A DNA stretch of 64,000 nt from NCBI RefSeq assembly GCF_017963645.1, contig NZ_JAGMWN010000005.1, positions 62,001-126,000 on the forward strand. Direction: 5' to 3'. Below the pieces are notes generated by a model that was not told the DNA's origin, did not search any database, and saw only the letters and a program-made list of their open reading frames with translations. Origin of the DNA: Marivibrio halodurans (GTDB lineage: Bacteria > Pseudomonadota > Alphaproteobacteria > UBA8366 > Aestuariispiraceae). This document shows, in pieces, positions 1-64,000 of this stretch; positions within the stretch are counted from its first letter, which is position 1; every line of letters begins with the position of its first letter. The position numbers and the translations under genes were made by a program.

Positions 1-1175
1 TCGGCGCGGGCGGGCAGTAGATGATCGACCGCCTCCCCCGGGCGGCCGGCGCGGCTGGCGCGCACCGCCTTGACGATGGCGGCACCGGCCGCCCGCCAGA
101 CATGCGCGAAGGTGGTGTCCGGATGCGCCCGCATATGGGCCGCCTGAGCCGCTTCCAGCCGGTCCAGCGCATCGGCATGCCCCTCGCCGTCCCCGCCGTC
201 GCCCGCCAACGCCATCGCGAAATGGCAGGTGGCGAAGACGAGGGCGTGCTCCTCCACCCGTTCCGCCGACAGGGCGGCGACCGGCGCCCAGCGGTCGCCG
301 ACATCGACGCCCTCCTCCTCCAACCGCCAGAGGAGGGAGGCGGCGTTGGAGATATCGAGATAATCGCCCGCGACCTCGGTCCAGATATCGCGGTCATGGA
401 TATCCAGTACGTCGTCATGCAGACCGAGGTCGAGCGCGAAGAGCGCCCGGTGCCAATGGGCATGGTGCTTGAAGTTATGAACGCCCGCCCATTCCCCCTT
501 GAGCACGTCGAGCCAGCCATAGCCCTGGCCGGAATGGCCCTGCATCTCCATGACATGGGCGACGGCATGGGCGGCCCAGATATCGGTCGGGTCGATTTCG
601 ATGGCGCGGCGCCCATGGCGCTCGGCCTCGGGATAGTGCCCCGCCTCCTCCAACGCGAAGGCGTAGGAGCCGAGGAGGTAGCCATAGCCCGGCATCGCCT
701 CGGACCAGCCATGCAATGCCCGGGCGATGCCACCGCGCATCGCGGACGGTTGCCCCAGATAGAAGCGGTTGAGCTGCGCCAGCTTGATCGCGAACAGATC
801 GCGCGGATGATCGATCAGGATCGCCTCCCACGCATCGCAGGCGGCACCCAGATCGCCCGCGACATAATGGCCGAGCGCCCCGGCATGCGCGCGTTCGCGC
901 GCCGTCGTCTCGCCCGCCGCGATCACGGCCGATAACTGCGCGTGCGTCTTGGCGGCGGCCGCGTCCATCTTCGCGGTGGCGAACATCTTGAGGAAGGCCG
1001 TCTTGGCGGCGAGCGCCATCGGCATCTCCGCGTCCGCCTCGAAGACCGTCTTCATGCGGTCGCCGATATCCACGCGCATGCCGCAATAGGCCAGGATCGC
1101 GCCATCCAGCCGCGCGACCGCCGCCGCGTCGGCCGCCGTCACGTCGTGTCCCCAGCCATCCTTATGCAGTGCCAT
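1..1175 (-). CDS. TTC38-like tetratricopeptide repeat protein (3' end outside window)
   Basis: This frame is open from an ATG at 1175 to the window edge, giving at least 391 residues, so the C-terminus is missing. The protein is helical and TPR-like. A stretch reading AVAHVMEMQGHSGQGYGWL, followed by a His-rich segment (NFKHHAHWHRALFALD), matches the conserved core of the TTC38 family of roughly 460-470 residue TPR proteins. No signal peptide is visible, so it is probably cytoplasmic. The biochemical role of bacterial TTC38 proteins is not established. It is separated from the next gene by a palindromic repeat element. The long plus-strand frames over it are antisense shadows. The family call rests on recognised motifs, not a search. 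Confidence 0.8.
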   Translation of the reverse strand, partial: MALHKDGWGHDVTAADAAAVARLDGAILAYCGMRVDIGDRMKTVFEADAEMPMALAAKTAFLKMFATAKMDAAAAKTHAQLSAVIAAGETTARERAHAGALGHYVAGDLGAACDAWEAILIDHPRDLFAIKLAQLNRFYLGQPSAMRGGIARALHGWSEAMPGYGYLLGSYAFALEEAGHYPEAERHGRRAIEIDPTDIWAAHAVAHVMEMQGHSGQGYGWLDVLKGEWAGVHNFKHHAHWHRALFALDLGLHDDVLDIHDRDIWTEVAGDYLDISNAASLLWRLEEEGVDVGDRWAPVAALSAERVEEHALVFATCHFAMALAGDGGDGEGHADALDRLEAAQAAHMRAHPDTTFAHVWRAAGAAIVKAVRASRAGRPGEAVDHLLPARA

Positions 1176-1557
1176 GCGCGTTCCGCTCCCTCGGGGCCCG
1201 GGTCGTCGGTCGGCCCGGCCGTCGCGGGGCCAGTGTAACCGTCGGGGCGCCGCGGGGCCACCATCCCCCTATCGCGCCCGTGCTAGAGCATGATGATTTC
1301 ATATGGACCCATCCGAGATCTTTTTTCCGGGTTTCCGGCAAGAAGAGGACGCGCGGGCGATGTGGGTCATCGTCAAGCGGCCTCGACGCGGTCCGGGAGC
1401 CCGGAAAATCGACCGAAGGCGCCGCTTTCGGCTCCCCTGGGGCATGGGGGCCAGCGTCGCGCCGCGCTTCCGATGCCCCGCATCGCCGCGCGCGGCGCTC
1501 CTAGCCCAAGAAACCGAAAGCGGCGTCTCGGGCGGGTCCATATGAAATCATCATGCT
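1176..1557. other. Intergenic region between TTC38-like gene and GNAT gene
   Basis: No gene is supported here. About 108 bp of GC-rich leader lies upstream of the TTC38-like gene. The remainder is occupied almost entirely by the MITE-like element at 1284-1560. The short ORFs that can be drawn through it on both strands simply read the inverted repeat and have no ribosome binding sites or recognisable motifs. Confidence 0.8.
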
Positions 1558-1560
1558 CTA
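1284..1560 (+). mobile_element. MITE-like palindromic element, copy 1 (277 bp)
   Basis: The first 27 bases (1284-1310) are the perfect reverse complement of the last 27 (1534-1560), beginning TAGAGCATGATGATTTCATA. Imperfect pairing continues inwards. A second, shorter copy of the same family lies at 8608-8792 in the opposite orientation and shares the internal sequence as well. Both ends begin with TA, and the left flank reads CTAG. This resembles TA/CTAG target duplication by IS630/Tc1-mariner type transposases, which is established for that family; assigning this element to it is inference. It has no coding capacity, so it would be non-autonomous. Copy 1 has roughly 90 bp near its right end that copy 2 lacks. 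Its terminal CTA supplies the TAG stop of the GNAT gene. Confidence 0.75.
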
Positions 1561-2457
1561 AAGAAACGCCTGCGCCGCGATCGCGGCATAACCCGCCCAA
1601 CCACCGGCCGGCAGGGCCGTCATGCCGCGCGCCATAAGCGGCGGCCGGTCGGCGACCCGGAACCCCATGCCCTGCAAACCGTCCGAAAGAGCCGTATGTC
1701 CGGCGGGTACGTCGATGCGCAAGGGGCCTTCATGCCCCGCCGCCAGGGCCGTGCTGAGTGCCAGCGCCGCCCGATCGTCGTCCGCCGCGATCGGACCCAG
1801 GATCAGCAGATCGCCCTGCCGCACGGCAAGCCCGTAGCCCGCGAGTCGGCCGGCCGCATCGAACAGGGTCGCCGCGCCCGCGGCCTGGGAAATGCGATGC
1901 TTCAGGAACCCGTCGCGCGCGCCGCCGAAAACCCGACGGTCGAGCCGCAGGACCGGGATCAGATCCGCCATGGCGATATGCGGGCCGAGGCGCCACCCCG
2001 CCGGCAAGGCCGGGGATGCGGTGGGAAGCGGCCCGTCATGCAGCAGTTTCTCCAGACGGCCCACCGTCGCGAAGCCGAGACGGCGATAGAGCGGCTCCCC
2101 CTCCACCGTGCTGGCGAGCAGGACCGGCACCCCGTCATGCGGCCGCGCGGCGAGGCAGCGTTCCACCACCCGCCGGCCAAGACCCCGCCGCCGCGCCCCG
2201 GACGCCACCATCACCATGCCAAGCGCGCACATACCCTCGCCATAGGGGAAGAGCGCGGCGCAGGCCAGGATCGGCGCGCCCAGGCCGCCGCCTTCCGCGC
2301 GAACCCCGTAGACGATGCCGGAAAGCAGGATCGTGCGCCAATCGACCTCGGTATGCGGCCAATCGAGCGCGGTGCTCAGGTTCAGGAGCGCCTGCAAATC
2401 CTCGAAACCGAGGCGCGTCGGTTCATCCGCCAGCCCGCCGCCGGGAATTGGCGCCAT
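1558..2457 (-). CDS. Tandem GNAT-family N-acetyltransferase
   Basis: This 299-residue protein starts at an ATG. Its N-terminal half carries the acetyl-CoA binding motif A of the GNAT fold around residues 80-100 (VMVASGARRRGLGRRVV, with a Q/RxxGxG/A-type turn), followed by a typical YRRLGF segment near residue 125. The C-terminal half looks like a second, degenerate GNAT domain, as in other ~300-residue two-domain members. The substrate is unknown. It lies 18 bp after aroC on the same strand and is probably the last gene of a fabI-aroC-GNAT operon. Its TAG stop is formed by the first bases of the adjacent palindromic element, so the native C-terminus may have been altered by that insertion. 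Confidence 0.8.
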   Translation of the reverse strand: MAPIPGGGLADEPTRLGFEDLQALLNLSTALDWPHTEVDWRTILLSGIVYGVRAEGGGLGAPILACAALFPYGEGMCALGMVMVASGARRRGLGRRVVERCLAARPHDGVPVLLASTVEGEPLYRRLGFATVGRLEKLLHDGPLPTASPALPAGWRLGPHIAMADLIPVLRLDRRVFGGARDGFLKHRISQAAGAATLFDAAGRLAGYGLAVRQGDLLILGPIAADDDRAALALSTALAAGHEGPLRIDVPAGHTALSDGLQGMGFRVADRPPLMARGMTALPAGGWAGYAAIAAQAFL

Positions 2458-2475
2458 CGCTTACTCCCGGGTCCG

Positions 2476-3597
2476 TTACGCGCCGAGCGGCGGGGTGGGC
2501 GGAAGCGGCGCGCCGCATTGCGCGCGATGACGCATCAGATGATCCGCCAGGACAAGGGCCATCATCGCCTCCCCCACCGGGACGGCGCGGATGCCGACGC
2601 ACGGGTCGTGGCGGCCCTTCGTGACGATCTCCGTCTCCTCACCGTCGCGGGTAACGGTCTCGCGCGGTTTCAGGATGGAACTGGTCGGCTTGACCGCAAA
2701 GCGGGCCACCACGGGCTGGCCGGTCGAGATACCGCCCAGGATGCCGCCCGCCTTGTTGGAGCGGAAGATCGGATGGCCGTCATTGCCAATGCGGATTTCG
2801 TCCGCGTTCTCCTCGCCGCTAAGCGCGGCGGCCTCGAAGCCGGCGCCGATCTCGACGCCCTTGACCGCGTTGATCGACATCATCGCCGCCGCGATGTCGG
2901 TGTCGAGCTTGCCATAGATCGGCGCGCCCAGACCCGGCGGCAGCCCCTCGGCCACCACCTCGATCACCGCGCCACAGGAAGACCCCGCCTTGCGCACACC
3001 GTCGAGGTAATCCGCCCAGCGTTCCGCCGCCCGCGCGTCCGGACAGAAGAAGGGGTTGGCATCCACCGTGTCCCAGTTCCAGTTACCCCGGTCGATGCCG
3101 TGCGGCCCCATCTGGACCAGCGCCGCGCGGATGGAGATCGCGCCCCCCTCGATCCCCGTTTCCAGCACCTTGCGCGCGACCGCGCCGGCGGCGACGCGCA
3201 TCGCCGTCTCGCGCGCGGAGGAGCGCCCGCCGCCGCGATAGTCGCGGATGCCGTATTTCATGTCATAGGTATAGTCGGCATGGCCCGGCCGGAACTTCGG
3301 CGCGATGTCGGAATAATCCTTGGAGCGCTGATCGACATTGCGGATGACGAGGCTGATCGGCGTGCCGGTGGTCATTCCTTCGAACACGCCCGATTGGATT
3401 TCGACGGTATCGGGCTCCCGCCGCTGGGTCGTGTATTTCGACTGGCCCGGCTTGCGGCGGTCGAGATGATGCTGGATATCCGCCTCCGCCAGGGGGATGC
3501 GCGGCGGGCAGCCATCGACGACGCAGCCGATGGCGGGCCCGTGACTTTCGCCCCAGGTGGTAAAGCGGAAAAGCTGGCCGAACGTATTGGACGACAT
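2476..3597 (-). CDS. aroC: Chorismate synthase
   Basis: Chorismate synthase converts 5-enolpyruvylshikimate-3-phosphate to chorismate with reduced FMN, the last step of the shikimate pathway, in the cytoplasm. The 373-residue length is normal for the family. Signature elements are present: [14 protein letters not shown] near residues 16-29, a [10 protein letters not shown] segment about residue 120, and [18 protein letters not shown] near the C-terminus. It follows fabI after 54 bp and precedes the GNAT gene by 18 bp, suggesting cotranscription. The start ATG at 3597 gives the canonical N-terminus [20 protein letters not shown], so the start is secure. Confidence 0.98.
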
Positions 3598-3651
3598 GTG
3601 GTCTCGCTTCCGAAGGCCGGGGACCGCCCCTTCCCTCAGGCACCCCGCGGA

Positions 3652-4512
3652 TCAGCCGTTGCGGCGCAACCCCTGCAGCAGTTCGGAAATCTGGTCGGCC
3701 GCGTCCTCGCGCACCATGCCGACCGTGTGGTAGCCGCAATCGACGTGATGGACCTCCCCCGTCGCGCCGGAGGCGAGATCGGAGAGGAAATAGAGGCCCG
3801 CGCCCCCGACCTCGTCGATCGTGACGTTGCGGCGCATCGGGCTGTTGATCTCGTTCCACTTCAGGATATAGCGGAAATCGCCGATACCGCTCGCCGCCAG
3901 CGTCTTGATCGGGCCCGCGGAGATCGCGTTGACCCGCACATTGCGCTTGCCGCAATCGACGGCGAGATAGCGCACCGAGGCCTCCAGCGCCGCCTTGGCC
4001 ACCCCCATGACGTTATAGTGGGGCATCACGCGCTCCGCCCCGAAATAGGTGAGCGTCAGGATCGAACCGCCTTCCGACATCAACGGCATCGCGCGCTGGC
4101 AAAGCGCCGTCAGGGAATAGCAGGAGATATCCATCGTGCGCAGGAAATTGCCGCGCGTGGTCGCCAGATACTCGCCCTTCAACTCGTCCTTGTCGGAATA
4201 GGCGATGGCATGGACCAGGAAGTCGATCTTGCCCCAACTCCGCTCCAGCGCCTGGAAAACCGCGTCGACGCTTTCCTCGTCGGTCACGTCGCAAGGCAGC
4301 ACCATGTCCGGCGAGCATCCGAGGCTTTCCGCCAGCGGCACCACCCGCTTCTTCAGCGCGTCGCCCTGATAGGTGAAGGCGATTTCCGCGCCCTGCGCGG
4401 CGATCGCCTTGGCGATTCCCCATGCAATCGATTTATCGTTCGCGACGCCGAGGATGACGCCCTTCTTACCGGCCATGAGCGTGCCCGATTGAATGGGCCC
4501 GGAACCGTCCAT
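3652..4512 (-). CDS. fabI: Enoyl-[acyl-carrier-protein] reductase (NADH), FabI type
   Basis: FabI reduces trans-2-enoyl-ACP at the end of each type II fatty acid elongation cycle. The protein is an SDR-fold enzyme with the FabI-specific active site: Tyr156, Tyr166 and Lys173 in this numbering, matching the Y-x(9)-Y-x(6)-K spacing. The nucleotide-binding segment GVANDKSIAWGIA follows the start. I chose the ATG at 4512 because AGGGAGAG lies about 8 bases upstream. An internal Met at residue 13 aligns with shorter homologues but has no such site. It leads the fabI-aroC-GNAT group and diverges from the BrkB-family gene across 234 bp. Confidence 0.96.
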   Translation of the reverse strand: MDGSGPIQSGTLMAGKKGVILGVANDKSIAWGIAKAIAAQGAEIAFTYQGDALKKRVVPLAESLGCSPDMVLPCDVTDEESVDAVFQALERSWGKIDFLVHAIAYSDKDELKGEYLATTRGNFLRTMDISCYSLTALCQRAMPLMSEGGSILTLTYFGAERVMPHYNVMGVAKAALEASVRYLAVDCGKRNVRVNAISAGPIKTLAASGIGDFRYILKWNEINSPMRRNVTIDEVGGAGLYFLSDLASGATGEVHHVDCGYHTVGMVREDAADQISELLQGLRRNG

Positions 4513-4746
4513 GCCGAAACTCTCCCTGGAAGCGACGCCGCCCAGCGAACCGGCGGCGAAATGTGAACCTTAGACTGGTATCCCGGCCGATTCCATCGGC
4601 ACGACCCCCCAAAATCCGGCACCCGGGCCGGAAGCGCGCACATCCTACACGATGGTTCCGGGCGGTCAAAGCCGGCGTGGACGCATTGGGCAATCGGTTG
4701 AAAAGAGCCGACTCGCACCAATCCTCTATGCTATGGGAAACGGGCG

Positions 4747-6162
4747 ATGATGGACGAACCGACATCCCCGCCGCCGGCCGGCAAGCAGCCGCCCGAGAAG
4801 GCACCGAACGCGGTCAAGGACACCGCGCGGTTCCTGCTCTATGCGGCGGAAAGATTCGCGCGCGATGGCTGCCCGCAGCGCGCGGCATCGCTGACCTTCA
4901 CCTCGCTGCTGGCGATGGTGCCGCTGCTGGCCGTCAGCTTCGCGATCTTCGCCGCCTTCCCGGCCTATGATTCGCTGCAAGTGAAGGTCCAGGATTATAT
5001 CTTCGAGAATTTCGTCCCCCAGGTCGGCACCCAGGTTCAAGGCCATATCCAGACCTTCATGGCCCAGACGGGGAAGTTGAGCGCGGTCGGCGTCGTTTTT
5101 CTGGCGCTCAGCGCGGTACTTCTCCTCTCCAGCATCAACGGCACGCTCAACACCATCTGGCGCGCGCGGCAAACACGCGGGCTGGTGATGCGGCTGATGG
5201 TTTTCTGGTCGGTGCTGACATTGACGCCGTTGCTGTTCGGCGCGTCGATCTCGCTGTCCAGCGTGCTCTTCGCATTGGCCCAGGCAAGCGGGGTGGAAAG
5301 CGTCACCGGCAGCCTCGCGCGGTTCGCCTTCGCGCTGCCCTTCCTGTTTCAGGCGGCGGGGCTGACCGTGCTGTTCCTGGTCATGCCGGCGGCGCCCGTC
5401 CGGCGGCGCGACGCGGTGATGGGCGGGCTCGTCGCCTCGGTCCTGCTGGAGGGGCTGAAGCAGGGCTTCGCCTTCTATGTCACCAATTTCCCGACCTACG
5501 AGACGATCTACGGCGTCATGGCGACGATCCCGATCTTCCTGATGTGGGTCTATCTGAGCTGGATGGTGATCCTGTTCGGCGCGGAGGTCGCCGCCGGCCT
5601 GCCGGAATGGCGCACCGGCGCGCGGCGGCTCGGGCGGGAGGGATTGTCGCCCATACGCCGACTAACCGCCGCGCTCGCGGTCCTGCGGGCACTTTCCCAG
5701 GCGGCCCGCGCCGGGAAGAGCCTGAGCGACCGGAATCTCTCGCGGGCCTGCCGACTGGGGCCCGACGCACTCGGCTACGCGACGCGGCGCCTCGACCAGG
5801 ACGATTATATCGCGCGCACCACCCGCAACCAATGGGTCCTGAGCCGGGATCTGGAAACGGTCACCCTCGCCGATCTGCATCGCGACCTCGATCTCGGCCT
5901 CGGCACCGGCATCCCACGCGTGCATCTGCGCACCGCCTGGGGGCAACGATTCGCCAAGGCGGTGGACGGGCTGGAAGCGGCGGAGGATGAAATCTTCGCC
6001 ATGCCGCTCAAGCAACTGCTCGCCCCACCGGCGGTGGGGGAGGATCGCGTTCACGCCCCCGGCCCAGAGGACGAGGATGTGGAGGATCGTATCGCGCGAA
6101 AGGGCTTCAACGCCCGTGTGCTGGCCCTGATCGGCCTGGGAACCTTGGGGCAGGCCGGTTAA
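4747..6162 (+). CDS. YihY/BrkB-family inner membrane protein
   Basis: The 471-residue protein has about six hydrophobic segments within residues 40-285 in the pattern of the YihY/virulence factor BrkB family (formerly mis-assigned as ribonuclease BN). Family features include the RAASLTFTSLLAMVPLLAV segment in the first membrane helix and a TYETIYGVMATIPIFLMWVYLSW motif near the sixth. A cytoplasmic C-terminal tail of about 190 residues contains a winged-helix-like stretch, as in longer family members. Function is unsettled; a transport or envelope role is proposed. Two adjacent ATG codons start the frame. It converges on the DUF2237 gene with only 16 bp between stops. Confidence 0.85.
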   Translation: MMDEPTSPPPAGKQPPEKAPNAVKDTARFLLYAAERFARDGCPQRAASLTFTSLLAMVPLLAVSFAIFAAFPAYDSLQVKVQDYIFENFVPQVGTQVQGHIQTFMAQTGKLSAVGVVFLALSAVLLLSSINGTLNTIWRARQTRGLVMRLMVFWSVLTLTPLLFGASISLSSVLFALAQASGVESVTGSLARFAFALPFLFQAAGLTVLFLVMPAAPVRRRDAVMGGLVASVLLEGLKQGFAFYVTNFPTYETIYGVMATIPIFLMWVYLSWMVILFGAEVAAGLPEWRTGARRLGREGLSPIRRLTAALAVLRALSQAARAGKSLSDRNLSRACRLGPDALGYATRRLDQDDYIARTTRNQWVLSRDLETVTLADLHRDLDLGLGTGIPRVHLRTAWGQRFAKAVDGLEAAEDEIFAMPLKQLLAPPAVGEDRVHAPGPEDEDVEDRIARKGFNARVLALIGLGTLGQAG

Positions 6163-6178
6163 TCTTGGCGTTCCCCCG

Positions 6179-6568
6179 TCAGATCAGGTCGGCGGCGTGG
6201 CGCTTCAGATCGTCGATATCGACGATCTCCAACGCCTTCTCGTTGGTCGCCAATAAATTGACCTGAGGGGCGGCATTGGCCTCGAACGCCTGCTGCCAGC
6301 GCGCGGCGCACAGGCACCATTGGTCGCCCGGCCGAAGCCCACGAAAGCCGAAATCCGGCATCGGCGCGGACAGGTCGTTGCCACGCGCGGCGCTGAAGGC
6401 CAGGAATCGTTCCGTCATGATGGCGCAAACCGTGTGGGAGCCGATGTCCTCCACCCCGGTATTGCAGCAGCCGTCGCGGTAGAAGCCGGTTACCGGATCG
6501 ACGGAGCAGGGCATGATCGGCTCGCCGAAGACATTGCGCTGACGGTCGTCGTTCGCGGCACGCATCAT
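6179..6568 (-). CDS. DUF2237 family protein
   Basis: This 129-residue protein matches the DUF2237 family: NVFGEPIMPCSVDPVTGFYRDGCC-type N-terminus, an HTVCAIMTERFLAFS core and the PGDQWCLCAARW motif near residue 80. Family members are small, Cys-rich and common in proteobacteria. No activity is established. It follows purQ by 27 bp and is likely the last gene of the purS-purQ unit. That linkage is only positional and does not prove a purine role. The conserved Cys residues (positions about 21, 34, 35, 47, 84 and 86) would suit metal or redox chemistry, which is inference. Confidence 0.85.
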   Translation of the reverse strand: MMRAANDDRQRNVFGEPIMPCSVDPVTGFYRDGCCNTGVEDIGSHTVCAIMTERFLAFSAARGNDLSAPMPDFGFRGLRPGDQWCLCAARWQQAFEANAAPQVNLLATNEKALEIVDIDDLKRHAADLI

Positions 6569-6595
6569 CCGGCGCCCTTCGGCCCATCCCCCGCG

Positions 6596-7291
6596 CTATG
6601 CGCTCACCAATGCCTCGGCCACGCTCTCGAACAACGGCATGCCTTCGGTCTTGCCGAGACCCGCGTCGGTCGCGTCTTCCGGATGCGGCATCATGCCCAG
6701 CACGCGCCCCGTCGTGTCGACGATACCCGCGATATTTCGGCGCGATCCGTTCAGGTTCGTCGTCGCGTCCACCCTGCCGGCGGCATCGCAATAGCGGAAA
6801 ACGATGCGCCCCTCGCCCTCCAGACGGTCGAGCGTCGCATCGTCCGCGAAGTAATTGCCCTCGTTATGGGCGACGGCCACCTCCGTCACCTGACCGGGCG
6901 TCAGGCGCTGGGTGAAGGGCGGCGCGCAACGCTCCGCCTTCAGGTGGGTATATTTGCAGATGAACTTCAGCCCGGCGTTGCGCAACAGCGCGCCCGGCAG
7001 CAACCCCGTCTCCGTCAGGATCTGGAAGCCGTTGCATACGCCGAGCACCGCCACGCCGCGATTCGCCGCGTCCTTGACCGCGCGCATGATCGGCGAATTG
7101 CCGGCCATCGCGCCGCAGCGCAGATAATCGCCATAGGAGAACCCGCCCGGCACGACGATCAGATCATACCCGTCGAGCGCCGTTTCCCGGTGCCAGACGA
7201 TGTCGGGGCGACGGCCGGAAGCGCGCTCGATCGCGTCGGCCATGTCCTTCTCGCGGTTGGTGCCGGGGAAGAGGATAACGGCGGATTTCAT
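6596..7291 (-). CDS. purQ: Phosphoribosylformylglycinamidine synthase glutaminase subunit
   Basis: PurQ is the class I glutamine amidotransferase that feeds ammonia to PurL in the FGAM synthase complex of purine synthesis. The protein has 231 residues. The nucleophile is Cys86 in GVCNGFQIL, and the His-Glu pair lies in MMPHPEDA near the C-terminus. The reading frame is open further upstream, but the canonical start [12 protein letters not shown] is at 7291. The upstream extension would overlap purS and resembles no homologue. It sits 26 bp after purS. Separate PurS and PurQ subunits agree with the short PurL encoded at 12.5 kb. Confidence 0.97.
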
Positions 7292-7317
7292 CGGCGTGGC
7301 GCTCCCGCTTGCGGCCT

Positions 7318-7560
7318 TCAGGCCTCGATCTCGATGCGGTAGTTCTCGATCACGGTGTTGGCGAGAAGCTTGCGGCACATCGCCTCGACCTCGCTCTCCG
7401 CCTTCGCCTCGTCCTCCGCGGCGAGGTCGAGTTCGATCACCTTGCCCTGACGGACCTCGTTGACGCCGTCGAAGCCGAGACCGCCGAGCGCATGCTCGAT
7501 CGCCTTGCCCTGCGGGTCGAGGACACCGGGCTTAAGGGTAACGAAGACTTTGGCTTTCAT
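7318..7560 (-). CDS. purS: Phosphoribosylformylglycinamidine synthase subunit PurS
   Basis: PurS is the small dimeric bridging subunit of the PurLQS complex, at 80 residues the expected size. The sequence has the family N-terminus [21 protein letters not shown] and a [18 protein letters not shown] middle. It begins the purS-purQ-DUF2237 unit. In many alphaproteobacteria purC (and often purB and a DUF1476 gene) lies immediately upstream. Here the upstream neighbour is a divergent esterase instead, so this unit must have its own promoter in the 190 bp between them. Confidence 0.95.
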
Positions 7561-7752
7561 GGCGGCGCCCTTCGCGGATCGGTGAGGAATGTCGCTGTCC
7601 CGGGCCGAATAGCCGATTCGCCGGGGATCGCGTGGCTTTTATCAGCCACCCGCCCCCCGGGCAACAGAGCAAGCGGCCACCCTTGTCCCGGAGGCCGATG
7701 CGCGCCACTGTCCTTCCTGGGAGGAGCCCGAACGAGAAAGGGGAACGCCGTC

Positions 7753-8610
7753 ATGATCGCGCGTTGGATCGCGGCCTGCGGCATCGCCGTCCTGACGATG
7801 GTCATTCCACCGGCGCATGCCTGTGGCCCCGACAGCGATTGTCGGCTGGACAACGGACGGACCTATCGAATCGCCATGCCGAACGCTACGGGCGCGGAGG
7901 GGGGCGACCGCGGACCCGTCGGTGCCATTCTCTATGTCCACGGCTATAAGGGAACAGCCGCCGGAAGCATGGGGAATTCTGGATTGCGCGCCCTCGCCCG
8001 GTCGCTCGGCATCGCCTTGATCGCCGCGAACTCAGACGGCGGCGACTGGCCGCTGCCGAATTCCCCGTCCGTCCTGCGCGGCGAGACGACGGCCGACCTC
8101 GACGGCGCGTACGATTATTTCGAAGCCGTGCTGGCGGACGCGGCCGACCGTTTCGGCATAGATCGCGACCGCGTCATGATCTCCGGCTTCTCTGCCGGCG
8201 CAATGATGGTCTGGTGGCTTGCCTGCGAACGCTCGAACCTCGCCGTCGGATTCGCTCCCGTCAGCGGCACTTTCTGGACGCCCGTTCCGGAGGATTGTCC
8301 GGCCGAGCCGGCCCATCTCTTTCATACCCATGGGAGCGCCGACCCGGTGGTGCCGCTGGGAGGACGGCGAATCGGCCCGGCCAAACAGGGCGTCGTTCGC
8401 CAAGCGGTCACGATGTACCGCGCCGCCGGAGGCTATCGCTTTACCCGTCGCTTCGAACAGGGCGACCTGCGGTGCGAGAGATGGCGCAACCCGCGGCGCA
8501 AGCTGCTCGATCTTTGCCTCCACGACGACGGGCATCGCCTCGACCCGGAACATCTGCGACGCGCCTGGACGGTCTTGGAGAAAACGGGAGCGTTCTCTCC
8601 CGAACGCTAG
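7753..8610 (+). CDS. Secreted polyhydroxybutyrate depolymerase/feruloyl esterase-like alpha/beta hydrolase (LpqC type)
   Basis: The 285-residue protein has a signal peptide (MIARWIAACGIAVLTMVIPPAHA) with probable cleavage before Cys24. The alpha/beta-hydrolase triad is visible: Ser147 in GFSAGA, Asp197 in HGSADPVVP and His261 in DDGHRLDPEH. The oxyanion region YVHGYKG is near residue 63. These features match the LpqC/PHB depolymerase-like esterase family; the natural ester substrate is unknown. The frame is open upstream into purS, but the ATG at 7753, after AGAAAGGGGA, is the natural start. Its TAG stop coincides with the first bases of the second palindromic element, mirroring the GNAT gene. 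Confidence 0.85.
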   Translation: MIARWIAACGIAVLTMVIPPAHACGPDSDCRLDNGRTYRIAMPNATGAEGGDRGPVGAILYVHGYKGTAAGSMGNSGLRALARSLGIALIAANSDGGDWPLPNSPSVLRGETTADLDGAYDYFEAVLADAADRFGIDRDRVMISGFSAGAMMVWWLACERSNLAVGFAPVSGTFWTPVPEDCPAEPAHLFHTHGSADPVVPLGGRRIGPAKQGVVRQAVTMYRAAGGYRFTRRFEQGDLRCERWRNPRRKLLDLCLHDDGHRLDPEHLRRAWTVLEKTGAFSPER

Positions 8611-8792
8611 AGCATGATGAGATCATATGGCCCCATCCGAGATGCCGCTTTCGGTCGATTTTCCGGCCCCGGACCGCGTCGAGGCCGCTTGACGATGAAC
8701 CACATCGCCCGCGCGCCCTCCCCCCATGGGGCCATGGGCCGGAAACCCGGAAAACGATCGCGGGTGGGTCCATATGATATCATCATGCTCTA
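8608..8792 (-). mobile_element. MITE-like palindromic element, copy 2 (185 bp)
   Basis: The left end (8608-8634) and right end (8766-8792) are inverted repeats that differ at two of 27 positions. They match copy 1 at 1284-1560. Read on the minus strand, the interior aligns with copy 1 over most of its length, including the shared GCGCGGGCGATGTGG and TCGTCAAGCGGCCTCGACGC blocks, so the two copies are in inverted orientation. Both flanks read CTAG around the terminal TA, as expected for insertion at a CTAG target with TA duplication. It carries no gene. It fills the space between the esterase stop and the convergent TPR gene, whose stop lies 20 bp beyond. Confidence 0.75.
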
Positions 8793-8811
8793 GAACCCGG
8801 CGCGCGCCGTC

Positions 8812-10944
8812 CTATCGGATCGCATTCGGCATCAAGGGTTGCGCCCTTCCGCCTGGGGCACCCCGAGAGCCCTGCCGCGCGGGCGGCGACGGTTCCTCTG
8901 GCCGCGTCTCGCCGGGCGCGGAACCGGGCTCCCCGGAACCATCCTGCTCAACCGGCGGCTCCTCCTCGACGGCCTCCTCCAGCGCCGGCGCCTCACCCAA
9001 CGGCGAGGGCGGCGTTTCCGGCGGGGCCGTGGTGACGCCGAGGTCGGTGCGTCCGGCATCGCCCACGATTTCCAGCAGGTCGGATTCCGGCGCGGCCATG
9101 GCCACCGCGACGGCGGCGAGGCCGGCGGCCCGCGCGCTCGCCTCCTCCATCTGCTGGGCGGCGCGGATGGCGAGGTCGGTCTCGCCTAGGCGTGCGGAGG
9201 CCGCGGCCACCCGTGTCAGCGAGCGATAGCGCGGAGCGAGGAAACTGCCGTCGGAGGCGCGGATCGGGTAGTCCTCGGGTCTCGGCGGCGGAATGCGCGC
9301 CGCCGTATCGAAGGCGGAGAGCAGATCGCCGGCGGCGATCTGGGCCAGTGCTATATCCTCCAGCGCCTCCTGGAAGCCCGGTTGGTCCTTATTCTCCCAG
9401 GCGGTGCGGTAGGCCGCGCTAATGGTCTTCTGCGCATTCTCGATCCGTCCGCGTTGGGCTTCGGCGATGGCGATCTGGATCAGCGCGCGCACCTTCTGGA
9501 TATCGCCGGGGATGAGATCAATGAGATCCCGGGCACGGGCGAAGATCGCGGCGTCGGCCTCCGGCTGCCCGGCACGGGTTTGTGCCTGCAGCACCTGACG
9601 CAAGGCCTCCGGCAGGAAATCGAGGATCGGCTTGTACCCGGTCGATTCCAGGGCACGGGACAACAATTCGCTCGCCCCCTGCGGATCGCCGTTGAGGCCG
9701 CGGTTCATCGCGACCGGCCCGAATATCTGGGCACGCAGACCGACATAGGGGATGTAGTCGGTGAGGATCAGCGCCTCCTCGTACTTCCCCTGGCCGAGCA
9801 GGATCTTACCCATGGCGAGCATCGCGCGCGACTGGCGCAGCTTGTCCGAAATCCGGCCGGCGGCGGTGAAGGCATCGGCAAGGCGGCCGACCTTCGCCAG
9901 TTCCACGATCAGATGTTCCAACGCGTCGGCGCGCGCGGCCATGTCCTCGATCCGATCCGTCTCCTCCTGGGCGAGACGGAAGAGCGGGACGGCGCTATCG
10001 AGATCCCCGGTCTCCCCACGTGCCCGCGCGACGGAGGCGATGGCGCGGGACCGCGCGGCGCCCTCCGGGATCAGGCGGACGATCTGCATCGCCTCCTCCG
10101 CGTCCTCCCCCTCGATCATGGCGCCGGCGAGCATGGCATAGGCGTCGAACCGTCCGCTGTCGGGGCCGGCCGCGATGCGTTCGCGCGCCGTCTCGAAGCT
10201 CGTACGCGACCCGGCGACGTCCCCCGCCGCGATTTGCGCGCGGCCGATCTCGATCAACAGATGCGCGGTCTCATGCTCGTCCCCCTCGATCCCGCGCGCC
10301 TGTGTGAAAGCCTCCTGCAACAGCGCGCTCGCCGCGCGACGCGCCTCCTGGGAATTGTCGAGCGCCGTCAGCGACGCGCTCGCCGTTTGTTGCAAGGCGC
10401 GTACACGGAATTGCGGGTCCGGAATCAGCCGGGCCGTTTCGATCGCCCCTTCGCGATCGCCCAATTCCGCCTGATGCACGGCGATGAGGCGCAGCACCTC
10501 GCCACCGTCGCGTATGCGCCCGGCGTCGAGCCCGGAGAAATTGCCGCTCGCGCGGCGCAGCAAGTCCCGGGCACTCTCATCATCACCACGGGCATGATCA
10601 TGGCGCGCGATGGCGACGAGCGAGCGACCGGACCAGATGGGGTCGTAGATGCGGGTAACCTCGTCCACCGCCTCCGCCCGCTCATCGCGCGCGAGGCGGG
10701 CACGCACGATGCCGTTCAGTGCCTGGCCCGTCTCGTCCTCCCCCTCGATCGAAATGGCGAGGAAACGAAGACGCGTGAAGGCATTGCTCAACACCTCCCG
10801 CGTGACGGGATCGAGCGATAGCGGGTTGAAGGAATCGGCGAGTTGCGCCCGAGCCACCCCGCCCAGCGGCGGAGCCGCCAGCGTCAGGACCCCCACCGCC
10901 CCAATGGCAAGGCTATGGACGAGCGAGTGGGTAAGCGACCGCAT
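8812..10944 (-). CDS. Exported tetratricopeptide-repeat protein
   Basis: This 710-residue protein begins with MRSLTHSLVHSLAIGAVGVLTLAAPPLGGVARAQ, a Sec signal peptide ending in an ARA-Q type site, so it is likely periplasmic. The rest is a long array of helical, TPR/Sel1-like repeats with recurring patterns such as RALIQIAIAEAQRG and ARAxA..G. From about residue 630 it becomes a Pro/Glu-rich tail. The frame is open further upstream into purB, but the signal peptide marks 10944 as the start. It lies 25 bp downstream of purB and may be cotranscribed with it. I do not recognise a specific function; a scaffold role in the envelope is possible. Confidence 0.75.
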   Translation of the reverse strand: MRSLTHSLVHSLAIGAVGVLTLAAPPLGGVARAQLADSFNPLSLDPVTREVLSNAFTRLRFLAISIEGEDETGQALNGIVRARLARDERAEAVDEVTRIYDPIWSGRSLVAIARHDHARGDDESARDLLRRASGNFSGLDAGRIRDGGEVLRLIAVHQAELGDREGAIETARLIPDPQFRVRALQQTASASLTALDNSQEARRAASALLQEAFTQARGIEGDEHETAHLLIEIGRAQIAAGDVAGSRTSFETARERIAAGPDSGRFDAYAMLAGAMIEGEDAEEAMQIVRLIPEGAARSRAIASVARARGETGDLDSAVPLFRLAQEETDRIEDMAARADALEHLIVELAKVGRLADAFTAAGRISDKLRQSRAMLAMGKILLGQGKYEEALILTDYIPYVGLRAQIFGPVAMNRGLNGDPQGASELLSRALESTGYKPILDFLPEALRQVLQAQTRAGQPEADAAIFARARDLIDLIPGDIQKVRALIQIAIAEAQRGRIENAQKTISAAYRTAWENKDQPGFQEALEDIALAQIAAGDLLSAFDTAARIPPPRPEDYPIRASDGSFLAPRYRSLTRVAAASARLGETDLAIRAAQQMEEASARAAGLAAVAVAMAAPESDLLEIVGDAGRTDLGVTTAPPETPPSPLGEAPALEEAVEEEPPVEQDGSGEPGSAPGETRPEEPSPPARQGSRGAPGGRAQPLMPNAIR

Positions 10945-10969
10945 GCCCCGGCCGAGGCCGGCGCGGCAC

Positions 10970-12283
10970 CTACCCCTCGGCGAAGACCCGAGCGAAAATC
11001 GTCTCCACATGCTTCATGTGGTAGCCGATATCGAACAGCGCGTCGATTGCTTCTTGTCCGAGCGGACCGGAGACTTCCGGGTCGGCCTTAAGCAGGTCCT
11101 GGAAGCTCGTGCCCGTCCGCCAGCTTTCCATCGCGTTGCGTTGGACGAGGCGATAGGCGTCCTCGCGGCTGACACCGGCCTGGGTCAGGTTCAGCAGCAC
11201 GCGCTGGGAATTGTGCAGCCCGCCCAGCTTGTCGAGATTCTCCTGCATCTTTTCCGGATAGACGACGAGCTTCTCCACCACCCCGGCGAGCCGGCCCAGC
11301 GCGAAGTCGAGCGTCACGGTCGCATCCGGGCCGATCATGCGCTCGACCGAGGAATGGGAGATATCCCGCTCATGCCAGAGCGCGATATTCTCCAACGCCG
11401 GCACCGCATAGCCGCGCACCATGCGGGCGAGACCCGTCAGATTCTCCGTCAGCACCGGGTTGCGCTTATGCGGCATGGCGCTGGAGCCCTTCTGCCCCTT
11501 GGAGAAGAACTCCTCCGCCTCGCGCACCTCGGTGCGTTGCAGGTGGCGAATCTCGATGGCGAGGTTCTCGATCGAACCCGCGACGACCGCCAGCGCGGCG
11601 AAGAACGCCGCATGCCGGTCGCGCGGGATGACCTGGGTCGACATCGGCTCCGGCTTCAGGCCGAGCTTGTCCGCGACATGCACCTCCACCGCCGGATCGA
11701 TATTGGCGAAGGTACCGACCGCGCCGGATATGGCGCAGGTCGCGACCTCCGCCCGCGCGGCGACCAGCCGGTCGCGGCCGCGCTTGAAGGCGGCGTAATG
11801 ACCGGCAAGCTTGAGGCCGAAGGTCGTCGGTTCCGCATGAATGCCGTGGCTGCGGCCGATGCAGACGGTTTCCCTATGCTCCTCCGCCCGCGTCTTGAGG
11901 GCGGCGAGCAGCCGGTCGAGATCGGCCAGCAGGATATCGGCGGCCTGGGTCAACTGTACGTTCAGGCAGGTGTCGAGCACGTCGGAGGAAGTCATCCCCT
12001 GATGCACGAACCGCGCGGGCTCGCCCACATGTTCCGCCAGTTCGGTCAGGAAGGCGATGACGTCGTGCTTCGTCTCCGCCTCGATCGCGTCGATGTGCTC
12101 GATGCGCGCCTCGGTATAGGGCTTGTCGCCCTTCTCCCACACGGCCGCCGCCGCCTCTTTCGGGATCACGCCCAGCCCCGCCAGCGCGTCGCAGGCATGC
12201 GCCTCGATCTCGAACCAGATGCGGAACTTGTTGGCGGGCTCCCAGATGGCCGTCATCTCGGGCCGGCTATAGCGCGGAATCAT
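10970..12283 (-). CDS. purB: Adenylosuccinate lyase
   Basis: PurB cleaves SAICAR to AICAR plus fumarate and adenylosuccinate to AMP plus fumarate. The 437-residue protein has the superfamily signature GSSAMPHKRNPV around residue 265-276 and the His-containing segments TSSDVLDT and IGRSHGIHAEPTTFG. The start at 12283 is set by a perfect AAGGAGGT sequence about 8 bases upstream; the longer frame to 12355 has no support. It diverges from purL across 176 bp. The separation of purB from purS/purQ by the esterase, a palindromic element and the TPR gene looks like a broken-up purine cluster. Confidence 0.97.
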   Translation of the reverse strand: MIPRYSRPEMTAIWEPANKFRIWFEIEAHACDALAGLGVIPKEAAAAVWEKGDKPYTEARIEHIDAIEAETKHDVIAFLTELAEHVGEPARFVHQGMTSSDVLDTCLNVQLTQAADILLADLDRLLAALKTRAEEHRETVCIGRSHGIHAEPTTFGLKLAGHYAAFKRGRDRLVAARAEVATCAISGAVGTFANIDPAVEVHVADKLGLKPEPMSTQVIPRDRHAAFFAALAVVAGSIENLAIEIRHLQRTEVREAEEFFSKGQKGSSAMPHKRNPVLTENLTGLARMVRGYAVPALENIALWHERDISHSSVERMIGPDATVTLDFALGRLAGVVEKLVVYPEKMQENLDKLGGLHNSQRVLLNLTQAGVSREDAYRLVQRNAMESWRTGTSFQDLLKADPEVSGPLGQEAIDALFDIGYHMKHVETIFARVFAEG

Positions 12284-12459
12284 GGGGCGGAACCTCCTTC
12301 GGAAGCGCGGATGGGCGTGCGGGCGGGTTCTAGCCCCCGCATCGGGGGAGGGCAAGCGGCGGGCTGGAATCGCCCTCCCGCTTTGACCTCGTCATCGAAC
12401 CGGAGTATTGAGCGCGCGAGCGAGCGTCACCCCGTCCATCCGAAGGATCGCCCCCGCCC

Positions 12460-14733
12460 ATGAGCGACAGCGCAAGCACCGCCCCGCGCGCCAATCCCGA
12501 GATCGAGATCACCGACGACATCGTCAAGGAACACGGGCTGACGACGGACGAGTACCGCACGGTGCTCGACATCCTGGGCCGTGCGCCGAACCTGACGGAA
12601 CTCGGCATCTTCTCCGTCATGTGGTCGGAGCACTGCTCCTACAAATCGAGCCGGGTCTGGCTCAAGACCCTGCCGACCAAGGGGCCCCAGGTGATCCAGG
12701 GGCCGGGCGAGAATGCGGGCGTGATCGATATCGGCGACGGCGAGGCGGCCGTGTTCAAGATCGAGAGCCATAACCATCCGAGCTTCATCGAGCCCTATCA
12801 GGGCGCCGCGACCGGCGTCGGCGGCATCCTGCGCGACGTCTTCACCATGGGCGCGCGCCCGATCGCCAGCCTGAACGCGCTGCGTTTCGGCGATCCGGAC
12901 CACCCGAAGACGCGCCATCTGGTGTCCGGCGTGGTTGCCGGGATCGGCGGTTACGGCAACTGCATCGGCGTGCCGACGGTCGGCGGCGAGGTGAATTTCC
13001 ACAAGGCCTATAACGGCAATATCCTGGTAAACGCGATGACCGTCGGTCTCGCGAAGGCGGACAAGATCTTCTATTCAGCCGCCGCCGGCGTGGGCAATCC
13101 GGTGGTCTATGTCGGCTCCAAGACGGGGCGGGACGGCATCCATGGCGCCACCATGGCCTCGGCCGAGTTCAGCGAGGATTCGGAGGAGAAGCGCCCCACC
13201 GTCCAGGTCGGCGACCCCTTCACGGAAAAGCTGCTACTGGAAGCGTGCCTGGAATTGATGGCGACCGACGCGATCGTCGCGATCCAGGACATGGGCGCGG
13301 CCGGCCTGACCTCCTCCTCCGTCGAGATGGCGGACAAGGGCGGCGTCGGCATCCGTCTCGATCTCGACCGCGTGCCGATGCGCGAGGAGGCGATGACGCC
13401 CTACGAACTCATGCTCTCCGAAAGCCAGGAGCGCATGCTGATGGTGCTCAAGCCGGGCCGGGAGGATGAGGCGCGCGCGATCTTCGAGAAATGGGAACTC
13501 GACTTCGCCGTGATCGGCCAAGTGACGGAAAGCGGCGCGCTGGAGCTTTTCTGGCATGGGGAGCCGGCGGCCGCGATCCCGGTTTCGCCGTTGGTCGATG
13601 CCTCGCCGATGTATGAGCGGCCTTGGGAGCCCACCCCGCCGCGCGCCCCCATCGCCCCGGCGGAGGTTCCGGCGCCCGCCGATTACGGCGCGCTGCTGCT
13701 CGACCTCGTGGCCGACCCGGACCTCGCCTCGCGCCGCTGGATCTGGGAGCAATATGATCACTTGATCCGGGGCGAGACGCGCATGCCGCCGGGCGCCGCC
13801 GACGCGGGCATCGTGCGTCTGCCGAAGGAAGGCACCGCGATCGCCGAACGCGGCCCCGCGAAGGCGCTGGCGGTCACGACCGACTGCACGCCGCGCTATT
13901 GCCTCGCCGATCCGGAGGCCGGCGGCAGACAGGCCGTGGCCGAGGCTTGGCGCAACCTCACCGCGACAGGCGCCACGCCGCTCGCGCTTACCAACAACAT
14001 GAATTTCGGCAATCCCGAGCGCCCCCGCATCATGGGGCAATTCGTGGGCTGCGTGCGGGGGATGGGGGCGGCGTCCTCCGCGCTCGACTTCCCCGTCGTC
14101 TCGGGCAATGTCTCGCTCTATAACGAGACCAATGGCGAAGCCATCCTGCCGACGCCCGTGATCGGCGGCGTCGGGCTCCTCGCGGACGCGGACAAGGCCG
14201 TCGGCCTCGCCCTTCCCGGCGCGGGCTATCGCCTCTATCTGGTGGGGGAAACCGCCGGGTGGCTCGGCCAGTCCATCTACCGCCGACTTGTCGAGGGGGT
14301 CGAGGACGGTGCCCCCCCGCCGGTCGACCTGACGGTCGAACGGCGCAACGGCGACTTCGTGCGCGACCAGATCAAGAGCGGCCATATCGCCGCCTGTCAC
14401 GACCTGTCCGACGGCGGCTTGGCCGTGGCACTGGCGGAGATGGCCATGGCGGGCGGCGTCGGCGCCGCCATCGCGGTGGAGGATGCCGCAGACACCCTGC
14501 CGCCACACGCCTGGTTGTTCGGAGAGGATCAGGCGCGCTATGTTCTCGCGGTGGCGGCACCGAATGCGGCCGCGGTCGAGCAGGCCGCCACCGGCGCGTC
14601 CGTCCCGCTCGTCGCGATCGGCGAGACCGGCGGCGACGCGTTGAAGCTGGGCGGGCTCGCCACCATATCGGTCGCGGCGCTCGGCACGGCGCATGAGGGG
14701 TGGCTGCCCACCTATATGTCCGGCGAAGGCTGA
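12460..14733 (+). CDS. purL: Phosphoribosylformylglycinamidine synthase subunit PurL (small type)
   Basis: PurL catalyses the ATP-dependent amidation of FGAR to FGAM, with PurQ as glutaminase and PurS as bridge. At 757 residues it is the short form that lacks a fused glutaminase, matching the separate purS and purQ genes. Recognisable elements are [19 protein letters not shown] near residue 50, [20 protein letters not shown] near residue 105 and GNVSLYNET about residue 550. It begins a plus-strand unit purL-bolA-grxD, a common alphaproteobacterial order. The 176-bp gap to the divergent purB should carry promoters for both; I see no PurR-like palindrome. Confidence 0.98.
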
Positions 14734-14766
14734 GCACGCCGACGCGAAAGGGAGAGAGACAAGCCC

Positions 14767-15003
14767 ATGCCGATGAGCTCGGGGGAGATCGAACGCTTCA
14801 TCAAGGAAGCCCTGCCCGACGCCGAGGTCGTGATCAACGATCTGCGCGGCGACGGCGACCACTATGCCGCCTTCGTGAAGTCGGCGGAGTTCAAGGGCAA
14901 GAGCCGGGTGCAGCAACATCAGATGGTTTATCAGGCGCTGCAGGGCCGCATGGGCGGCGAACTGCACGCGCTGGCGCTTCAAACGGCGGTGCCGGAAGAC
15001 TGA
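14767..15003 (+). CDS. BolA family protein (BolA2/IbaG-like)
   Basis: The 78-residue protein has the BolA fold signature: SSGEIERFIKEALPDAEVVINDLRGDGDHYAAFV followed by FKGKSRVQQHQMVYQAL. The conserved His in the QQHQMVY segment is a cluster-ligand position in BolA-monothiol glutaredoxin complexes. Its immediate downstream partner is a CGFS monothiol glutaredoxin, and such pairs form [2Fe-2S]-bridged heterodimers that act in iron-sulfur trafficking and iron sensing. The short length and sequence are closer to BolA2/IbaG than to E. coli BolA. The gap to purL is 33 bp, with GGGAGAGA upstream as the ribosome binding site. Confidence 0.93.
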   Translation: MPMSSGEIERFIKEALPDAEVVINDLRGDGDHYAAFVKSAEFKGKSRVQQHQMVYQALQGRMGGELHALALQTAVPED

Positions 15004-15062
15004 GCGCGCCCAACCGGAACAGCAGCGGCCCGATACCGGGCCGGGACGAGGAGACGAGAGAC

Positions 15063-15401
15063 ATGGACGAACAGGTTCGCGAACGCATCCAGGGCGAGGT
15101 CGACGGCGGCGATGTCGTCCTCTTCATGAAGGGCACCCCGGTCTTCCCGCAGTGCGGCTTCTCCGCCGCCGTGGTCCAGGTGCTCAATCACCTGAACGTG
15201 CCCTTCAAGGGGATCAACGTCCTTGAGGACGATTCGATCCGCCAGGGTATCAAGGATTTCTCCAGCTGGCCGACGATCCCGCAGCTCTATGTGAAGGGTG
15301 AGTTCGTGGGCGGCTGCGACATCATCCGCGAGATGTTCGAGACCGGCGAGCTGGCCGAGATGCTGCAGACCAAGGGCGTCGACGTTCAGCTTCAGGCCTG
15401 A
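15063..15401 (+). CDS. grxD: Monothiol glutaredoxin, Grx4 family
   Basis: The 112-residue protein carries the CGFS active site at residues 31-34 (FMKGTPVFPQCGFSAAVVQ). It also has the WPTIPQLYVKGEFVGGCDI segment for glutathione and [2Fe-2S] binding. Family members deliver and store iron-sulfur clusters together with BolA-type proteins. The upstream frame is open through bolA, but the family N-terminus starts at 15063 after GAGGAGACGAGAGAC. Bona fide cotranscription with bolA is likely from 59-bp spacing. A GC-rich inverted repeat follows. Confidence 0.95.
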   Translation: MDEQVRERIQGEVDGGDVVLFMKGTPVFPQCGFSAAVVQVLNHLNVPFKGINVLEDDSIRQGIKDFSSWPTIPQLYVKGEFVGGCDIIREMFETGELAEMLQTKGVDVQLQA

Positions 15402-15433
15402 CGCCCGCCGGTCGCTATCGATCCGATAAAGCG

Positions 15434-15491
15434 CGCCCCGCCGCTCCGCCCCCTACTTCCCAACCGGGATAGGATGCGGAATGGCGGGGCG
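15434..15491. terminator. Putative bidirectional hairpin between grxD and aminotransferase gene
   Basis: CGCCCCGCC at 15434-15442 pairs perfectly with GGCGGGGCG at 15483-15491. A further 5-bp stem (TCCGC/GCGGA) follows after a 2-nt internal loop. It lies between the convergent grxD and aminotransferase genes, where a shared terminator is expected. There is no clear U-tract, so rho-independent activity is uncertain. Confidence 0.45.
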
Positions 15492-15513
15492 TTCGCGTTT
15501 CGGAGACTTGGTG

Positions 15514-16668
15514 TTATACCCGCCAGGCCTTGAGCGCCTCGGCCGCCGCCGCGCATTCCTCCGTGCTGCCGGCGAAGGAGAAGCGCATGGTCCGGTGCCC
15601 CCGGGCGGAATCGAAATCCAGCCCCGGCGTCGCGGCCGTCCCGGTCTCCGCCAGGATGCGCGCGCAGAATTCCCGGCTGTCGTTGGTCATGTCCGAGATA
15701 TCGGCATAGAGGTAGAAGGCCCCGTCACTCGGCGCGATATTGGTGAAGCCGGCCTTCGGCAGTTCGTCGAGCAGCAGCGCGCGATTTTCCCGATACCGCT
15801 TCACGTTCGAGCGTAGTTCGTCATGGCAGTCGAAGGCCGCCGTTGCCGCGATCTGGCTCAAGGTCGGTGGCGAGATGAAGAGATTCTGCGCCAGGCATTC
15901 CACCGCACGCTGCAGATCCGGCGGCACGATCATCCAGCCGAGACGCCACCCCGTCATGCAGAAATATTTCGAGAAGCTGTTCACCACGATCGCGCTCTCG
16001 GAAAGCGAGGCGGCGGTGGCCGATTTGAAGTCGTATTCCAGCCCGTGATAAATCTCGTCGGAGATGAGCCGGATGCCCTCCGCGTCGCAATAATCGACCA
16101 GCCGGCGCATCTTCGTCTCGTCCAGCATGGTTCCGGCGGGGTTGGACGGGCTGGCAACGATCAGACCGGCGATGTCGCCGCCCGCCCGCGCCTCGTCGAT
16201 TAATTCCGGGGTCGGCTGGAAGCGGTGTTCCGGTCCCGTCTCGATCTCCACCGGCACAAGGCCGAGCGCCTTCAGGATATGGCGATAGCAGGGATAGCCC
16301 GGCGAGGCGAGCGCCACCCGGTCCCCCGGATCGAAGGCCGCCAGGAAACCGAGGATGAAGGCCCCGGTGGACCCGGTGGTCGCGAATATCCGATCCATCG
16401 GGATATCGAGATTGTAGAAATGCGCGTAGTGGGCCGAGATCGCCTCGCGCAGTTCCGGAATCCCCGGGGATACGGTGTAGCCGAGCTTATCCTCCTGCAA
16501 TGCCTGATGGGCACGGGCGATGACGCCCGCGGGCGCGGAGGTGCTGGGTTGGCCGACCTCCAAATGATAAACCGCTTTCTCCTGGGCCTCTCGTTCGGCC
16601 GCGGCCATCATCACCTCCATCACGATGAAGGGAGGGAGAGTGCCGCGACTGCCGACTTTCAAGGTCAT
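15514..16668 (-). CDS. Class I/II pyridoxal-phosphate aminotransferase
   Basis: This 384-residue fold-type I aminotransferase has the PLP-binding lysine in NSFSKYFCMTGWRLGW, the SPSNPAG motif and the ISDEIYHGLEY motif with the pyridoxal-contacting Asp and Tyr. The GYTVSPGIPELREAI segment is also typical of aspartate/alanine-type aminotransferases. The amino acid substrate cannot be set from sequence. Only 3 bp separate it from the upstream gamma-glutamyltransferase-like gene, so the two are almost certainly cotranscribed, which hints at use of amino acids released by that enzyme (inference). Confidence 0.9.
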   Translation of the reverse strand: MTLKVGSRGTLPPFIVMEVMMAAAEREAQEKAVYHLEVGQPSTSAPAGVIARAHQALQEDKLGYTVSPGIPELREAISAHYAHFYNLDIPMDRIFATTGSTGAFILGFLAAFDPGDRVALASPGYPCYRHILKALGLVPVEIETGPEHRFQPTPELIDEARAGGDIAGLIVASPSNPAGTMLDETKMRRLVDYCDAEGIRLISDEIYHGLEYDFKSATAASLSESAIVVNSFSKYFCMTGWRLGWMIVPPDLQRAVECLAQNLFISPPTLSQIAATAAFDCHDELRSNVKRYRENRALLLDELPKAGFTNIAPSDGAFYLYADISDMTNDSREFCARILAETGTAATPGLDFDSARGHRTMRFSFAGSTEECAAAAEALKAWRV

Positions 16669-16671
16669 GGA

Positions 16672-18348
16672 TCAGTTTTCCTCGCTTGGCGCGCTCACGG
16701 ACAGACCGAAGCCGCGCGGGTCGTGCGCGACCGCGCACAAGGAGTCGTATTGGCTGTCCGGCAGGCCATATGGACAATGGATGACGTTCGCCCGCGCGGG
16801 CCAGATCGTCTCCTGTACTTGATGGTTGGCGCGGCGCAGCGCCTCGACCGTCTCCGGCGCGCCGCGCTCGACCACGGCGAGCGACGGCTGGTCGAAGCCC
16901 AGCACCCGTTTCGCCGCCACCGCGTCGCCCGGCTTCTCGCCGCGCAGGACGACATCGGCGGCGATCTGATTGACCGTGGCCTGACTGAAGACCCCGCCAT
17001 TCGCGGCGACCGCGAAACGAAAGGCGAAGGAGCCCGCCTCCACCCCGATCGCCGGGCCGAGGGCCAGCGTGTTGCGGCCATGGCCGGTGGGCGCGGCGGC
17101 CGGGATGATGCCGGTGCCGGGCGCCGCGCGTCCGATACCGAAGGGATAATAGTTGGTCAGATCGCAAGCGACCGCCATGCCGTCGCGATCGACCACGACG
17201 AAGCCGGTTCCCGCCGGGGCCTCCACCATGTCGAGGCCGGCACCGCCCCCCGCGCCCCCGGGCGCGAAAGCCGCGTTCTGATCGTAGCCGGCGAACAGAT
17301 CCTCCAAATGCGCCTGGGCGACCAGCGCCCGCCAATCAGGCCGCGCGAAATAGCCGTCCAGCCATTGCCGCCGGTCGGCGAGCGCGCGGCGCGACGCCTC
17401 GACCAGCAGATGGGGGCGCTCCGACGGGTCCGCCTCCGCATAGCGATCCTCGGCTCCCAGCATGCCGAAGACCTGGGCCTCCACCACCCCGGCCTGGGCG
17501 GGTGGCGGGGCGAAATGCATCTCCACCTCGCCCTGGGGCATCACGACCGTCGTGCGCCATTCGGGGATGAATTCCCGCAAATCCTCGCGCGTCAGCGTCC
17601 CCCCGACCTCGCGATAGGCCTCGACCAGCCGGTCGGCGAAATTCCCGGTATAGAGCACGCCACCGCCCTGCCCCCGGATGCGGCCGAGCGTCCCGGCGAG
17701 ATCGATCTGCTGGAACCGCTCCCCCTCCGTCAGGGGTTGTCCGCCCGGACCGGAAAAGACGCGGCGCAGGGGCTCGTCCCGGAACAACTCGGGCGCCGCG
17801 GGGGCGAGTTCGGTGGTGAAGGCCCGGCTCGCCCGATGGCCGAGACGGGCAAGCTGCTCCGCCGGCGCGACCAGCAACCGCCAATCGAGCCGCCCATAGC
17901 GGGCATGCAGCGCGACCAACCCGCGAACCAGACCGGGCACCGCCGTCGGGCGTCCTCCCGCCGGCCCGCTTCCCGCGCCGGGCGCGAAATCCAGCGCCTC
18001 CGTCACGCCCAGCGTCGCGTCATGCACCACGCAACTGCCGCCCCCACCCAATGTGATGGCGGACGGATAGGTGACGGAGAGCGCGAGGCTGATCGCCGTC
18101 GCCGCGTCGGCCGCCGAGCCGCCGGCCGTCAGGACGTCCCGGCCAACCAGGGCGGCGTTGGGCTCATCGACGGCCAAGCCGCCATAAAACCCTTGAATAT
18201 AGCCGACCTCGCCGAAAACGCTTTCTTCCTCATCACCCGCGCAGCCCGCGAGCGCGCCGGCAAGCGCCACGACGAAGGCCAGGGATAGGGAGTGCGAGAT
18301 CCGGGAGAAAAAAGGGGCGATACTGGGGCGCTGTTTGCGACGGATCAT
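16672..18348 (-). CDS. Gamma-glutamyltransferase-like lipoprotein
   Basis: The 558-residue Ntn-hydrolase-like protein starts with a lipoprotein signal peptide ending LAGC (Cys36). The candidate autoprocessing nucleophile is Thr381 in AGTGFVVVDRDGMAVA. The GGGGSCVVHD segment of the family is present. The neighbouring DFRExAP motif, whose arginine binds the gamma-glutamyl carboxylate in E. coli GGT, reads DFAPGAGSG here, so the classical substrate contact appears missing. It may therefore hydrolyse a different amide or be a diverged paralogue. The start at 18348 gives the lipobox; longer forms run into the divergent protease gene. It is cotranscribed with the aminotransferase. Confidence 0.8.
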   Translation of the reverse strand: MIRRKQRPSIAPFFSRISHSLSLAFVVALAGALAGCAGDEEESVFGEVGYIQGFYGGLAVDEPNAALVGRDVLTAGGSAADAATAISLALSVTYPSAITLGGGGSCVVHDATLGVTEALDFAPGAGSGPAGGRPTAVPGLVRGLVALHARYGRLDWRLLVAPAEQLARLGHRASRAFTTELAPAAPELFRDEPLRRVFSGPGGQPLTEGERFQQIDLAGTLGRIRGQGGGVLYTGNFADRLVEAYREVGGTLTREDLREFIPEWRTTVVMPQGEVEMHFAPPPAQAGVVEAQVFGMLGAEDRYAEADPSERPHLLVEASRRALADRRQWLDGYFARPDWRALVAQAHLEDLFAGYDQNAAFAPGGAGGGAGLDMVEAPAGTGFVVVDRDGMAVACDLTNYYPFGIGRAAPGTGIIPAAAPTGHGRNTLALGPAIGVEAGSFAFRFAVAANGGVFSQATVNQIAADVVLRGEKPGDAVAAKRVLGFDQPSLAVVERGAPETVEALRRANHQVQETIWPARANVIHCPYGLPDSQYDSLCAVAHDPRGFGLSVSAPSEEN

Positions 18349-18400
18349 CAGACTCACTAGATTAGGTGGCGGACAAGGACGGGACGGGACCAAGAGGCCC

Positions 18401-19828
18401 ATGCATCTTTCTACCCTGTACCACATCTCAGTCAAACATGCATGGCCCCGGCGGATGGGGACGATCGGCCGCATCCGTCCCGTCCGCGCGTTCCTCATGG
18501 GATTGCTCGCGCTCTGCGCGGCGACGGTGACGCCCGCCTTCCAGGCCGCGGCGCAAGGGCGGGATTTGCGCTTTATCCGCGATACCGAGATCGAGAACGC
18601 GATGCGCGTCTATCTGGCGCCGATCTTCGATGCCGCCGGGCTGGACCCCGCTTCCGTCAAGATTCACCTGATCCAGGACGATGCCATCAACGCCTTCGTC
18701 GCCGGGGGAATGAACATCTTCATCCATACCGGACTCCTGATCCAGGCCGACGGGCCGGACGAGGTGATCGGCGTGCTGGCTCACGAAGTGGGCCACATCA
18801 CCGGCGGTCATCTGGCGCGTTTCCAGGAAAACGCGGCGAACGCCCAGATCAAGGGACTCGCCGCGATGATCCTGGGCGGCGCGGCGGCGATCGCGGCCGG
18901 CGAGGCGGGCGGCGTGCAGGCCGCGACCATGTTGGGCTCGCAGATCGGACGCCGCTCGCTCCTCAGCTATACCCGTCAGATGGAGCGCTCGGCCGACCAG
19001 GCGGCGATGGAATTCCTGCATCAGGCCGGCTTCACGCCGGAGGGATACCGGGACATCCTGGAAAAGCTGGCGAACCGCGCGAAGCTCTATAGCGCGAACG
19101 CCAACCCCTATGAGCAGACCCACCCGGTGACCGAGGATCGTATCGCCTTCGTCGAGAACCAACTGGCCAACTGGCCGACGGACGCGCCCGGCATTCCAAA
19201 GTCGTTCTACGACCTTCATGAACGGGTGCGCGCCAAGCTGATCGGCTATCTGGCGGAGCCCGAACGGGTGCTGGAACAATATCCGCCGTCGCAAACGGAT
19301 CTGAAATCACGCTATGCGCGGGCGATTTCTCATATGCGCGCCTATCAGCGCGAGGATGCGCTGGAACTCGCCAACGGCCTGATCGAGGACTTTCCGAAGG
19401 ACCCGTTCTTCCGCGAACTGAAGGGCGATATCTATCTCAATACCGGCCAAGTGCGCGAGGCGATCGAGCCTTACGAAGAAGCCATCGAGATGTTGCCCTG
19501 GGCCGCGCTGATCCGCATCAATCTCGCCCGTGCGCTCCTGGAAATGAACGAAAGCCAGTACGAGGAACAGGCGCTCGACCACCTGACCAAGGCGCGCCGT
19601 TACGAGCCGGATTCCTCGGAGCTGTGGCGCCTGACGGCGGCGGTTCAAACACGGCTCGGCAATAGCGGCCAGGCGGCGCTTGCCCAGGCCGAGCGCGCCT
19701 TCCGGAGCGGCAGCAGGCCCGAGGCCAAGACCTACGCCGATCGCGCCATGGTGGAACTGCCCGAAGGGTCCGCCGGATGGCTGCGGGCGCAGGATATCTC
19801 GCTGCAACTCGAAAAAGCGTCCGAGTGA
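18401..19828 (+). CDS. Periplasmic M48-family metalloprotease with TPR domain (BepA/YfgC-like)
   Basis: The protein has a hydrophobic signal segment (FLMGLLALCAATVTPAFQAAAQ) and then an M48 protease domain with the zinc motif HEVGH at residues 128-132 and the QMERSADQAA helix supplying the third ligand. C-terminal TPR-like repeats follow from about residue 270. This architecture matches BepA (YfgC), a periplasmic protease and chaperone that degrades or assists outer-membrane proteins such as LptD. I placed the start at 18401, behind AAGAGG. An ATG at 18455 would give a more usual signal-peptide n-region, so the start is uncertain. It diverges from the GGT-like gene with only 52 bp between them. 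Confidence 0.88.
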   Translation: MHLSTLYHISVKHAWPRRMGTIGRIRPVRAFLMGLLALCAATVTPAFQAAAQGRDLRFIRDTEIENAMRVYLAPIFDAAGLDPASVKIHLIQDDAINAFVAGGMNIFIHTGLLIQADGPDEVIGVLAHEVGHITGGHLARFQENAANAQIKGLAAMILGGAAAIAAGEAGGVQAATMLGSQIGRRSLLSYTRQMERSADQAAMEFLHQAGFTPEGYRDILEKLANRAKLYSANANPYEQTHPVTEDRIAFVENQLANWPTDAPGIPKSFYDLHERVRAKLIGYLAEPERVLEQYPPSQTDLKSRYARAISHMRAYQREDALELANGLIEDFPKDPFFRELKGDIYLNTGQVREAIEPYEEAIEMLPWAALIRINLARALLEMNESQYEEQALDHLTKARRYEPDSSELWRLTAAVQTRLGNSGQAALAQAERAFRSGSRPEAKTYADRAMVELPEGSAGWLRAQDISLQLEKASE

Positions 19829-19948
19829 CCGCGCATCCCGTCTACTCCCGGTTTTAGGGCTGTCTTGGGGCGGTCTTGGCCGCATCCGCTCAAAGCCGCG
19901 TGATCGGGAGAGGATCGAGATGCTTTTTCCTTGGCCCGCGCCACCGGC

Positions 19949-19982
19949 CCGCCTAGCCTGCGCATCCGCCTAGCCTGCGCAT
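19949..19982. repeat. Perfect 17-bp tandem duplication
   Basis: The unit CCGCCTAGCCTGCGCAT occurs twice in a row at 19949-19965 and 19966-19982, in the leader of the DsbA-like gene. It looks like a simple slippage duplication. No function is evident. Confidence 0.8.
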
Positions 19983-20020
19983 TCGCCGACACGCCCCCTG
20001 TAATGGAGAACGAGGCGCCC

Positions 20021-20803
20021 ATGTTCACGACCATCCGCCCCCTGCCCGCCCTGGTTCTCGCCGCATGCCTCGCCCTGACGCTAACGGGCATCGCGCGGGC
20101 GGATGACGACGCATCGGGGAACGACGGGCTGAGCGAACGTGAGCGCGCGGAGGTCGAGACGCTGGTACGCGACTATATCCTCGACCATCCGGAGGTGATC
20201 CTGGAGGCCGTGCAGCGCTTGCAGGCCCGCCAGCAGGCGGAGGAGGAGGCGCGCTCCCAAGCCGCGCTCGCCGACCGGGCGGAGGATATCGACAATCACC
20301 CGATGGACCCGACCCACGGCCCCGCCGACGCGCCAGTCACGCTGGTAGAGTTCTTCGATTACAATTGCGGCTACTGCAAGAAGCTGCTGCCCGTGATGAC
20401 CAAGCTGATCGAGGAGCGGGACGATCTGCGCATCGTCTTCAAGGAATTCCCGATCCTGACACCGGAATCGGAGATCGCGGCGCGCGCCGCGCTGGCCGCC
20501 GACAGGCAGGACCTCTATCTCCCCTTCCATCAAGCCCTGATGTCCATGCGCGGCCAGATGACGGAAGCACGTATCCTGGAGACGGCCGCCTCCGTCGGCC
20601 TCGACCTCGACCGGCTGCGGCAGGACATGGCCGCCGGGGAGATTTCCAGGCATATCGCCGAAACCAAGGCGCTGGCCCAGGAAATCGGCGTCACCGGTAC
20701 GCCGGCATTGGTAATCGGCGACACGCTGGTACCGGGCGCGGTTCCCTATGAGCGGATCGTGGCGCTGCTCGACGAAGCCGAGGCGCGCGCGACGGCCGAG
20801 TGA
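20021..20803 (+). CDS. DsbA/Com1-like thiol:disulfide interchange protein
   Basis: The 260-residue exported protein has a signal peptide ending GIARA. A helical N-terminal segment (LVRDYILDHPEVILEAVQRLQ, the ScsC/DsbA N-terminal helix type) precedes a thioredoxin fold. The active site is C116-G-Y-C119 in FFDYNCGYCKK, and the cis-proline loop is TGTPALV. Such proteins oxidise or isomerise disulfides in the periplasm. The oligomerisation-helix plus DsbA layout resembles ScsC/BdbD-like proteins more than E. coli DsbA. The ATG at 20021 follows GAGG; an ATG 18 bases upstream has no ribosome binding site. sfsA follows after 3 bp. Confidence 0.9.
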   Translation: MFTTIRPLPALVLAACLALTLTGIARADDDASGNDGLSERERAEVETLVRDYILDHPEVILEAVQRLQARQQAEEEARSQAALADRAEDIDNHPMDPTHGPADAPVTLVEFFDYNCGYCKKLLPVMTKLIEERDDLRIVFKEFPILTPESEIAARAALAADRQDLYLPFHQALMSMRGQMTEARILETAASVGLDLDRLRQDMAAGEISRHIAETKALAQEIGVTGTPALVIGDTLVPGAVPYERIVALLDEAEARATAE

Positions 20804-20806
20804 CGG

Positions 20807-21538
20807 ATGCGCTTCCCGACGCCCCTCGTCCCCGGGCGGCTGACGCGCCGCTATAAGCGGTTCCTGGCGGACGTACGGCTGGAGGACGGAAGCCTCGTCA
20901 CCGCCCATTGCGCCAATCCGGGATCAATGATGGGACTGGCCGCGCCGGACAGCCCGGTCTGGCTCGCCCCGAACCCCAATCCGAAGGCGAAGCTCGACTG
21001 GCGCTGGGAGATCGCGACACAGCGCATCGACGGCACCGACCACATGGTCGGAATCAATACCGGGCGCGCCAACCGCATCGCGGAGGAGTCGATCCTGGCC
21101 GGGCGCATCCCGGAGCTCGCCGGCTATGAAAGCCTGCGGCGGGAGGTAAAGTACGGCCGGGCGAGCCGCGTCGATCTCCTGCTCGAAAGCCCGGAGGCGG
21201 ACGCGCCGCCCTGCTATGTCGAGGTGAAGAGCGTCACGCTGCGCCGCCCGGACGGCCCATTTCCCGGGGCCGCGGAGTTCCCCGACGCGGTCACCGCGCG
21301 CGGGGCGAAGCATCTCGACGAACTGGCCGCGATGCGGGCGGAAGGCGCGCGCGCCGTCATGCTCTATCTTGTTCAGCGTGCCGATTGCACCCATTTCCGG
21401 ATAGCGGACGATATCGATCCCACCTATGCCGAGGCGCTGGAAGAGGCGCGGGGGGCATGCGTCGATTGTTTGTGCTACGATTGTGTCGTGGGGCCGGAGG
21501 GCATAGAACTCCGTTCCGCCTTGAACATTTCACCCTGA
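20807..21538 (+). CDS. sfsA: DNA/RNA nuclease SfsA family protein
   Basis: The 243-residue protein has the SfsA family N-terminus (RFPTPLVPGRLTRRYKRFL), the CANPGSMMGL segment near residue 35 and the CYVEVKSVTL motif with its PD-(D/E)XK-like acidic and lysine residues around residue 140. SfsA was first described as stimulating maltose genes in E. coli and is now described as a sugar-fermentation stimulation/nuclease family protein; its cellular role is unclear. It begins 3 bp after the DsbA-like gene and is followed by map, so dsbA-like/sfsA/map/radC is a probable operon. Confidence 0.94.
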   Translation: MRFPTPLVPGRLTRRYKRFLADVRLEDGSLVTAHCANPGSMMGLAAPDSPVWLAPNPNPKAKLDWRWEIATQRIDGTDHMVGINTGRANRIAEESILAGRIPELAGYESLRREVKYGRASRVDLLLESPEADAPPCYVEVKSVTLRRPDGPFPGAAEFPDAVTARGAKHLDELAAMRAEGARAVMLYLVQRADCTHFRIADDIDPTYAEALEEARGACVDCLCYDCVVGPEGIELRSALNISP

Positions 21539-21591
21539 CCCCGTTCCCCGACCGCCCGTCGGGTGTCTCTCTCGAAGATCGGACATAACCG

Positions 21592-22407
21592 ATGAACAAG
21601 ATCTATAATAGCGAGGCTGGCCGCATAAAGCTGCATGGCGCCAGCGAATTCGAGGGCATGCGCCGCGCCGGACGGCTGGCGGCCCAGGTGCTGGACTTCA
21701 TCACGGACCATGTCCAACCCGGCATCAGCACCGGCGAATTGGACCGGCTGTGTCACGATTTCATCACCGCCGCGGGCGCTACTCCCGCGCCGCTGAATTA
21801 TCGCGGGTTCCCGAAATCGGTCTGCACCAGCATCAACCATGTCGTCTGCCACGGTATTCCGGACGATTCGAAGAAACTTAAGAATGGCGACACCCTCAAT
21901 ATCGATATCACGGTAATCCTGGACGGCTGGCACGGCGATACCAGCCGGATGTTCCTGGTCGGCGACAAGGTGTCGGTGAAGGCCCGTAACCTGACCCGCG
22001 TCACCTATGAATGCATGATGAAGGGGATCGAGGTCGTGCGGCCCGGCGCGACGCTGGGCGACATCGGGGCGGCGATCCAGGAGCATGCGGAGGCGCATCG
22101 CTTCTCGGTCGTGCGCGATTTCTGCGGGCACGGCATCGGCCGCGTCTTCCACGACGCGCCGAGCGTCCTGCATTACGGCAAGGCCGGCGAGGGCCTGGAA
22201 CTGAAGGAAGGCATGTTCTTCACGGTCGAGCCCATGATCAATGCCGGGAAGTATCCGGTGAAGATCCTGAACGACGGGTGGACGGCCGTGACCAAGGACA
22301 AGTCCCTTTCCGCCCAGTTCGAGCATACGATCGCGGTTACCGCCGACGGGTACGAGATATTCACGCTCTCGCCCAAGGGCTGGAACCAACCCCCGTACGA
22401 CGCCTGA
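21592..22407 (+). CDS. map: Methionine aminopeptidase, type I
   Basis: Map removes the N-terminal methionine from nascent proteins. The 271-residue length is normal. The dinuclear metal ligands can be followed: Asp in NIDITVILDGWHGDTSRMF (two Asp), His in CGHGIGRVFHDAPS, and Glu in FFTVEPMI and QFEHTIAVT. The SINHVVCHGIP motif includes the substrate-contacting His. The position between sfsA and radC is common in alphaproteobacteria. Confidence 0.97.
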   Translation: MNKIYNSEAGRIKLHGASEFEGMRRAGRLAAQVLDFITDHVQPGISTGELDRLCHDFITAAGATPAPLNYRGFPKSVCTSINHVVCHGIPDDSKKLKNGDTLNIDITVILDGWHGDTSRMFLVGDKVSVKARNLTRVTYECMMKGIEVVRPGATLGDIGAAIQEHAEAHRFSVVRDFCGHGIGRVFHDAPSVLHYGKAGEGLELKEGMFFTVEPMINAGKYPVKILNDGWTAVTKDKSLSAQFEHTIAVTADGYEIFTLSPKGWNQPPYDA

Positions 22408-22442
22408 TCCCATATCGCTCAAGCGCAAGAGACCCGCACCCG

Positions 22443-23150
22443 ATGGCCGAGGGCAATCCGCCGGAACAACCGCGCGAGAAACCACACTACCATGAGCATA
22501 GGAAACGTCTGCGCGCCCGTTTCACGGGGGACATGGGCGCGTCCATGCCGGACTACGAACTGCTCGAACTGGTGCTCTGCGGTATCATCCCGCGTCGCGA
22601 CGTGAAGCCGATCGCCAAGGCGTTGCTGAAACGATTCGGCGGGTTCGGCGATGTGATCGGCGCCGACCCGCGCGAGATCGCCCGGGTCGAGGGCATGGGC
22701 GAGACCTCGGCCATCCAATTGAAAGCGATCCAGCAGGCGGCGATCCGCCTCCTGCGTCACGAGATCACGGATGGTCATGTGCTATCGAGTTGGGACGCCG
22801 TGCTCGACTATTGCCGCGCGGCGATGGGCCGGGAAAAGGTGGAGCAGTTCCGCCTGCTTTTCCTCAACAACCGCAACCGGCTGATCGCGGACGAGGTGCA
22901 GCAGACCGGCACCGTGGATCACACCCCCCTCTATCCGCGCGAGGTGGTGCGGCGCGCGCTGGAACTCGGCGCCAGCGCGCTTGTCATGGTCCACAATCAC
23001 CCATCCGGCGACCCTACCCCGTCGAAGGCGGATATCGCCATGACGCACGCGGTGCGCGATGCCCTGTCGAAGATCGACATCCGGCTTCACGACCACATCA
23101 TCATCGGACGCAAGGACACAGTCAGTCTGCGCAGCGACGGGCTGATCTGA
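22443..23150 (+). CDS. radC: RadC family JAB-domain protein
   Basis: The 235-residue protein has an N-terminal helix-hairpin-helix-type region (YELLELVLCGIIPRRDVKPIAKALL and VEGMGETSAIQLKAI) and a C-terminal JAB/MPN domain with the metal motif VHNHPSGDPTPSKAD. Despite the name, RadC is not an established recombination repair factor; the MPN domain suggests a metal-dependent hydrolase or structural role. The frame is open upstream inside map, but the ATG at 22443 lies 35 bp after the map stop and gives a normal N-terminus. Confidence 0.93.
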   Translation: MAEGNPPEQPREKPHYHEHRKRLRARFTGDMGASMPDYELLELVLCGIIPRRDVKPIAKALLKRFGGFGDVIGADPREIARVEGMGETSAIQLKAIQQAAIRLLRHEITDGHVLSSWDAVLDYCRAAMGREKVEQFRLLFLNNRNRLIADEVQQTGTVDHTPLYPREVVRRALELGASALVMVHNHPSGDPTPSKADIAMTHAVRDALSKIDIRLHDHIIIGRKDTVSLRSDGLI

Positions 23151-23171
23151 CGGCCTTCGGCTGTTCACCGC

Positions 23172-24680
23172 TTACATATAGGGCTGAACCAGATGCGCGG
23201 CGCCGTCGCGCAGTTTCGTCAGAATCGGACGGGTTCGCAGTTCACCCAGCGACAACGGCCGCGCCACCGCGACCCGGCGGTCGATCAGCGCATCGATCCG
23301 TGCGGCGAAATTCGTATCGTACCATTCCGCGACATATTCGAAATTGAGCCGCAGCGAGCGCATGTCCCAATTGCCGCTGCCGATCAGCGACCAGGCGCCG
23401 TCGACGGTCATCAGCTTCGTATGATCGAAGGGGGCGGGCCTGAGCCAGATCTTGGCCCCGGCGGCGAGCGCCGTCTCCTGCTCGACCCGGCCGGCCCATT
23501 GCAGAATACGATGGTCCGACGTCTCCGGCAGCACGATCTCGATGCCGACACCGCCGGCCGCGGCGAGTTTCAAGGCGGACAGCACCGTCTCGTCCGGCAG
23601 GAAATAGGGCGTGACGATCCGGATCGACCGCCGCGCCGACAGGATGGCGGCCAGCAGCGTCCAGCGCAGCGGATTCTCCTCGTAATCCGGGCCGGAAGCG
23701 ATCCCGCGACCGAGCAGATCGCCGGCGGGCGCGAGATCGGGATACCATTCCTCCCCCATCAGCGTCTCGCCGGTGGTGAAGCACCAATCGGCGGCGAAGC
23801 GCTCCATCACCTGGGTGACGATCGGCCCTTCCAGCCGGAAATGCACGTCGTCGACGCCCTCGGCCGGCCCCACCGTCTCCAGCAGGCATTCCTCCTTGAT
23901 GTTAAGCCCCCCGGTGAAGGCGAGCCGCCCGTCCGCGATCAGCAGCTTCGCGTGATTGCGCATGTTGAGATAGGGCATGCGCCAGGGAACGAGGCTGAAA
24001 AGGAACCGCTGCACCGGAACACCGGCCCGACGCAGATGATAAAGAACCGGCTGCCAACTGTCATAGGCCCCGACACCGTCAACCAGCACCCGGACCGTCA
24101 CCCCGCGATCATGGGCGCGTTCCAGCGCATCCGCGAAACGCCCGCCGATCGCGTCGTTCCGGAAAATATAGCTGGAGAGCGCCACGCTGCGCGTCGCACC
24201 GTCGATGGCGGTCAGCATCTCCGCATAGGCCCGGTCTCCGCCGTCAAAGGGCTCCACCTTGTTGCCGCCGACCGGCGCATTGCTCGACAGGTAATCAACT
24301 CGACGCGCGATACCCGCCAGATGGTGCAGGCGGGGAGACAAAGCCGCGCGCGCGGCCTTCGGCCCCACCCCCGTTCCGGCCAGGGCCGGATCATCCCGTA
24401 CGCGCAGCCCCTTCAACTTCGCGGCCCGCCGCGCCACGCGGTTGATACCGAACAGATAATAGATCAAGCCCCCCGCCACGGGGACGAACAGGATGAAGCC
24501 AACCCAAGCCACGGCGCCCCTGCTGTCCCGCTTCTTCAGCAAAACGTGACCAAGAGCCGCGAGCGCCAGAACGACCGCCGAGAGCGTGAAGAGGAGATTC
24601 GGATCGTCCGCTGTCCAGTACATCTCGTCTATATGCGCGGGCGGGTCGATGCGCTCAAGCACGCCGATGGGGCCAGCCAT
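23172..24680 (-). CDS. cls: Cardiolipin synthase
   Basis: The 502-residue membrane protein has two N-terminal transmembrane segments (LLFTLSAVVLALAALGHVLL and WVGFILFVPVAGGLIYYLF). Two phospholipase D HKD motifs follow: HAKLLIADGRLAFTGGLN around residue 240 and HTKLMTVDGAWSLIGSGNWD around residue 420. Cls joins two phosphatidylglycerol molecules to make cardiolipin and glycerol. The start at 24680 is one of two possibilities; an ATG at 24623 would begin just before the first membrane segment. Neither has a strong ribosome binding site. It diverges from the homogentisate dioxygenase-like gene by 84 bp. Confidence 0.93.
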   Translation of the reverse strand: MAGPIGVLERIDPPAHIDEMYWTADDPNLLFTLSAVVLALAALGHVLLKKRDSRGAVAWVGFILFVPVAGGLIYYLFGINRVARRAAKLKGLRVRDDPALAGTGVGPKAARAALSPRLHHLAGIARRVDYLSSNAPVGGNKVEPFDGGDRAYAEMLTAIDGATRSVALSSYIFRNDAIGGRFADALERAHDRGVTVRVLVDGVGAYDSWQPVLYHLRRAGVPVQRFLFSLVPWRMPYLNMRNHAKLLIADGRLAFTGGLNIKEECLLETVGPAEGVDDVHFRLEGPIVTQVMERFAADWCFTTGETLMGEEWYPDLAPAGDLLGRGIASGPDYEENPLRWTLLAAILSARRSIRIVTPYFLPDETVLSALKLAAAGGVGIEIVLPETSDHRILQWAGRVEQETALAAGAKIWLRPAPFDHTKLMTVDGAWSLIGSGNWDMRSLRLNFEYVAEWYDTNFAARIDALIDRRVAVARPLSLGELRTRPILTKLRDGAAHLVQPYM

Positions 24681-24764
24681 TCGGTTTCATTTGCAACCAT
24701 CTTGCGCGAAGCATCGGTGAAAGCGAAGGTGGGGATAAGAGAAAGAACGAGGAGGACGCCCATC

Positions 24765-25937
24765 ATGCGGCATCATATACCCGTGCACCATGTCGAGGGC
24801 ACGGCATCGCGTCAGGCGCATGCCGGCCTGCCCGAGGGCACCTATGAACGCGAGATGGGCAAGGAAGGGTTCTTCGGCCCGGCCTCCCATCTCTATCACG
24901 CCAATCCGCCGACGGGCTGGATCGATTGGGAAGGTCCCCTGAAACCCCGTGCCTTCGACCTGAACCGGATCGAAACGGTGGCGCCGGGTCCCTGGGACGC
25001 CCCGACCTTCCTGCATAACGCCAATTGCAAGATGCGCTTCTGGCGAACCGAAGGCGCGATGGACCATCTGGCGCGTAACGCCGACGGGGACGACTTGATC
25101 TTCATCCACGCCGGCCAGGGCGACCTGTTTTGCGATTTCGGGCATCTGGCGGTCGAGGCCGGGGATTATATCGTCCTGCCACGCGGCACCATGTGGCGGA
25201 TGGCGGCTTCGGGCCGGATGGAAGCCCTGCTGATCGAGGCGACGGGCGGCAGCTACATGCTTCCCGACAAGGGGCTGGTGGGCCCGCATGCGATTTTCGA
25301 TCCAGCGATGCTCGACCTGCCGCGGTTGGACGAGGCCTTCGACGCGCAGCGCGCGGGGCCGGAGGCGGGCGTCGAATGGCGGGTCCGCATCCGGCGCCTG
25401 GGCCAGATTTCGACCGTCACCTATCCCTTCAATCCGCTCGATGCGGTCGGCTGGAAGGGGAATCTCGCGCCGGTGCGCATCAATGTGCGCGATATCCGGC
25501 CCTTGATGAGCCACCGCTATCACCTGCCGCCCTCGGCCCATACCACCTTCGTCGGCAATCGTTTCGTCGTCTGCACCTTCGCGCCGCGCCCGTTCGAGAG
25601 CGATCCGGATGCCCTCAAGGTGCCGTTCTTCCACAACAACGACGATTACGACGAGGTGCTGTTCTATCACGCGGGCGACTTCTTCAGCCGCGACAATATC
25701 GATGCCGGCATGGTGACCTTCCATCCCTGCGGCTTCACGCACGGGCCCCATCCGAAGGCGCTCCAGGCCGCCTTCACCCCGCGCAAATCCGCGACCGACG
25801 AATATGCGGTAATGATCGATACCCGTGATCCCCTGGAGGTCGGGCCCCTTCCCGCCGGGGTCGAGAACCCCGACTATCACCGTAGTTGGATGGACGGCGA
25901 CGCATCCGGCGCATCGTCTCCGGAGGCTTCGAAATGA
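24765..25937 (+). CDS. Homogentisate 1,2-dioxygenase-like cupin enzyme
   Basis: The 390-residue protein resembles bacterial homogentisate 1,2-dioxygenase, which opens the ring of homogentisate in tyrosine breakdown. The C-terminal iron-site region reads FFHNNDDYDEVLFYHAGDF and then FTHGPHP, supplying His, Glu (or Asp) and His positions equivalent to the human ligands, although the first His-Glu spacing is one residue longer by my count. The start at 24765 follows GAGGAGGACG. The fumarylacetoacetase-like gene overlaps its stop by ATGA. A related ring-cleaving cupin is the alternative, because the protein is shorter than the usual 430-450 residues. Confidence 0.82.
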   Translation: MRHHIPVHHVEGTASRQAHAGLPEGTYEREMGKEGFFGPASHLYHANPPTGWIDWEGPLKPRAFDLNRIETVAPGPWDAPTFLHNANCKMRFWRTEGAMDHLARNADGDDLIFIHAGQGDLFCDFGHLAVEAGDYIVLPRGTMWRMAASGRMEALLIEATGGSYMLPDKGLVGPHAIFDPAMLDLPRLDEAFDAQRAGPEAGVEWRVRIRRLGQISTVTYPFNPLDAVGWKGNLAPVRINVRDIRPLMSHRYHLPPSAHTTFVGNRFVVCTFAPRPFESDPDALKVPFFHNNDDYDEVLFYHAGDFFSRDNIDAGMVTFHPCGFTHGPHPKALQAAFTPRKSATDEYAVMIDTRDPLEVGPLPAGVENPDYHRSWMDGDASGASSPEASK

Positions 25938-26998
25938 GACTGGCCAGCCTGCGGGACGCGGTACCCGGCACGCCGGCGCACCGGGACGGCACGCTCGTCC
26001 TCGTCGATCGCGCCATGCGCTCCATGGTCCATGCCACCGACATCGCGCCGACCCTGCAGGCCGTGCTCGACGATTGGAAGACCTTCGCGCCGGCCTTGAG
26101 GGATCTGGCAATGGCGTTGGAGGCGGGCACCCTGAAGGATGCCGGCCCCTTCGACCCGTCTCGGTGTCTCGCCCCCCTGCCGCGCGCCTATCAATGGGCC
26201 GACGCGTCGGCCTATGTGAACCACGTGGCGCTGGTCCGGCGGGCACGTGGGGCGGAACTTCCCGAGAGTTTTTGGGAAGACCCGCTGATCTATCAAGGTG
26301 GCTCCGACGGTTTCCTCGGCCCGACGGACGATATCGCGCTGGCGCATCCGGATTTCGGTCTCGATTTCGAGGCGGAGATCGCCGTCGTCACCGACGATGT
26401 GCCGATGGGTGTCGATCCGGAGGAGGCGGCCGGACATATCAGGCTCCTGATGTTGGTGAACGACGTCAGCCTGCGCGGTCTGATCCCCGGGGAACTGGCC
26501 AAGGGGTTCGGGTTCTTCCAATCGAAACCGCCCAGCGCCTTCGCCCCGCTCGCCGTCACGCCGGATGAACTCGGCGACGCTTGGGACGGGCGGAAACTTC
26601 ACCTGCCGTTATCCAGCTATTTGAACGGCACCCTGTTCGGCAGACCGGAGGCGGGCGAGGACATGACCTTCGACTTCCCCCGCCTGATCGCGCATGCGGC
26701 ACGAACGCGCCCCCTTGGGGCGGGCACGATCATCGGTTCCGGCACGGTATCGAACCGGGACCCGGACGGCGGCCCCGGAAGGCCGGTCGCATGGGGCGGG
26801 CGCGGCTATAGCTGTATCGCGGAACAGCGCGTGGTCGAGACGATTCGCGACGGCGCGCCCACGACCCCGTTCCTGCGAACCGGGGACCACGTGCGAATCG
26901 AGATGGTCGATCCAGACGGGCATTCCCTGTTCGGCGCGATCGACGCACGCGTCACGGCCTATTCACCATATAGTACCAACGACCGATTTCGCGACTAA
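25934..26998 (+). CDS. Fumarylacetoacetate hydrolase family protein
   Basis: The 354-residue protein matches the FAH family. It has acidic metal ligands in DFGLDFEAEIAVVTDD and LMLVNDVSLRGLI, the FFQSKPPSAFAPLAVTPDEL segment and a GAGTIIGSGTVSNRD loop. FAH hydrolyses fumarylacetoacetate (or maleylacetoacetate-derived analogues) to fumarate and acetoacetate, the last step of homogentisate breakdown. It starts within the ATGA overlap with the dioxygenase-like gene, so the pair is translationally coupled. No maleylacetoacetate isomerase or 4-hydroxyphenylpyruvate dioxygenase gene is adjacent. Confidence 0.88.
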   Translation: MRLASLRDAVPGTPAHRDGTLVLVDRAMRSMVHATDIAPTLQAVLDDWKTFAPALRDLAMALEAGTLKDAGPFDPSRCLAPLPRAYQWADASAYVNHVALVRRARGAELPESFWEDPLIYQGGSDGFLGPTDDIALAHPDFGLDFEAEIAVVTDDVPMGVDPEEAAGHIRLLMLVNDVSLRGLIPGELAKGFGFFQSKPPSAFAPLAVTPDELGDAWDGRKLHLPLSSYLNGTLFGRPEAGEDMTFDFPRLIAHAARTRPLGAGTIIGSGTVSNRDPDGGPGRPVAWGGRGYSCIAEQRVVETIRDGAPTTPFLRTGDHVRIEMVDPDGHSLFGAIDARVTAYSPYSTNDRFRD

Positions 26999-27045
26999 CC
27001 CCCATCCGGCAAAAAGGCCCGATATCCGCCCTTTTCCCTACGGAA

Positions 27046-27066
27046 TCAGGGAATCACACTCCCTGA
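27046..27066 (+). terminator. Weak hairpin downstream of the FAH gene
   Basis: TCAGGGA at 27046-27052 pairs with TCCCTGA at 27060-27066 around a 7-nt loop, 48 bp after the FAH stop in an AT-rich gap. The following bases (AACTTTAG) hold only a short T run, so this is a tentative terminator. Confidence 0.35.
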
Positions 27067-27137
27067 AACTTTAGTAATTTATAAACGAAATTCCGAAAAA
27101 ATAGACCTTTCGGCCCTCGAAATGTAGATGAGAAATC

Positions 27138-27151
27138 ATAACATATGTTAT
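27138..27151. promoter_or_regulatory. 14-bp perfect palindrome upstream of marR-like gene, candidate operator
   Basis: ATAACATATGTTAT is a perfect palindrome about 110 bp before the MarR-family gene, inside an AT-rich stretch that contrasts with its surroundings. MarR dimers bind palindromes of this kind and often regulate themselves. That this one is the operator of the adjacent regulator is inference. Confidence 0.5.
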
Positions 27152-27260
27152 ACTCAGCAAGCCGAAGCATTGAGCTTACTGGTAGTCATCGAGGGGTTTC
27201 GGAAGCGGGTATCACGTTCCCGAAGGGCCCAGTGCGCGGAATGAACAGCGGTCGGACTTC

Positions 27261-27812
27261 ATGACGATGAATTCTTTCGAGGACAACGGGCGGGCGTTCA
27301 GCGTCCAAACGGTCAATACGAGTTATTCGGGCCCCCCACTTTCCCAGGCGGTCAGGCCGGAAGGGTTGGCGTTGCTGATCGATCAGGCGGCGCGCTCGGT
27401 TTATACCGTGTCGAACAACCGCGGTTTGACGCCCGCGCAATGGGCCGTGCTGCGCTATCTGAAGCGGGCGCGCAACACCGACCCCACGATGATGGGGCTC
27501 GTGCGCTATCAGAAAATCGCGCCGGCCACCGCGTCGGAGACAATCTCTCTGCTGGTCAAGCGCGGCCTGCTCGAGAAGGAGCGCGATCCGAACGACCGCC
27601 GCCAGTTCCTCTTGCGCCTTACCGACGACGCGGAAGCGTTGATGGAGCATGACCCTCTCCTCCAACTCTCGGATGCGCTGGCGGAAATGGATGAGGGAAC
27701 GTTGAACTGCATGGCGGATGGGTTGGAGCGCGTGCTCTTCAAGATCGTCGGCGCCCCCGGCGAGAAACCGCCCGAAACCTCGCCGGCCCGGCCCGGCCAG
27801 CAGGGGGATTGA
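27261..27812 (+). CDS. MarR-family transcriptional regulator
   Basis: The 183-residue protein has a MarR winged helix-turn-helix core: LTPAQWAVLRYL, MGLVRYQKIAPATASETISLLVKRGLLEKERDPNDRRQFLLRLTDD, the last part being the recognition helix and the wing. An N-terminal extension of about 35 residues and a disordered C-terminal tail flank it. It is 262 bp downstream of the dioxygenase/FAH pair and upstream of the flavin oxidoreductase, either of which could be a target. A palindrome at 27138-27151 is the obvious candidate site. The start could also be 27267. Confidence 0.88.
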   Translation: MTMNSFEDNGRAFSVQTVNTSYSGPPLSQAVRPEGLALLIDQAARSVYTVSNNRGLTPAQWAVLRYLKRARNTDPTMMGLVRYQKIAPATASETISLLVKRGLLEKERDPNDRRQFLLRLTDDAEALMEHDPLLQLSDALAEMDEGTLNCMADGLERVLFKIVGAPGEKPPETSPARPGQQGD

Positions 27813-27952
27813 AGGCCTGCCATAAGGTCTTCGCCCAACATTACCGTTTCCCCCGCGCCGGCCACGCCGCCCTTTACGCGGGCTTCTCCGGTTTGCTCTA
27901 CTAAGGCGCTACAATCGCGCCCCCGCAGGGCCATTCTCCGGAGAATTTCGCC

Positions 27953-29995
27953 ATGGCGGCCACCGACCCGCTGCTTCAGCCCTATCGCCTGAAGCATCTC
28001 ACGCTGCGCAACCGCGTGATGTCCACGGCGCACGAGCCCGCCTATTCCGAGGACGGCCTGCCGGGCGCGCGCTACCGCCTCTATCATGTGGAGAAGGCGA
28101 AGGGCGGGATCGCGCTCACCATGACGGCGGGTTCGGCCATCGTCTCGGCCGACAGCCCACCCGCCTTCGGCAATCTCCACGCCTATCGCGACGAGATCGT
28201 GGCGCCGCTCAAGCATCTGGCCGAGGACTGTCAGGCCCATGGCACCGCGGTGATGATCCAGCTCACCCATCTCGGTCGGCGCACCAACTGGAACAAGGGC
28301 GACTGGCTGCCCGTCCTGGCGCCGAGCCCGGTGCGCGAGCCCGCGCATCGGGCCTTTCCCAAGGAGATCGAGGACTGGGATATCGAGCGTATCGTCGCCG
28401 ACTATGCCGCCGCCGCGCAGCGCATGCAGGCCGCCGGCCTCGACGGTATCGAGATCGAATGCTACGGCCATCTCGTCGACAGTTTCTGGTCGCCCGCGAC
28501 GAACCACCGCACGGATGACTATGGCGGTAGCCTCGACAACCGCCTGCGTTTCGCGCGGCGCGTCTTCTCGGCGATCCGCGCGACCGTCGGCCCCGACTTC
28601 ATCGTCGGCGCCCGGGCCGTGGCGGACGAGGATTGGGACAAGGGCCTCAGCCGCGAGGAAGGGGTCGATATCTGCAAGCGCCTGGTGGCGACTGGCGATA
28701 TCGATTTCCTCAACATCATCCGAGGCCATGTCGATAGCGATTTGGGCCTGAGCCGCGTTATCCCCGTGCAAGGCATGCGCTCCGCCCCGCATCTGGATTT
28801 CGCGGGCGAGGTGCGGGCGGAGACCAAGTTCCCCGTCTTCCACGCCGCGCGCATCAACGATGTCGCCACCGCCCGCCACGCCATCGCGGAAGGTAAGCTC
28901 GACATGGTCGGCATGACCCGCGCGCACATCGCCGACCCGCACATCATGCGCAAGGTCGCCGCCGGCATCGAGGACCGCATCCGCCCCTGCGTCGGGGCGA
29001 CCTATTGCCTCGACCGCATCTATGAGGGGGGCGAGGCGCTCTGCGTCCACAATCCCGCGACCGGCCGGGAAGCCACCATCCCGCAGGAAATACCGAAGGG
29101 CGACGGCCCGGCCCGCAAGGTTGTCGTCATCGGCGCCGGTCCGGCCGGGCTGGAGGCCGCGCGCGTCGCGGCCATGCGCGGCCACGATGTCGTGCTGTTC
29201 GAGGCGGCGGACCGGCCCGGCGGTCAGGTCCGGCTGCTGGCCCGCTCGAAACGGCGGAGCGAGTTGATCGGCATCACCGACTGGCTGACGGCGGAATGCG
29301 AACGGCACGGCGTCGCCCTGCGGTTCAACAGCTATGTCGAGGCCCCGGACGTACTGGCCGAGACGCCCGATATCGTGATCGTCGCGACGGGCGGCCTGCC
29401 CAATACGGATATCCTGGAGGCGGGAAGCGACCTCGCCGTCAGCTCCTGGGACATCCTATCCGGCGATGTGAAACCGGGGGAACGCGTGCTGGTCTATGAC
29501 GACAACGGCCAGCATCCGGGCATGCAGGCGGCGGAGTTGATCGCGGAGAGCGGCGCCCAATTGGAAATCGTCTCGCCGGAGCGCTTCTTCGCCCCGGACA
29601 TGGGCGGGCTGAACCATGTGAAATACGCCGAATGCTTCGCGGAGCACGGCGTGCGCATCACCATCAACAGCCGCGTCCTGAAGGTGGAGCGTGCCGGCAA
29701 CGGCCTGATCGCCACGGTCGGCAGCGATTATTCGACACGCACGGAGACGCGGGAGATCGACCAACTCGTCATCGAGCATGGGACGCTCCCCCTCGACGAC
29801 CTCTATTTCGACCTCAAGGAAGGCGCCATCAATCGCGGGGAGATCGACTGGCGCGCCTTCACCGACCTCCGCCCCCAGCGGGTGGAGAGCAATCCGGCGG
29901 GTACCTATCGCCTGTACCGCGTCGGCGATGCCGTCGCCAGCCGCAATATCCACGCCGCGATCTACGAATCGCTCAGGCTGTGCCTGCCGATGTAA
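27953..29995 (+). CDS. NADH:flavin oxidoreductase/FAD-dependent oxidoreductase, trimethylamine dehydrogenase-like
   Basis: The 680-residue protein joins an N-terminal Old Yellow Enzyme TIM barrel (FMN) and a C-terminal FAD/NAD domain (KVVVIGAGPAGLEAARVAA near residue 387), as in trimethylamine dehydrogenase and 2,4-dienoyl-CoA reductase. The [4Fe-4S] site normally has four cysteines. Here Cys346, Cys352 and Cys364 are present, but the second position is Ala349 (PCVGATYC). This variant resembles proteins annotated as N-methylproline or dimethylglycine-type demethylases, so a methylated-amine substrate is plausible but not shown. GGAGAATTTCGCC precedes the ATG. It converges on the PhyH gene. 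Confidence 0.88.
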   Translation: MAATDPLLQPYRLKHLTLRNRVMSTAHEPAYSEDGLPGARYRLYHVEKAKGGIALTMTAGSAIVSADSPPAFGNLHAYRDEIVAPLKHLAEDCQAHGTAVMIQLTHLGRRTNWNKGDWLPVLAPSPVREPAHRAFPKEIEDWDIERIVADYAAAAQRMQAAGLDGIEIECYGHLVDSFWSPATNHRTDDYGGSLDNRLRFARRVFSAIRATVGPDFIVGARAVADEDWDKGLSREEGVDICKRLVATGDIDFLNIIRGHVDSDLGLSRVIPVQGMRSAPHLDFAGEVRAETKFPVFHAARINDVATARHAIAEGKLDMVGMTRAHIADPHIMRKVAAGIEDRIRPCVGATYCLDRIYEGGEALCVHNPATGREATIPQEIPKGDGPARKVVVIGAGPAGLEAARVAAMRGHDVVLFEAADRPGGQVRLLARSKRRSELIGITDWLTAECERHGVALRFNSYVEAPDVLAETPDIVIVATGGLPNTDILEAGSDLAVSSWDILSGDVKPGERVLVYDDNGQHPGMQAAELIAESGAQLEIVSPERFFAPDMGGLNHVKYAECFAEHGVRITINSRVLKVERAGNGLIATVGSDYSTRTETREIDQLVIEHGTLPLDDLYFDLKEGAINRGEIDWRAFTDLRPQRVESNPAGTYRLYRVGDAVASRNIHAAIYESLRLCLPM

Positions 29996-30016
29996 CCGGG
30001 GGACGGCCCGCAGCCC

Positions 30017-30823
30017 TCACGCGTCGTACCAATAACCGTCCGGATCGCCGGGATAGACGCCGAGCATGGTGCCGTGCGCCTGATAGCCCATCAGGCGCCG
30101 GATGTTCTCGGGATAGCTATCGGCGATTTCGCGCGGGACGGTGAGATACTGGTTCTCCTCCTGGCGCAACCAACCCAGGCTATAGGTATTGATCAGACCG
30201 GAGCGCGGGCCGTTTGAGTGATTGGCCCCGCCGCCATGGACCGTCGCACCGAGATAGAGCAGGAGGGAGCCGCGCGGCATGACGGCCTGGATCACGTCCT
30301 CCTCCGGGATATCCTCGATCGGGCGCAGGTCCTGGCTGCCCAGGATGACGCGGGTCGCCCCATTCTCCACCGTGAAGTCGTCCAGCGCCCACATCGCCGC
30401 GATCTGATATTCGATCCCCGGAATGCGATAGGGATAGAAATTATCGTCGCGATGAAGCTCCTGATGCCCCTCGCCCGGGTGGATCTCGATCGCGGTGGTG
30501 CTGCCGATGCGATAGTTCTCGCAATGGGGTAGGAGCGCCGCGTCGGCCGCCGCCATCACGCGCGGATGCGCGATCAATTCCGCCGACGCGCGCGAGATGC
30601 CGAGGACACCGCCCAGCCGCAACGTCTTGTAGCCGTTGAAGTCATTGGAAAAGACATGCCCTTCCCGGTCGAAGGGCTCGCGGAAATCGGCCTGCACGCG
30701 GTCGATCAAGTCGCGCGGCGCCGCGCCCTCCACGATCGCCGCGCCGACGCGCATCAAGGCCTCGTTGACGGCCTCGTCGCTTGCCTTGTTATCGAACCGC
30801 TGGATTGTCCGGTTCTCGCTCAT
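30017..30823 (-). CDS. Phytanoyl-CoA dioxygenase (PhyH) family protein
   Basis: The 268-residue Fe(II)/2-oxoglutarate-dependent oxygenase has the facial triad His124-x-Asp126 (ELHRDDN) and His196 (TVHGGG), with Arg207 as the 2-oxoglutarate contact (NGPRSG). PhyH members hydroxylate varied substrates including acyl-CoAs, ectoine and small amines, and the substrate is not predictable here. The ATG follows GAGGCAAGGTGCGGTC. A perfect 30-bp palindrome lies 18 bp upstream, overlapping where the promoter should be, so tight repression by a TetR-type regulator encoded elsewhere is likely. It converges with the flavin oxidoreductase gene at 21-bp distance. Confidence 0.88.
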
Positions 30824-30841
30824 GACCGCACCTTGCCTCGC

Positions 30842-30871
30842 TTATTGACTGAACAATTGTTCAGTCAATAA
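30842..30871. promoter_or_regulatory. Perfect 30-bp palindrome, candidate TetR-family operator for the PhyH gene
   Basis: The half-site TTATTGACTGAACAA is followed immediately by its exact reverse complement, giving 15-bp arms with no spacer. It also contains a TTGACT that could serve as the -35 element of the minus-strand PhyH promoter, so a bound repressor would block RNA polymerase. The TGAACAATTGTTCA core is typical of TetR-family operators. No TetR gene lies in this window. Confidence 0.7.
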
Positions 30872-30943
30872 CGTGTTTCATCGATTTTGGCAAATCCGGC
30901 AAGGTGGCGGGCCGGCACGGTACGAATGGATAGATACGGATGT

Positions 30944-31879
30944 TCAGGCCGCCTTTCCGGTGGGATGAAGCGCCAATCCCCGGCCCGATGCCTCATGTCC
31001 CAGCATCGCGACCTTGCGCGGCAAGCCCCAGCGATAACCGCCCAGCATGCCCGAATTGCGGATCACCCGATGGCATGGGATGAGCCAACTGAGCGGATTG
31101 GCGCCGACCGCCGTGCCGACGGCGCGGGCCGCGCCGGGCTCCATGCCGAGGCGCCGGGCGATATCGCCATAGGTCGTCATCCCCGCCGGCGGCAGGCGCA
31201 TCAAGGCTTCCCACACCTTCACCTGGAACTGCGTTCCCTTGAGCAGCAGGCGCAGTTCCGGCCGGTTCCCGCCGGCCGAACGATCCGCGAAGATGCGCGC
31301 CATGTCGTCCGCGACGGCGGCGCGATCCTCGACCAGCCGCGCCTTCGGCCAGCGCATCGCCATGTCCTCGAAACAGGCCGCGCGGCCGCGCGCATCGAGG
31401 AAGGCGAGACCGCATAGCCCGCGTTCGGTGCGCAGCAGCAGGGTCTCCCCGAACGGCCCCTCGTGCCAGCCCCAGCGGATGGTCAGCCCCTCGGCCATGC
31501 GCTTGTAATCGCCGGGTGTCATCGCCTCGACCGTGACGAACAGATCGTGCAGCCGTCCGGGACCGGACAGCCCGGCATCGAACGACGCGTCCAGCACGCT
31601 GCCGGACCCGTGCAGCGCCTCCTTGGCCCGGTCCAGGCTGACGAGCGAGAGGAACTTCTTCGGGCTCAACCCGGCCCAGCGCGTGAAGACGCGCTGGAAG
31701 TGATGCTCGCTCATGCCCGCGCGCGCGGCGAGGTCGCCGAGCGAGGGGTGTTCTCCCCAATGCTCCGCGATATAGGCAAGCGATTCACCGACAAGATCGT
31801 AATGGGCGTGGTCCGTCTGCGTCACGGGGCGTTCCTCAAGCGCGGTATCGGTCATCACGGGCGTTTCTCCGGCTGCCAT
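30944..31879 (-). CDS. AraC-type helix-turn-helix/methylated-DNA-protein-cysteine methyltransferase (Ada-like, lacking the N-terminal Cys domain)
   Basis: The 311-residue protein has an AraC-type HTH domain (LGDLAARAGMSEHHFQRVFTRWAG) followed by an O6-methylguanine-DNA methyltransferase domain with the acceptor cysteine in IPCHRVI. It lacks the N-terminal Cys-rich phosphotriester-sensing domain of E. coli Ada, so it repairs O6-alkylguanine but may regulate differently. I set the start at 31879, which follows AAAGGT by 8 bases. The ATG at 31855, behind GGAG, is also possible. It is 70 bp downstream of a GNAT gene on the same strand. Confidence 0.9.
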   Translation of the reverse strand: MAAGETPVMTDTALEERPVTQTDHAHYDLVGESLAYIAEHWGEHPSLGDLAARAGMSEHHFQRVFTRWAGLSPKKFLSLVSLDRAKEALHGSGSVLDASFDAGLSGPGRLHDLFVTVEAMTPGDYKRMAEGLTIRWGWHEGPFGETLLLRTERGLCGLAFLDARGRAACFEDMAMRWPKARLVEDRAAVADDMARIFADRSAGGNRPELRLLLKGTQFQVKVWEALMRLPPAGMTTYGDIARRLGMEPGAARAVGTAVGANPLSWLIPCHRVIRNSGMLGGYRWGLPRKVAMLGHEASGRGLALHPTGKAA

Positions 31880-31949
31880 GATCCATGACCTTTGAATAGC
31901 CCGGTCCGCATGTGGCGCCCACCCGGTTCTTGCGGCCCTTACGCGACAT

Positions 31950-32459
31950 TCAGAGGTCCAGCCGGTAGAAATCGACACCGTCCGGCGCGCCCTCGTAATA
32001 CCGGCCCGTCCGCCGGAAGCCGAGACCGCGATAGAGGCCGATCGCCCGCTCCATCCGCCCGCCGACGGTGTCGAGCAACAGGCGTCTATAGGACCCGGAG
32101 CGGGCGAAATCGATCGCCGCCTCGATCAACCGCGTGCCCAGCGAATGCCCCCGGAAACGGGGCCGAACATAGAGGCGCTTTATCTCCCCCGCCGGCATGC
32201 CGTCATTGAGGTCGATCACCCGGCGCAACGCGACGCAGCCCGCGACCGCACCATCCACGCGCGCGATCCACAGATTGCCGTCCGGTGGCGAATAGAGACC
32301 CGGAAGCGTGTCCAATTCACGGTCGAAATGCTCGAAGCACAGGTCGTATTCGAGCGCCTCGGCATATTCGACGAAGAGTGTCTTCAGATAGCTCAGCCGG
32401 TCGCCCGACGTAACGGGCTCGATCTCGACGACCGCCGTCTCGGCCTCGGTTCCGGACAC
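31950..32459 (-). CDS. GNAT-family N-acetyltransferase
   Basis: The 169-residue single-domain GNAT has motif A as IKRLYVRPRFRGHSLGTRLIEAA around residues 93-115 and a C-terminal AIGLYRGLGFRRTGRYYEG segment. This resembles small acetyltransferases of the PaiA/YedL type. The substrate is unknown. It lies between the PhzF gene (82 bp upstream) and the Ada-like gene on the same strand. Confidence 0.88.
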   Translation of the reverse strand: MSGTEAETAVVEIEPVTSGDRLSYLKTLFVEYAEALEYDLCFEHFDRELDTLPGLYSPPDGNLWIARVDGAVAGCVALRRVIDLNDGMPAGEIKRLYVRPRFRGHSLGTRLIEAAIDFARSGSYRRLLLDTVGGRMERAIGLYRGLGFRRTGRYYEGAPDGVDFYRLDL

Positions 32460-32541
32460 GGCATGTTCCTCCAGAGTGGATCGCGCGCCCCGATCCTACC
32501 CCGGCCGCGCGGGCCGCGCAGCAGGGATCGGGCAGCGGAGT

Positions 32542-33360
32542 TCAGATCGTGATCCGCCCTTCGAGATATGGACGGACATGCCCTTCGATCCGCACACGAT
32601 CACCGGAGACGGTGCAATGGAGATCCCCGCCCCGGGCCGAGACCTGGCGGCAATGAAGCCGCGTCCGGCCCAACCGCTCCGACCAATAGGGGGCGATCAT
32701 GCAATGGGCGGAGCCGGTGACCGGATCCTCGTCTATTCCAGCATGCGGCGCGAAATAGCGCGAGGCGACATCGCCGCCCGCCCCATCGCGCCCCGCACCC
32801 GGCGCGGTCACGACCAACCCGTCGCCTGGCAGCGCCGCGATCGCCTTCAAGTTCGGCGTTACCGCGCGCACCGCCGCCTCGTCGGCAAGAACGGCCATGT
32901 TCATATAGGCCTTGTGGAAGGACAGGACATCCACCCCGCCCAGCATCTCGGCAAGCCCCGCCGGCATCGTGATCGGTCTCGCCGGCGCGACCGGGAAGTC
33001 GAGGGCGAGGCGCCCCGCCTCCCCGCGCGCGACGAAGAGGGGACCGCCGCGGCTGTGGAATCGCACCCGCTCGCCCGCGAAGCCCATCTCCCCGAACAGC
33101 ACCGCGCCGGTGGCGAGCGTGGCATGCCCGCACAGATCGACCTCCACCGTCGGCGTGAACCAGCGCAGGTGATAGTCGCTCTCCGCCCCGTCCGGCATGG
33201 GCACGACGAAGGCGGTCTCGGAGAGGTTGTTCTCCGCCGCGACCGCCTGCATCACTTGGTCGGGAAGCCATGCGTCGAGGGGAACCACGGCCGCCGGATT
33301 CCCGGCGAAGGGCGCCTCCGCGAAGGCGTCGAGTTGATAAAGCGGGAATGTCTTGGTCAT
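32542..33360 (-). CDS. PhzF-family isomerase/epimerase-like protein
   Basis: The 272-residue protein has the PhzF family features: QLDAFAEAPFAGNPAAV at the N-terminus, the catalytic Glu in NNLSETAFVV near residue 47, DLCGHATLATGAVLF and DEDPVTGSAHC in the second half. Stand-alone PhzF homologues occur outside phenazine clusters and their substrates are generally unknown. No other phz gene is present. Its start overlaps the stop of the threonine dehydratase-like gene by 4 nt, so the two are translationally coupled. Confidence 0.9.
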   Translation of the reverse strand: MTKTFPLYQLDAFAEAPFAGNPAAVVPLDAWLPDQVMQAVAAENNLSETAFVVPMPDGAESDYHLRWFTPTVEVDLCGHATLATGAVLFGEMGFAGERVRFHSRGGPLFVARGEAGRLALDFPVAPARPITMPAGLAEMLGGVDVLSFHKAYMNMAVLADEAAVRAVTPNLKAIAALPGDGLVVTAPGAGRDGAGGDVASRYFAPHAGIDEDPVTGSAHCMIAPYWSERLGRTRLHCRQVSARGGDLHCTVSGDRVRIEGHVRPYLEGRITI

Positions 33361-34352
33361 GCGGGAAAATCCTTCTCGTCCCCGGCGTCCGCCTCACCCA
33401 ACACATCGAGGAAAAGCGTCCGGTCGATATTGCCCCCGGTGAGGACAAGGCCGACCTTGCGTCCGCGCATCGCCTCGCGCTCCGCCATCAGGGCGGCGAG
33501 CGGCGCCGCGCCCGCCCCTTCCGCTATATTATGCGTATCGTGGTAATAGGCCCGGATGGCCGCGCGGATCGCGGCATCGCTGACGGATAGGATGCGCGAG
33601 GCGCCGGCGCGGATAATCTCGAACGCCTCATCGACCGGCACGCGGCAGGCAACGCCGTCGGCCATCGTATCGGCGCTGTTGGTGGCGACGGGACGGCCGG
33701 CCTCGAAGCTCAGCTTGTACATCGGCGCCCCTTCCGCGACGACGCCGACCACCTCCGTCCCGAGGCCCAGCGCGTCGCGCGCCGCGATGACCCCGCATAT
33801 GCCGGAGCCGAGGCCAATCGGCACATAGACGGTGTCGAGATCGGGACAGCCCCGGAAGAACTCCATCGCATAGGTGGCGACACCGCGCACCAGAAGCTCG
33901 TGGAAGCTCGGCAACATCAGGAGCTTGTCGGCCGCCGCGCGTTCCCGCGCATGATCGGCGGCTGCCTGAAAATCATGACCGTGAACGATGAGATCGGCGC
34001 CCTGGGCGCGCATGGCGGCGTTCTTCTCGCGGCTGTTCCCCTCCGGAACGACCACGGTCACCCGCGCGCCCAACCGCCGGCAGGCCGTCGCGATCGACTG
34101 GCCATGATTGCCGCGCGTGGCGGTGATGACACCGGCCTCCGCGCCCAGGCGGCGGACATGATCCTCGATATAGACGAGCCCGCCGCGCACCTTGAAGGCG
34201 CCGGTCGGTGTATGATTCTCGTGCTTGACCCAGGTCTCGCAGCCGGTCCGCTCGGCCAGCAACGGCCACATATACTGCGCCGTCCCGGGGAAGAGGGTGG
34301 CGACAAGCTCCTGCGCGCTTTCGATCTGCGCCCTGGTCGGCGTGCGGGCCAT
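33357..34352 (-). CDS. Threonine dehydratase-like PLP-dependent enzyme (fold type II)
   Basis: The 331-residue protein carries the PLP lysine at Lys54 in HTPTGAFKVRGGL, the glycine-rich phosphate loop GLGSGICGV near residue 179, and no C-terminal ACT domain. That suits catabolic threonine/serine dehydratase or serine racemase-type enzymes. The second of two adjacent ATG codons (34352) has better spacing from AAGGGG. It is coupled to PhzF by a 4-nt overlap. The substrate (threonine, serine or a hydroxy-amino acid) is unresolved. Confidence 0.88.
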   Translation of the reverse strand: MARTPTRAQIESAQELVATLFPGTAQYMWPLLAERTGCETWVKHENHTPTGAFKVRGGLVYIEDHVRRLGAEAGVITATRGNHGQSIATACRRLGARVTVVVPEGNSREKNAAMRAQGADLIVHGHDFQAAADHARERAAADKLLMLPSFHELLVRGVATYAMEFFRGCPDLDTVYVPIGLGSGICGVIAARDALGLGTEVVGVVAEGAPMYKLSFEAGRPVATNSADTMADGVACRVPVDEAFEIIRAGASRILSVSDAAIRAAIRAYYHDTHNIAEGAGAAPLAALMAEREAMRGRKVGLVLTGGNIDRTLFLDVLGEADAGDEKDFPA

Positions 34353-34629
34353 CATTCTCCCCTTCGTCAAATCGCATGGTTCGAAGATGGCGGCGCCCCG
34401 GTTCAACGGAAGGCGCCGCGATCAAAGCCGCGCGTACTATAATCCGTCCACGCGATGGACGAAACGACGGCCCCGGCGGTGTCCGCGCTATTGTCCGCCG
34501 GGGCCGCCCATCGCCGGCCCTTCCGGCCCGGGGCTCCGGCCTCTCCGCCCGATAGGGGTAAGGGGGGCGAGAAAGGTCGGATTTCTGAATGCGCCGGACC
34601 GTCGGGGAACGGTCGCGGCGCCGGGGGTA

Positions 34630-34926
34630 TCAGGGGCGCCAGAAGGGCTTGGCGATTTCGCTGTCCACATCCGCGCGGGTGACGCCGATATCCTTCAGCA
34701 GGCGGTCGTCGAGCGTGCGCACGTGATGGCGCATCTCCACCCGTTCCTGCCAAAGACGCAGCAGCGTCCATACCGTGGCCAGGACCGTCTTCGTCACGCG
34801 GATGGGCTGATACCCGGTATTGGCAAGGCGCGGCGCGCCCTCCATTTCCGACCCGGAGCGATCCGATCCCGCCAAGAACGCGGCCTTCGACCCGAACGAT
34901 CCGGGTTTTTGGATAATTGTACTCAT
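34630..34926 (-). CDS. DUF1127 domain-containing protein
   Basis: The 98-residue protein ends in a DUF1127 domain: LLRLWQERVEMRHHVRTLDDRLLKDIGVTRADVDSEIAKPFWR from about residue 55. DUF1127 proteins are small, Arg-rich and frequent in alphaproteobacteria; some bind RNA or act in phosphate and carbon regulation. The start at 34926 has an AAGGAGG ribosome binding site, while the longer open frame has none. A promoter-like TTGAAC-18 nt-TATACA lies upstream. It diverges from the MocR-type regulator. Confidence 0.9.
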   Translation of the reverse strand: MSTIIQKPGSFGSKAAFLAGSDRSGSEMEGAPRLANTGYQPIRVTKTVLATVWTLLRLWQERVEMRHHVRTLDDRLLKDIGVTRADVDSEIAKPFWRP

Positions 34927-34950
34927 ACAATCCTCCTTCACCCAGATGTG

Positions 34951-34966
34951 GAGACATGATTGTCTC
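34951..34966. promoter_or_regulatory. 16-bp palindrome in the DUF1127 leader, candidate operator
   Basis: GAGACATGATTGTCTC has 6-bp perfect arms (GAGACA/TGTCTC) around TGAT. It lies between the DUF1127 -10 element and its start codon, close to the expected transcription start, and 120 bp from the MocR gene. Confidence 0.45.
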
Positions 34967-34973
34967 GAAACAT

Positions 34974-35003
34974 TGTATAAATTGTTTACTTTGTGTGGTT
35001 CAA
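34974..35003 (-). promoter_or_regulatory. Sigma-70-like promoter of the DUF1127 gene
   Basis: On the minus strand, TTGAAC (35003-34998) and TATACA (34979-34974) are separated by 18 bp. It overlaps a plus-strand promoter-like pair, so the two divergent genes probably compete for polymerase. Confidence 0.5.
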
Positions 35004-35013
35004 TCCCTATATT
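34985..35013 (+). promoter_or_regulatory. Sigma-70-like promoter of the MocR-type gene
   Basis: TTTACT (34985-34990) and TATATT (35008-35013) are 17 bp apart, about 55 bp before the MocR start codon. ATTGT occurs four times between 34959 and 35015 and may form direct-repeat operator sites, as MocR proteins often bind direct repeats (inference). Confidence 0.45.
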
Positions 35014-35066
35014 GTCACCATAACAATTTTCATGGAGCGTCTCTTCCGCCAAACCGAAAGGCTCCG

Positions 35067-36548
35067 ATGACCAAAACGACCGATGCCGCCGCGCCCGATA
35101 TCACGTGGATTCCCGACATCTCGAATGCCGAAGGTCCGCTCTACCGCGCCATTTCCGATCGTTTGGCCCATGATATACGCGGCGGCGTCCTACCCGTGGG
35201 CACGCGCCTGCCCCCACAGCGGGAACTGGCCTGGCGGCTCGGAGTCACATTGGGCACCGTCAGCCGCGCTTATCGCGAGGCGGAACATCGTGGCCTGATC
35301 GGTGGCGAGGTCGGGCGCGGCACCTATGTGCGGGGACGCGAAGCCCGAATCGGCGGCTTGCTGGCCGGCCGGCAACCGGGACCCGGCACACCCTGGGCCG
35401 CCGGCGATCCGGTGATGGAGGAATCGCTGGAAGGGCCCGAGACCGGCCCGATCGCGATGCAATCCAACGTGCCGCCCCCCGGCCCGGAAGCGCAAATCTT
35501 TCGGCGGACGCTGGCGGAGATGTCGGAAGCGCAGGGGATGGCCGATCTGTTGGCCTATAACCCACGCGACGCGGCGCGGCGTTTCCGCCTCGGCGGGGTG
35601 GCGTGGCTCTCCCGGCGGGGACTGGATACGAGCGAGGACGATATCGCCCTATCCGCCGGCGCGCATAACGGTCTGACCGCCACCATGGCCACGATCCTGA
35701 AGCCGGGCCAGCGATTGATGACCGAAGCGCTGACCTATCCCGGCATCAAGACGGTGGCGAGCCTTCTCAACCTGACGCTCGTCCCCGGCGAAATGGACGA
35801 GGAAGGGCTGACGGCCGAATGCATCGCGACCGAGGCCGCGGCCGGACGAATCGACGCCATCTATACCGTGCCGGTCCTGCAAAATCCGACCAACGGCATC
35901 CAGTCGGAGGCACGCCGGGCGGAAATCGCCGCCATATGCGAGCGTTACGAGATTCCGATCATCGAGGACGATATCTGCGGCCTCTTCATCGACGACGCGC
36001 CGCCGCCACTCGCCCGGCACGCGCCGACCATGGGCTATTACGTGACCTCGCTTTCCAAGACCTTGGCGCCGGGATTGCGCATCGGCTATGTGCACACGCC
36101 CCGGCGGATGCGCGACCATGTCGCGGCCTCGGTACGGGCCAGCACCTGGATGGCCTCTCACATCACGGCGGAGATCGCGACGCGATGGATCGAGAGCGGC
36201 GCGGCCGACCATATCCTGGCCGAACGCAAGGCGGGACTGATCCGGCGCAACGCGATCGCACGGGAAATCTTCGACGGACATGATTTCCGCATGCCGGAAG
36301 GCGCGCTGCATCTCTGGCTGACATTGCCGCGCGAATGGCGGGCGAGCCAGTTCGTGGCGGCGGCCGCGGCACGAAACGTCGTGCTGACGGCGGCCCATGC
36401 CTTCACGGTCGGCGAGGCGCCGTCACCGGGCGCCGTGCGCATCTGCCTCGGCGGTCCTAGGGACGACGCCCGCGTCGTGGAGGGCCTAACCCGCCTGCGC
36501 AAAATCCTGGAGGAACACGACCCCCTGGCCGAAGCGGAGGTCATGTAG
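35067..36548 (+). CDS. MocR/GntR-type regulator with aminotransferase-like domain
   Basis: The 493-residue protein has an N-terminal GntR winged helix (GPLYRAISDRLAHDIRGGVLPVGTRLPPQRELAWRLGVTLGTVSRAYREAE, residues about 22-75) fused to a fold-type I aminotransferase domain. The PLP lysine lies in TSLSKTLAPGLRIGY. MocR regulators use PLP as effector cofactor to sense amino compounds and often control a divergent gene. Here that neighbour is the DUF1127 gene. The frame extends upstream without a start, so ATG 35067 is clear. The effector is unknown. Confidence 0.92.
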   Translation: MTKTTDAAAPDITWIPDISNAEGPLYRAISDRLAHDIRGGVLPVGTRLPPQRELAWRLGVTLGTVSRAYREAEHRGLIGGEVGRGTYVRGREARIGGLLAGRQPGPGTPWAAGDPVMEESLEGPETGPIAMQSNVPPPGPEAQIFRRTLAEMSEAQGMADLLAYNPRDAARRFRLGGVAWLSRRGLDTSEDDIALSAGAHNGLTATMATILKPGQRLMTEALTYPGIKTVASLLNLTLVPGEMDEEGLTAECIATEAAAGRIDAIYTVPVLQNPTNGIQSEARRAEIAAICERYEIPIIEDDICGLFIDDAPPPLARHAPTMGYYVTSLSKTLAPGLRIGYVHTPRRMRDHVAASVRASTWMASHITAEIATRWIESGAADHILAERKAGLIRRNAIAREIFDGHDFRMPEGALHLWLTLPREWRASQFVAAAAARNVVLTAAHAFTVGEAPSPGAVRICLGGPRDDARVVEGLTRLRKILEEHDPLAEAEVM

Positions 36549-36580
36549 CACCGCCTTCGGCCGGCAGCGACGGATCAGGA

Positions 36581-37939
36581 TCAGACGTTGGCCGCCGCCT
36601 CGATCGCCTTGGAGACATCGGCGACCACCGCGTCGACCAGACCGGCATCGTCCCCTTCCGCCATGACACGGATCACCGGCTCCGTCCCCGACGGGCGGAT
36701 GACGAGCCGACCGCCGCCGGCGAGGCGCGCCTCGCCCGCCTCGATCGCATCGCGCACGAGATCGCTTTCCAACGGCCGGGCATCGCGGGCGAAACGGACA
36801 TTGTTGAGAAGCTGGGGAACCGGCTGGAACTGACGGCCAAGCTCGCTCATCGGACGGCCGCTCGCCACCATGACGGCGAGCACCTGCAAGGCGGCGACGA
36901 GCCCGTCGCCGGTCGTGCCGTAATCGCCGAGGACGATATGGCCCGACTGCTCCCCCCCCAGATTGCAGTCGCTGGCGCGCATCGCCTCCACGACATACCG
37001 GTCACCGACCTTCGTGCGGGTAAGGCCGATGCCGCGCGTCTCCAGGAAACGCTCCAGGCCGAGATTGGACATCACGGTCGCCACGACCGATCCCTTCAGG
37101 CGCCCGGCCTCCGCCCAGGACCCCGCGATCAGCGCCATCAACTGGTCGCCGTCGACCAGTTCGCCCGCCTCGTCGCAAACGATCAGCCGGTCCGCGTCGC
37201 CGTCGAGCGCGAGCCCCAGCGCGGCGCCGTGCGCCACCACCTGCTCGCGCATGGCGCGGGGCGCGGTGGCGCCGCAATCCCGGTTGATGTTGGTGCCATC
37301 CGGTTGAACGGCGACGGGAATCACGTCCGCGCCCAACTCGTGGAAAACCACCGGTGCCACACGATAGGCCGCGCCATGAGCGCAATCGACCACGATCTTG
37401 AGCCCATCGAGGCGAAGCGTCTTCGGAAAGGTTGCCTTCACGAATTCGATATAGCGGCCCGGCGCGTCCTCCAGCCGCTGCGCCCGGCCGAGCGCCTGGG
37501 GCGCCGCCGGCGCCGATGGGCCATCCGCCAGCCCGTTCTCCATCAGCGCCTCGATCTCGCTCTCCATGGCGTCGGAAAGCTTATAGCCGTCCGGTCCGAA
37601 CAGCTTGATCCCGTTATCCTGATAGGGGTTGTGGGAGGCCGAGATCATGACCCCCAGATCCGCGCGCATGGAGCCCGTCAGCATCGCCACCGCCGGCGTC
37701 GGCAACGGGCCCAGCAACATCACGTCCATGCCCATGGAGATGAAACCGGCGGTCAGCGCCGGCTCCAGCATATAGCCGGAAAGCCGCGTATCCTTACCGA
37801 TCACCACGCGATGGCGATGGTCCCCCCGCCGGAAGACGGCGCCCGCCGCCATCGCGAGCCGCAGCGTCACCTCCGGCGTGATGGGCCAGCGATTGGCGGT
37901 CCCCCGCATGCCGTCGGTGCCGAAATATTTACGCGTCAT
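36581..37939 (-). CDS. glmM: Phosphoglucosamine mutase
   Basis: GlmM converts glucosamine-6-phosphate to glucosamine-1-phosphate on the way to UDP-GlcNAc for peptidoglycan and LPS. The 452-residue protein has the phosphoserine Ser102 in [15 protein letters not shown], the metal loop DGDADRL and the C-terminal [12 protein letters not shown] phosphate-binding motif. The start at 37939 gives [16 protein letters not shown]; an in-frame TTG upstream is not needed. It follows ftsH, the usual alphaproteobacterial order, but a strong terminator hairpin lies between them, implying a separate promoter or partial read-through. Confidence 0.97.
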
Positions 37940-38028
37940 CCTACTCTTTCCGCGCTTTTTCAATCCGTTGGAGTCTGACCGGACTCTTGTCCCCTGGCAA
38001 GATTGGGCAGGGAGCGGAAGTCGATAGA

Positions 38029-38058
38029 GAAAGGCCCGATCCGGGGATCGGGCCTTTC
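38029..38058 (-). terminator. Rho-independent terminator after ftsH
   Basis: GAAAGGCCCGATCC at 38029-38042 is followed after 2 nt by its perfect complement at 38045-38058, a 14-bp stem 12 bp beyond the ftsH stop. On the minus strand the stem ends CCTTTC followed by TCTATC, a modest T-rich tail. The A/T-rich base and position fit a terminator. Confidence 0.8.
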
Positions 38059-38070
38059 GTCGTCACAGGG

Positions 38071-39999
<1,929 letters not shown>

Positions 40000-40282
40000 G
40001 AGCCAAAGCCTCTTGTCAGTCGCGGGCGCCCCAGCCCAAAGCCTGCGTGATGATCGCAGAAGAGGCGCCCTGTCGAGCCGTCATCCACGCCGCCCCCGCG
40101 GGCCCCTACCGGCCGATCGCGGGATTAAACGCCTTTTGGAAGGCCACGTCCAGCGAAGCCTCCTGTGCGGATCGCATGAAACGTGCCTCAGCTACATAGT
40201 GCCTACGCGCCCGCGAAAAAAGGGCCGCGGCACGCTATTCCGCCGCCGCGCCGCCCGGCGCCGCGCGGCGATCGTCTCTCCC

Positions 40283-41632
40283 TCACGACCGAGGCCCGGC
40301 GAAGGACAACCGCTCGACGCGCGGAGCCTCCTCAATCAGCGGCCCGTCCGGTTGTAGATGGGGCGCATGCGCGAGTTCCTCCCCGCGCCAAAGCGCCGGC
40401 AATGTTGGCCGGATCGTTCCCGGCAGGGCCTCGCCCCGCCGGCCGGCCGCCCGGTCCACGCGACGCAGATACCGCCAACCGTCGAGGCCGAGCGCACCGA
40501 TCCGGTAGGCCGAGGCCGTTCCCATAGCGCCCACCGGGAAATGAAGGGAAAAACGACCATCCCACAGCACCTCCGGCGCGAGGGGCGCATCCTCCCGCAC
40601 GGTCGCCAGTTCTCGGCGCACCAGGATATGATCCGCCCCGTGCGACGACACCACCGTCCCGGCGAGCGTCCGCCCGCGTCCGAGCGTACCGTCGAGAAGC
40701 GCGTCCCGTAGTCGTTCCAACCGGTCGAGGCGCGGCGGGTGAACCCGCCCCCCGACCCGGCAAACCAGACGCGCCAAGGCACGTAGACCGACTTCCTCCG
40801 ACGCGTCGCGCAACGGGGCGATCGCCACGGTGATATATCCGGTCTCGTGATCCCGTGAAGCCTCGGTCAACAGCGCGTCGCAGTCCCCCTCCAAGGCGGC
40901 GCGCGCGCGGGCCATGCGGCGCGCCGTCCCGGCCAAGCGTTCCGGCGTGAGACCAAGCGCGTCGAGCGCCGCGCGCGCCTGACGAACGCGCACCCGATCG
41001 AAACGGGTATCCCGGTTCGACGGATCCTCCACCCATGCCACGCCAGCGGCGCGCAGATGGGCCGTCAGCGCGCTTTTCGGCATGGCGAGCAACGGTCGGA
41101 TCAACCGTACCCCGGCCCATTCCCGCGCGGGCATCATGGCGGATAGGCCATCGACCCCACTCCCCCGCGCGAGACGCAGGAGAAAGGTTTCCGCCTGATC
41201 CTCCAGATGGTGGGCGAAGGCCAACGCCTCCACCCCGTCCGCCCGACAGCGATCCAACAGCAGACGATAGCGCAGTTCGCGCGCCCGCGCCTGGATATCC
41301 CCGCCGGCTCCGATCGCGCGTTCCGATTCCCCCCGCAGGACGTCAGCGCGAATCCCGAGCACGCCGAGCCGGTGGCATACGCTCGCCGCCTCCTCGGCCG
41401 CTTCGGGCCGCAACCCGTGATCAACCGTATAGGTCCGAAAAGGGATCGACCGGGCCGCCGCCCAATCCTTGAGCAATAGGGCCAGCGCCATGCTATCCGC
41501 CCCGCCCGAGCAGGCGACCGCCAGACCGGCCGGCGCCCGCGGCAGGCAAACCGCCATAGCCGCGTCGATCCGGGAAGGATCGACCGGGGCGGCATCGATC
41601 GGATGGGCTTTCGATGTCGGGTCTGCCGTCAT
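40283..41632 (-). CDS. tilS: tRNA(Ile)-lysidine synthase
   Basis: TilS attaches lysine to C34 of the tRNA-Ile CAU anticodon, allowing AUA reading. The 449-residue protein has the PP-loop ATP motif SGGADS (residues 42-47), the DHGLRPEAAEEA segment and AFAHHLEDQAETFLLRLARGSG, all diagnostic. A C-terminal substrate-binding domain follows. The start at 41632 is behind GGAGACGACG; the longer frame has no site. It lies 85 bp after cpoB on the same strand. Confidence 0.94.
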   Translation of the reverse strand: MTADPTSKAHPIDAAPVDPSRIDAAMAVCLPRAPAGLAVACSGGADSMALALLLKDWAAARSIPFRTYTVDHGLRPEAAEEAASVCHRLGVLGIRADVLRGESERAIGAGGDIQARARELRYRLLLDRCRADGVEALAFAHHLEDQAETFLLRLARGSGVDGLSAMMPAREWAGVRLIRPLLAMPKSALTAHLRAAGVAWVEDPSNRDTRFDRVRVRQARAALDALGLTPERLAGTARRMARARAALEGDCDALLTEASRDHETGYITVAIAPLRDASEEVGLRALARLVCRVGGRVHPPRLDRLERLRDALLDGTLGRGRTLAGTVVSSHGADHILVRRELATVREDAPLAPEVLWDGRFSLHFPVGAMGTASAYRIGALGLDGWRYLRRVDRAAGRRGEALPGTIRPTLPALWRGEELAHAPHLQPDGPLIEEAPRVERLSFAGPRS

Positions 41633-41717
41633 CGTCGTCTCCGCCGGGTCACGCACCGTCCGGCCTGATCCGGTGGCAGGGGTGAAGGTATCCCCCGGAT
41701 CGCCGGCTCCGCGCGCG

Positions 41718-43028
41718 TCAGTTCCCGCAGCCGAGCTTCCCGGCCTCGGATTTCGCAGTATCCAGGATGCGAGGTCCGGCATCGCCTTCCTGGCGGAGCG
41801 TGGAAAAGGCTTGGCATGCCGCATCCGTCTTACCCAGCGCGCCAAGCGACATGGCGAGTTTCAACAGGCTGTGGCTCGCCTTGTCGTTCTTCGGGTAGCC
41901 GGTATAGGCATCGAGAAAGGTCGCGGCGGCATCGCGATAATTGCCTCGCGCGTAATAAGTCTCGCCCAGCCAATACATGGCGTTCCCGGCCAGATCGCTC
42001 TCGCCGTGGCGATCCACGAAACTGCGCATCGCCGCCTCGGCGGCCGCGAAATCGCGTTTGCGCAGAAGGGAGAAGGCATATTCGTACTGCTCGTTCACCG
42101 ACCCGTCGGGCAAAGCCCCGGACGCCGCGGAGGCCGTGGTTTGGGCCCCGGACACGTTACCCGATCCCGGCGAGGCCTGCACGCGAGGTTGCGCGTCACC
42201 GCCGTTGGCGCCGGCGTTCCCACCACCCGACGCGACGGCGCCCGACTGGCCATCGCCGGTGCCCTGCGACATGTCGGCGCCGAGAATCTCGCCGGCCGCG
42301 TTGGTGCGCAAGCTGCCGAGGGTCTGACCGGCGCCGGCCGCCCCCGCGCCTTGGCCGGCCTCCCGGGTCGCGCCCGTAGAGGAAATCACGGTCGTCCCTT
42401 CATCCGTCCCCGTGGCGGCGCCTGTCGATCCCCCGGCGCCAGAGGACGAATTGGCCGCGCGGCCCAACTGCTGCGGGGCGCCGGCCGGCCGGGCGCCATT
42501 CCCATTACCGGACCCCCCATTACCGGAAATCTGGGCTCCGCCCTGCTCCAATTGCTGCAGGCGGAAGTCCATGTCTGAGGCCAGCTTCTCCATTCGGTCC
42601 GCGGCTTGGCGAACGCGGAATTCCACTTCCTCGACCCGGCCGGTCAACTCGCGCATCTCGCGCTCGACGCGCTGAATCTTTATCTGCAATCGCCCGGCGA
42701 CATCACTCGGCATGGGCTCGCCGGACCTTCCGGACGGCGCCGTGCCGGTATCTTGGCCAGTATCTTGCCCCGCCGCCCCGTCGCCGAGAGAGGCCGGGGG
42801 AATCGTCCCCTCCCCCCGATAGATATAGCGCTGGAGATCCTTCAGATCGCGCTTCAGAATCTCGACCTCGCGGCCCAGATCGCTCTGCGCGGCGGCCGGC
42901 AGGGTCGGCGCCATCAGCATGGCGAGCACCGCGGCCGCGAATGCGCCCCGGACATAGGCGGAGGGGCGCGCGGAGCGGCGCGTGGCGGAAGTCCGTCGGG
43001 CGGAAAGGCTTGAATCGGTCATCGGCAT
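41718..43028 (-). CDS. cpoB: Cell division coordinator CpoB (YbgF), TPR protein of the Tol system
   Basis: CpoB is a periplasmic protein that links TolA and PBP1B to coordinate envelope constriction with peptidoglycan synthesis. The 436-residue protein has a signal peptide ending PAAAQ and a coiled-coil trimerisation region (LGREVEILKRDLKDLQRYI and later VEREMRELTGRVEEVEFRVRQ). A long Gly/Ser/Ala-rich low-complexity linker of more than 100 residues is followed by C-terminal TPRs with YEYAFSLLRKRDFAAAEAAM. The linker is longer than in enterobacterial CpoB. Start 43028 or 43022 are both possible. It follows pal. Confidence 0.9.
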   Translation of the reverse strand: MPMTDSSLSARRTSATRRSARPSAYVRGAFAAAVLAMLMAPTLPAAAQSDLGREVEILKRDLKDLQRYIYRGEGTIPPASLGDGAAGQDTGQDTGTAPSGRSGEPMPSDVAGRLQIKIQRVEREMRELTGRVEEVEFRVRQAADRMEKLASDMDFRLQQLEQGGAQISGNGGSGNGNGARPAGAPQQLGRAANSSSGAGGSTGAATGTDEGTTVISSTGATREAGQGAGAAGAGQTLGSLRTNAAGEILGADMSQGTGDGQSGAVASGGGNAGANGGDAQPRVQASPGSGNVSGAQTTASAASGALPDGSVNEQYEYAFSLLRKRDFAAAEAAMRSFVDRHGESDLAGNAMYWLGETYYARGNYRDAAATFLDAYTGYPKNDKASHSLLKLAMSLGALGKTDAACQAFSTLRQEGDAGPRILDTAKSEAGKLGCGN

Positions 43029-43336
43029 CCGGTCTGACGTCTCGTTCACTCTATGGAAGCGCAGCTTCGAAGATGCTGCCTGATACGCGCCCATTTTGAC
43101 GGCAATAAGGCGCGAACGCCAGATCCAGAGGGGCCCCACCAAGCACCGCCTCCCACCATCCGGGATGCATCCGGGATGCGCCCGGGGATTGGGAGAACCG
43201 AGCCCCGTGAACCCAGACGCGAAATGAAACGGTCGCAACAAAACGACCGGCCCCGTTCCACGAGGTCGGTCGCTCCGTTCCGGGACGAGCGCTTGAGCCG
43301 AGGCTTCGGCCGCCCGCGCCGCCGCTCAAGCGGTCC
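43029..43336. other. Gap between pal and cpoB (308 bp)
   Basis: No gene is supported. It contains an 11-bp tandem duplication (ATCCGGGATGC twice at 43158-43179) and the hairpin described at 43290-43332. Its GC-rich leader must carry a cpoB promoter if pal transcription ends at that hairpin; I could not identify one. Confidence 0.6.
43290..43332 (-). terminator. Inverted repeat just after pal, putative terminator
   Basis: CGCTTGAGC at 43290-43298 pairs with GCTCAAGCG at 43324-43332, with further GC-rich pairing in the loop. It begins 5 nt after the pal stop on the minus strand. No U-tract follows, so it could instead stabilise the 3' end. Confidence 0.45.
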
Positions 43337-43870
43337 TTAGCTGGCCGCGCCGCTGACGATATCCGTCACGCCGCGACGATTCTGAGCCCAGGCGGCCTCG
43401 GTCGAGCCGGCGACCGCCGGCCGCTCCTTGCCGTAGGAGATCGTACGGACACGGTTCGGATCGACGCCCTGGCTGACCAGGTATTCCTTGACCGCGTTGG
43501 CGCGACGCTCGCCGAGCGCCAGGTTATACTCGCGAGTACCGCGCTCATCGCAATGCCCCTCGACCACGACCTGGGTCGACGGATACTGCTGCAGCCACTC
43601 CGACTGGCGATCCAACGTCGCACGCGCCGAGGACGACAGTTCCGAGCTATCGAGCGCGAAGAAGACGCGATCACCGACCTCGGTGATGAACTCCTCCTCC
43701 GAGCCCGGCGTGATCGACGGAGCCGACGACGTCGTGGGTTCGCTGGTGGTGGTCGTGGTCGTCGTCTCGCTCGACCCCTGACCGCTGGTATCGGCCGTTT
43801 CCTCGGGCTCCGAGGCGCAGGCGGCCACCAGGGTCAAAGCCGCCAACAGGCTGATCATCTTCACGCGCAT
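43337..43870 (-). CDS. pal: Peptidoglycan-associated lipoprotein
   Basis: Pal anchors the outer membrane to peptidoglycan in the Tol-Pal system. The 177-residue protein has a lipoprotein signal with the acylated Cys18 (LVAACAS). A flexible segment very rich in Thr, Ser and Glu (residues about 25-60) follows, then an OmpA-like domain with NLALGERRANAVKEYL and TISYGKERP, which binds meso-diaminopimelate. It lies 388 bp from tolB, so pal may have its own promoter. Confidence 0.96.
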   Translation of the reverse strand: MRVKMISLLAALTLVAACASEPEETADTSGQGSSETTTTTTTSEPTTSSAPSITPGSEEEFITEVGDRVFFALDSSELSSSARATLDRQSEWLQQYPSTQVVVEGHCDERGTREYNLALGERRANAVKEYLVSQGVDPNRVRTISYGKERPAVAGSTEAAWAQNRRGVTDIVSGAAS

Positions 43871-44258
43871 AGAAGCACCCCCTAAAGGAAGGGCGGACGC
43901 ACCACCGCGCCGCCCGTAAGTCCTTGATCGACCCGCGATCCGTCGCGATCAATCCCGATCGCGCCTCGTCGCGGGCACTCCGGCCATTGCCGGCCGAAAC
44001 CCTAACCCGAATTCCACGCGGCGTTCCCGCCGGAGACGTCCGACAAGGAAAGGGCCGGGAAAGCGCCACCCGCGAAGCTGGTTTGATCGGACGGGTCCGA
44101 TCGGCGCGATCCGGCCTCTGCCCCGGAACACCGCATGTTTCCGGCATGGAAGTTTAAGCATGCGGTGTTTCGATTATCAACAGAAACCGCGAGGGAAGCG
44201 CCGTGAAAAATACTGAATTTTCGCGATTTTTGATCTAACCGCGCATCCGTACAAACCC
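43871..44258. other. Gap between tolB and pal (388 bp) with long inverted repeat
   Basis: No gene is supported. The half nearest tolB is AT-rich (AAAAATACTGAATTTT and nearby) and is a likely pal promoter region. An inverted repeat with 11-bp perfect arms, AACACCGCATG at 44127-44137 and CATGCGGTGTT at 44159-44169, lies in the middle. Confidence 0.6.
44127..44169. repeat. 11-bp inverted repeat between tolB and pal
   Basis: Perfect arms AACACCGCATG and CATGCGGTGTT are separated by 21 bp. The position 90 bp after the tolB stop and upstream of pal fits either a terminator without U-tract, an mRNA processing hairpin in a tolB-pal transcript, or an operator. None can be chosen from sequence. Confidence 0.6.
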
Positions 44259-45647
44259 TCAGGGGTTGAGCGGCGACCAAGCCGGGTCGGAGGCATCGCC
44301 CGGGGTGACGACCTCGCGTAGATTGTATCCCGTCAGGTCTATCGAGTATAGAGAGCTGTTCGTGTTTTCCCCGCGCTGCTCCCGGAAGAACATCAGCACC
44401 CGGCCGTTCGGCGCCCAGGTCGGCCCTTCATTGTGGTAGCCGCTTACCAACAACCGCTCACCACTGCCGTCGGGTCGCATCACGCCGATAAACCATTCGC
44501 CGCCATGTAGCTTGGTGAAGGCGATAAGGTCCCCGCGCGGCGACCAGACAGGCGTGCCGTAACGCCCGTCACCGAAGCTGATGCGCCGCACATCGCCCCC
44601 CTCGACATCCATGACATAGATCTGCTGCGAGCCGCCCCGATCGGATTCGAAGCAGACCTGCGTACCATCCGGCGCGAAGGACGGAGCCGTGTCGATGCCG
44701 GGGTTGCTGGTCAACCGGCGTGGCGAGCGCGTACGCAAATCCATGACATAAATATCGGTATTGCCATCCACGGCGTGGCTCATGACCACCGAATTGCCAT
44801 CCGGCGAAAAGCGCGGCGCGAAAGTCATGCCCTGGAACGCGCCCAACACCTCCTGACGGCCGGTGCGGATATTGAACAGATAGACCCGGGGCGTGTTGTT
44901 GAAGTAGCTGAGATAGGTGATCTCCTGCCGCGCCGGCGAGAAACGCGGCGTCAACGCCATGGCACGACCATCGGTCAGGAAACGATGATTGGCCCCGTCC
45001 TGATCCATGATGGCCAAACGCCGGGTCCGGTCGGTCTTCGGGCCACTTTCCGCGACATAGACGATGCGGGTGTCGAAATAGCCCTGTTCCCCGGTAATCC
45101 GCTGATAGATCGCGTCGGAGATGATATGCGCGACACGACGCCAGTGCGGCTGCTCCGTCTGGTAGGCGCGGCCCAGCATTTGCGCCTCGGCGAAGACGTC
45201 CCATAGCCGGAACTCGACCCGGACACGGCCATCCTCGCGCAGTTCGACGGACCCGTTGACCATCGCCTGCGCGTTGATCACCCGCCAATCCGAGAAACGC
45301 GGCCGCACCTTCATGCTGGCCGCCGTCTGGATGAAGGCGCGCGGGTTGATCGGCGCGAACAAGCCGGAACGTTCCAGGTCCGCCGTGACCACCTGCGCGA
45401 TATCGCGGCCGATGCCGGATTCCGTTTCGTTCACACCGAAGAACTCGGTGATGGCGATCGGCAGCGGTTCGATATTGCCGCGCGTGATATCGATGCGCAC
45501 CTCCGCGCCCGCGGGCCGCGCGCCCGCCAGCGCCAATCCCGCGCCCCCTCCGAGAAGGCCGAGAGCGGCGCGACGCGTGAAGGAAGGACTATGCGTTTCC
45601 GGCCCTTGCGGGCGGTCCGCGTCGATCTCGCTCGGATATCCCATCAC
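44259..45647 (-). CDS. tolB: Tol-Pal system beta-propeller protein TolB with Tat-type signal
   Basis: TolB is the periplasmic six-bladed beta-propeller that bridges TolA and Pal. The 462-residue protein shows the TolB_N domain and repeated WD40-like PD40 strands such as [13 protein letters not shown] and [15 protein letters not shown]. Its signal peptide contains [10 protein letters not shown] with Arg25-Arg26 and a cleavage site near residue 48, which is a twin-arginine rather than a plain Sec signal. That is unusual relative to E. coli TolB. The start overlaps the tolA stop by 4 nt. Confidence 0.95.
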
Positions 45648-46630
45648 CCCAGCATCTCCTTCGGGTTGAAGGTAAAGATTATCGAGTTCCAGACATCATA
45701 TTTGTCGGGCGGCAGTTTTAAAGGACTGCAACGCGGATTCAGTACCGCCCGGCGCGCGCTTTCGGCCGCCGCCCGCCAGAAGGGATCGGACGCCTTCTCC
45801 GGATGGAGCAGGGTCGCCGAACTGACCGTCCGGTCCGGCCGCACCGTGACCCGCATCTCGATCACGAGATCGTCGGCATCGCGCGCACCGGCCGGAACCG
45901 CCCAACATCCAGCGATCTGTTGCCGGACCGCGTCGAGCTCGCCGGCATTCAACGCCCCTTCCGCGCGGATCGAGGACTCCTGACGAGCCGGGGTTTCCGG
46001 CGTATCGGCCAGAGCTTGCTTGATCTTGTCCTGAAGGGACGGTTGCGCCTGCTCCTCGGGTTGCTCCGCCGGCTCCTCCCGCTCGGGCGAAGGCGGCGGC
46101 GCATCCTCCTGCAATTCCTTCTCCAGGTCCTTCAGCAATGAGGCGAAATTCTCCTGCTTCGGCGCTTGAGGCTTCAGACGCGGGCTCGGCGGCGTGGGCT
46201 GGGCCTCTGCCTGCGGTTCTGGTTCGGGTTCGGGCTCGGGCTCGGGCTCCGGTTCCGGCTCTGGCTCCGGCTCAGGCACGGGCTCCGCCTCCGGTTCGGG
46301 CACGGGCTCCGCCTCCGGTTCGGGCACGGGCACGGGCTCCGGTTCCGGCGGTTCGGGTGTCGGGGCCGGTTCGGGCGCGGGCGGAGGTTCTGGCGGAGGC
46401 TCCGGAGCCGGTTGAGGTTCCGGCTCTGGCTCCTGCGCGGCCTCGGGTTCCGGTTCGGGGGCAGGCTCCCGCGGCGTCTGGCGCATCGCCAGATCCTGCT
46501 CGCTCACCACCTCGACATCGACAACGGCCCCCATCGGCGCGATCTCGACGTCGGCGCGCGGAAGAGAAACATAGGCCAGCGCGACGACGCCGGCATGCAG
46601 CATGATGGAACCGACAACGGACCCGCGCAT
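45644..46630 (-). CDS. tolA: TolA/TonB-like energy-transducing protein with Glu-Pro repeat
   Basis: TolA spans the periplasm from the inner membrane to TolB/Pal. The 328-residue protein has one N-terminal transmembrane helix (residues 5-23). A Pro-Glu-rich domain at about residues 53-141 consists largely of EP dipeptides, and a C-terminal TolA/TonB-like domain includes [25 protein letters not shown]. Classical TolA has a long Ala/Lys/Glu helix in the middle, whereas this rigid EP rod is more like TonB. The repeat is encoded by a run of imperfect 6-bp units. Position between tolR and tolB identifies it as the functional TolA. Confidence 0.92.
46200..46460 (-). repeat. Imperfect hexamer tandem repeat inside tolA
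   Basis: On the minus strand the coding sequence is a near-continuous series of GAGCCC/GAACCG-type 6-bp units encoding Glu-Pro. Such arrays expand and contract by slippage in multiples of 6 bp without losing frame, so rod length could vary among strains. Confidence 0.85.
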
Positions 46631-46678
46631 CGCGTCAGCCTCCGCCGTACCGGTCGGTCCGCCTGATCGGGCTCCGCG

Positions 46679-47149
46679 TCACTGTCCGGCGACACCTTCT
46701 TCTTGGCCCGGCAACTTGGCGAGCAGAGCTACCTTGTTGAACCCGGCGGCACTGACTGTCCCCATGATCTCCATCACGCGGCCATAGGCGATACGGCTAT
46801 CGCCACGCACGAAAATACGGACATCCGGATTGTTACCGGTGACGGCCCGCAGGCGCGGCACGAGGTTCTCCAGCTCGATCCCCGTTTCCTGGATATAGAC
46901 CTTGCCGTCCCGATCCACGGTAAGGACAAGCGGCTCATCCGCGTCATTGAGACTCGCCGCCTTGGTTTCCGGCAAATCGACGGGCACACCAACCGTCAAG
47001 AGCGGCGCCGTCACCATGAAGACGATCAACAGCACCAACATCACGTCCACGAAGGGCGTCACGTTGATATCCGCCATCGGGCGATAGCGCGAGCGCCCGG
47101 AAATTCCCGATCGCCCGCCCCCCGGCGGTCCGAGCATGCCACCGGCCAT
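46679..47149 (-). CDS. tolR: Tol-Pal system protein TolR (ExbD family)
   Basis: TolR is the single-span partner of TolQ in the proton-driven motor. The 156-residue protein has a cytoplasmic start, a transmembrane helix (residues about 33-52, VDVMLVLLIVFMVTAPLL) with the proton-pathway Asp in NVTPFVDVML, and a periplasmic domain. Its stop lies 48 bp before tolA and its start 3 bp after the tolQ stop. Confidence 0.96.
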   Translation of the reverse strand: MAGGMLGPPGGGRSGISGRSRYRPMADINVTPFVDVMLVLLIVFMVTAPLLTVGVPVDLPETKAASLNDADEPLVLTVDRDGKVYIQETGIELENLVPRLRAVTGNNPDVRIFVRGDSRIAYGRVMEIMGTVSAAGFNKVALLAKLPGQEEGVAGQ

Positions 47150-47152
47150 GGA

Positions 47153-47929
47153 TCAGGCCTCCTCGTCCAACTGGCGGGAAATGATCGAGGAAAACTCGCC
47201 CGAGAAAGCCTCCAACCGGCCGGCATAGCGGGTAAGGTCCGTCGATATCTTGTTGTAGGCGACCGTCGCCGGAATCGCCGCCACGAGGCCGAGCGCGGTG
47301 GCGAATAGCGCCTCCGAGATACCCGGCGCCACCACGGCGAGGCTCGTCTGCTTCGTCGCCGCGATCGAGGTGAAGCTGTTCATGATGCCCCAAACCGTGC
47401 CGAACAACCCGACGAAGGGCGCCGCCGAACCGACCGAGGCAAGGAAGGGCAGGTATTTCTCCAGCCGTTCGATCTCGCGCGCCATGGTCACCTGCATCAC
47501 ACGGTCGACGCGCTGTTGCAGCCCGGCCGCGCTCTCGCGCAGATGGCCCCGGCTCGCCGAACGCTGCCATTCGCGCATTGCGGCGGAGAAGACCGAACTC
47601 ATCGGATCGCCCGGATACTGCCCCACCCGCTGATAAAGATCATCGAGAGAGCCGCCCGACCAGAACGCATCCTCGAACTTGTTGGCGAGGCGCTGCAGCT
47701 TCCGCATGCGGCCGATCTTCTCGAAGATGATCGCCCAACACCAGATCGAGGCGAGGATCAAAAGGATCATCACCGCCTTGACCACCCAATCAGCCCGCAG
47801 GAACAGGGCGACCAAGGACATGTCGGGCGATGCCGCGATATCACCGCCCATGATCAGCGTATCGATCATGCTCGCGCCCTCCGAGACGCCGTTCGCCAAG
47901 CCATCGCCACCCATCTGATCCTGTTCCAT
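47153..47929 (-). CDS. tolQ: Tol-Pal system protein TolQ (ExbB family)
   Basis: TolQ is the three-helix inner-membrane subunit of the Tol motor. The 258-residue protein has transmembrane segments near residues 48-66 (AVMILLILASIWCWAIIF), 150-172 and 195-215, with the family motif FVGLFGTVWGIMNSFTSIA and a GISEALFATALGLVAAIPA segment. It follows ybgC after 48 bp. The N-terminal 20 residues before MIDTLIMGGD may be an extension; a start at a downstream Met is possible. Confidence 0.96.
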   Translation of the reverse strand: MEQDQMGGDGLANGVSEGASMIDTLIMGGDIAASPDMSLVALFLRADWVVKAVMILLILASIWCWAIIFEKIGRMRKLQRLANKFEDAFWSGGSLDDLYQRVGQYPGDPMSSVFSAAMREWQRSASRGHLRESAAGLQQRVDRVMQVTMAREIERLEKYLPFLASVGSAAPFVGLFGTVWGIMNSFTSIAATKQTSLAVVAPGISEALFATALGLVAAIPATVAYNKISTDLTRYAGRLEAFSGEFSSIISRQLDEEA

Positions 47930-47977
47930 GCTGTCCCGTCCCTTGTCGGAGATTCCGGTGTCGGAAATATGGCGACC

Positions 47978-48412
47978 TCACGACCTTGCCGTGGTGCCAT
48001 GGCGGCCGACCGCCGCCGCCATCTCGCGCGGCAGGCGTTTCGGCCGGCCGGCGCGGTCGATCAAGACCACCTGTATATCGATCGTCGCGACCGTCGTCCC
48101 GTCGCGCCGGATGGTTTGAAGCATATCGACGCTCGCCCCGCCAACGGCGGCAACCCGCGTCTCCACCTCCAGCATGTCGTCGAGCAGCGCCGGCTTGAGA
48201 AATTCGATCGCGCAGCGCCTCACCGCGAAACCCGCGCCCAGGTCGCCCATCAACGCGCGATGCTCATAGCCGGCCCGTCGCAGGAATTCGGTTCGCCCGC
48301 GCTCCGCGAACTTGAGATAGTTGGCGTGATAGACGATTCCACCCGCGTCCGTATCCTCGTAATAGACACGCACCGGCAGACGATGGGCAACGTCATCGGT
48401 TCTATCGCTCAC
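47978..48412 (-). CDS. ybgC: Acyl-CoA thioesterase YbgC (Tol-Pal associated)
   Basis: The 144-residue hotdog-fold thioesterase has the 4-hydroxybenzoyl-CoA thioesterase-type motif [27 protein letters not shown], with the catalytic Asp in EDTDAGG. YbgC hydrolyses short or long acyl-CoA or acyl-ACP and sits at the head of tol operons in most proteobacteria. It overlaps the ruvB stop by 4 nt. Confidence 0.95.
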
Positions 48413-49533
48413 GCGGCGCCCCCGTTGTCCGTTCCGTCGTCACGCGCCTCGTTCGAGCCATCGTCGAGCGCGCCGGCCTTGGCCAACATGTCGAGCTGCG
48501 CCGTGACCGCCGCCGGCGGCTCCAGGTCGATATAGCGCCAACCCGGCGGCGTCAGCATGCGACCACGCGGCGTGCGTTGCACCAGCCCCTGCTGGATCAG
48601 GAAAGGTTCCACCACCTCCTCCAGCACATCGCGTTCATTGCCCAACGCGGCGGCCAGCGTCTCCGCCCCTACCGGCCCGCCGCCGTAATTGGTCGCGATG
48701 CAGCGCATATAGCGCCGATCCATCGCATCGAGACCGCGCGCATCCACGTCAAGCCGCAGCAACGCCTTGTCGGCGGCATCCGCATCCACCTCCGCCACCC
48801 CATCGACGGCGGCGAAGTCGCGGACCCGGCGCAGAAGCCGGTTGGCGACGCGCGGCGTCCCGCGTGAGCGGCGCGCGATCTCCCGTGCGCCGTCCTCCGT
48901 CAGGACCATGCCGAGAATTCCGGCGGCGCGGGAGACAATATGCGTCAACTCGTCCTCGGTATAGAAATTCATATGGAGCGGGATGCCGAACCGCTCGCGC
49001 AGCGGCGTGGTGATGAGCCCCGCGCGCGTCGTCGCTCCGACCAGCGTGAAGGGCGGCAGGTCGATACGCACAGACCGCGCAGCCGGCCCCTCCCCGATGA
49101 TCAAATCCAGTTGGAAGTCCTCCATCGCGGGATAGAGAATCTCCTCCACCGCCGGCGAGAGACGGTGGATCTCGTCGATGAACAGCACATCGCGCGGCTG
49201 AAGATTGGTCAGCAGCGCCGCCAAGTCGCCCGCCTTCGCGATCACCGGCCCGGACGTCGCGCGGAACCCGACGCCGAGTTCACGGCTGACGATCTGGGCG
49301 AGCGTCGTCTTGCCGAGGCCGGGCGGGCCATAGAACAGCGTGTGGTCCATCGCCTCGCCCCGCTGCCGCGCGGCGGCGACGAAAATGCCCAGATTCTCCT
49401 TCACCGCCCCCTGGCCGACGAATGCCGCCAGGCTAAGAGGCCGGACCGCGCCGTCGCGGCTTTCCTCCCCGTCGGCGGCGGTTCGCTCGGGCGATACGGC
49501 GCGATCCTCGGGCGTGCTCGCCGCGGCACTCAT
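48409..49533 (-). CDS. ruvB: Holliday junction branch migration ATPase RuvB
   Basis: RuvB forms the hexameric AAA+ motor that drives branch migration with RuvA. The 374-residue protein has Walker [10 protein letters not shown] (residues 69-77), Walker [12 protein letters not shown], sensor [10 protein letters not shown] and the C-terminal winged-helix segment [12 protein letters not shown]. The N-terminus (about 28 residues, Glu/Arg-rich) is longer than in E. coli. It overlaps both ruvA and ybgC by 4 nt, making ruvCAB-ybgC a tightly coupled unit. Confidence 0.97.
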
Positions 49534-50204
49534 CGCGAAAGCTCCTTCAACGCGCCACGGATCAGGAAGGCCGCGTCGACGGTCCCGCCGCCGTCCTCAC
49601 CCGCGGCCCCGCCGGCCCGCGCCGCCTTGGCCACGGCGGCGAAAGCCTCCGACCGGCCATAGCCGAGATTGACGAGGGCGGAGACCGCGTCGTCGCTCGC
49701 GCCGGTATCCGGTGCTCCGGCCCCGTCGGCCTTACCGCCCGCGCCGCTGGCGCCCCCGGCGTTCCCCGCGCCGGAAAACGCCCCACCGGGGCCAAGCGCG
49801 ATGCCGCCTGCCTTGTCCTTCAACTCGGCCACGATGCGCTGGGCCAGCTTCGGCCCGACGCCGTTGGCGCGCGCGACGGCGGCCTTGTCCTGCGCGGCGA
49901 CCGCTTGAGCCAGCTGATCCGGCGCCAGCACGGAAAGTATGGCGAGCGCCACGCGCGCGCCCACCCCCTGAACCGTGGTCAGCGCGCGGAACCAATCGCG
50001 CTCCGCCCGCTCCGCGAAGCCATAGAGATGGATATGATCCTCGCGCACATGGGTCTCGATATCGAGGGCGATGGCCCCGCCCGTCGCCGGGACCCGCGAC
50101 AGCGTGCGGCTGGAGCAATAGACGCGATACCCGACCCCGCCGACATCGACGACGAGACCGTCTTCCTCCGCTTGCTCCACCAGCCCCTTCAACTTCGCGA
50201 TCAC
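49530..50204 (-). CDS. ruvA: Holliday junction DNA-binding protein RuvA (GTG start)
   Basis: RuvA is the tetrameric junction-binding subunit of RuvAB. The 224-residue protein starts at GTG (50204), placing the canonical [11 protein letters not shown]-terminus right after the start. GGGGGAGG lies upstream, and GTGA overlaps the ruvC stop. Helix-hairpin-helix motifs [13 protein letters not shown] and [19 protein letters not shown] are clear. A Gly/Ala-rich linker (about residues 145-175) leads to domain III ([17 protein letters not shown]), which contacts RuvB. The linker is longer than usual. Confidence 0.95.
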
Positions 50205-50746
50205 CGCGCGCCTCCCCCGGCCCCGCCGGTCGCGAACCGCGTCGTGGCGAGACCGCTGCCGGGGGCCCAGGCCCGATTGGTGGCGCCGTGATGGCCGTGA
50301 CAGATCGCGACGGCGAGCGCGTCGGCCGCGTCCTCGCTGCCCGGATCGGCGCCCGGCAACAACGTGCGCACCATGATCCCGATCTGGTCCTTGCTGGCGC
50401 CGCCGGTGCCGACGACCGCCTGCTTGACGCTCTTGGCCGCGTATTCGTGCACCGCCAGCCCCGCGAGCGCCGGGGCCAGCAGCACCACGCCGCGCGCATG
50501 GCCGAGCTTCAGCGTGGTGCCCGGATTCTTGTTCAGGAAGGTCTCCTCGACCGCCGCCTCCTGGGGGGCGTGACACGCCAGCACCGCCATCAACTCGTCA
50601 TGCAACGCCTTCAACCGGTCGGCCATGGGCAGGCGGTCGGGCGGATCGACGGTGCCACAGGCCACGAAGCGCAGATGGACGCCGTCCATGTCGACGACGC
50701 CCCAGCCCGTGTGCCTCAATCCCGGATCGAGCCCGATGATGCGCAT
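50201..50746 (-). CDS. ruvC: Crossover junction endodeoxyribonuclease RuvC
   Basis: RuvC resolves Holliday junctions by symmetric nicking. The 181-residue protein has the RNase H-like acidic residues: Asp7 in [14 protein letters not shown], Glu in [11 protein letters not shown], and the Asp pair in [14 protein letters not shown]. It follows yebC by 12 bp and leads the ruvCAB unit. Confidence 0.97.
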
Positions 50747-50758
50747 CCCGATTGCCGA

Positions 50759-51508
50759 TCAGCTCGCCAGCCGCTCCATCTCCGCGTCGGGGATGTCGTA
50801 GTTGGCCCACACATTTTGGGTGTCGTCGTAATCGTCGAGGGCGTCGAGCAGCTTCATCAACGTCTCCGCCTGATCCCCCTCGACCGGCATCATGTTCTTC
50901 GGCTTCCAGACAAGGCGCGCCTGCTCCGCCTCGCCGAAGGTCTCCTGCAAGCCCGAGGCGACCTCGTTCAGATCGTCCGCCTGGCAGGTCACGACATGGC
51001 CTTCCTCGTCGGATTCGACATCTTCCGCGCCGGCTTCCAGCGCGGCCTCGAACATGGCCTCGTTGCCGGCGACATCGGGCTTGTAACGCACCTCGCCCGC
51101 CCGCTCGAACATGAAGGAGACGGAGCCCGTCTCGCCCATGTTGCCGCCGTTCTTGTTGAAGATGGAGCGGATATCGGCGGCCGAACGGTTGCGGTTGTCG
51201 GTCATCACGTCGACGATTATGGCGACGCCGCCGGGGCCATAGCCCTCATAACGGATCTCCTCGTACTCGACGCCCTCGCCGCCGCCGGCGCCCTTCTGGA
51301 TCGCGCGCTCGATATTGTCCTTCGGCATCGATTGCGCGCGCGCCGCCTGCACGGCGAGGCGCAAGCGCGGATTGGCCGCCGGGTCCGGATCGCCCATCTT
51401 GGCCGCGATCATGATTTCCTTCGACAGCCGCGCGAAAAGTTGGGCGCGCTTCTTATCCTGCGCGCCCTTGCGGTGCATGATGTTCTTGAACTTGGAATGC
51501 CCTGCCAT
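50759..51508 (-). CDS. yebC: YebC/PmpR family protein
   Basis: The 249-residue protein has the family N-terminus [24 protein letters not shown] and the [18 protein letters not shown] segment near residue 95. YebC proteins act as transcriptional regulators in some bacteria and, in more recent work, as translation factors that relieve stalling at proline stretches. That second role would suit a genome with an EP-rich TolA, which is speculation. It is 12 bp upstream of ruvC, the standard order. Confidence 0.96.
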
Positions 51509-51931
51509 GGTGGCCCGTCCCGATCATATCGTCCCTGAGGCCGGCTCCGCGCGTCCCCGCGCCCCGGGGGCGGTTTCGGGGACGGTCGCATGTCGCCGCC
51601 CGGTTTCCACAAAGTCTAGCGCTGCCCGCGTCGAGTTTACCCGATATGTGGTAGGCACGCACGGCTTTCCTATCGGAACCGTAGTCTCCCGGTGCGCGGG
51701 CCCGCGCGGGGCAAGCTTTAGGGCAAGACCGCCCGCCATGCAACGAGCGGCTTCGTCGCCCGCCCCACCACGACGCAACGACCTTCCGCGGCCCTCTTGC
51801 GCGGCCCTCTTGCGCGGCCCTCTTGCCATGCCGCGCCACGGCGCGTCATATTGCGCCCATTCGGTCGGGGCTGGCGCGAGGCTGACCGACCGCCGGCCAC
51901 ATGGCCGGCCACGCGAACGGGATAAAGACTT
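51509..51931. other. Gap between yebC and the Hpt-domain gene (423 bp)
   Basis: No gene is supported. It holds the divergent leaders of yebC and the Hpt gene and a 13-bp tandem triplication. The remainder is GC-rich with no recognisable RNA or promoter consensus. Confidence 0.6.
51787..51825. repeat. Three perfect tandem copies of a 13-bp unit
   Basis: CGCGGCCCTCTTG occurs three times in succession at 51787-51799, 51800-51812 and 51813-51825. As a perfect trinucleotide-free tandem array in a divergent promoter region, it is a potential site of copy-number variation. Confidence 0.9.
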
Positions 51932-52450
51932 ATGGCTGACGGCGGCGACGGATCGGGGGATCGCGGCGATGTGGAGATCGTGACGCCCCCCCATACTCTG
52001 AAAAAGAAGGTCTCCGGCAGCGGCGGCCCGACGCCGGAGATGCTGGCACGCGCCGAAGCCGCCATCGCAAAGATGAGCGACGACTATCCCGAATGGGCGG
52101 GCAAGGACGTGGAAAAGCTCAGCGCCCTGGTAGAGACGCTGTCTCCGGAGCAGGCGACGAATACCGGCGCCGCGCGGGACGCCTTCCGCCTTGCCCACGA
52201 CATGCGTGGTCAGGGTGGCAGCTTCGGTTATCCGCTGATGACGCGGATCGCCAATTCCTTCTGCCGCTTCATGGAGAAAATGGAGACGCTCGATGCCGGC
52301 GCGATCGACATCCTATCAACGCATGTCGACGCGATGCGCGCGGTAATCGGTCACAAGGTCAGCGGCGACGGCGGCGAGACCGGCCGCCAGATCGCCGAGG
52401 GGCTGGAACAGGCGACGCGGAAATACCTAACGAGACACGGCCTGTCCTGA
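51932..52450 (+). CDS. Hpt (histidine phosphotransfer) domain protein
   Basis: The 172-residue protein has an Hpt four-helix signature with the probable phospho-acceptor His89 in AFRLAHDMRGQGGSFGYPL, matching the HxxKG-like Hpt consensus with Arg for Lys. The first 30 residues are disordered and basic (TLKKKVSG). It is a stand-alone protein without kinase or receiver domain, so it would relay phosphate between partners encoded elsewhere. It converges on the YmdB-like gene with 7 bp between stops. Confidence 0.75.
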   Translation: MADGGDGSGDRGDVEIVTPPHTLKKKVSGSGGPTPEMLARAEAAIAKMSDDYPEWAGKDVEKLSALVETLSPEQATNTGAARDAFRLAHDMRGQGGSFGYPLMTRIANSFCRFMEKMETLDAGAIDILSTHVDAMRAVIGHKVSGDGGETGRQIAEGLEQATRKYLTRHGLS

Positions 52451-52457
52451 CGCCCCC

Positions 52458-53273
52458 TTACCCCGGCCAGGCGACGGACAACCGCCCGCCGACGCGCAGC
52501 GGCTCGACCCGCACGGCGAGGCCGGTCCTGGGGTTCGTTTCCACCACGACACCGCACAGCGTGCCATCGCCCTCCGCCGGTTCCATGCGCGGGCGCGGCA
52601 GGCGGCCCAGGAGGCGCTCCATCGAGAGTTCCTTCTTCATCCCGATGACCGAATCGTAATCACCGCACATGCCGGCATCGCACTGAAAGCCGGTACCGCC
52701 GGCCAGCACATGGGCATCCGCCGTCGGAACGTGAGTATGGGTCCCGACCACCAGGCTGGCCCGTCCGTCGCAATAATGGCCGGTCGCGTATTTCTCGCTC
52801 GTCGCCTCGCCATGGAAATCCACCAGGACGAAGTCGAATCCGCTTTCCACCGGCGCGCCGTCGGGCATCGCCTCGTCGATCGCCTGAAAAGGATCGTCCA
52901 GAGGCTCCATGAAAAGGCGTCCCATGACATTGACCACCAGCACACGGTGCCCGCGCGCCGTGTCATAGACCGCCGTGCCCCGCCCCGGCGTGCCCGCCCG
53001 GAAGTTCGCGGGACGCAGCAGGCGCGGCTCCTCGTCGATATAGCCGATGATCTCGGCCTGATCCCAACTGTGATTGCCGCCGGTGATGACGTCCACGCCG
53101 GCCTCGAAGATCTCCTCGCAGATCTTGCGCGTGATACCGAAACCGTGCGCCGCGTTCTCGCCATTGGCGACGACGAAATCGAAATCGAACTGCTCGCGCA
53201 GACGGGGCAGGTGCGCGTTCAATGCGTCGCGCCCCGGCCGGCCGACGATGTCCCCCAGGAACAGAAGCTTCAT
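52458..53273 (-). CDS. YmdB-type metallophosphoesterase (TIGR00282 family)
   Basis: The 271-residue protein has the calcineurin-like metal ligands: GDIVGRPGRDAL at the N-terminus, NGENAAHGFG, GGNHSWDQ, and a later DFHGEATSEK and GTHTHVPTAD. B. subtilis YmdB is a 2',3'-cyclic nucleotide phosphodiesterase affecting sporulation and biofilm choice; the alphaproteobacterial role is unknown. The start overlaps the stop of the cyclo-ligase gene by 4 nt. Confidence 0.93.
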   Translation of the reverse strand: MKLLFLGDIVGRPGRDALNAHLPRLREQFDFDFVVANGENAAHGFGITRKICEEIFEAGVDVITGGNHSWDQAEIIGYIDEEPRLLRPANFRAGTPGRGTAVYDTARGHRVLVVNVMGRLFMEPLDDPFQAIDEAMPDGAPVESGFDFVLVDFHGEATSEKYATGHYCDGRASLVVGTHTHVPTADAHVLAGGTGFQCDAGMCGDYDSVIGMKKELSMERLLGRLPRPRMEPAEGDGTLCGVVVETNPRTGLAVRVEPLRVGGRLSVAWPG

Positions 53274-53863
53274 GGACGGAATGCCTTTCGCTCGGTCACG
53301 ATCCAGTCGAGCGGTTGGTCCGTCGCCTCGCGGGGGACCGCCGCCACCTCCTGCGCGGCATAGGCGACACCCGCGGCGATCACCCGGCGCCGGCCACGCA
53401 GCCTCTCCAGCGTGCGGTCATAGAAACCGCCGCCATAGCCCAGCCGATAGCCGGCCCGGTCGAAGGCCAGCATCGGCACGAGCAGGATATCGGGTTCTAC
53501 CGCCTCGACCTCCGGCGCGGGCGCGCGGGTTCCGAAGGGTTCCTCCACCAACGCGTCACCTTGGCGATAGAGGCGGAAGGTCAGCGGCCGGTCCTTGCCC
53601 TCGACGCAGGGCAACGCGACCCGGCAACCCCGCGCCCAGAGCGCCTGCATCAACGGCGCCGTATCGAGTTCGGAGCCGATCGGCAGAAACGCGCTGACGG
53701 TCGATTTCTTCGGCGGGTCGAGCGCCGCCATCACCTTCAGCGACACCTCGATCGCGGCCTGAACGCCGTTCTCCGCGTGCGCGGCCTTGCGGGCTGCCTG
53801 GGCCTCGCGCCGAGCGGCGCGCTTCGCCTCGGCGATGGACTCGCCATCCTGCGATTCCGTCAT
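53270..53863 (-). CDS. 5-formyltetrahydrofolate cyclo-ligase
   Basis: The enzyme converts 5-formyl-THF to 5,10-methenyl-THF using ATP. The 197-residue protein has KRAARREAQAARKAAH at the N-terminus and the nucleotide-binding motif GYGGGFYDRTLERLRG near residue 145. The start at 53863 removes an Arg-rich upstream extension that would read into the 6S RNA. Its position immediately after a 6S RNA candidate and zapA is the classical ygfA arrangement of proteobacteria. Confidence 0.93.
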   Translation of the reverse strand: MTESQDGESIAEAKRAARREAQAARKAAHAENGVQAAIEVSLKVMAALDPPKKSTVSAFLPIGSELDTAPLMQALWARGCRVALPCVEGKDRPLTFRLYRQGDALVEEPFGTRAPAPEVEAVEPDILLVPMLAFDRAGYRLGYGGGFYDRTLERLRGRRRVIAAGVAYAAQEVAAVPREATDQPLDWIVTERKAFRP

Positions 53864-53937
53864 GCGGACACCTTGGGTCACGGGAACGAGCCGCCGACCT
53901 CGACGTCTCGGAAAACGAGCGGGCGCGAACCGCGATC

Positions 53938-54066
53938 GCCGTGGCCGGAACATATCCTCTGGAGCCTGCTCGAGCAGGTGGGCGCCGTTGTACCGAGGCC
54001 AAGACCCCGGCAGGGACAGCTCCCTAGAGGTGAGTATAGCCCCCGGGACATAATCGGCTACACGCG
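53938..54066 (-). ncRNA. ssrS: 6S RNA candidate
   Basis: The minus-strand sequence between zapA and the cyclo-ligase gene folds in 6S RNA style. A terminal stem pairs CGTG/GCCG (54064-54055) with CGGCCACG (53947-53940). A GGGGC/GCTCC stem follows, then a large asymmetric bubble. One side of the bubble contains the self-complementary CCTGCTCGAGCAGG (53965-53978). Beyond it lies a long apical stem with a CCGGGG-CCTCGG loop hairpin. The TACAACGGCGCCCACCTG segment is typical of alphaproteobacterial 6S RNAs as I recall them. 6S RNA binds housekeeping RNA polymerase and downregulates transcription in stationary phase. Exact ends are estimated. Confidence 0.75.
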
Positions 54067-54093
54067 CGCCGCAGCACGCGCCCTGGCGCAGAT

Positions 54094-54465
54094 TTAGGAG
54101 TCTTGAAGCCGCGCGGCAATAGCGTCGAGTCGTTCGGTCGCGCGATCGATCGCCGCCGCCCCCTCGGCGCGCGCCGAATCCGTGGCATCGGCTCCGGCCT
54201 CGGCGGTCCGCGCACCTTCCGCCTCCAGCGCGTCGACACGCTGTTTCAGACGCGCGATTTCGAGTTGGGCGTCGGAGAGTTCGTCCGAAACCAGCAGACC
54301 AGCAATCACCAGCAGCCGCGCATGACCGACCTGACCGATCGAACCGGCGAGGTCGCGCACCCGACCGTCGAGTTGCGCCGCGAGCGCGCCCAGATGCTCC
54401 TCCTGCCCATCCTCGCAGGCGATCATATAGTCGCGGTCATTTATCGTGACGGAGAGTTGGCGCAT
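54094..54465 (-). CDS. zapA: Cell division protein ZapA
   Basis: ZapA binds FtsZ and promotes Z-ring bundling. The 123-residue protein has the family N-terminus LSVTINDRDYMIACEDGQEEHLGALAAQLDGRV, then LLVIAGLLVSDEL and a C-terminal coiled coil extended by an Ala-rich tail. The start at 54465 follows GCGAGGAC; the longer frame is not supported. It follows the coiled-coil gene by 17 bp and precedes the 6S RNA. Confidence 0.93.
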   Translation of the reverse strand: MRQLSVTINDRDYMIACEDGQEEHLGALAAQLDGRVRDLAGSIGQVGHARLLVIAGLLVSDELSDAQLEIARLKQRVDALEAEGARTAEAGADATDSARAEGAAAIDRATERLDAIAARLQDS

Positions 54466-54482
54466 GTCCTCGCGGCCCTTTC

Positions 54483-54797
54483 CTAAGGCTCTTCCCGGCC
54501 GGCGGAGGCCGGTCCGGCGCGTAACGCGTCCCCGTCGACCTTCCCGCCATTCCCGCCGCCCTCCGGTGCGAGCACCGCGTCGATATCCGCCAGGGTGGCA
54601 TCGATCTCCGCGCACGCGCCGCGTTTGAGACGGTTCAGCTCGGTTTCGAGGTCGGCGACGCGACTCTCCAGCGCGCGCTTTTCCTCCGCGAGACGCGCGC
54701 GCTCGGTCTCCGCCTTCTCCCGCTGCGCGGTCGCGGCCGTCTCCACCCGCTGCAACGCGGCGGCAAGGCGGCTTTCCGCTTGCGGGATGTCGGTCAT
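54483..54797 (-). CDS. DUF4164-like coiled-coil protein upstream of zapA
   Basis: The 104-residue protein is almost entirely coiled coil in its first 65 residues (SRLAAALQRVETAATAQREK and the heptad-rich stretch after it), followed by a Gly/Asp-rich tail. Small coiled-coil genes of this type (DUF4164) usually precede zapA in alphaproteobacteria, which suggests a division-related function, but none is proven. The ATG at 54797 is the first plausible start; upstream extension reads through intergenic GC-rich sequence. Confidence 0.75.
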   Translation of the reverse strand: MTDIPQAESRLAAALQRVETAATAQREKAETERARLAEEKRALESRVADLETELNRLKRGACAEIDATLADIDAVLAPEGGGNGGKVDGDALRAGPASAGREEP

Positions 54798-55204
54798 GGC
54801 GGCCACGGCTCCGCTTGAGGGCGTTGATGCTACGTCGGAAGCGTCCGCGACGTTAAGCGTGGCCCCGGCGCGCGTCAACTCGACCCTCCGTTTCGAGCGC
54901 CATCGCTTCGCCACGCCCCAGGTCCGCGAAGCCGCGCGAAACCGGGCATGGCGGGGGTGAATCCGGTTGACCTGCCGGGTCGGCGCTTGCATCTTGCGCC
55001 CGCTTTCGGGGAAAGGGGATTCTCCGGGGCATCTTGGGGCATTTTTTCGGTCCGAGGCGGTGCACGCGGCCCGGTCGGAGCGCAACGGCGCGTGGCCGTC
55101 GAACGCGAGATGCAAGACCGCCCGCCGCGCCGGCATTCAGCGTATGACCCGCCCGAAGGCGAGTCCACGCGACACGAACGACTGACGAAAGAGTACCGAA
55201 CGCC
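54798..55204. other. Divergent promoter region between zapA unit and tkt (407 bp)
   Basis: No gene is supported. It separates the zapA unit (minus) from the tkt-gap-fba-thiE unit (plus) and should hold both promoters. The only structure I see is a widely spaced 9-bp inverted repeat, CTTGCATCT at 54986-54994 and AGATGCAAG at 55108-55116, plus a short T-run near 55047. Neither is diagnostic. Confidence 0.55.
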
Positions 55205-57232
55205 ATGTCGAAATCCGAACCGCTTCCTTCCTCGTCGTCCGATACGGGGGCGGTCCCGTCCCGGACCATGGCCAATGCCATCCGCGCGCTCGCGATGGAC
55301 GCGGTGGAGGCGGCGAAATCCGGCCACCCGGGCATGCCCATGGGCATGGCCGATGTCGCGACGGTCCTGTTCACCAAGCATCTGAAGTTCGACGCGGCGG
55401 CCCCGGACTGGCCGGATCGCGACCGGTTCGTGCTCTCGGCCGGGCACGGCTCGATGCTGCTCTACGCGCTCCTCCACCTCACCGGCTATGAGGACATGAC
55501 GCTGGAGGATCTGAAGAATTTCCGCCAGCTCGGCGCCAAGACCGCCGGCCATCCGGAATATGGCCATGCCAAGGGGATCGAGACCACGACCGGTCCGCTC
55601 GGCCAGGGTCTCGGCAACGCGGTCGGCATGGCGTTGGCGGAGCGGATGTTGAACGCACGCTTCGGCGACGATCTGGTCGACCATCATACCTACGTCATCG
55701 CCGGCGATGGCTGCCTTATGGAGGGTATCAGCCACGAGGCGATCTCGCTGGCGGGCCATCTGGGGCTGGGCCGGCTGATCGTGCTGTTCGACGACAACGG
55801 CATTTCGATCGACGGACCGACGGACCTCGCCGTGTCCGACGATCAGGCCGCGCGCTTCAAGGCCTCCGGCTGGCATGTCCAGAAGGTGGACGGCCACGAC
55901 CCGGAAGCGGTCGACAAGGCGATCCGCGCGGCCAAGCGCTCCGACAAGCCTTCCCTCATCGCCTGCAAGACCGTGATCGGCTTCGGCGCGCCGACCAAGG
56001 CGGGGACCGCCGGCTCGCACGGGGCGGCCCTGGGCGCGGAGGAGATCGCGGCGACGCGCGAGGCGCTGGGCTGGCCCCATCACCCGTTCGAGATTCCGGG
56101 CGACGTGCTGGAAGCTTGGCGCGCAGCGGGCCGCAGGGGGGCTAAGGCCAATGCGCAATGGGCGAAGCGCCTTGCCGGCCAGCCGTCGGAACGCCGCGCC
56201 GCCTTCGAGCGCGGCCAGCAGGGCGACCTGCCGGAGGGTTGGGACGCAGCACTGGTCGCCTACAAGAAGAAGCTGAGCGAGGAGGCGCCGAAGGTCGCCA
56301 CCCGCGTCGCCTCGCAGAACACGCTCAAGGTCCTGGGGGACGCGGTGCCGGAACTGGTCGGCGGCTCGGCCGACCTCACCGGCTCGAACAATACCAAGGC
56401 CGGCGACATGGCGGTCGTGACCCGCGACGACTATAGCGGCCGCTACATCCATTACGGTGTGCGGGAGCACGGCATGGCCGCGGCGATGAACGGCATCGCG
56501 CTGCATGGCGGGCTTATCCCCTATGGCGGTACCTTCCTGGTCTTCACCGATTATTGCCGGCCGTCGATCCGGCTTTCCGCGTTGATGGGGCAGCGCGTCG
56601 TCTATGTGATGACGCACGACTCGATCGGCCTGGGCGAGGACGGGCCGACCCACCAGCCGGTGGAGCATCTCTCGGCCCTGCGCGCGATCCCCAATGTCGC
56701 GGTCTTCCGTCCCTGCGACGCGGTGGAGACGGCGGAATGCTGGGGCCTGGCTCTGGCACGGGCGGACGGGCCGTCGATCCTGGCGCTGACGCGACAGGGG
56801 CTGCCGACGCTTCGCACCATCGCGCAGGACGAGAATCTCAGCGCCCGGGGCGGCTATATCATGCTGGACGCCGAGGGAGGCGCCCGCCGGGCGACCCTGG
56901 TCGCCACCGGCTCGGAGGTGGAAATCGCCTGCGCCGCGCGCGAGACGCTTCAGGCCGCCGGTATTCCGACGGCCGTGGTTTCCATGCCGTCCCAGGAACT
57001 CTTCCGGGCGCAGAGCGTCTCCTATCGCGAGAGCGTGCTGGGCGACGCCGATACCGTGAAGGTCGCGGTCGAGGCCGCGACGGGCGAGAGTTGGTACGCG
57101 GTGCTGGGTGGCGATTTCGGCTTCGTCGGGATGACGGGCTTCGGCGCATCCGGGCCCTATAAGGAGCTCTACGAGCATTTCGGCATCACGGCCGAGGCGG
57201 TCGCGGACGCGGTGCGCCAGCGGCTGGGCTGA
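55205..57232 (+). CDS. tkt: Transketolase
   Basis: Transketolase moves two-carbon units between sugar phosphates with thiamine diphosphate in the pentose phosphate and Calvin cycles. The 675-residue protein has the ThDP/metal motif [13 protein letters not shown] around residue 155 and the [23 protein letters not shown] segment around residue 475. It begins the tkt-gap-fba-thiE unit. The 24-residue N-terminal Ser-rich extension before [14 protein letters not shown] is longer than usual, so a later start is possible. Confidence 0.97.
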
Positions 57233-57295
57233 CAAGGACATGGAAGACGGGCCGGGGTGGCCCGACCAAGCAGGTCTCAAGGAGGAAAGAGGACG

Positions 57296-58306
57296 ATGGC
57301 GGTACGGGTAGCGATCAACGGGTTCGGGCGCATCGGTCGGCTGGTGCTGCGCGCCGCGATGGAAGCGGGCCGCAAGGATATCGAGTTCGTGGCGATCAAC
57401 GATCTCGGCACCGTCGAGGCCAATGCCCATATGCTGAAGTACGACACCGTGCATGGCCGCTTCCCGGGCGAGGTGAAGACCGGCGACGATTGGATGGACC
57501 TCGGCACCGGCCGCATCAAGGTCACCTCCGAGCGCGACCCGGCCAAGCTGCCCTGGGGCGATCTCGGCATCGACGTCGCGCTGGAATGCACGGGCCTCTT
57601 CGCCTCCAAGGAGAAGGCATCGGCGCATCTGACGGCGGGCGCGAAGCGCGTGCTGGTCTCGGCCCCCTGCTCGGAGGCCGACGCGACCATCGTCTACGGC
57701 GTGAACCATGACTCGCTGCAGGCCGATCACACGGTGATCTCCAACGCGAGCTGCACCACCAACTGCCTCGCGCCCGTCGCCTATGTGCTGAACAAGGCGG
57801 TCGGGATCGAGCGTGGCTTCATGTCCACCATCCACTCCTTCACCGGCGATCAGCGCACCGTCGATACGCTGCATAGCGACCTGCGCCGGGCCCGCGCGGC
57901 GAGCGAGAACATGATCCCGACCTCGACCGGCGCGGCGCGCGCGGTCGGCCTCGTGCTGCCGGAACTGAAGGGCAAGCTCGACGGCACGGCGATCCGCGTG
58001 CCGACGGCGAACGTCTCGCTGATCGACCTGAAGTTCGACGCCAAGAAGGCCACGGACGCGGAAGCGATCAACAACGCGATCAAGGAGGCCGCCGCCTCCG
58101 GTCCGCTCAAGGGGGTGCTGACGACGAACGACGAGCCGCTCGTCTCCAGCGATTTCAACCACAACCCGGCCAGTTCCACCTTCGATCTGACCCAGACGCA
58201 GGTGGTCGACGGCACGCTGGTGCGCGTCCTGAGCTGGTACGACAATGAATGGGGCTTCTCCAACCGCATGTCCGACACCGCCGTCGCGATCGGCAAGCTG
58301 GGTTGA
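57296..58306 (+). CDS. gap: Glyceraldehyde-3-phosphate dehydrogenase, type I
   Basis: The enzyme oxidises glyceraldehyde-3-phosphate to 1,3-bisphosphoglycerate. The 336-residue protein has the Rossmann motif INGFGRIGR, the catalytic Cys153 in [12 protein letters not shown], and the [14 protein letters not shown]-terminal motif. The start at 57296 follows AAGGAGGAAAGAGGACG, and the upstream open frame is not used. It lies 63 bp after tkt. In many alphaproteobacteria pgk follows next, but here the aldolase does. Confidence 0.98.
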
Positions 58307-58338
58307 GATCGGCCATATAGATCAGGGGGACGACAGCC

Positions 58339-59259
58339 ATGAAAGTCACGCAGACCGTCAAGAAGATCCTCTCGCACTATGAGAGCGACAATCCCGGCAC
58401 CAAGCGCAACATCGCCTCGATGTTGATGCAGGGGAAGCTGGCCGGCACCGGCAAGATGGTGATCCTGCCCGTGGATCAGGGGTTCGAGCATGGGCCGGCG
58501 CGCTCCTTCGCGCCGAACCCGGACGCCTACGACCCGCACTATCACTATAAGCTGGCGATCGACGCGGGCCTCAATGCCTATGCCGCGCCGCTCGGCCAGC
58601 TCGAACTCGGCGCCGACACCTTCGCCGGGCAGATTCCAACGATCCTGAAGGTCAACAGCTCCAATAGCTGGGCGACCGATAAGGACCAGGCGATCACCGC
58701 CTCGGTCGACGACGCGCTGAAGCTCGGCTGCGCGGCCATCGGCTTCACGGTCTATCCGGCCTCCGATTTCGCGAACGAACTGTTCGAGGAAATCCGCAAG
58801 ATGGCGGAAGAGGCGAAGTCCGTCGGCCTCGCCGTCGTCATCTGGTCCTATCCGCGCGGCGGCGATCTGTCGAAGGACGGCGAGACGGCGATGGATGTCT
58901 GCGCCTATGCCGCGCACCTCGCCGCCCAGCTCGGCGCGCACATCATCAAGGTGAAGCCGCCGACGGCGCATCTGGAGCAGCCGGAGGCCAAGAAGGTCTA
59001 CGAGAAGGAAGGCATCGACATCTCGACGATGGCCAAGCGCGTCGCGCATGTGAAGCAGGCCGCCTTTAACGGCAAGCGCATCGTCGTCTTCTCCGGCGGT
59101 GCCTCCAAGGGTCTGGACGGCCTCTACGAGGAAATCCGGGGCCTGCGCGACGGCGGCGCCAACGGCTCCATCATCGGCCGCAACACCTTCCAGCGCCCCC
59201 GCGAGGAGGCGCTGGAAATGCTGAGCCATATCATCGACATCTATAAGGGCAAGGCCTGA
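58339..59259 (+). CDS. Fructose-bisphosphate aldolase, class I (DhnA/FbaB type)
   Basis: The 306-residue TIM-barrel enzyme cleaves fructose-1,6-bisphosphate through a Schiff-base lysine. It has the DhnA-family features ILPVDQGFEHGPARSFAP near residue 40 and AHIIKVKPPTAH near residue 205 with the catalytic Lys, then IVVFSGGASKG. It needs no metal, unlike class II enzymes. It is 32 bp after gap, so triose interconversion genes are cotranscribed, yet phosphoglycerate kinase is missing from the group. Confidence 0.95.
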   Translation: MKVTQTVKKILSHYESDNPGTKRNIASMLMQGKLAGTGKMVILPVDQGFEHGPARSFAPNPDAYDPHYHYKLAIDAGLNAYAAPLGQLELGADTFAGQIPTILKVNSSNSWATDKDQAITASVDDALKLGCAAIGFTVYPASDFANELFEEIRKMAEEAKSVGLAVVIWSYPRGGDLSKDGETAMDVCAYAAHLAAQLGAHIIKVKPPTAHLEQPEAKKVYEKEGIDISTMAKRVAHVKQAAFNGKRIVVFSGGASKGLDGLYEEIRGLRDGGANGSIIGRNTFQRPREEALEMLSHIIDIYKGKA

Positions 59260-59281
59260 TCCCAGGGCCGGTATCCAGTCG

Positions 59282-59926
59282 ATGACCGATCGGCATGATT
59301 GCCAACTCTATCTCGTGACGCCGCCGGAGTTCGATCCGGCGGCGTTCGCGCCTCTGGTCGAGGAGGCGCTGGCGGCCGGCCCCGTCGCCTGCCTGCAACT
59401 CTGGCTGCCGGAGGCCGACGACGACCGGCTGCGCACCGCCGCCAAGGCGTTGCGCGGCGTGGTACAGGGTCATGACACCGCCTTCGTCATCAACGGCCAC
59501 GTGAAGCTCGCCGCCTATCTGGGCTGTGACGGGGTGCACTTGGATCATGCCTCCGCCGCCGACGTGAAGGCGGCGAAGAAGGTACTGGGGGAGGATTCGA
59601 TCGTCGGCGTCTCCGCCCGCACCTCCCGCCACGAGGCGATGAACGCGGGCGAAGCGGGTGCGGACTATGTCAGTTTCGGCCCCGTCTTCGATACCGCCAC
59701 CAAGGGCCTGCCGGCCGACCCGGCGGCACTGAGCGCGATCGAGTGGTGGGGCGAGATGATGGAGGTCCCCTGTGTCGCCGTCGGCGGTATCACGGCCGAC
59801 AATCTGACGCGGCCGGTGGAAGCCGGCGCGGATTTCATCTGCGCCGTCTCCGCCGTCTGGAACCATCCGGACGGGCCGGGCGCGGGCGTCCGCGCCTTGA
59901 CCCGGGCCCTGAAGGCGACGCGTTAG
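59282..59926 (+). CDS. thiE: Thiamine phosphate synthase
   Basis: ThiE joins HMP-pyrophosphate and thiazole phosphate. The 214-residue protein has NGHVKLAAYLGCDGVHL near residue 70, SVSARTSRHEAMNAGEAGADYVSFGPVF and AVGGITADN, all ThiE/TenI-like. Since transketolase needs thiamine diphosphate, the tkt-thiE linkage is functionally sensible. A TenI-like isomerase is the alternative because family members are hard to separate. It converges on the GST gene through a shared hairpin. Confidence 0.88.
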   Translation: MTDRHDCQLYLVTPPEFDPAAFAPLVEEALAAGPVACLQLWLPEADDDRLRTAAKALRGVVQGHDTAFVINGHVKLAAYLGCDGVHLDHASAADVKAAKKVLGEDSIVGVSARTSRHEAMNAGEAGADYVSFGPVFDTATKGLPADPAALSAIEWWGEMMEVPCVAVGGITADNLTRPVEAGADFICAVSAVWNHPDGPGAGVRALTRALKATR

Positions 59927-59951
59927 CGGATAGGCGCCACACGCCTATCCG
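59927..59951. terminator. Bidirectional hairpin between thiE and GST genes
   Basis: CGGATAGGC (59927-59935) pairs perfectly with GCCTATCCG (59943-59951) around a 7-nt loop. It starts directly after the thiE TAG and overlaps the stop codon of the convergent GST gene, so it can end both transcripts. No strong U-tract is present. Confidence 0.55.
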
Positions 59952-60556
59952 TTCCAGGGCGCCATCGCGATGAATCCGGGCAGCGCCTCCACCCGCGCGA
60001 GCCATTGGGTGAGCGCGGGATAGCCGTCGCGCTTGATCCCCCCTTCCGCGCTGACCGATGTGTAGGAATAGAGGGCGATGTCGGCGACCGTCGCGCCGTC
60101 CCCCACCAGCCAGTCGCGCGCCGTCAGGTGATCGTCCATCAGCTTGAGCGCCGCATGTCCCTTCGCCTGCCGTTTCGCCAAGAGCACCCTGCGTTCCGCC
60201 GTCATCTCCAGATGGTGGCACCAGAAGCGGGCGACGGCGACATTGGGCTCGTGATTATACTGCTCCCAGAATAGCCAGGAGAGGCATTGGGCACGGGCGA
60301 ACGGCTCCTCCGGCAGGAAGGCCGTTCCCTCCGCCAGATAGCACAGGATCGCGTTCGATTCCGGCAGGCAGCGCCCATCCTCCAACTGCAGCACCGGGAT
60401 CTTGCCGTTGGGGTTGAGCGCCAGGAAGGCCGGCCTATGCGTTCCGCCCGAATGAATATCGTGCAATTCCAGCCGGAAATCCCGCCCCAGCAGGGCGAGC
60501 AACAGGCGCACCTTGTGGCCGTTACCGCTTTCCAGACAGTCATGGAGCGTAAGCAT
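59945..60556 (-). CDS. Glutathione S-transferase family protein
   Basis: The 203-residue protein has the thioredoxin-like N-terminal domain with NGHKVRLLLALLGRDF, the glutathione-contact segment NGKIPVLQLEDGRCLPESNAILCYLA (cis-Pro and the Glu-Ser pair), and the helical C-domain with ADIALYSYT. The start at 60556 follows GAGGGAGGGG. The substrate is unknown. A maleylacetoacetate isomerase role for the homogentisate genes 33 kb away cannot be inferred from position. Confidence 0.92.
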   Translation of the reverse strand: MLTLHDCLESGNGHKVRLLLALLGRDFRLELHDIHSGGTHRPAFLALNPNGKIPVLQLEDGRCLPESNAILCYLAEGTAFLPEEPFARAQCLSWLFWEQYNHEPNVAVARFWCHHLEMTAERRVLLAKRQAKGHAALKLMDDHLTARDWLVGDGATVADIALYSYTSVSAEGGIKRDGYPALTQWLARVEALPGFIAMAPWNG

Positions 60557-60777
60557 CCGTCCCCTCCCTCTTTCGCGCGAGATGATACCGGAATTCTGCG
60601 GGCGACACGCGCGCCCGCAAGCGAGATTTTCAGGGCGCGAGACCAAGCCCCGCTTGGCCTTGCCCAGATATTCCGACTCTCATTGCCTAGTGATGCCTAA
60701 GTTTGAAATTCGCCGGGATTGTCGCCCTGTCGCGAACCTGCCCGACCTCTTAAACGCTTCGGGGAAGTGAGGAAGGG

Positions 60778-60854
60778 GCGGCCCCGCTAAAGTGGCGGAG
60801 GAACCTAAGTCCCAAGTACGCCGACTCCATCCGAACGGGGCCGCTTGCGCCACT
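60778..60854. repeat. Crossing inverted repeats (pseudoknot-like arrangement)
   Basis: GCGGCCCCG (60778-60786) is complementary to CGGGGCCGC (60836-60844), and AGTGGCG (60791-60797) is complementary to CGCCACT (60848-60854). The order L1-L2-R1-R2 crosses, so in RNA both stems together would make an H-type pseudoknot. It might be a structured RNA or a replication or recombination site remnant; I recognise no known family. Confidence 0.5.
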
Positions 60855-60963
60855 ATACACTACGCAAACATAGATAGTGAACGGTAAAGACCCTAAGGAC
60901 AGAAGGTGATCGACAACGCCATGCAGATCGCAATCTGTAAGCTAAGGAAAAATATGGTTAAAA

Positions 60964-61143
60964 ATGGCCGTGAAGGAACTCCAACGCATAGACAGCATGT
61001 CTCGGCTGGGTCTGGAACATGAAGAATACTGTCATTGAGTCAATCGACTCGACCGTCGCATAGCCAGGATCGCGCGGGCGACACAAGAAATGCGAGAAGT
61101 AAAAAGAGTGAGTCGTTATAATCACTTAGTGAATATTGACTAA
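60964..61143 (+). pseudogene. Degenerate small ORF with internal TGA
   Basis: From an ATG at 60964 the frame encodes 24 residues (MAVKELQRIDSMSRLGLEHE and on), meets TGA at 61036, and stays open for another 34 codons rich in Arg (VNRLDRRIARIARATQEMRE) to a TAA at 61141. The amphipathic, coding-like pattern across the stop suggests a small broken gene in the island. It may be chance. Confidence 0.3.
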
Positions 61144-61163
61144 ACATCTGATTCTTTTATAAT
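61136..61163 (+). promoter_or_regulatory. Near-consensus sigma-70 promoter giving a probable leaderless transcript
   Basis: TTGACT (61136-61141) and TATAAT (61158-61163) are separated by 16 bp. The expected start of transcription, about 7 bp beyond the -10, falls on the methyltransferase ATG at 61170. No ribosome binding site precedes that ATG, so translation would be leaderless. Confidence 0.75.
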
Positions 61164-61169
61164 TTTCTC

Positions 61170-61766
61170 ATGGATACGACGTACCACCTTAACGGCAGCT
61201 ACAAGCCTACGCTCAAGCGGTTCGCTGATCTTAGTGGGCCGGATTTTTTCCCGACACCGCGCTGGGCAACATTTGCTCTAATCGATAATGAAAGGTTCCA
61301 AGGTGACATTTGGGAGTGCGCCTGTGGTGATGGAGCCATGTCTGGCGTGTTGGAGAACACGGGAAGCTCCGTGGCTAGCTCTGACCTTTATGATCGTGGA
61401 TATGGCGAGCGAGGGGTGGATTTCCTCTCACCCGACCGACACGCTAACAACATCGTCACCAATCCGCCCTACAATGCCGCCGAGGGCTTCGTTCGTTCCG
61501 GTTTGATATCAGCGGATCAGAAATTCGCGCTCTTGTTGCGTTTAGCCTTCCTTGAAGGGGCGAACCGCCAGCGCACGATATTTTCGAAAGCCCCGCCCTC
61601 TCGAGTTTGGGTATTCAGTGAGCGCATTACCTTTTACCCTGCTGGCGTCGAGCGGAAAGGTAGCGGGACTACGGCATACGCTTGGTTTGTGTGGGACAAG
61701 GATGCCCCAAGCACAACAGAACTCCGCTGGTTGGAGCCGGGCTATAAGGCGCGTTACTCGGATTAG
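61170..61766 (+). CDS. Small phage-type DNA N6-adenine methyltransferase-like protein
   Basis: The 198-residue protein has the motif order of an N6-adenine methyltransferase: a motif X-like FFPTP (residues 26-30), the SAM-binding motif I ECACGDG (49-55), an acidic residue in SDLY (72-74) for the ribose, and the catalytic NPPY (98-101). It is very small, with no evident target-recognition domain, like solitary phage or prophage methyltransferases. The codon usage and base composition are AT-richer than the neighbourhood. The gene converges on a winged-helix-like gene with a 4-nt overlap of stop regions. No restriction endonuclease is adjacent. Confidence 0.75.
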   Translation: MDTTYHLNGSYKPTLKRFADLSGPDFFPTPRWATFALIDNERFQGDIWECACGDGAMSGVLENTGSSVASSDLYDRGYGERGVDFLSPDRHANNIVTNPPYNAAEGFVRSGLISADQKFALLLRLAFLEGANRQRTIFSKAPPSRVWVFSERITFYPAGVERKGSGTTAYAWFVWDKDAPSTTELRWLEPGYKARYSD

Positions 61767-62080
61767 GTCCGCATGCGGAGATACTGCCTTCCATGCTCAG
61801 TGATGCGGTAACCGGACCGAGGAACGTGTTCAAGATATCCTTCACAAATGTAATTGCCGGGCGTCTCATAGTGCGACTTAATATTACGTATACGCTGTTC
61901 CCACACTTCTTCACGCTGCCGAGGAACTGATCGGCGCCGATCTGCGTTGGAGAGGTCGACATAGTCGGGAACCTCCCGTTTCATTCGTGGAAATGTCGCG
62001 ATGCCGTTTGGTTGGCCCGCAGCAATCTGTAGCACCGCAAACGCTATATCGTTCTCTGTAACGCTAACATTCTGCATCAT
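61763..62080 (-). CDS. Small winged-helix-like protein (Mrr N-terminal-like)
   Basis: The 105-residue protein begins after AAGGAGAG. Its second half (WEQRIRNIKSHYETPGNYIC followed by RSGYRITEHGRQYL) resembles the winged helix-turn-helix N-terminal domain of Mrr-type and HNH restriction proteins, in which a final beta-wing leads into a TExG motif. There is no nuclease domain, so it may be a stand-alone regulator or a fragment. It is in the low-GC island, converging on the methyltransferase with 4 nt shared at the stops. Resemblance is from motif recognition only. Confidence 0.5.
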   Translation of the reverse strand: MMQNVSVTENDIAFAVLQIAAGQPNGIATFPRMKREVPDYVDLSNADRRRSVPRQREEVWEQRIRNIKSHYETPGNYICEGYLEHVPRSGYRITEHGRQYLRMRT

Positions 62081-62316
62081 GGCCCTCTCCTTATATCTAG
62101 TTGTAATAATATAAATATATCTCCCAAAGAGCGAGTCGCTTTGCGTCTGGGGCGTATTTGGGAAATTATTCGCCCCAGCTAAAACTCATATTGCGATACG
62201 ACCTTACGTCTCCCTCGCTTTCGCACGGCGCGAATCCGTGCCACCGTTTCGGCTGGACATGGAACGGCGCCTTTCCCGCCCGGTCCGGCGGCGGGGATCA
62301 GCGGAAACGGACGGTC

Positions 62317-63993
62317 ATGACGCAGGCGACGGCGCGGGACGCCCTTCTCGCCGCCCTGAAGGCGGATCATTTCTATGCGGGTCTGCGGGCGTTCGAGACC
62401 TTGGACGACCCCGCCGCCCTGCCCCCCGGCACCGCGGAGCGGATGATCCATCTGACGCTGGCGCTCGGGCATTTCGATCAGTTGATGCGCATCATGCGCG
62501 CGCCCGGCATCGCGGCCTCGCTATCGCCCGCGATGCGGGAGCTCGGCACGCTCGGCCTCTTCATCGCCGGACGGGGCGATCTCGTCGCTTCCGGCGCGGT
62601 CCCGCTTTCACCGAAGCGCCAGGAACTCGGGCTGCTGCTCAACATGGCGCAATGCCTTGAACAGGTGGGGGAAAGCCGCAAGGCGATGAGCATCATGGCC
62701 GGGCCGTTGAAACAGGCCGTGGCCACGAACGATCTGGCCGGCCGGGTCGCGATGCATATCGGGGCCTCGCTGTTCGAGGTGGAGGACAGCGTCCGCTTCG
62801 CCGCCATGGCCAAGGCCTTGGGCCTCGCCCCCGACGACAATTGGGTCCTCTACCAATCCCTGCGCTACGTGCCCGTGCCGCGCGACGTCGCGCGTCTGCG
62901 CAAGCCGGGCGAAGCGGTCTTCCCGAGCAAGAAGATGCCGCTCCACACCTGCATCGGTGGACGACAACGCATCGCCGCGCGTGACGGCGCGGGCTGGGAC
63001 GGGCTGGGGGTCGATGCCTTCCGACCTGCGCCGAGCTATAGGCCGGACGCGCTCTCCGATCTCGTCGCGAGGCAGGCGGAGGCCGCGCGCACGGCCTTGC
63101 GGGCCCCCTGGTTCGCCGAACGTCTGGACGGCCTCGCCCGCGTGCGGGAGCGTTTCGCCCCCGATGCCGCCGATCCGATCCAGGTAATCTCCACCGGGCG
63201 GGCGGGAACGACGGCACTGCAGCTTTTCCTGCGGCGCGGAGCCTATCTGCCCTATCATACCTTCGTGTGGCAATTGGGCCCGCGACACCGGTTCGACCTG
63301 TTGAACCGGCTGTTGACGGACGCGAACGACCCCGCATCCCTCGCCCCCGCCTTGCGGCGTTATCTATCGGCCCGGATCACCGAATGGATCGCCGCCTACC
63401 GACTCGGCAAGACGCCGGTGATCGTCAGTCATTGGGATGTGATCTTCGCGCCCTTCCTGCGCGCCATGTTCCCGGAGGCACGCTTTCTCCACCTGCACCG
63501 CCGGGCGGAGGGGGTGGCGGCATCCCAGGTCGGCAAGCGCCAGTTCGCGATGAGCCAGTTGATCGCCCTGCCGACCCATCGCGACCGCGGCGAGGGGACG
63601 AACGAAGGGGCGTCGTTCCTCCTGCCGCCCTGCGACATGCTGCCGGACTGCGTCGGCTGGTACATGGCCTTCACGCGCCATTTCCACGAGGCGCTGACGC
63701 GGGCCTTCCCCTCCGACCGGCATGCGGATCTGGCGAGCGAGGCCTTGTTCGAGGCCCGGCCGGAAGCCCTGGACGCCCTGCATGCCGTCTTTCCCGACGC
63801 GCCGGTCACCCAGGATATGGTCCGCCGACATTTCGGCCGTAAGATCAACGAGAAGCAGGATCACAGCTTCGACGACCCGAACACCGCCGGCTATATCGAG
63901 CGCGCGCTGGCCGCCCATGACGCCCGGCGCGCGGCCGCGGAGGTGGCGCCACCCTGGACACCCAGCCCGAAGCCGGCAGACACCGATTCTTAG
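62317..63993 (+). CDS. Sulfotransferase-family protein with TPR-like N-terminal domain
   Basis: The 558-residue protein has an N-terminal helical region (residues 1-170) resembling degenerate TPRs and a C-terminal sulfotransferase fold. The PAPS 5'-phosphosulfate loop is STGRAGTTALQLF (residues 292-304), and the 3'-phosphate segment is FPEARFLHLHRRAEGVAASQ. Such proteins sulfate glycans or proteins, but the acceptor is unknown. The reading frame is open upstream to 62158, yet the AT-poor start at 62317 marks the return to host base composition. It is complete: the stop lies 7 bp before the window end. Confidence 0.78.
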   Translation: MTQATARDALLAALKADHFYAGLRAFETLDDPAALPPGTAERMIHLTLALGHFDQLMRIMRAPGIAASLSPAMRELGTLGLFIAGRGDLVASGAVPLSPKRQELGLLLNMAQCLEQVGESRKAMSIMAGPLKQAVATNDLAGRVAMHIGASLFEVEDSVRFAAMAKALGLAPDDNWVLYQSLRYVPVPRDVARLRKPGEAVFPSKKMPLHTCIGGRQRIAARDGAGWDGLGVDAFRPAPSYRPDALSDLVARQAEAARTALRAPWFAERLDGLARVRERFAPDAADPIQVISTGRAGTTALQLFLRRGAYLPYHTFVWQLGPRHRFDLLNRLLTDANDPASLAPALRRYLSARITEWIAAYRLGKTPVIVSHWDVIFAPFLRAMFPEARFLHLHRRAEGVAASQVGKRQFAMSQLIALPTHRDRGEGTNEGASFLLPPCDMLPDCVGWYMAFTRHFHEALTRAFPSDRHADLASEALFEARPEALDALHAVFPDAPVTQDMVRRHFGRKINEKQDHSFDDPNTAGYIERALAAHDARRAAAEVAPPWTPSPKPADTDS

Positions 63994-64000
63994 GTACCCT

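Follow-up and report, generated by a model that had tools for sequence, protein, structure and literature searches.

The locus described here raises the question of whether a lone adenine methyltransferase and a small winged-helix protein, set in a stretch of unusually low GC content, are what is left of a larger defence system or form a complete unit in their own right. The window, by which we mean the entire 64,000-nucleotide stretch of Marivibrio halodurans DNA that was analysed (contig NZ_JAGMWN010000005.1, positions 62,001 to 126,000), has a GC content of 0.65-0.69 (about 67%) in the 500-bp segments flanking the island. Between roughly 60.5 and 62.5 kb this value drops to 51-59% (0.556, 0.510, 0.540 and 0.588 in successive 500-bp segments from 60501 to 62500), which bears out the sharp fall relative to both flanks reported in a preceding sequence-only reading. 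Also as described there, the list of open reading frames (ORFs) yields only two intact genes for the island, which encode a 198-amino acid adenine methyltransferase (61170-61766, plus strand) and a 105-amino acid winged-helix protein (61763-62080, minus strand). These genes are convergent, or tail to tail, with stop codons that overlap by 4 nt. No ORF inside the island corresponds to a nuclease, an integrase or a phage structural gene, again in agreement with that reading. No RNA family was found between positions 60400 and 62500, neither protein matched an NCBIfam model, and neither had a PADLOC match up to an E-value of 1. Elsewhere in the window, the segment 46001-46500 exhibits an extreme AT skew (-0.497) in a stretch that is otherwise ordinary, with 71% GC.

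The methyltransferase carries the SAM motif ECACGDG at residues 49-55 followed by NPPY at residues 98-101, which is the motif order of the gamma class, and residues N98, P99 and P100 are invariant. Residues 21-194 match the PHROG 799 'DNA methyltransferase' profile (E-value 1.6e-56), which places the protein in this family. Re-examination of the PDB hits returned by Foldseek for the predicted structure (pLDDT 86.5) identified M.TaqI as the best structural match (Z 15.9, rmsd 2.4, 157 residues). With motif I preceding motif IV and a Rossmann methyltransferase fold, the protein is a gamma-class (TaqI-like) N6-adenine DNA methyltransferase, and the earlier assignment to the N6-adenine type is therefore upheld. 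It shares 38% identity over 180 residues with phiLM21_p027, published as an enzyme that methylates GANTC with CcrM-like specificity (PMC5537653). This resemblance makes GANTC the likeliest target, presumably yielding m6A, a prediction based on one 38%-identical enzyme together with the promoter context described below. In Alphaproteobacteria, methylation of GANTC, the target sequence of CcrM, times transcription and division. The methyltransferase described here lacks the beta-class domain PF01555, and thus is not a CcrM orthologue.

A search for the same gene pair in other genomes, which had been proposed as a check on the island, gave a clear result, and the refuting outcome named in advance, with the two genes never side by side in any other genome, clearly did not materialise. 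A scan of GTDB contigs yielded 160 relatives of the methyltransferase, and among the best 80 of these, which span 68-89% identity, 76 have a convergent winged-helix gene against the 3' end of the methyltransferase gene. The same convergent arrangement is present in 16 of 19 close relatives on viral contigs. In a class-wide sample of 385 genomes, six carry the methyltransferase and the winged-helix gene adjoins it in all six, so the pair is rare and patchy, yet nearly inseparable. It also resides on two small plasmids, and its cultured carriers include Nisaea nitritireducens DSM 19540 and Bradyrhizobium species. The pair is conserved in Alphaproteobacteria and in their plasmids and phages. More distant phage homologues of the methyltransferase (loci L101-L161) have no winged-helix partner.

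Among 100 relatives examined, 93 carry the pair as a complete conserved unit, with the two genes overlapping in 74 of the 93 pairs and by exactly 4 nt in 35. Across these neighbourhoods, transposases are the only further gene family that recurs near the pair. DNA homology between the window and the other loci starts at 61100-61110, where the first of the conserved upstream GANTC sites lies, and ends at 62062. Because this homology begins ahead of the methyltransferase gene, its promoter belongs to the unit. These observations bear directly on the proposal, made first in the sequence-only reading, that the island is a stripped remnant of a restriction-modification or anti-phage system, and on the related idea of a prophage remnant. 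Small size, low GC content and similarity to Mrr_N would be in keeping with a remnant, but the two genes are the whole of the conserved unit in nearly all relatives and no defence-system match exists. In addition, an endonuclease is found neither in the island nor as a recurrent neighbour of the pair in relatives, so the pair does not qualify as a restriction-modification system. The conserved pairing largely refutes the idea of a remnant, which we regard as barely credible. What has been lost is the transposase of the carrier and not a restriction gene, and the function favoured by the evidence is the other option offered earlier, namely an epigenetic switch module.

The identity of the carrier is indicated by loci in which the mobile element is intact. 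In locus L060 (Jannaschia), the pair and an IS1-family transposase gene (PF03400) are located between perfect 22-bp terminal inverted repeats (GGTAGTGTCTCAGTTTGAAATT), and the element is flanked by the 8-bp target duplication CGAATTCA. In locus L072, the pair accompanies an IS1595-family transposase gene (PF12762); the repeats that enclose them are perfect over 23 bp, and the 8-bp target duplication is AGCGCCTC. With transposase, terminal repeats and duplication all present, these two loci are IS1 and IS1595 transporter insertion sequences with passenger genes. At locus L003, an IS1595 transposase is accompanied by imperfect repeats of 40 bp, and transposase genes or fragments of the two families lie near the pair in more than 10 loci. 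The pair is carried as a passenger by both IS1- and IS1595-family elements. Two of the loci have further content: the IS1595-family element at L003:7832-11736 includes a third passenger, a Schlafen AlbA_2 / RecG-C-like gene beside the pair, and at L074:8890-12223 there is an IS1595-type transposase along with a large second DNA methyltransferase ORF (DPPFN motif) between the methyltransferase and its winged-helix partner.

Searching the vicinity of the pair in all loci for short inverted repeats without mismatches yielded no common motif, and the ends of the elements were detected only when longer distances and mismatches were allowed. A matrix for IS1-type terminal inverted repeats was built from eight ends, leaving out those of the window itself. 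Of 127,958 positions scored in the window, the best is a decayed left repeat at 60689-60710 on the plus strand (AGTGATGCCTAAGTTTGAAATT), and the second best is a candidate decayed right repeat at 62182-62203 on the minus strand (GGTCGTATCGCAATATGAGTTT). These two ends form an inverted pair of IS1-type repeats that brackets the low-GC island. Taken alone the right end is weak (of about 99 control-orientation loci, 2 reach similar scores), but its place and orientation fit the element. On the left, the stretch 60694-60759 resembles the terminal 66 bp of IS1-type ends found elsewhere in this genome and in that of a congener, at 79-82% identity. Because the two best IS1-type ends enclose the island, it is best read as a decayed IS1-type passenger insertion. 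No transposase ORF is present between the ends and the flanks do not match, leaving no recognisable target duplication, and the window copy is accordingly described as a decayed derivative that has lost its transposase. The island previously placed at 60850-62150 is real, although the element that contains it is slightly larger, at about 60689-62203. Relatives offered no readable empty site, as the left-hand neighbour genes are split over two contigs in the congeneric genome and the search for a relative of the gene on the right found none. Among plasmids, the leader (60600-61169) has no relative. Another IS1-type end, GGTAGTGTCTCAGTTTGAAG, is present in the same genome (L192 near 1980, C18:286774 region) and probably belongs to a further element with different cargo.

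The winged-helix protein is predicted with high confidence to adopt the fold for which it is named (pLDDT 94), as had been suggested, and it has no nuclease domain. The accompanying label 'Mrr-N-like' needs some qualification. The match to Pfam Mrr_N (PF14338) has an E-value of 5.5e-6 and a score of 26.9 bits, below the gathering score of 29.5. Given this score and the predicted fold, the protein is related or similar to Mrr_N without being filed as a member of PF14338. Its structural matches are not specific, with Z at most 8.0 and many MarR/PadR-type folds tied. In the third helix (H3, residues 59-69), Q62 and N66 are invariant and R65 is near-invariant, and an invariant H70 follows directly, as expected for a family that reads one short DNA element. 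Known 6mA-reading winged helices of the DpnI type recognise ApT in GATC, not GANTC (PMC11037411). On the Zymomonas mobilis plasmid pZM36 (L184:1975-3303), a protein with the annotation DinD (DNA damage-inducible protein D) has a relative of the winged helix as its C-terminal part.

The two proteins diverge at different rates, with mean identities of 73% for the methyltransferases and 34% for the winged helices, and the distances within one family correlate with those within the other (Mantel r 0.38, p 0.001). A fast-diverging partner beside a slow methyltransferase, the tight convergent overlap of the genes and their mobile carriers are all features that could be expected of a selfish addiction pair, wherein the winged helix would be harmful or repressive unless the methyltransferase modifies its sites, such that loss of the pair is penalised. 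However, there is no nuclease or toxin fold, and CcrM of the host would already provide GANTC methylation. Furthermore, the methyltransferase occurs without a partner in several loci (L044, L057 and L059), and relatives of the winged helix occur without the methyltransferase in L199 and L201. We therefore consider stabilisation by addiction to be quite improbable.

The predicted promoter of the methyltransferase gene (61136-61163, plus strand) comprises a -35 element TTGACT (61136-61141) and a -10 element TATAAT (61158-61163), with a GATTC site at 61150-61154 within the spacer. Only 6 nt separate the -10 element from the ATG at 61170, and thus the mRNA is probably leaderless. Immediately upstream is an operator-like element, GAGTC-GTTA-TAATC-ACTTAG (61110-61129, plus strand), recognised from the start of homology and from column conservation. 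Its first GANTC is intact in the window and its second is degenerate (TAATC), with GAATC at this position in locus L002. Two further sites, GAGTC at 61037-61041 and GACTC at 61046-61050, fall outside the stretch that is conserved between loci.

These sites reflect a pattern common to the family. The 130 nt preceding the methyltransferase start codon in 98 loci contain 237 GANTC sites, compared to 63.4 +/- 7.1 in first-order Markov shuffles, and GATC is depleted in the same regions by this comparison. The density is 2.42 sites per 130 nt versus 0.41 in 349 control regions, which are intergenic and precede other genes of these loci (p 5e-38, a value that overstates independence because the loci are related). 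Two promoter architectures recur, one with direct repeats of the form GANTC-N4-GANTC-RCTTA and the other with palindromes (TGAGTCAnnnTGACTCA). Aligning the upstream pair of sites in 35 loci by RCTTA, and not by GANTC itself, gives conserved columns for G, A, T and C, with N as the least informative position of each site. For the spacer site, columns anchored on the start codon place its G exactly 20 nt before that codon in 36 loci, with N fixed and TGATTCT as the commonest context. The promoter is loaded with GANTC at fixed positions. Such an elaborate promoter would be left unexplained if the module were anti-restriction cargo that premethylates GANTC in incoming DNA against HinfI-like restriction, with a winged helix that only tunes expression. 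Carriage by plasmids, phages and transposons, as well as the abundance of phage homologues, would suit this role, but hosts already methylate GANTC via CcrM, and we judge it very unlikely.

The partner gene also offers some hints of a link to these sites. An additional N-terminal part of about 120 residues, with no Pfam match in two examples, is present in the partner at eight loci (L006, L009, L010, L028, L045, L049, L068 and L091). Promoters in these loci, which are related to each other, have a mean of 0.75 GANTC sites compared to 2.61 elsewhere (p 3e-4), hinting that partner and operator go together. In several of the same loci, the methyltransferase promoter has a GAATC within TAGAATC that resembles a -10 element. 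The architecture of the operator is not associated with winged-helix subfamilies A and B, because the same type occurs with both, and reading of the sites in a subfamily-specific manner is therefore not favoured. Upstream of the winged-helix gene itself, GANTC is mildly enriched (87 sites versus 64.7 +/- 8.5 in 94 loci), and the window has one such site 53 nt before the start codon (62133-62137). A tandem GACTCGACTC about 50-70 nt before the winged-helix start in L039, L043, L075, L078, L092 and L100 is a possible second operator.

The core site of the promoter, TGATTCT, fits the GcrA-associated motif YGAKTCK (PMC7987155), and GcrA prefers methylated GANTC (PMC3667746). The host genome encodes GcrA as well as an intact CcrM-type enzyme, its only PF01555 match being a separate gene (1393-2511 of L171). 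Control by the CcrM/GcrA system of the host would account for the enrichment of GANTC in the promoter equally well on its own. In one alternative, the promoter sites would only place the cargo under this control, the methyltransferase would have some other target, and the winged helix would be either a regulator with no connection to the methyltransferase or the subunit through which it binds DNA. This alternative is consistent with the GcrA-type core site, with the small size of the methyltransferase, whose model shows no distinct domain for target recognition, and with the finding that most phage relatives of the PHROG 799 type are found in non-alphaproteobacterial phages and may differ in their targets. 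Yet the nearest tested relative is GANTC-specific, and the upstream GANTC pair is extra to the core site, with an N that varies as in a methylation or operator site. This alternative is thus unlikely, though it deserves consideration.

On balance, we think it probable that the island is a decayed IS1-family insertion whose surviving cargo is a convergent two-gene GANTC-methylation module, tied to the CcrM/GcrA circuit and equipped with a winged-helix regulator. The methyltransferase would add m6A at GANTC, the mark made by CcrM, outside the control of CcrM. The GATTC beside the -10 element would make the methyltransferase promoter respond to this mark, most likely through GcrA-sigma70. The upstream GANTC pair would serve as the operator of the winged helix, which would sense the mark or repress transcription there. 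Binding at these sites would close a feedback loop, of either sign, and the carrier would keep a supply of methylation independent of the cell-cycle timing of CcrM. More tentatively, this may be a class of mobile epigenetic module not described before, in which transposons spread a second GANTC methyltransferase and a winged helix dedicated to reading the GANTC mark, under a leaderless promoter that senses methylation at several sites, whereby selfish elements tap or override the CcrM/GcrA circuit of the alphaproteobacterial cell cycle. The sequence-only reading had missed the ends of the transposon, the abundance of GANTC in the promoter and the fact that the pair is widely conserved.

Each component has known precedents: small phage methyltransferases for GANTC, transposons that carry passenger genes, and control by CcrM/GcrA. 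The methyltransferase is homologous to phiLM21_p027 and other small NPPY-type GANTC enzymes of alphaproteobacterial phages (PHROG 799 type), which bear an NPPY/F/W motif (PMC5537653). Those enzymes are located in phage replication modules and lack a winged-helix partner, whereas the pair is convergent, resides on transposons, plasmids and chromosomes, and has its own GANTC-rich promoter. The module presumably shares its methylation site with the CcrM/GcrA circuit, and its promoter core fits the GcrA motif. However, CcrM belongs to the beta class, in which motif IV precedes motif I, and has a C-terminal domain; no sequence relation to the methyltransferase was detected, and the module is accessory and patchy, unlike the CcrM/GcrA circuit. 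Typical IS1 and IS1595 transporter elements have the same transposase, terminal repeats and 8-bp duplications that surround the pair in L060 and L072, but the window copy has lost its transposase. In contrast to the usual passengers of such elements, the pair is common to two IS families and also occurs without any transposase. DpnI, HhiV4I and their fusions likewise link a winged helix to an adenine methylation mark, whereas the protein described here is standalone, nuclease-free and Mrr_N-like, with a presumed GANTC context and a putative capacity for methyl reading.

Our non-exhaustive search of open-access literature found neither the pair nor its promoter described. The pair is small, its promoter is recognisable and its carriers include cultured strains, so that two ideas can be put to a direct test, namely that the CcrM/GcrA system is exploited by mobile elements and that an Mrr_N-like winged helix on its own can read adenine methylation. 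If the proposed function is correct, a mobile unit that makes the mark of CcrM would constitute a horizontally acquired input into the cell-cycle methylation circuit.
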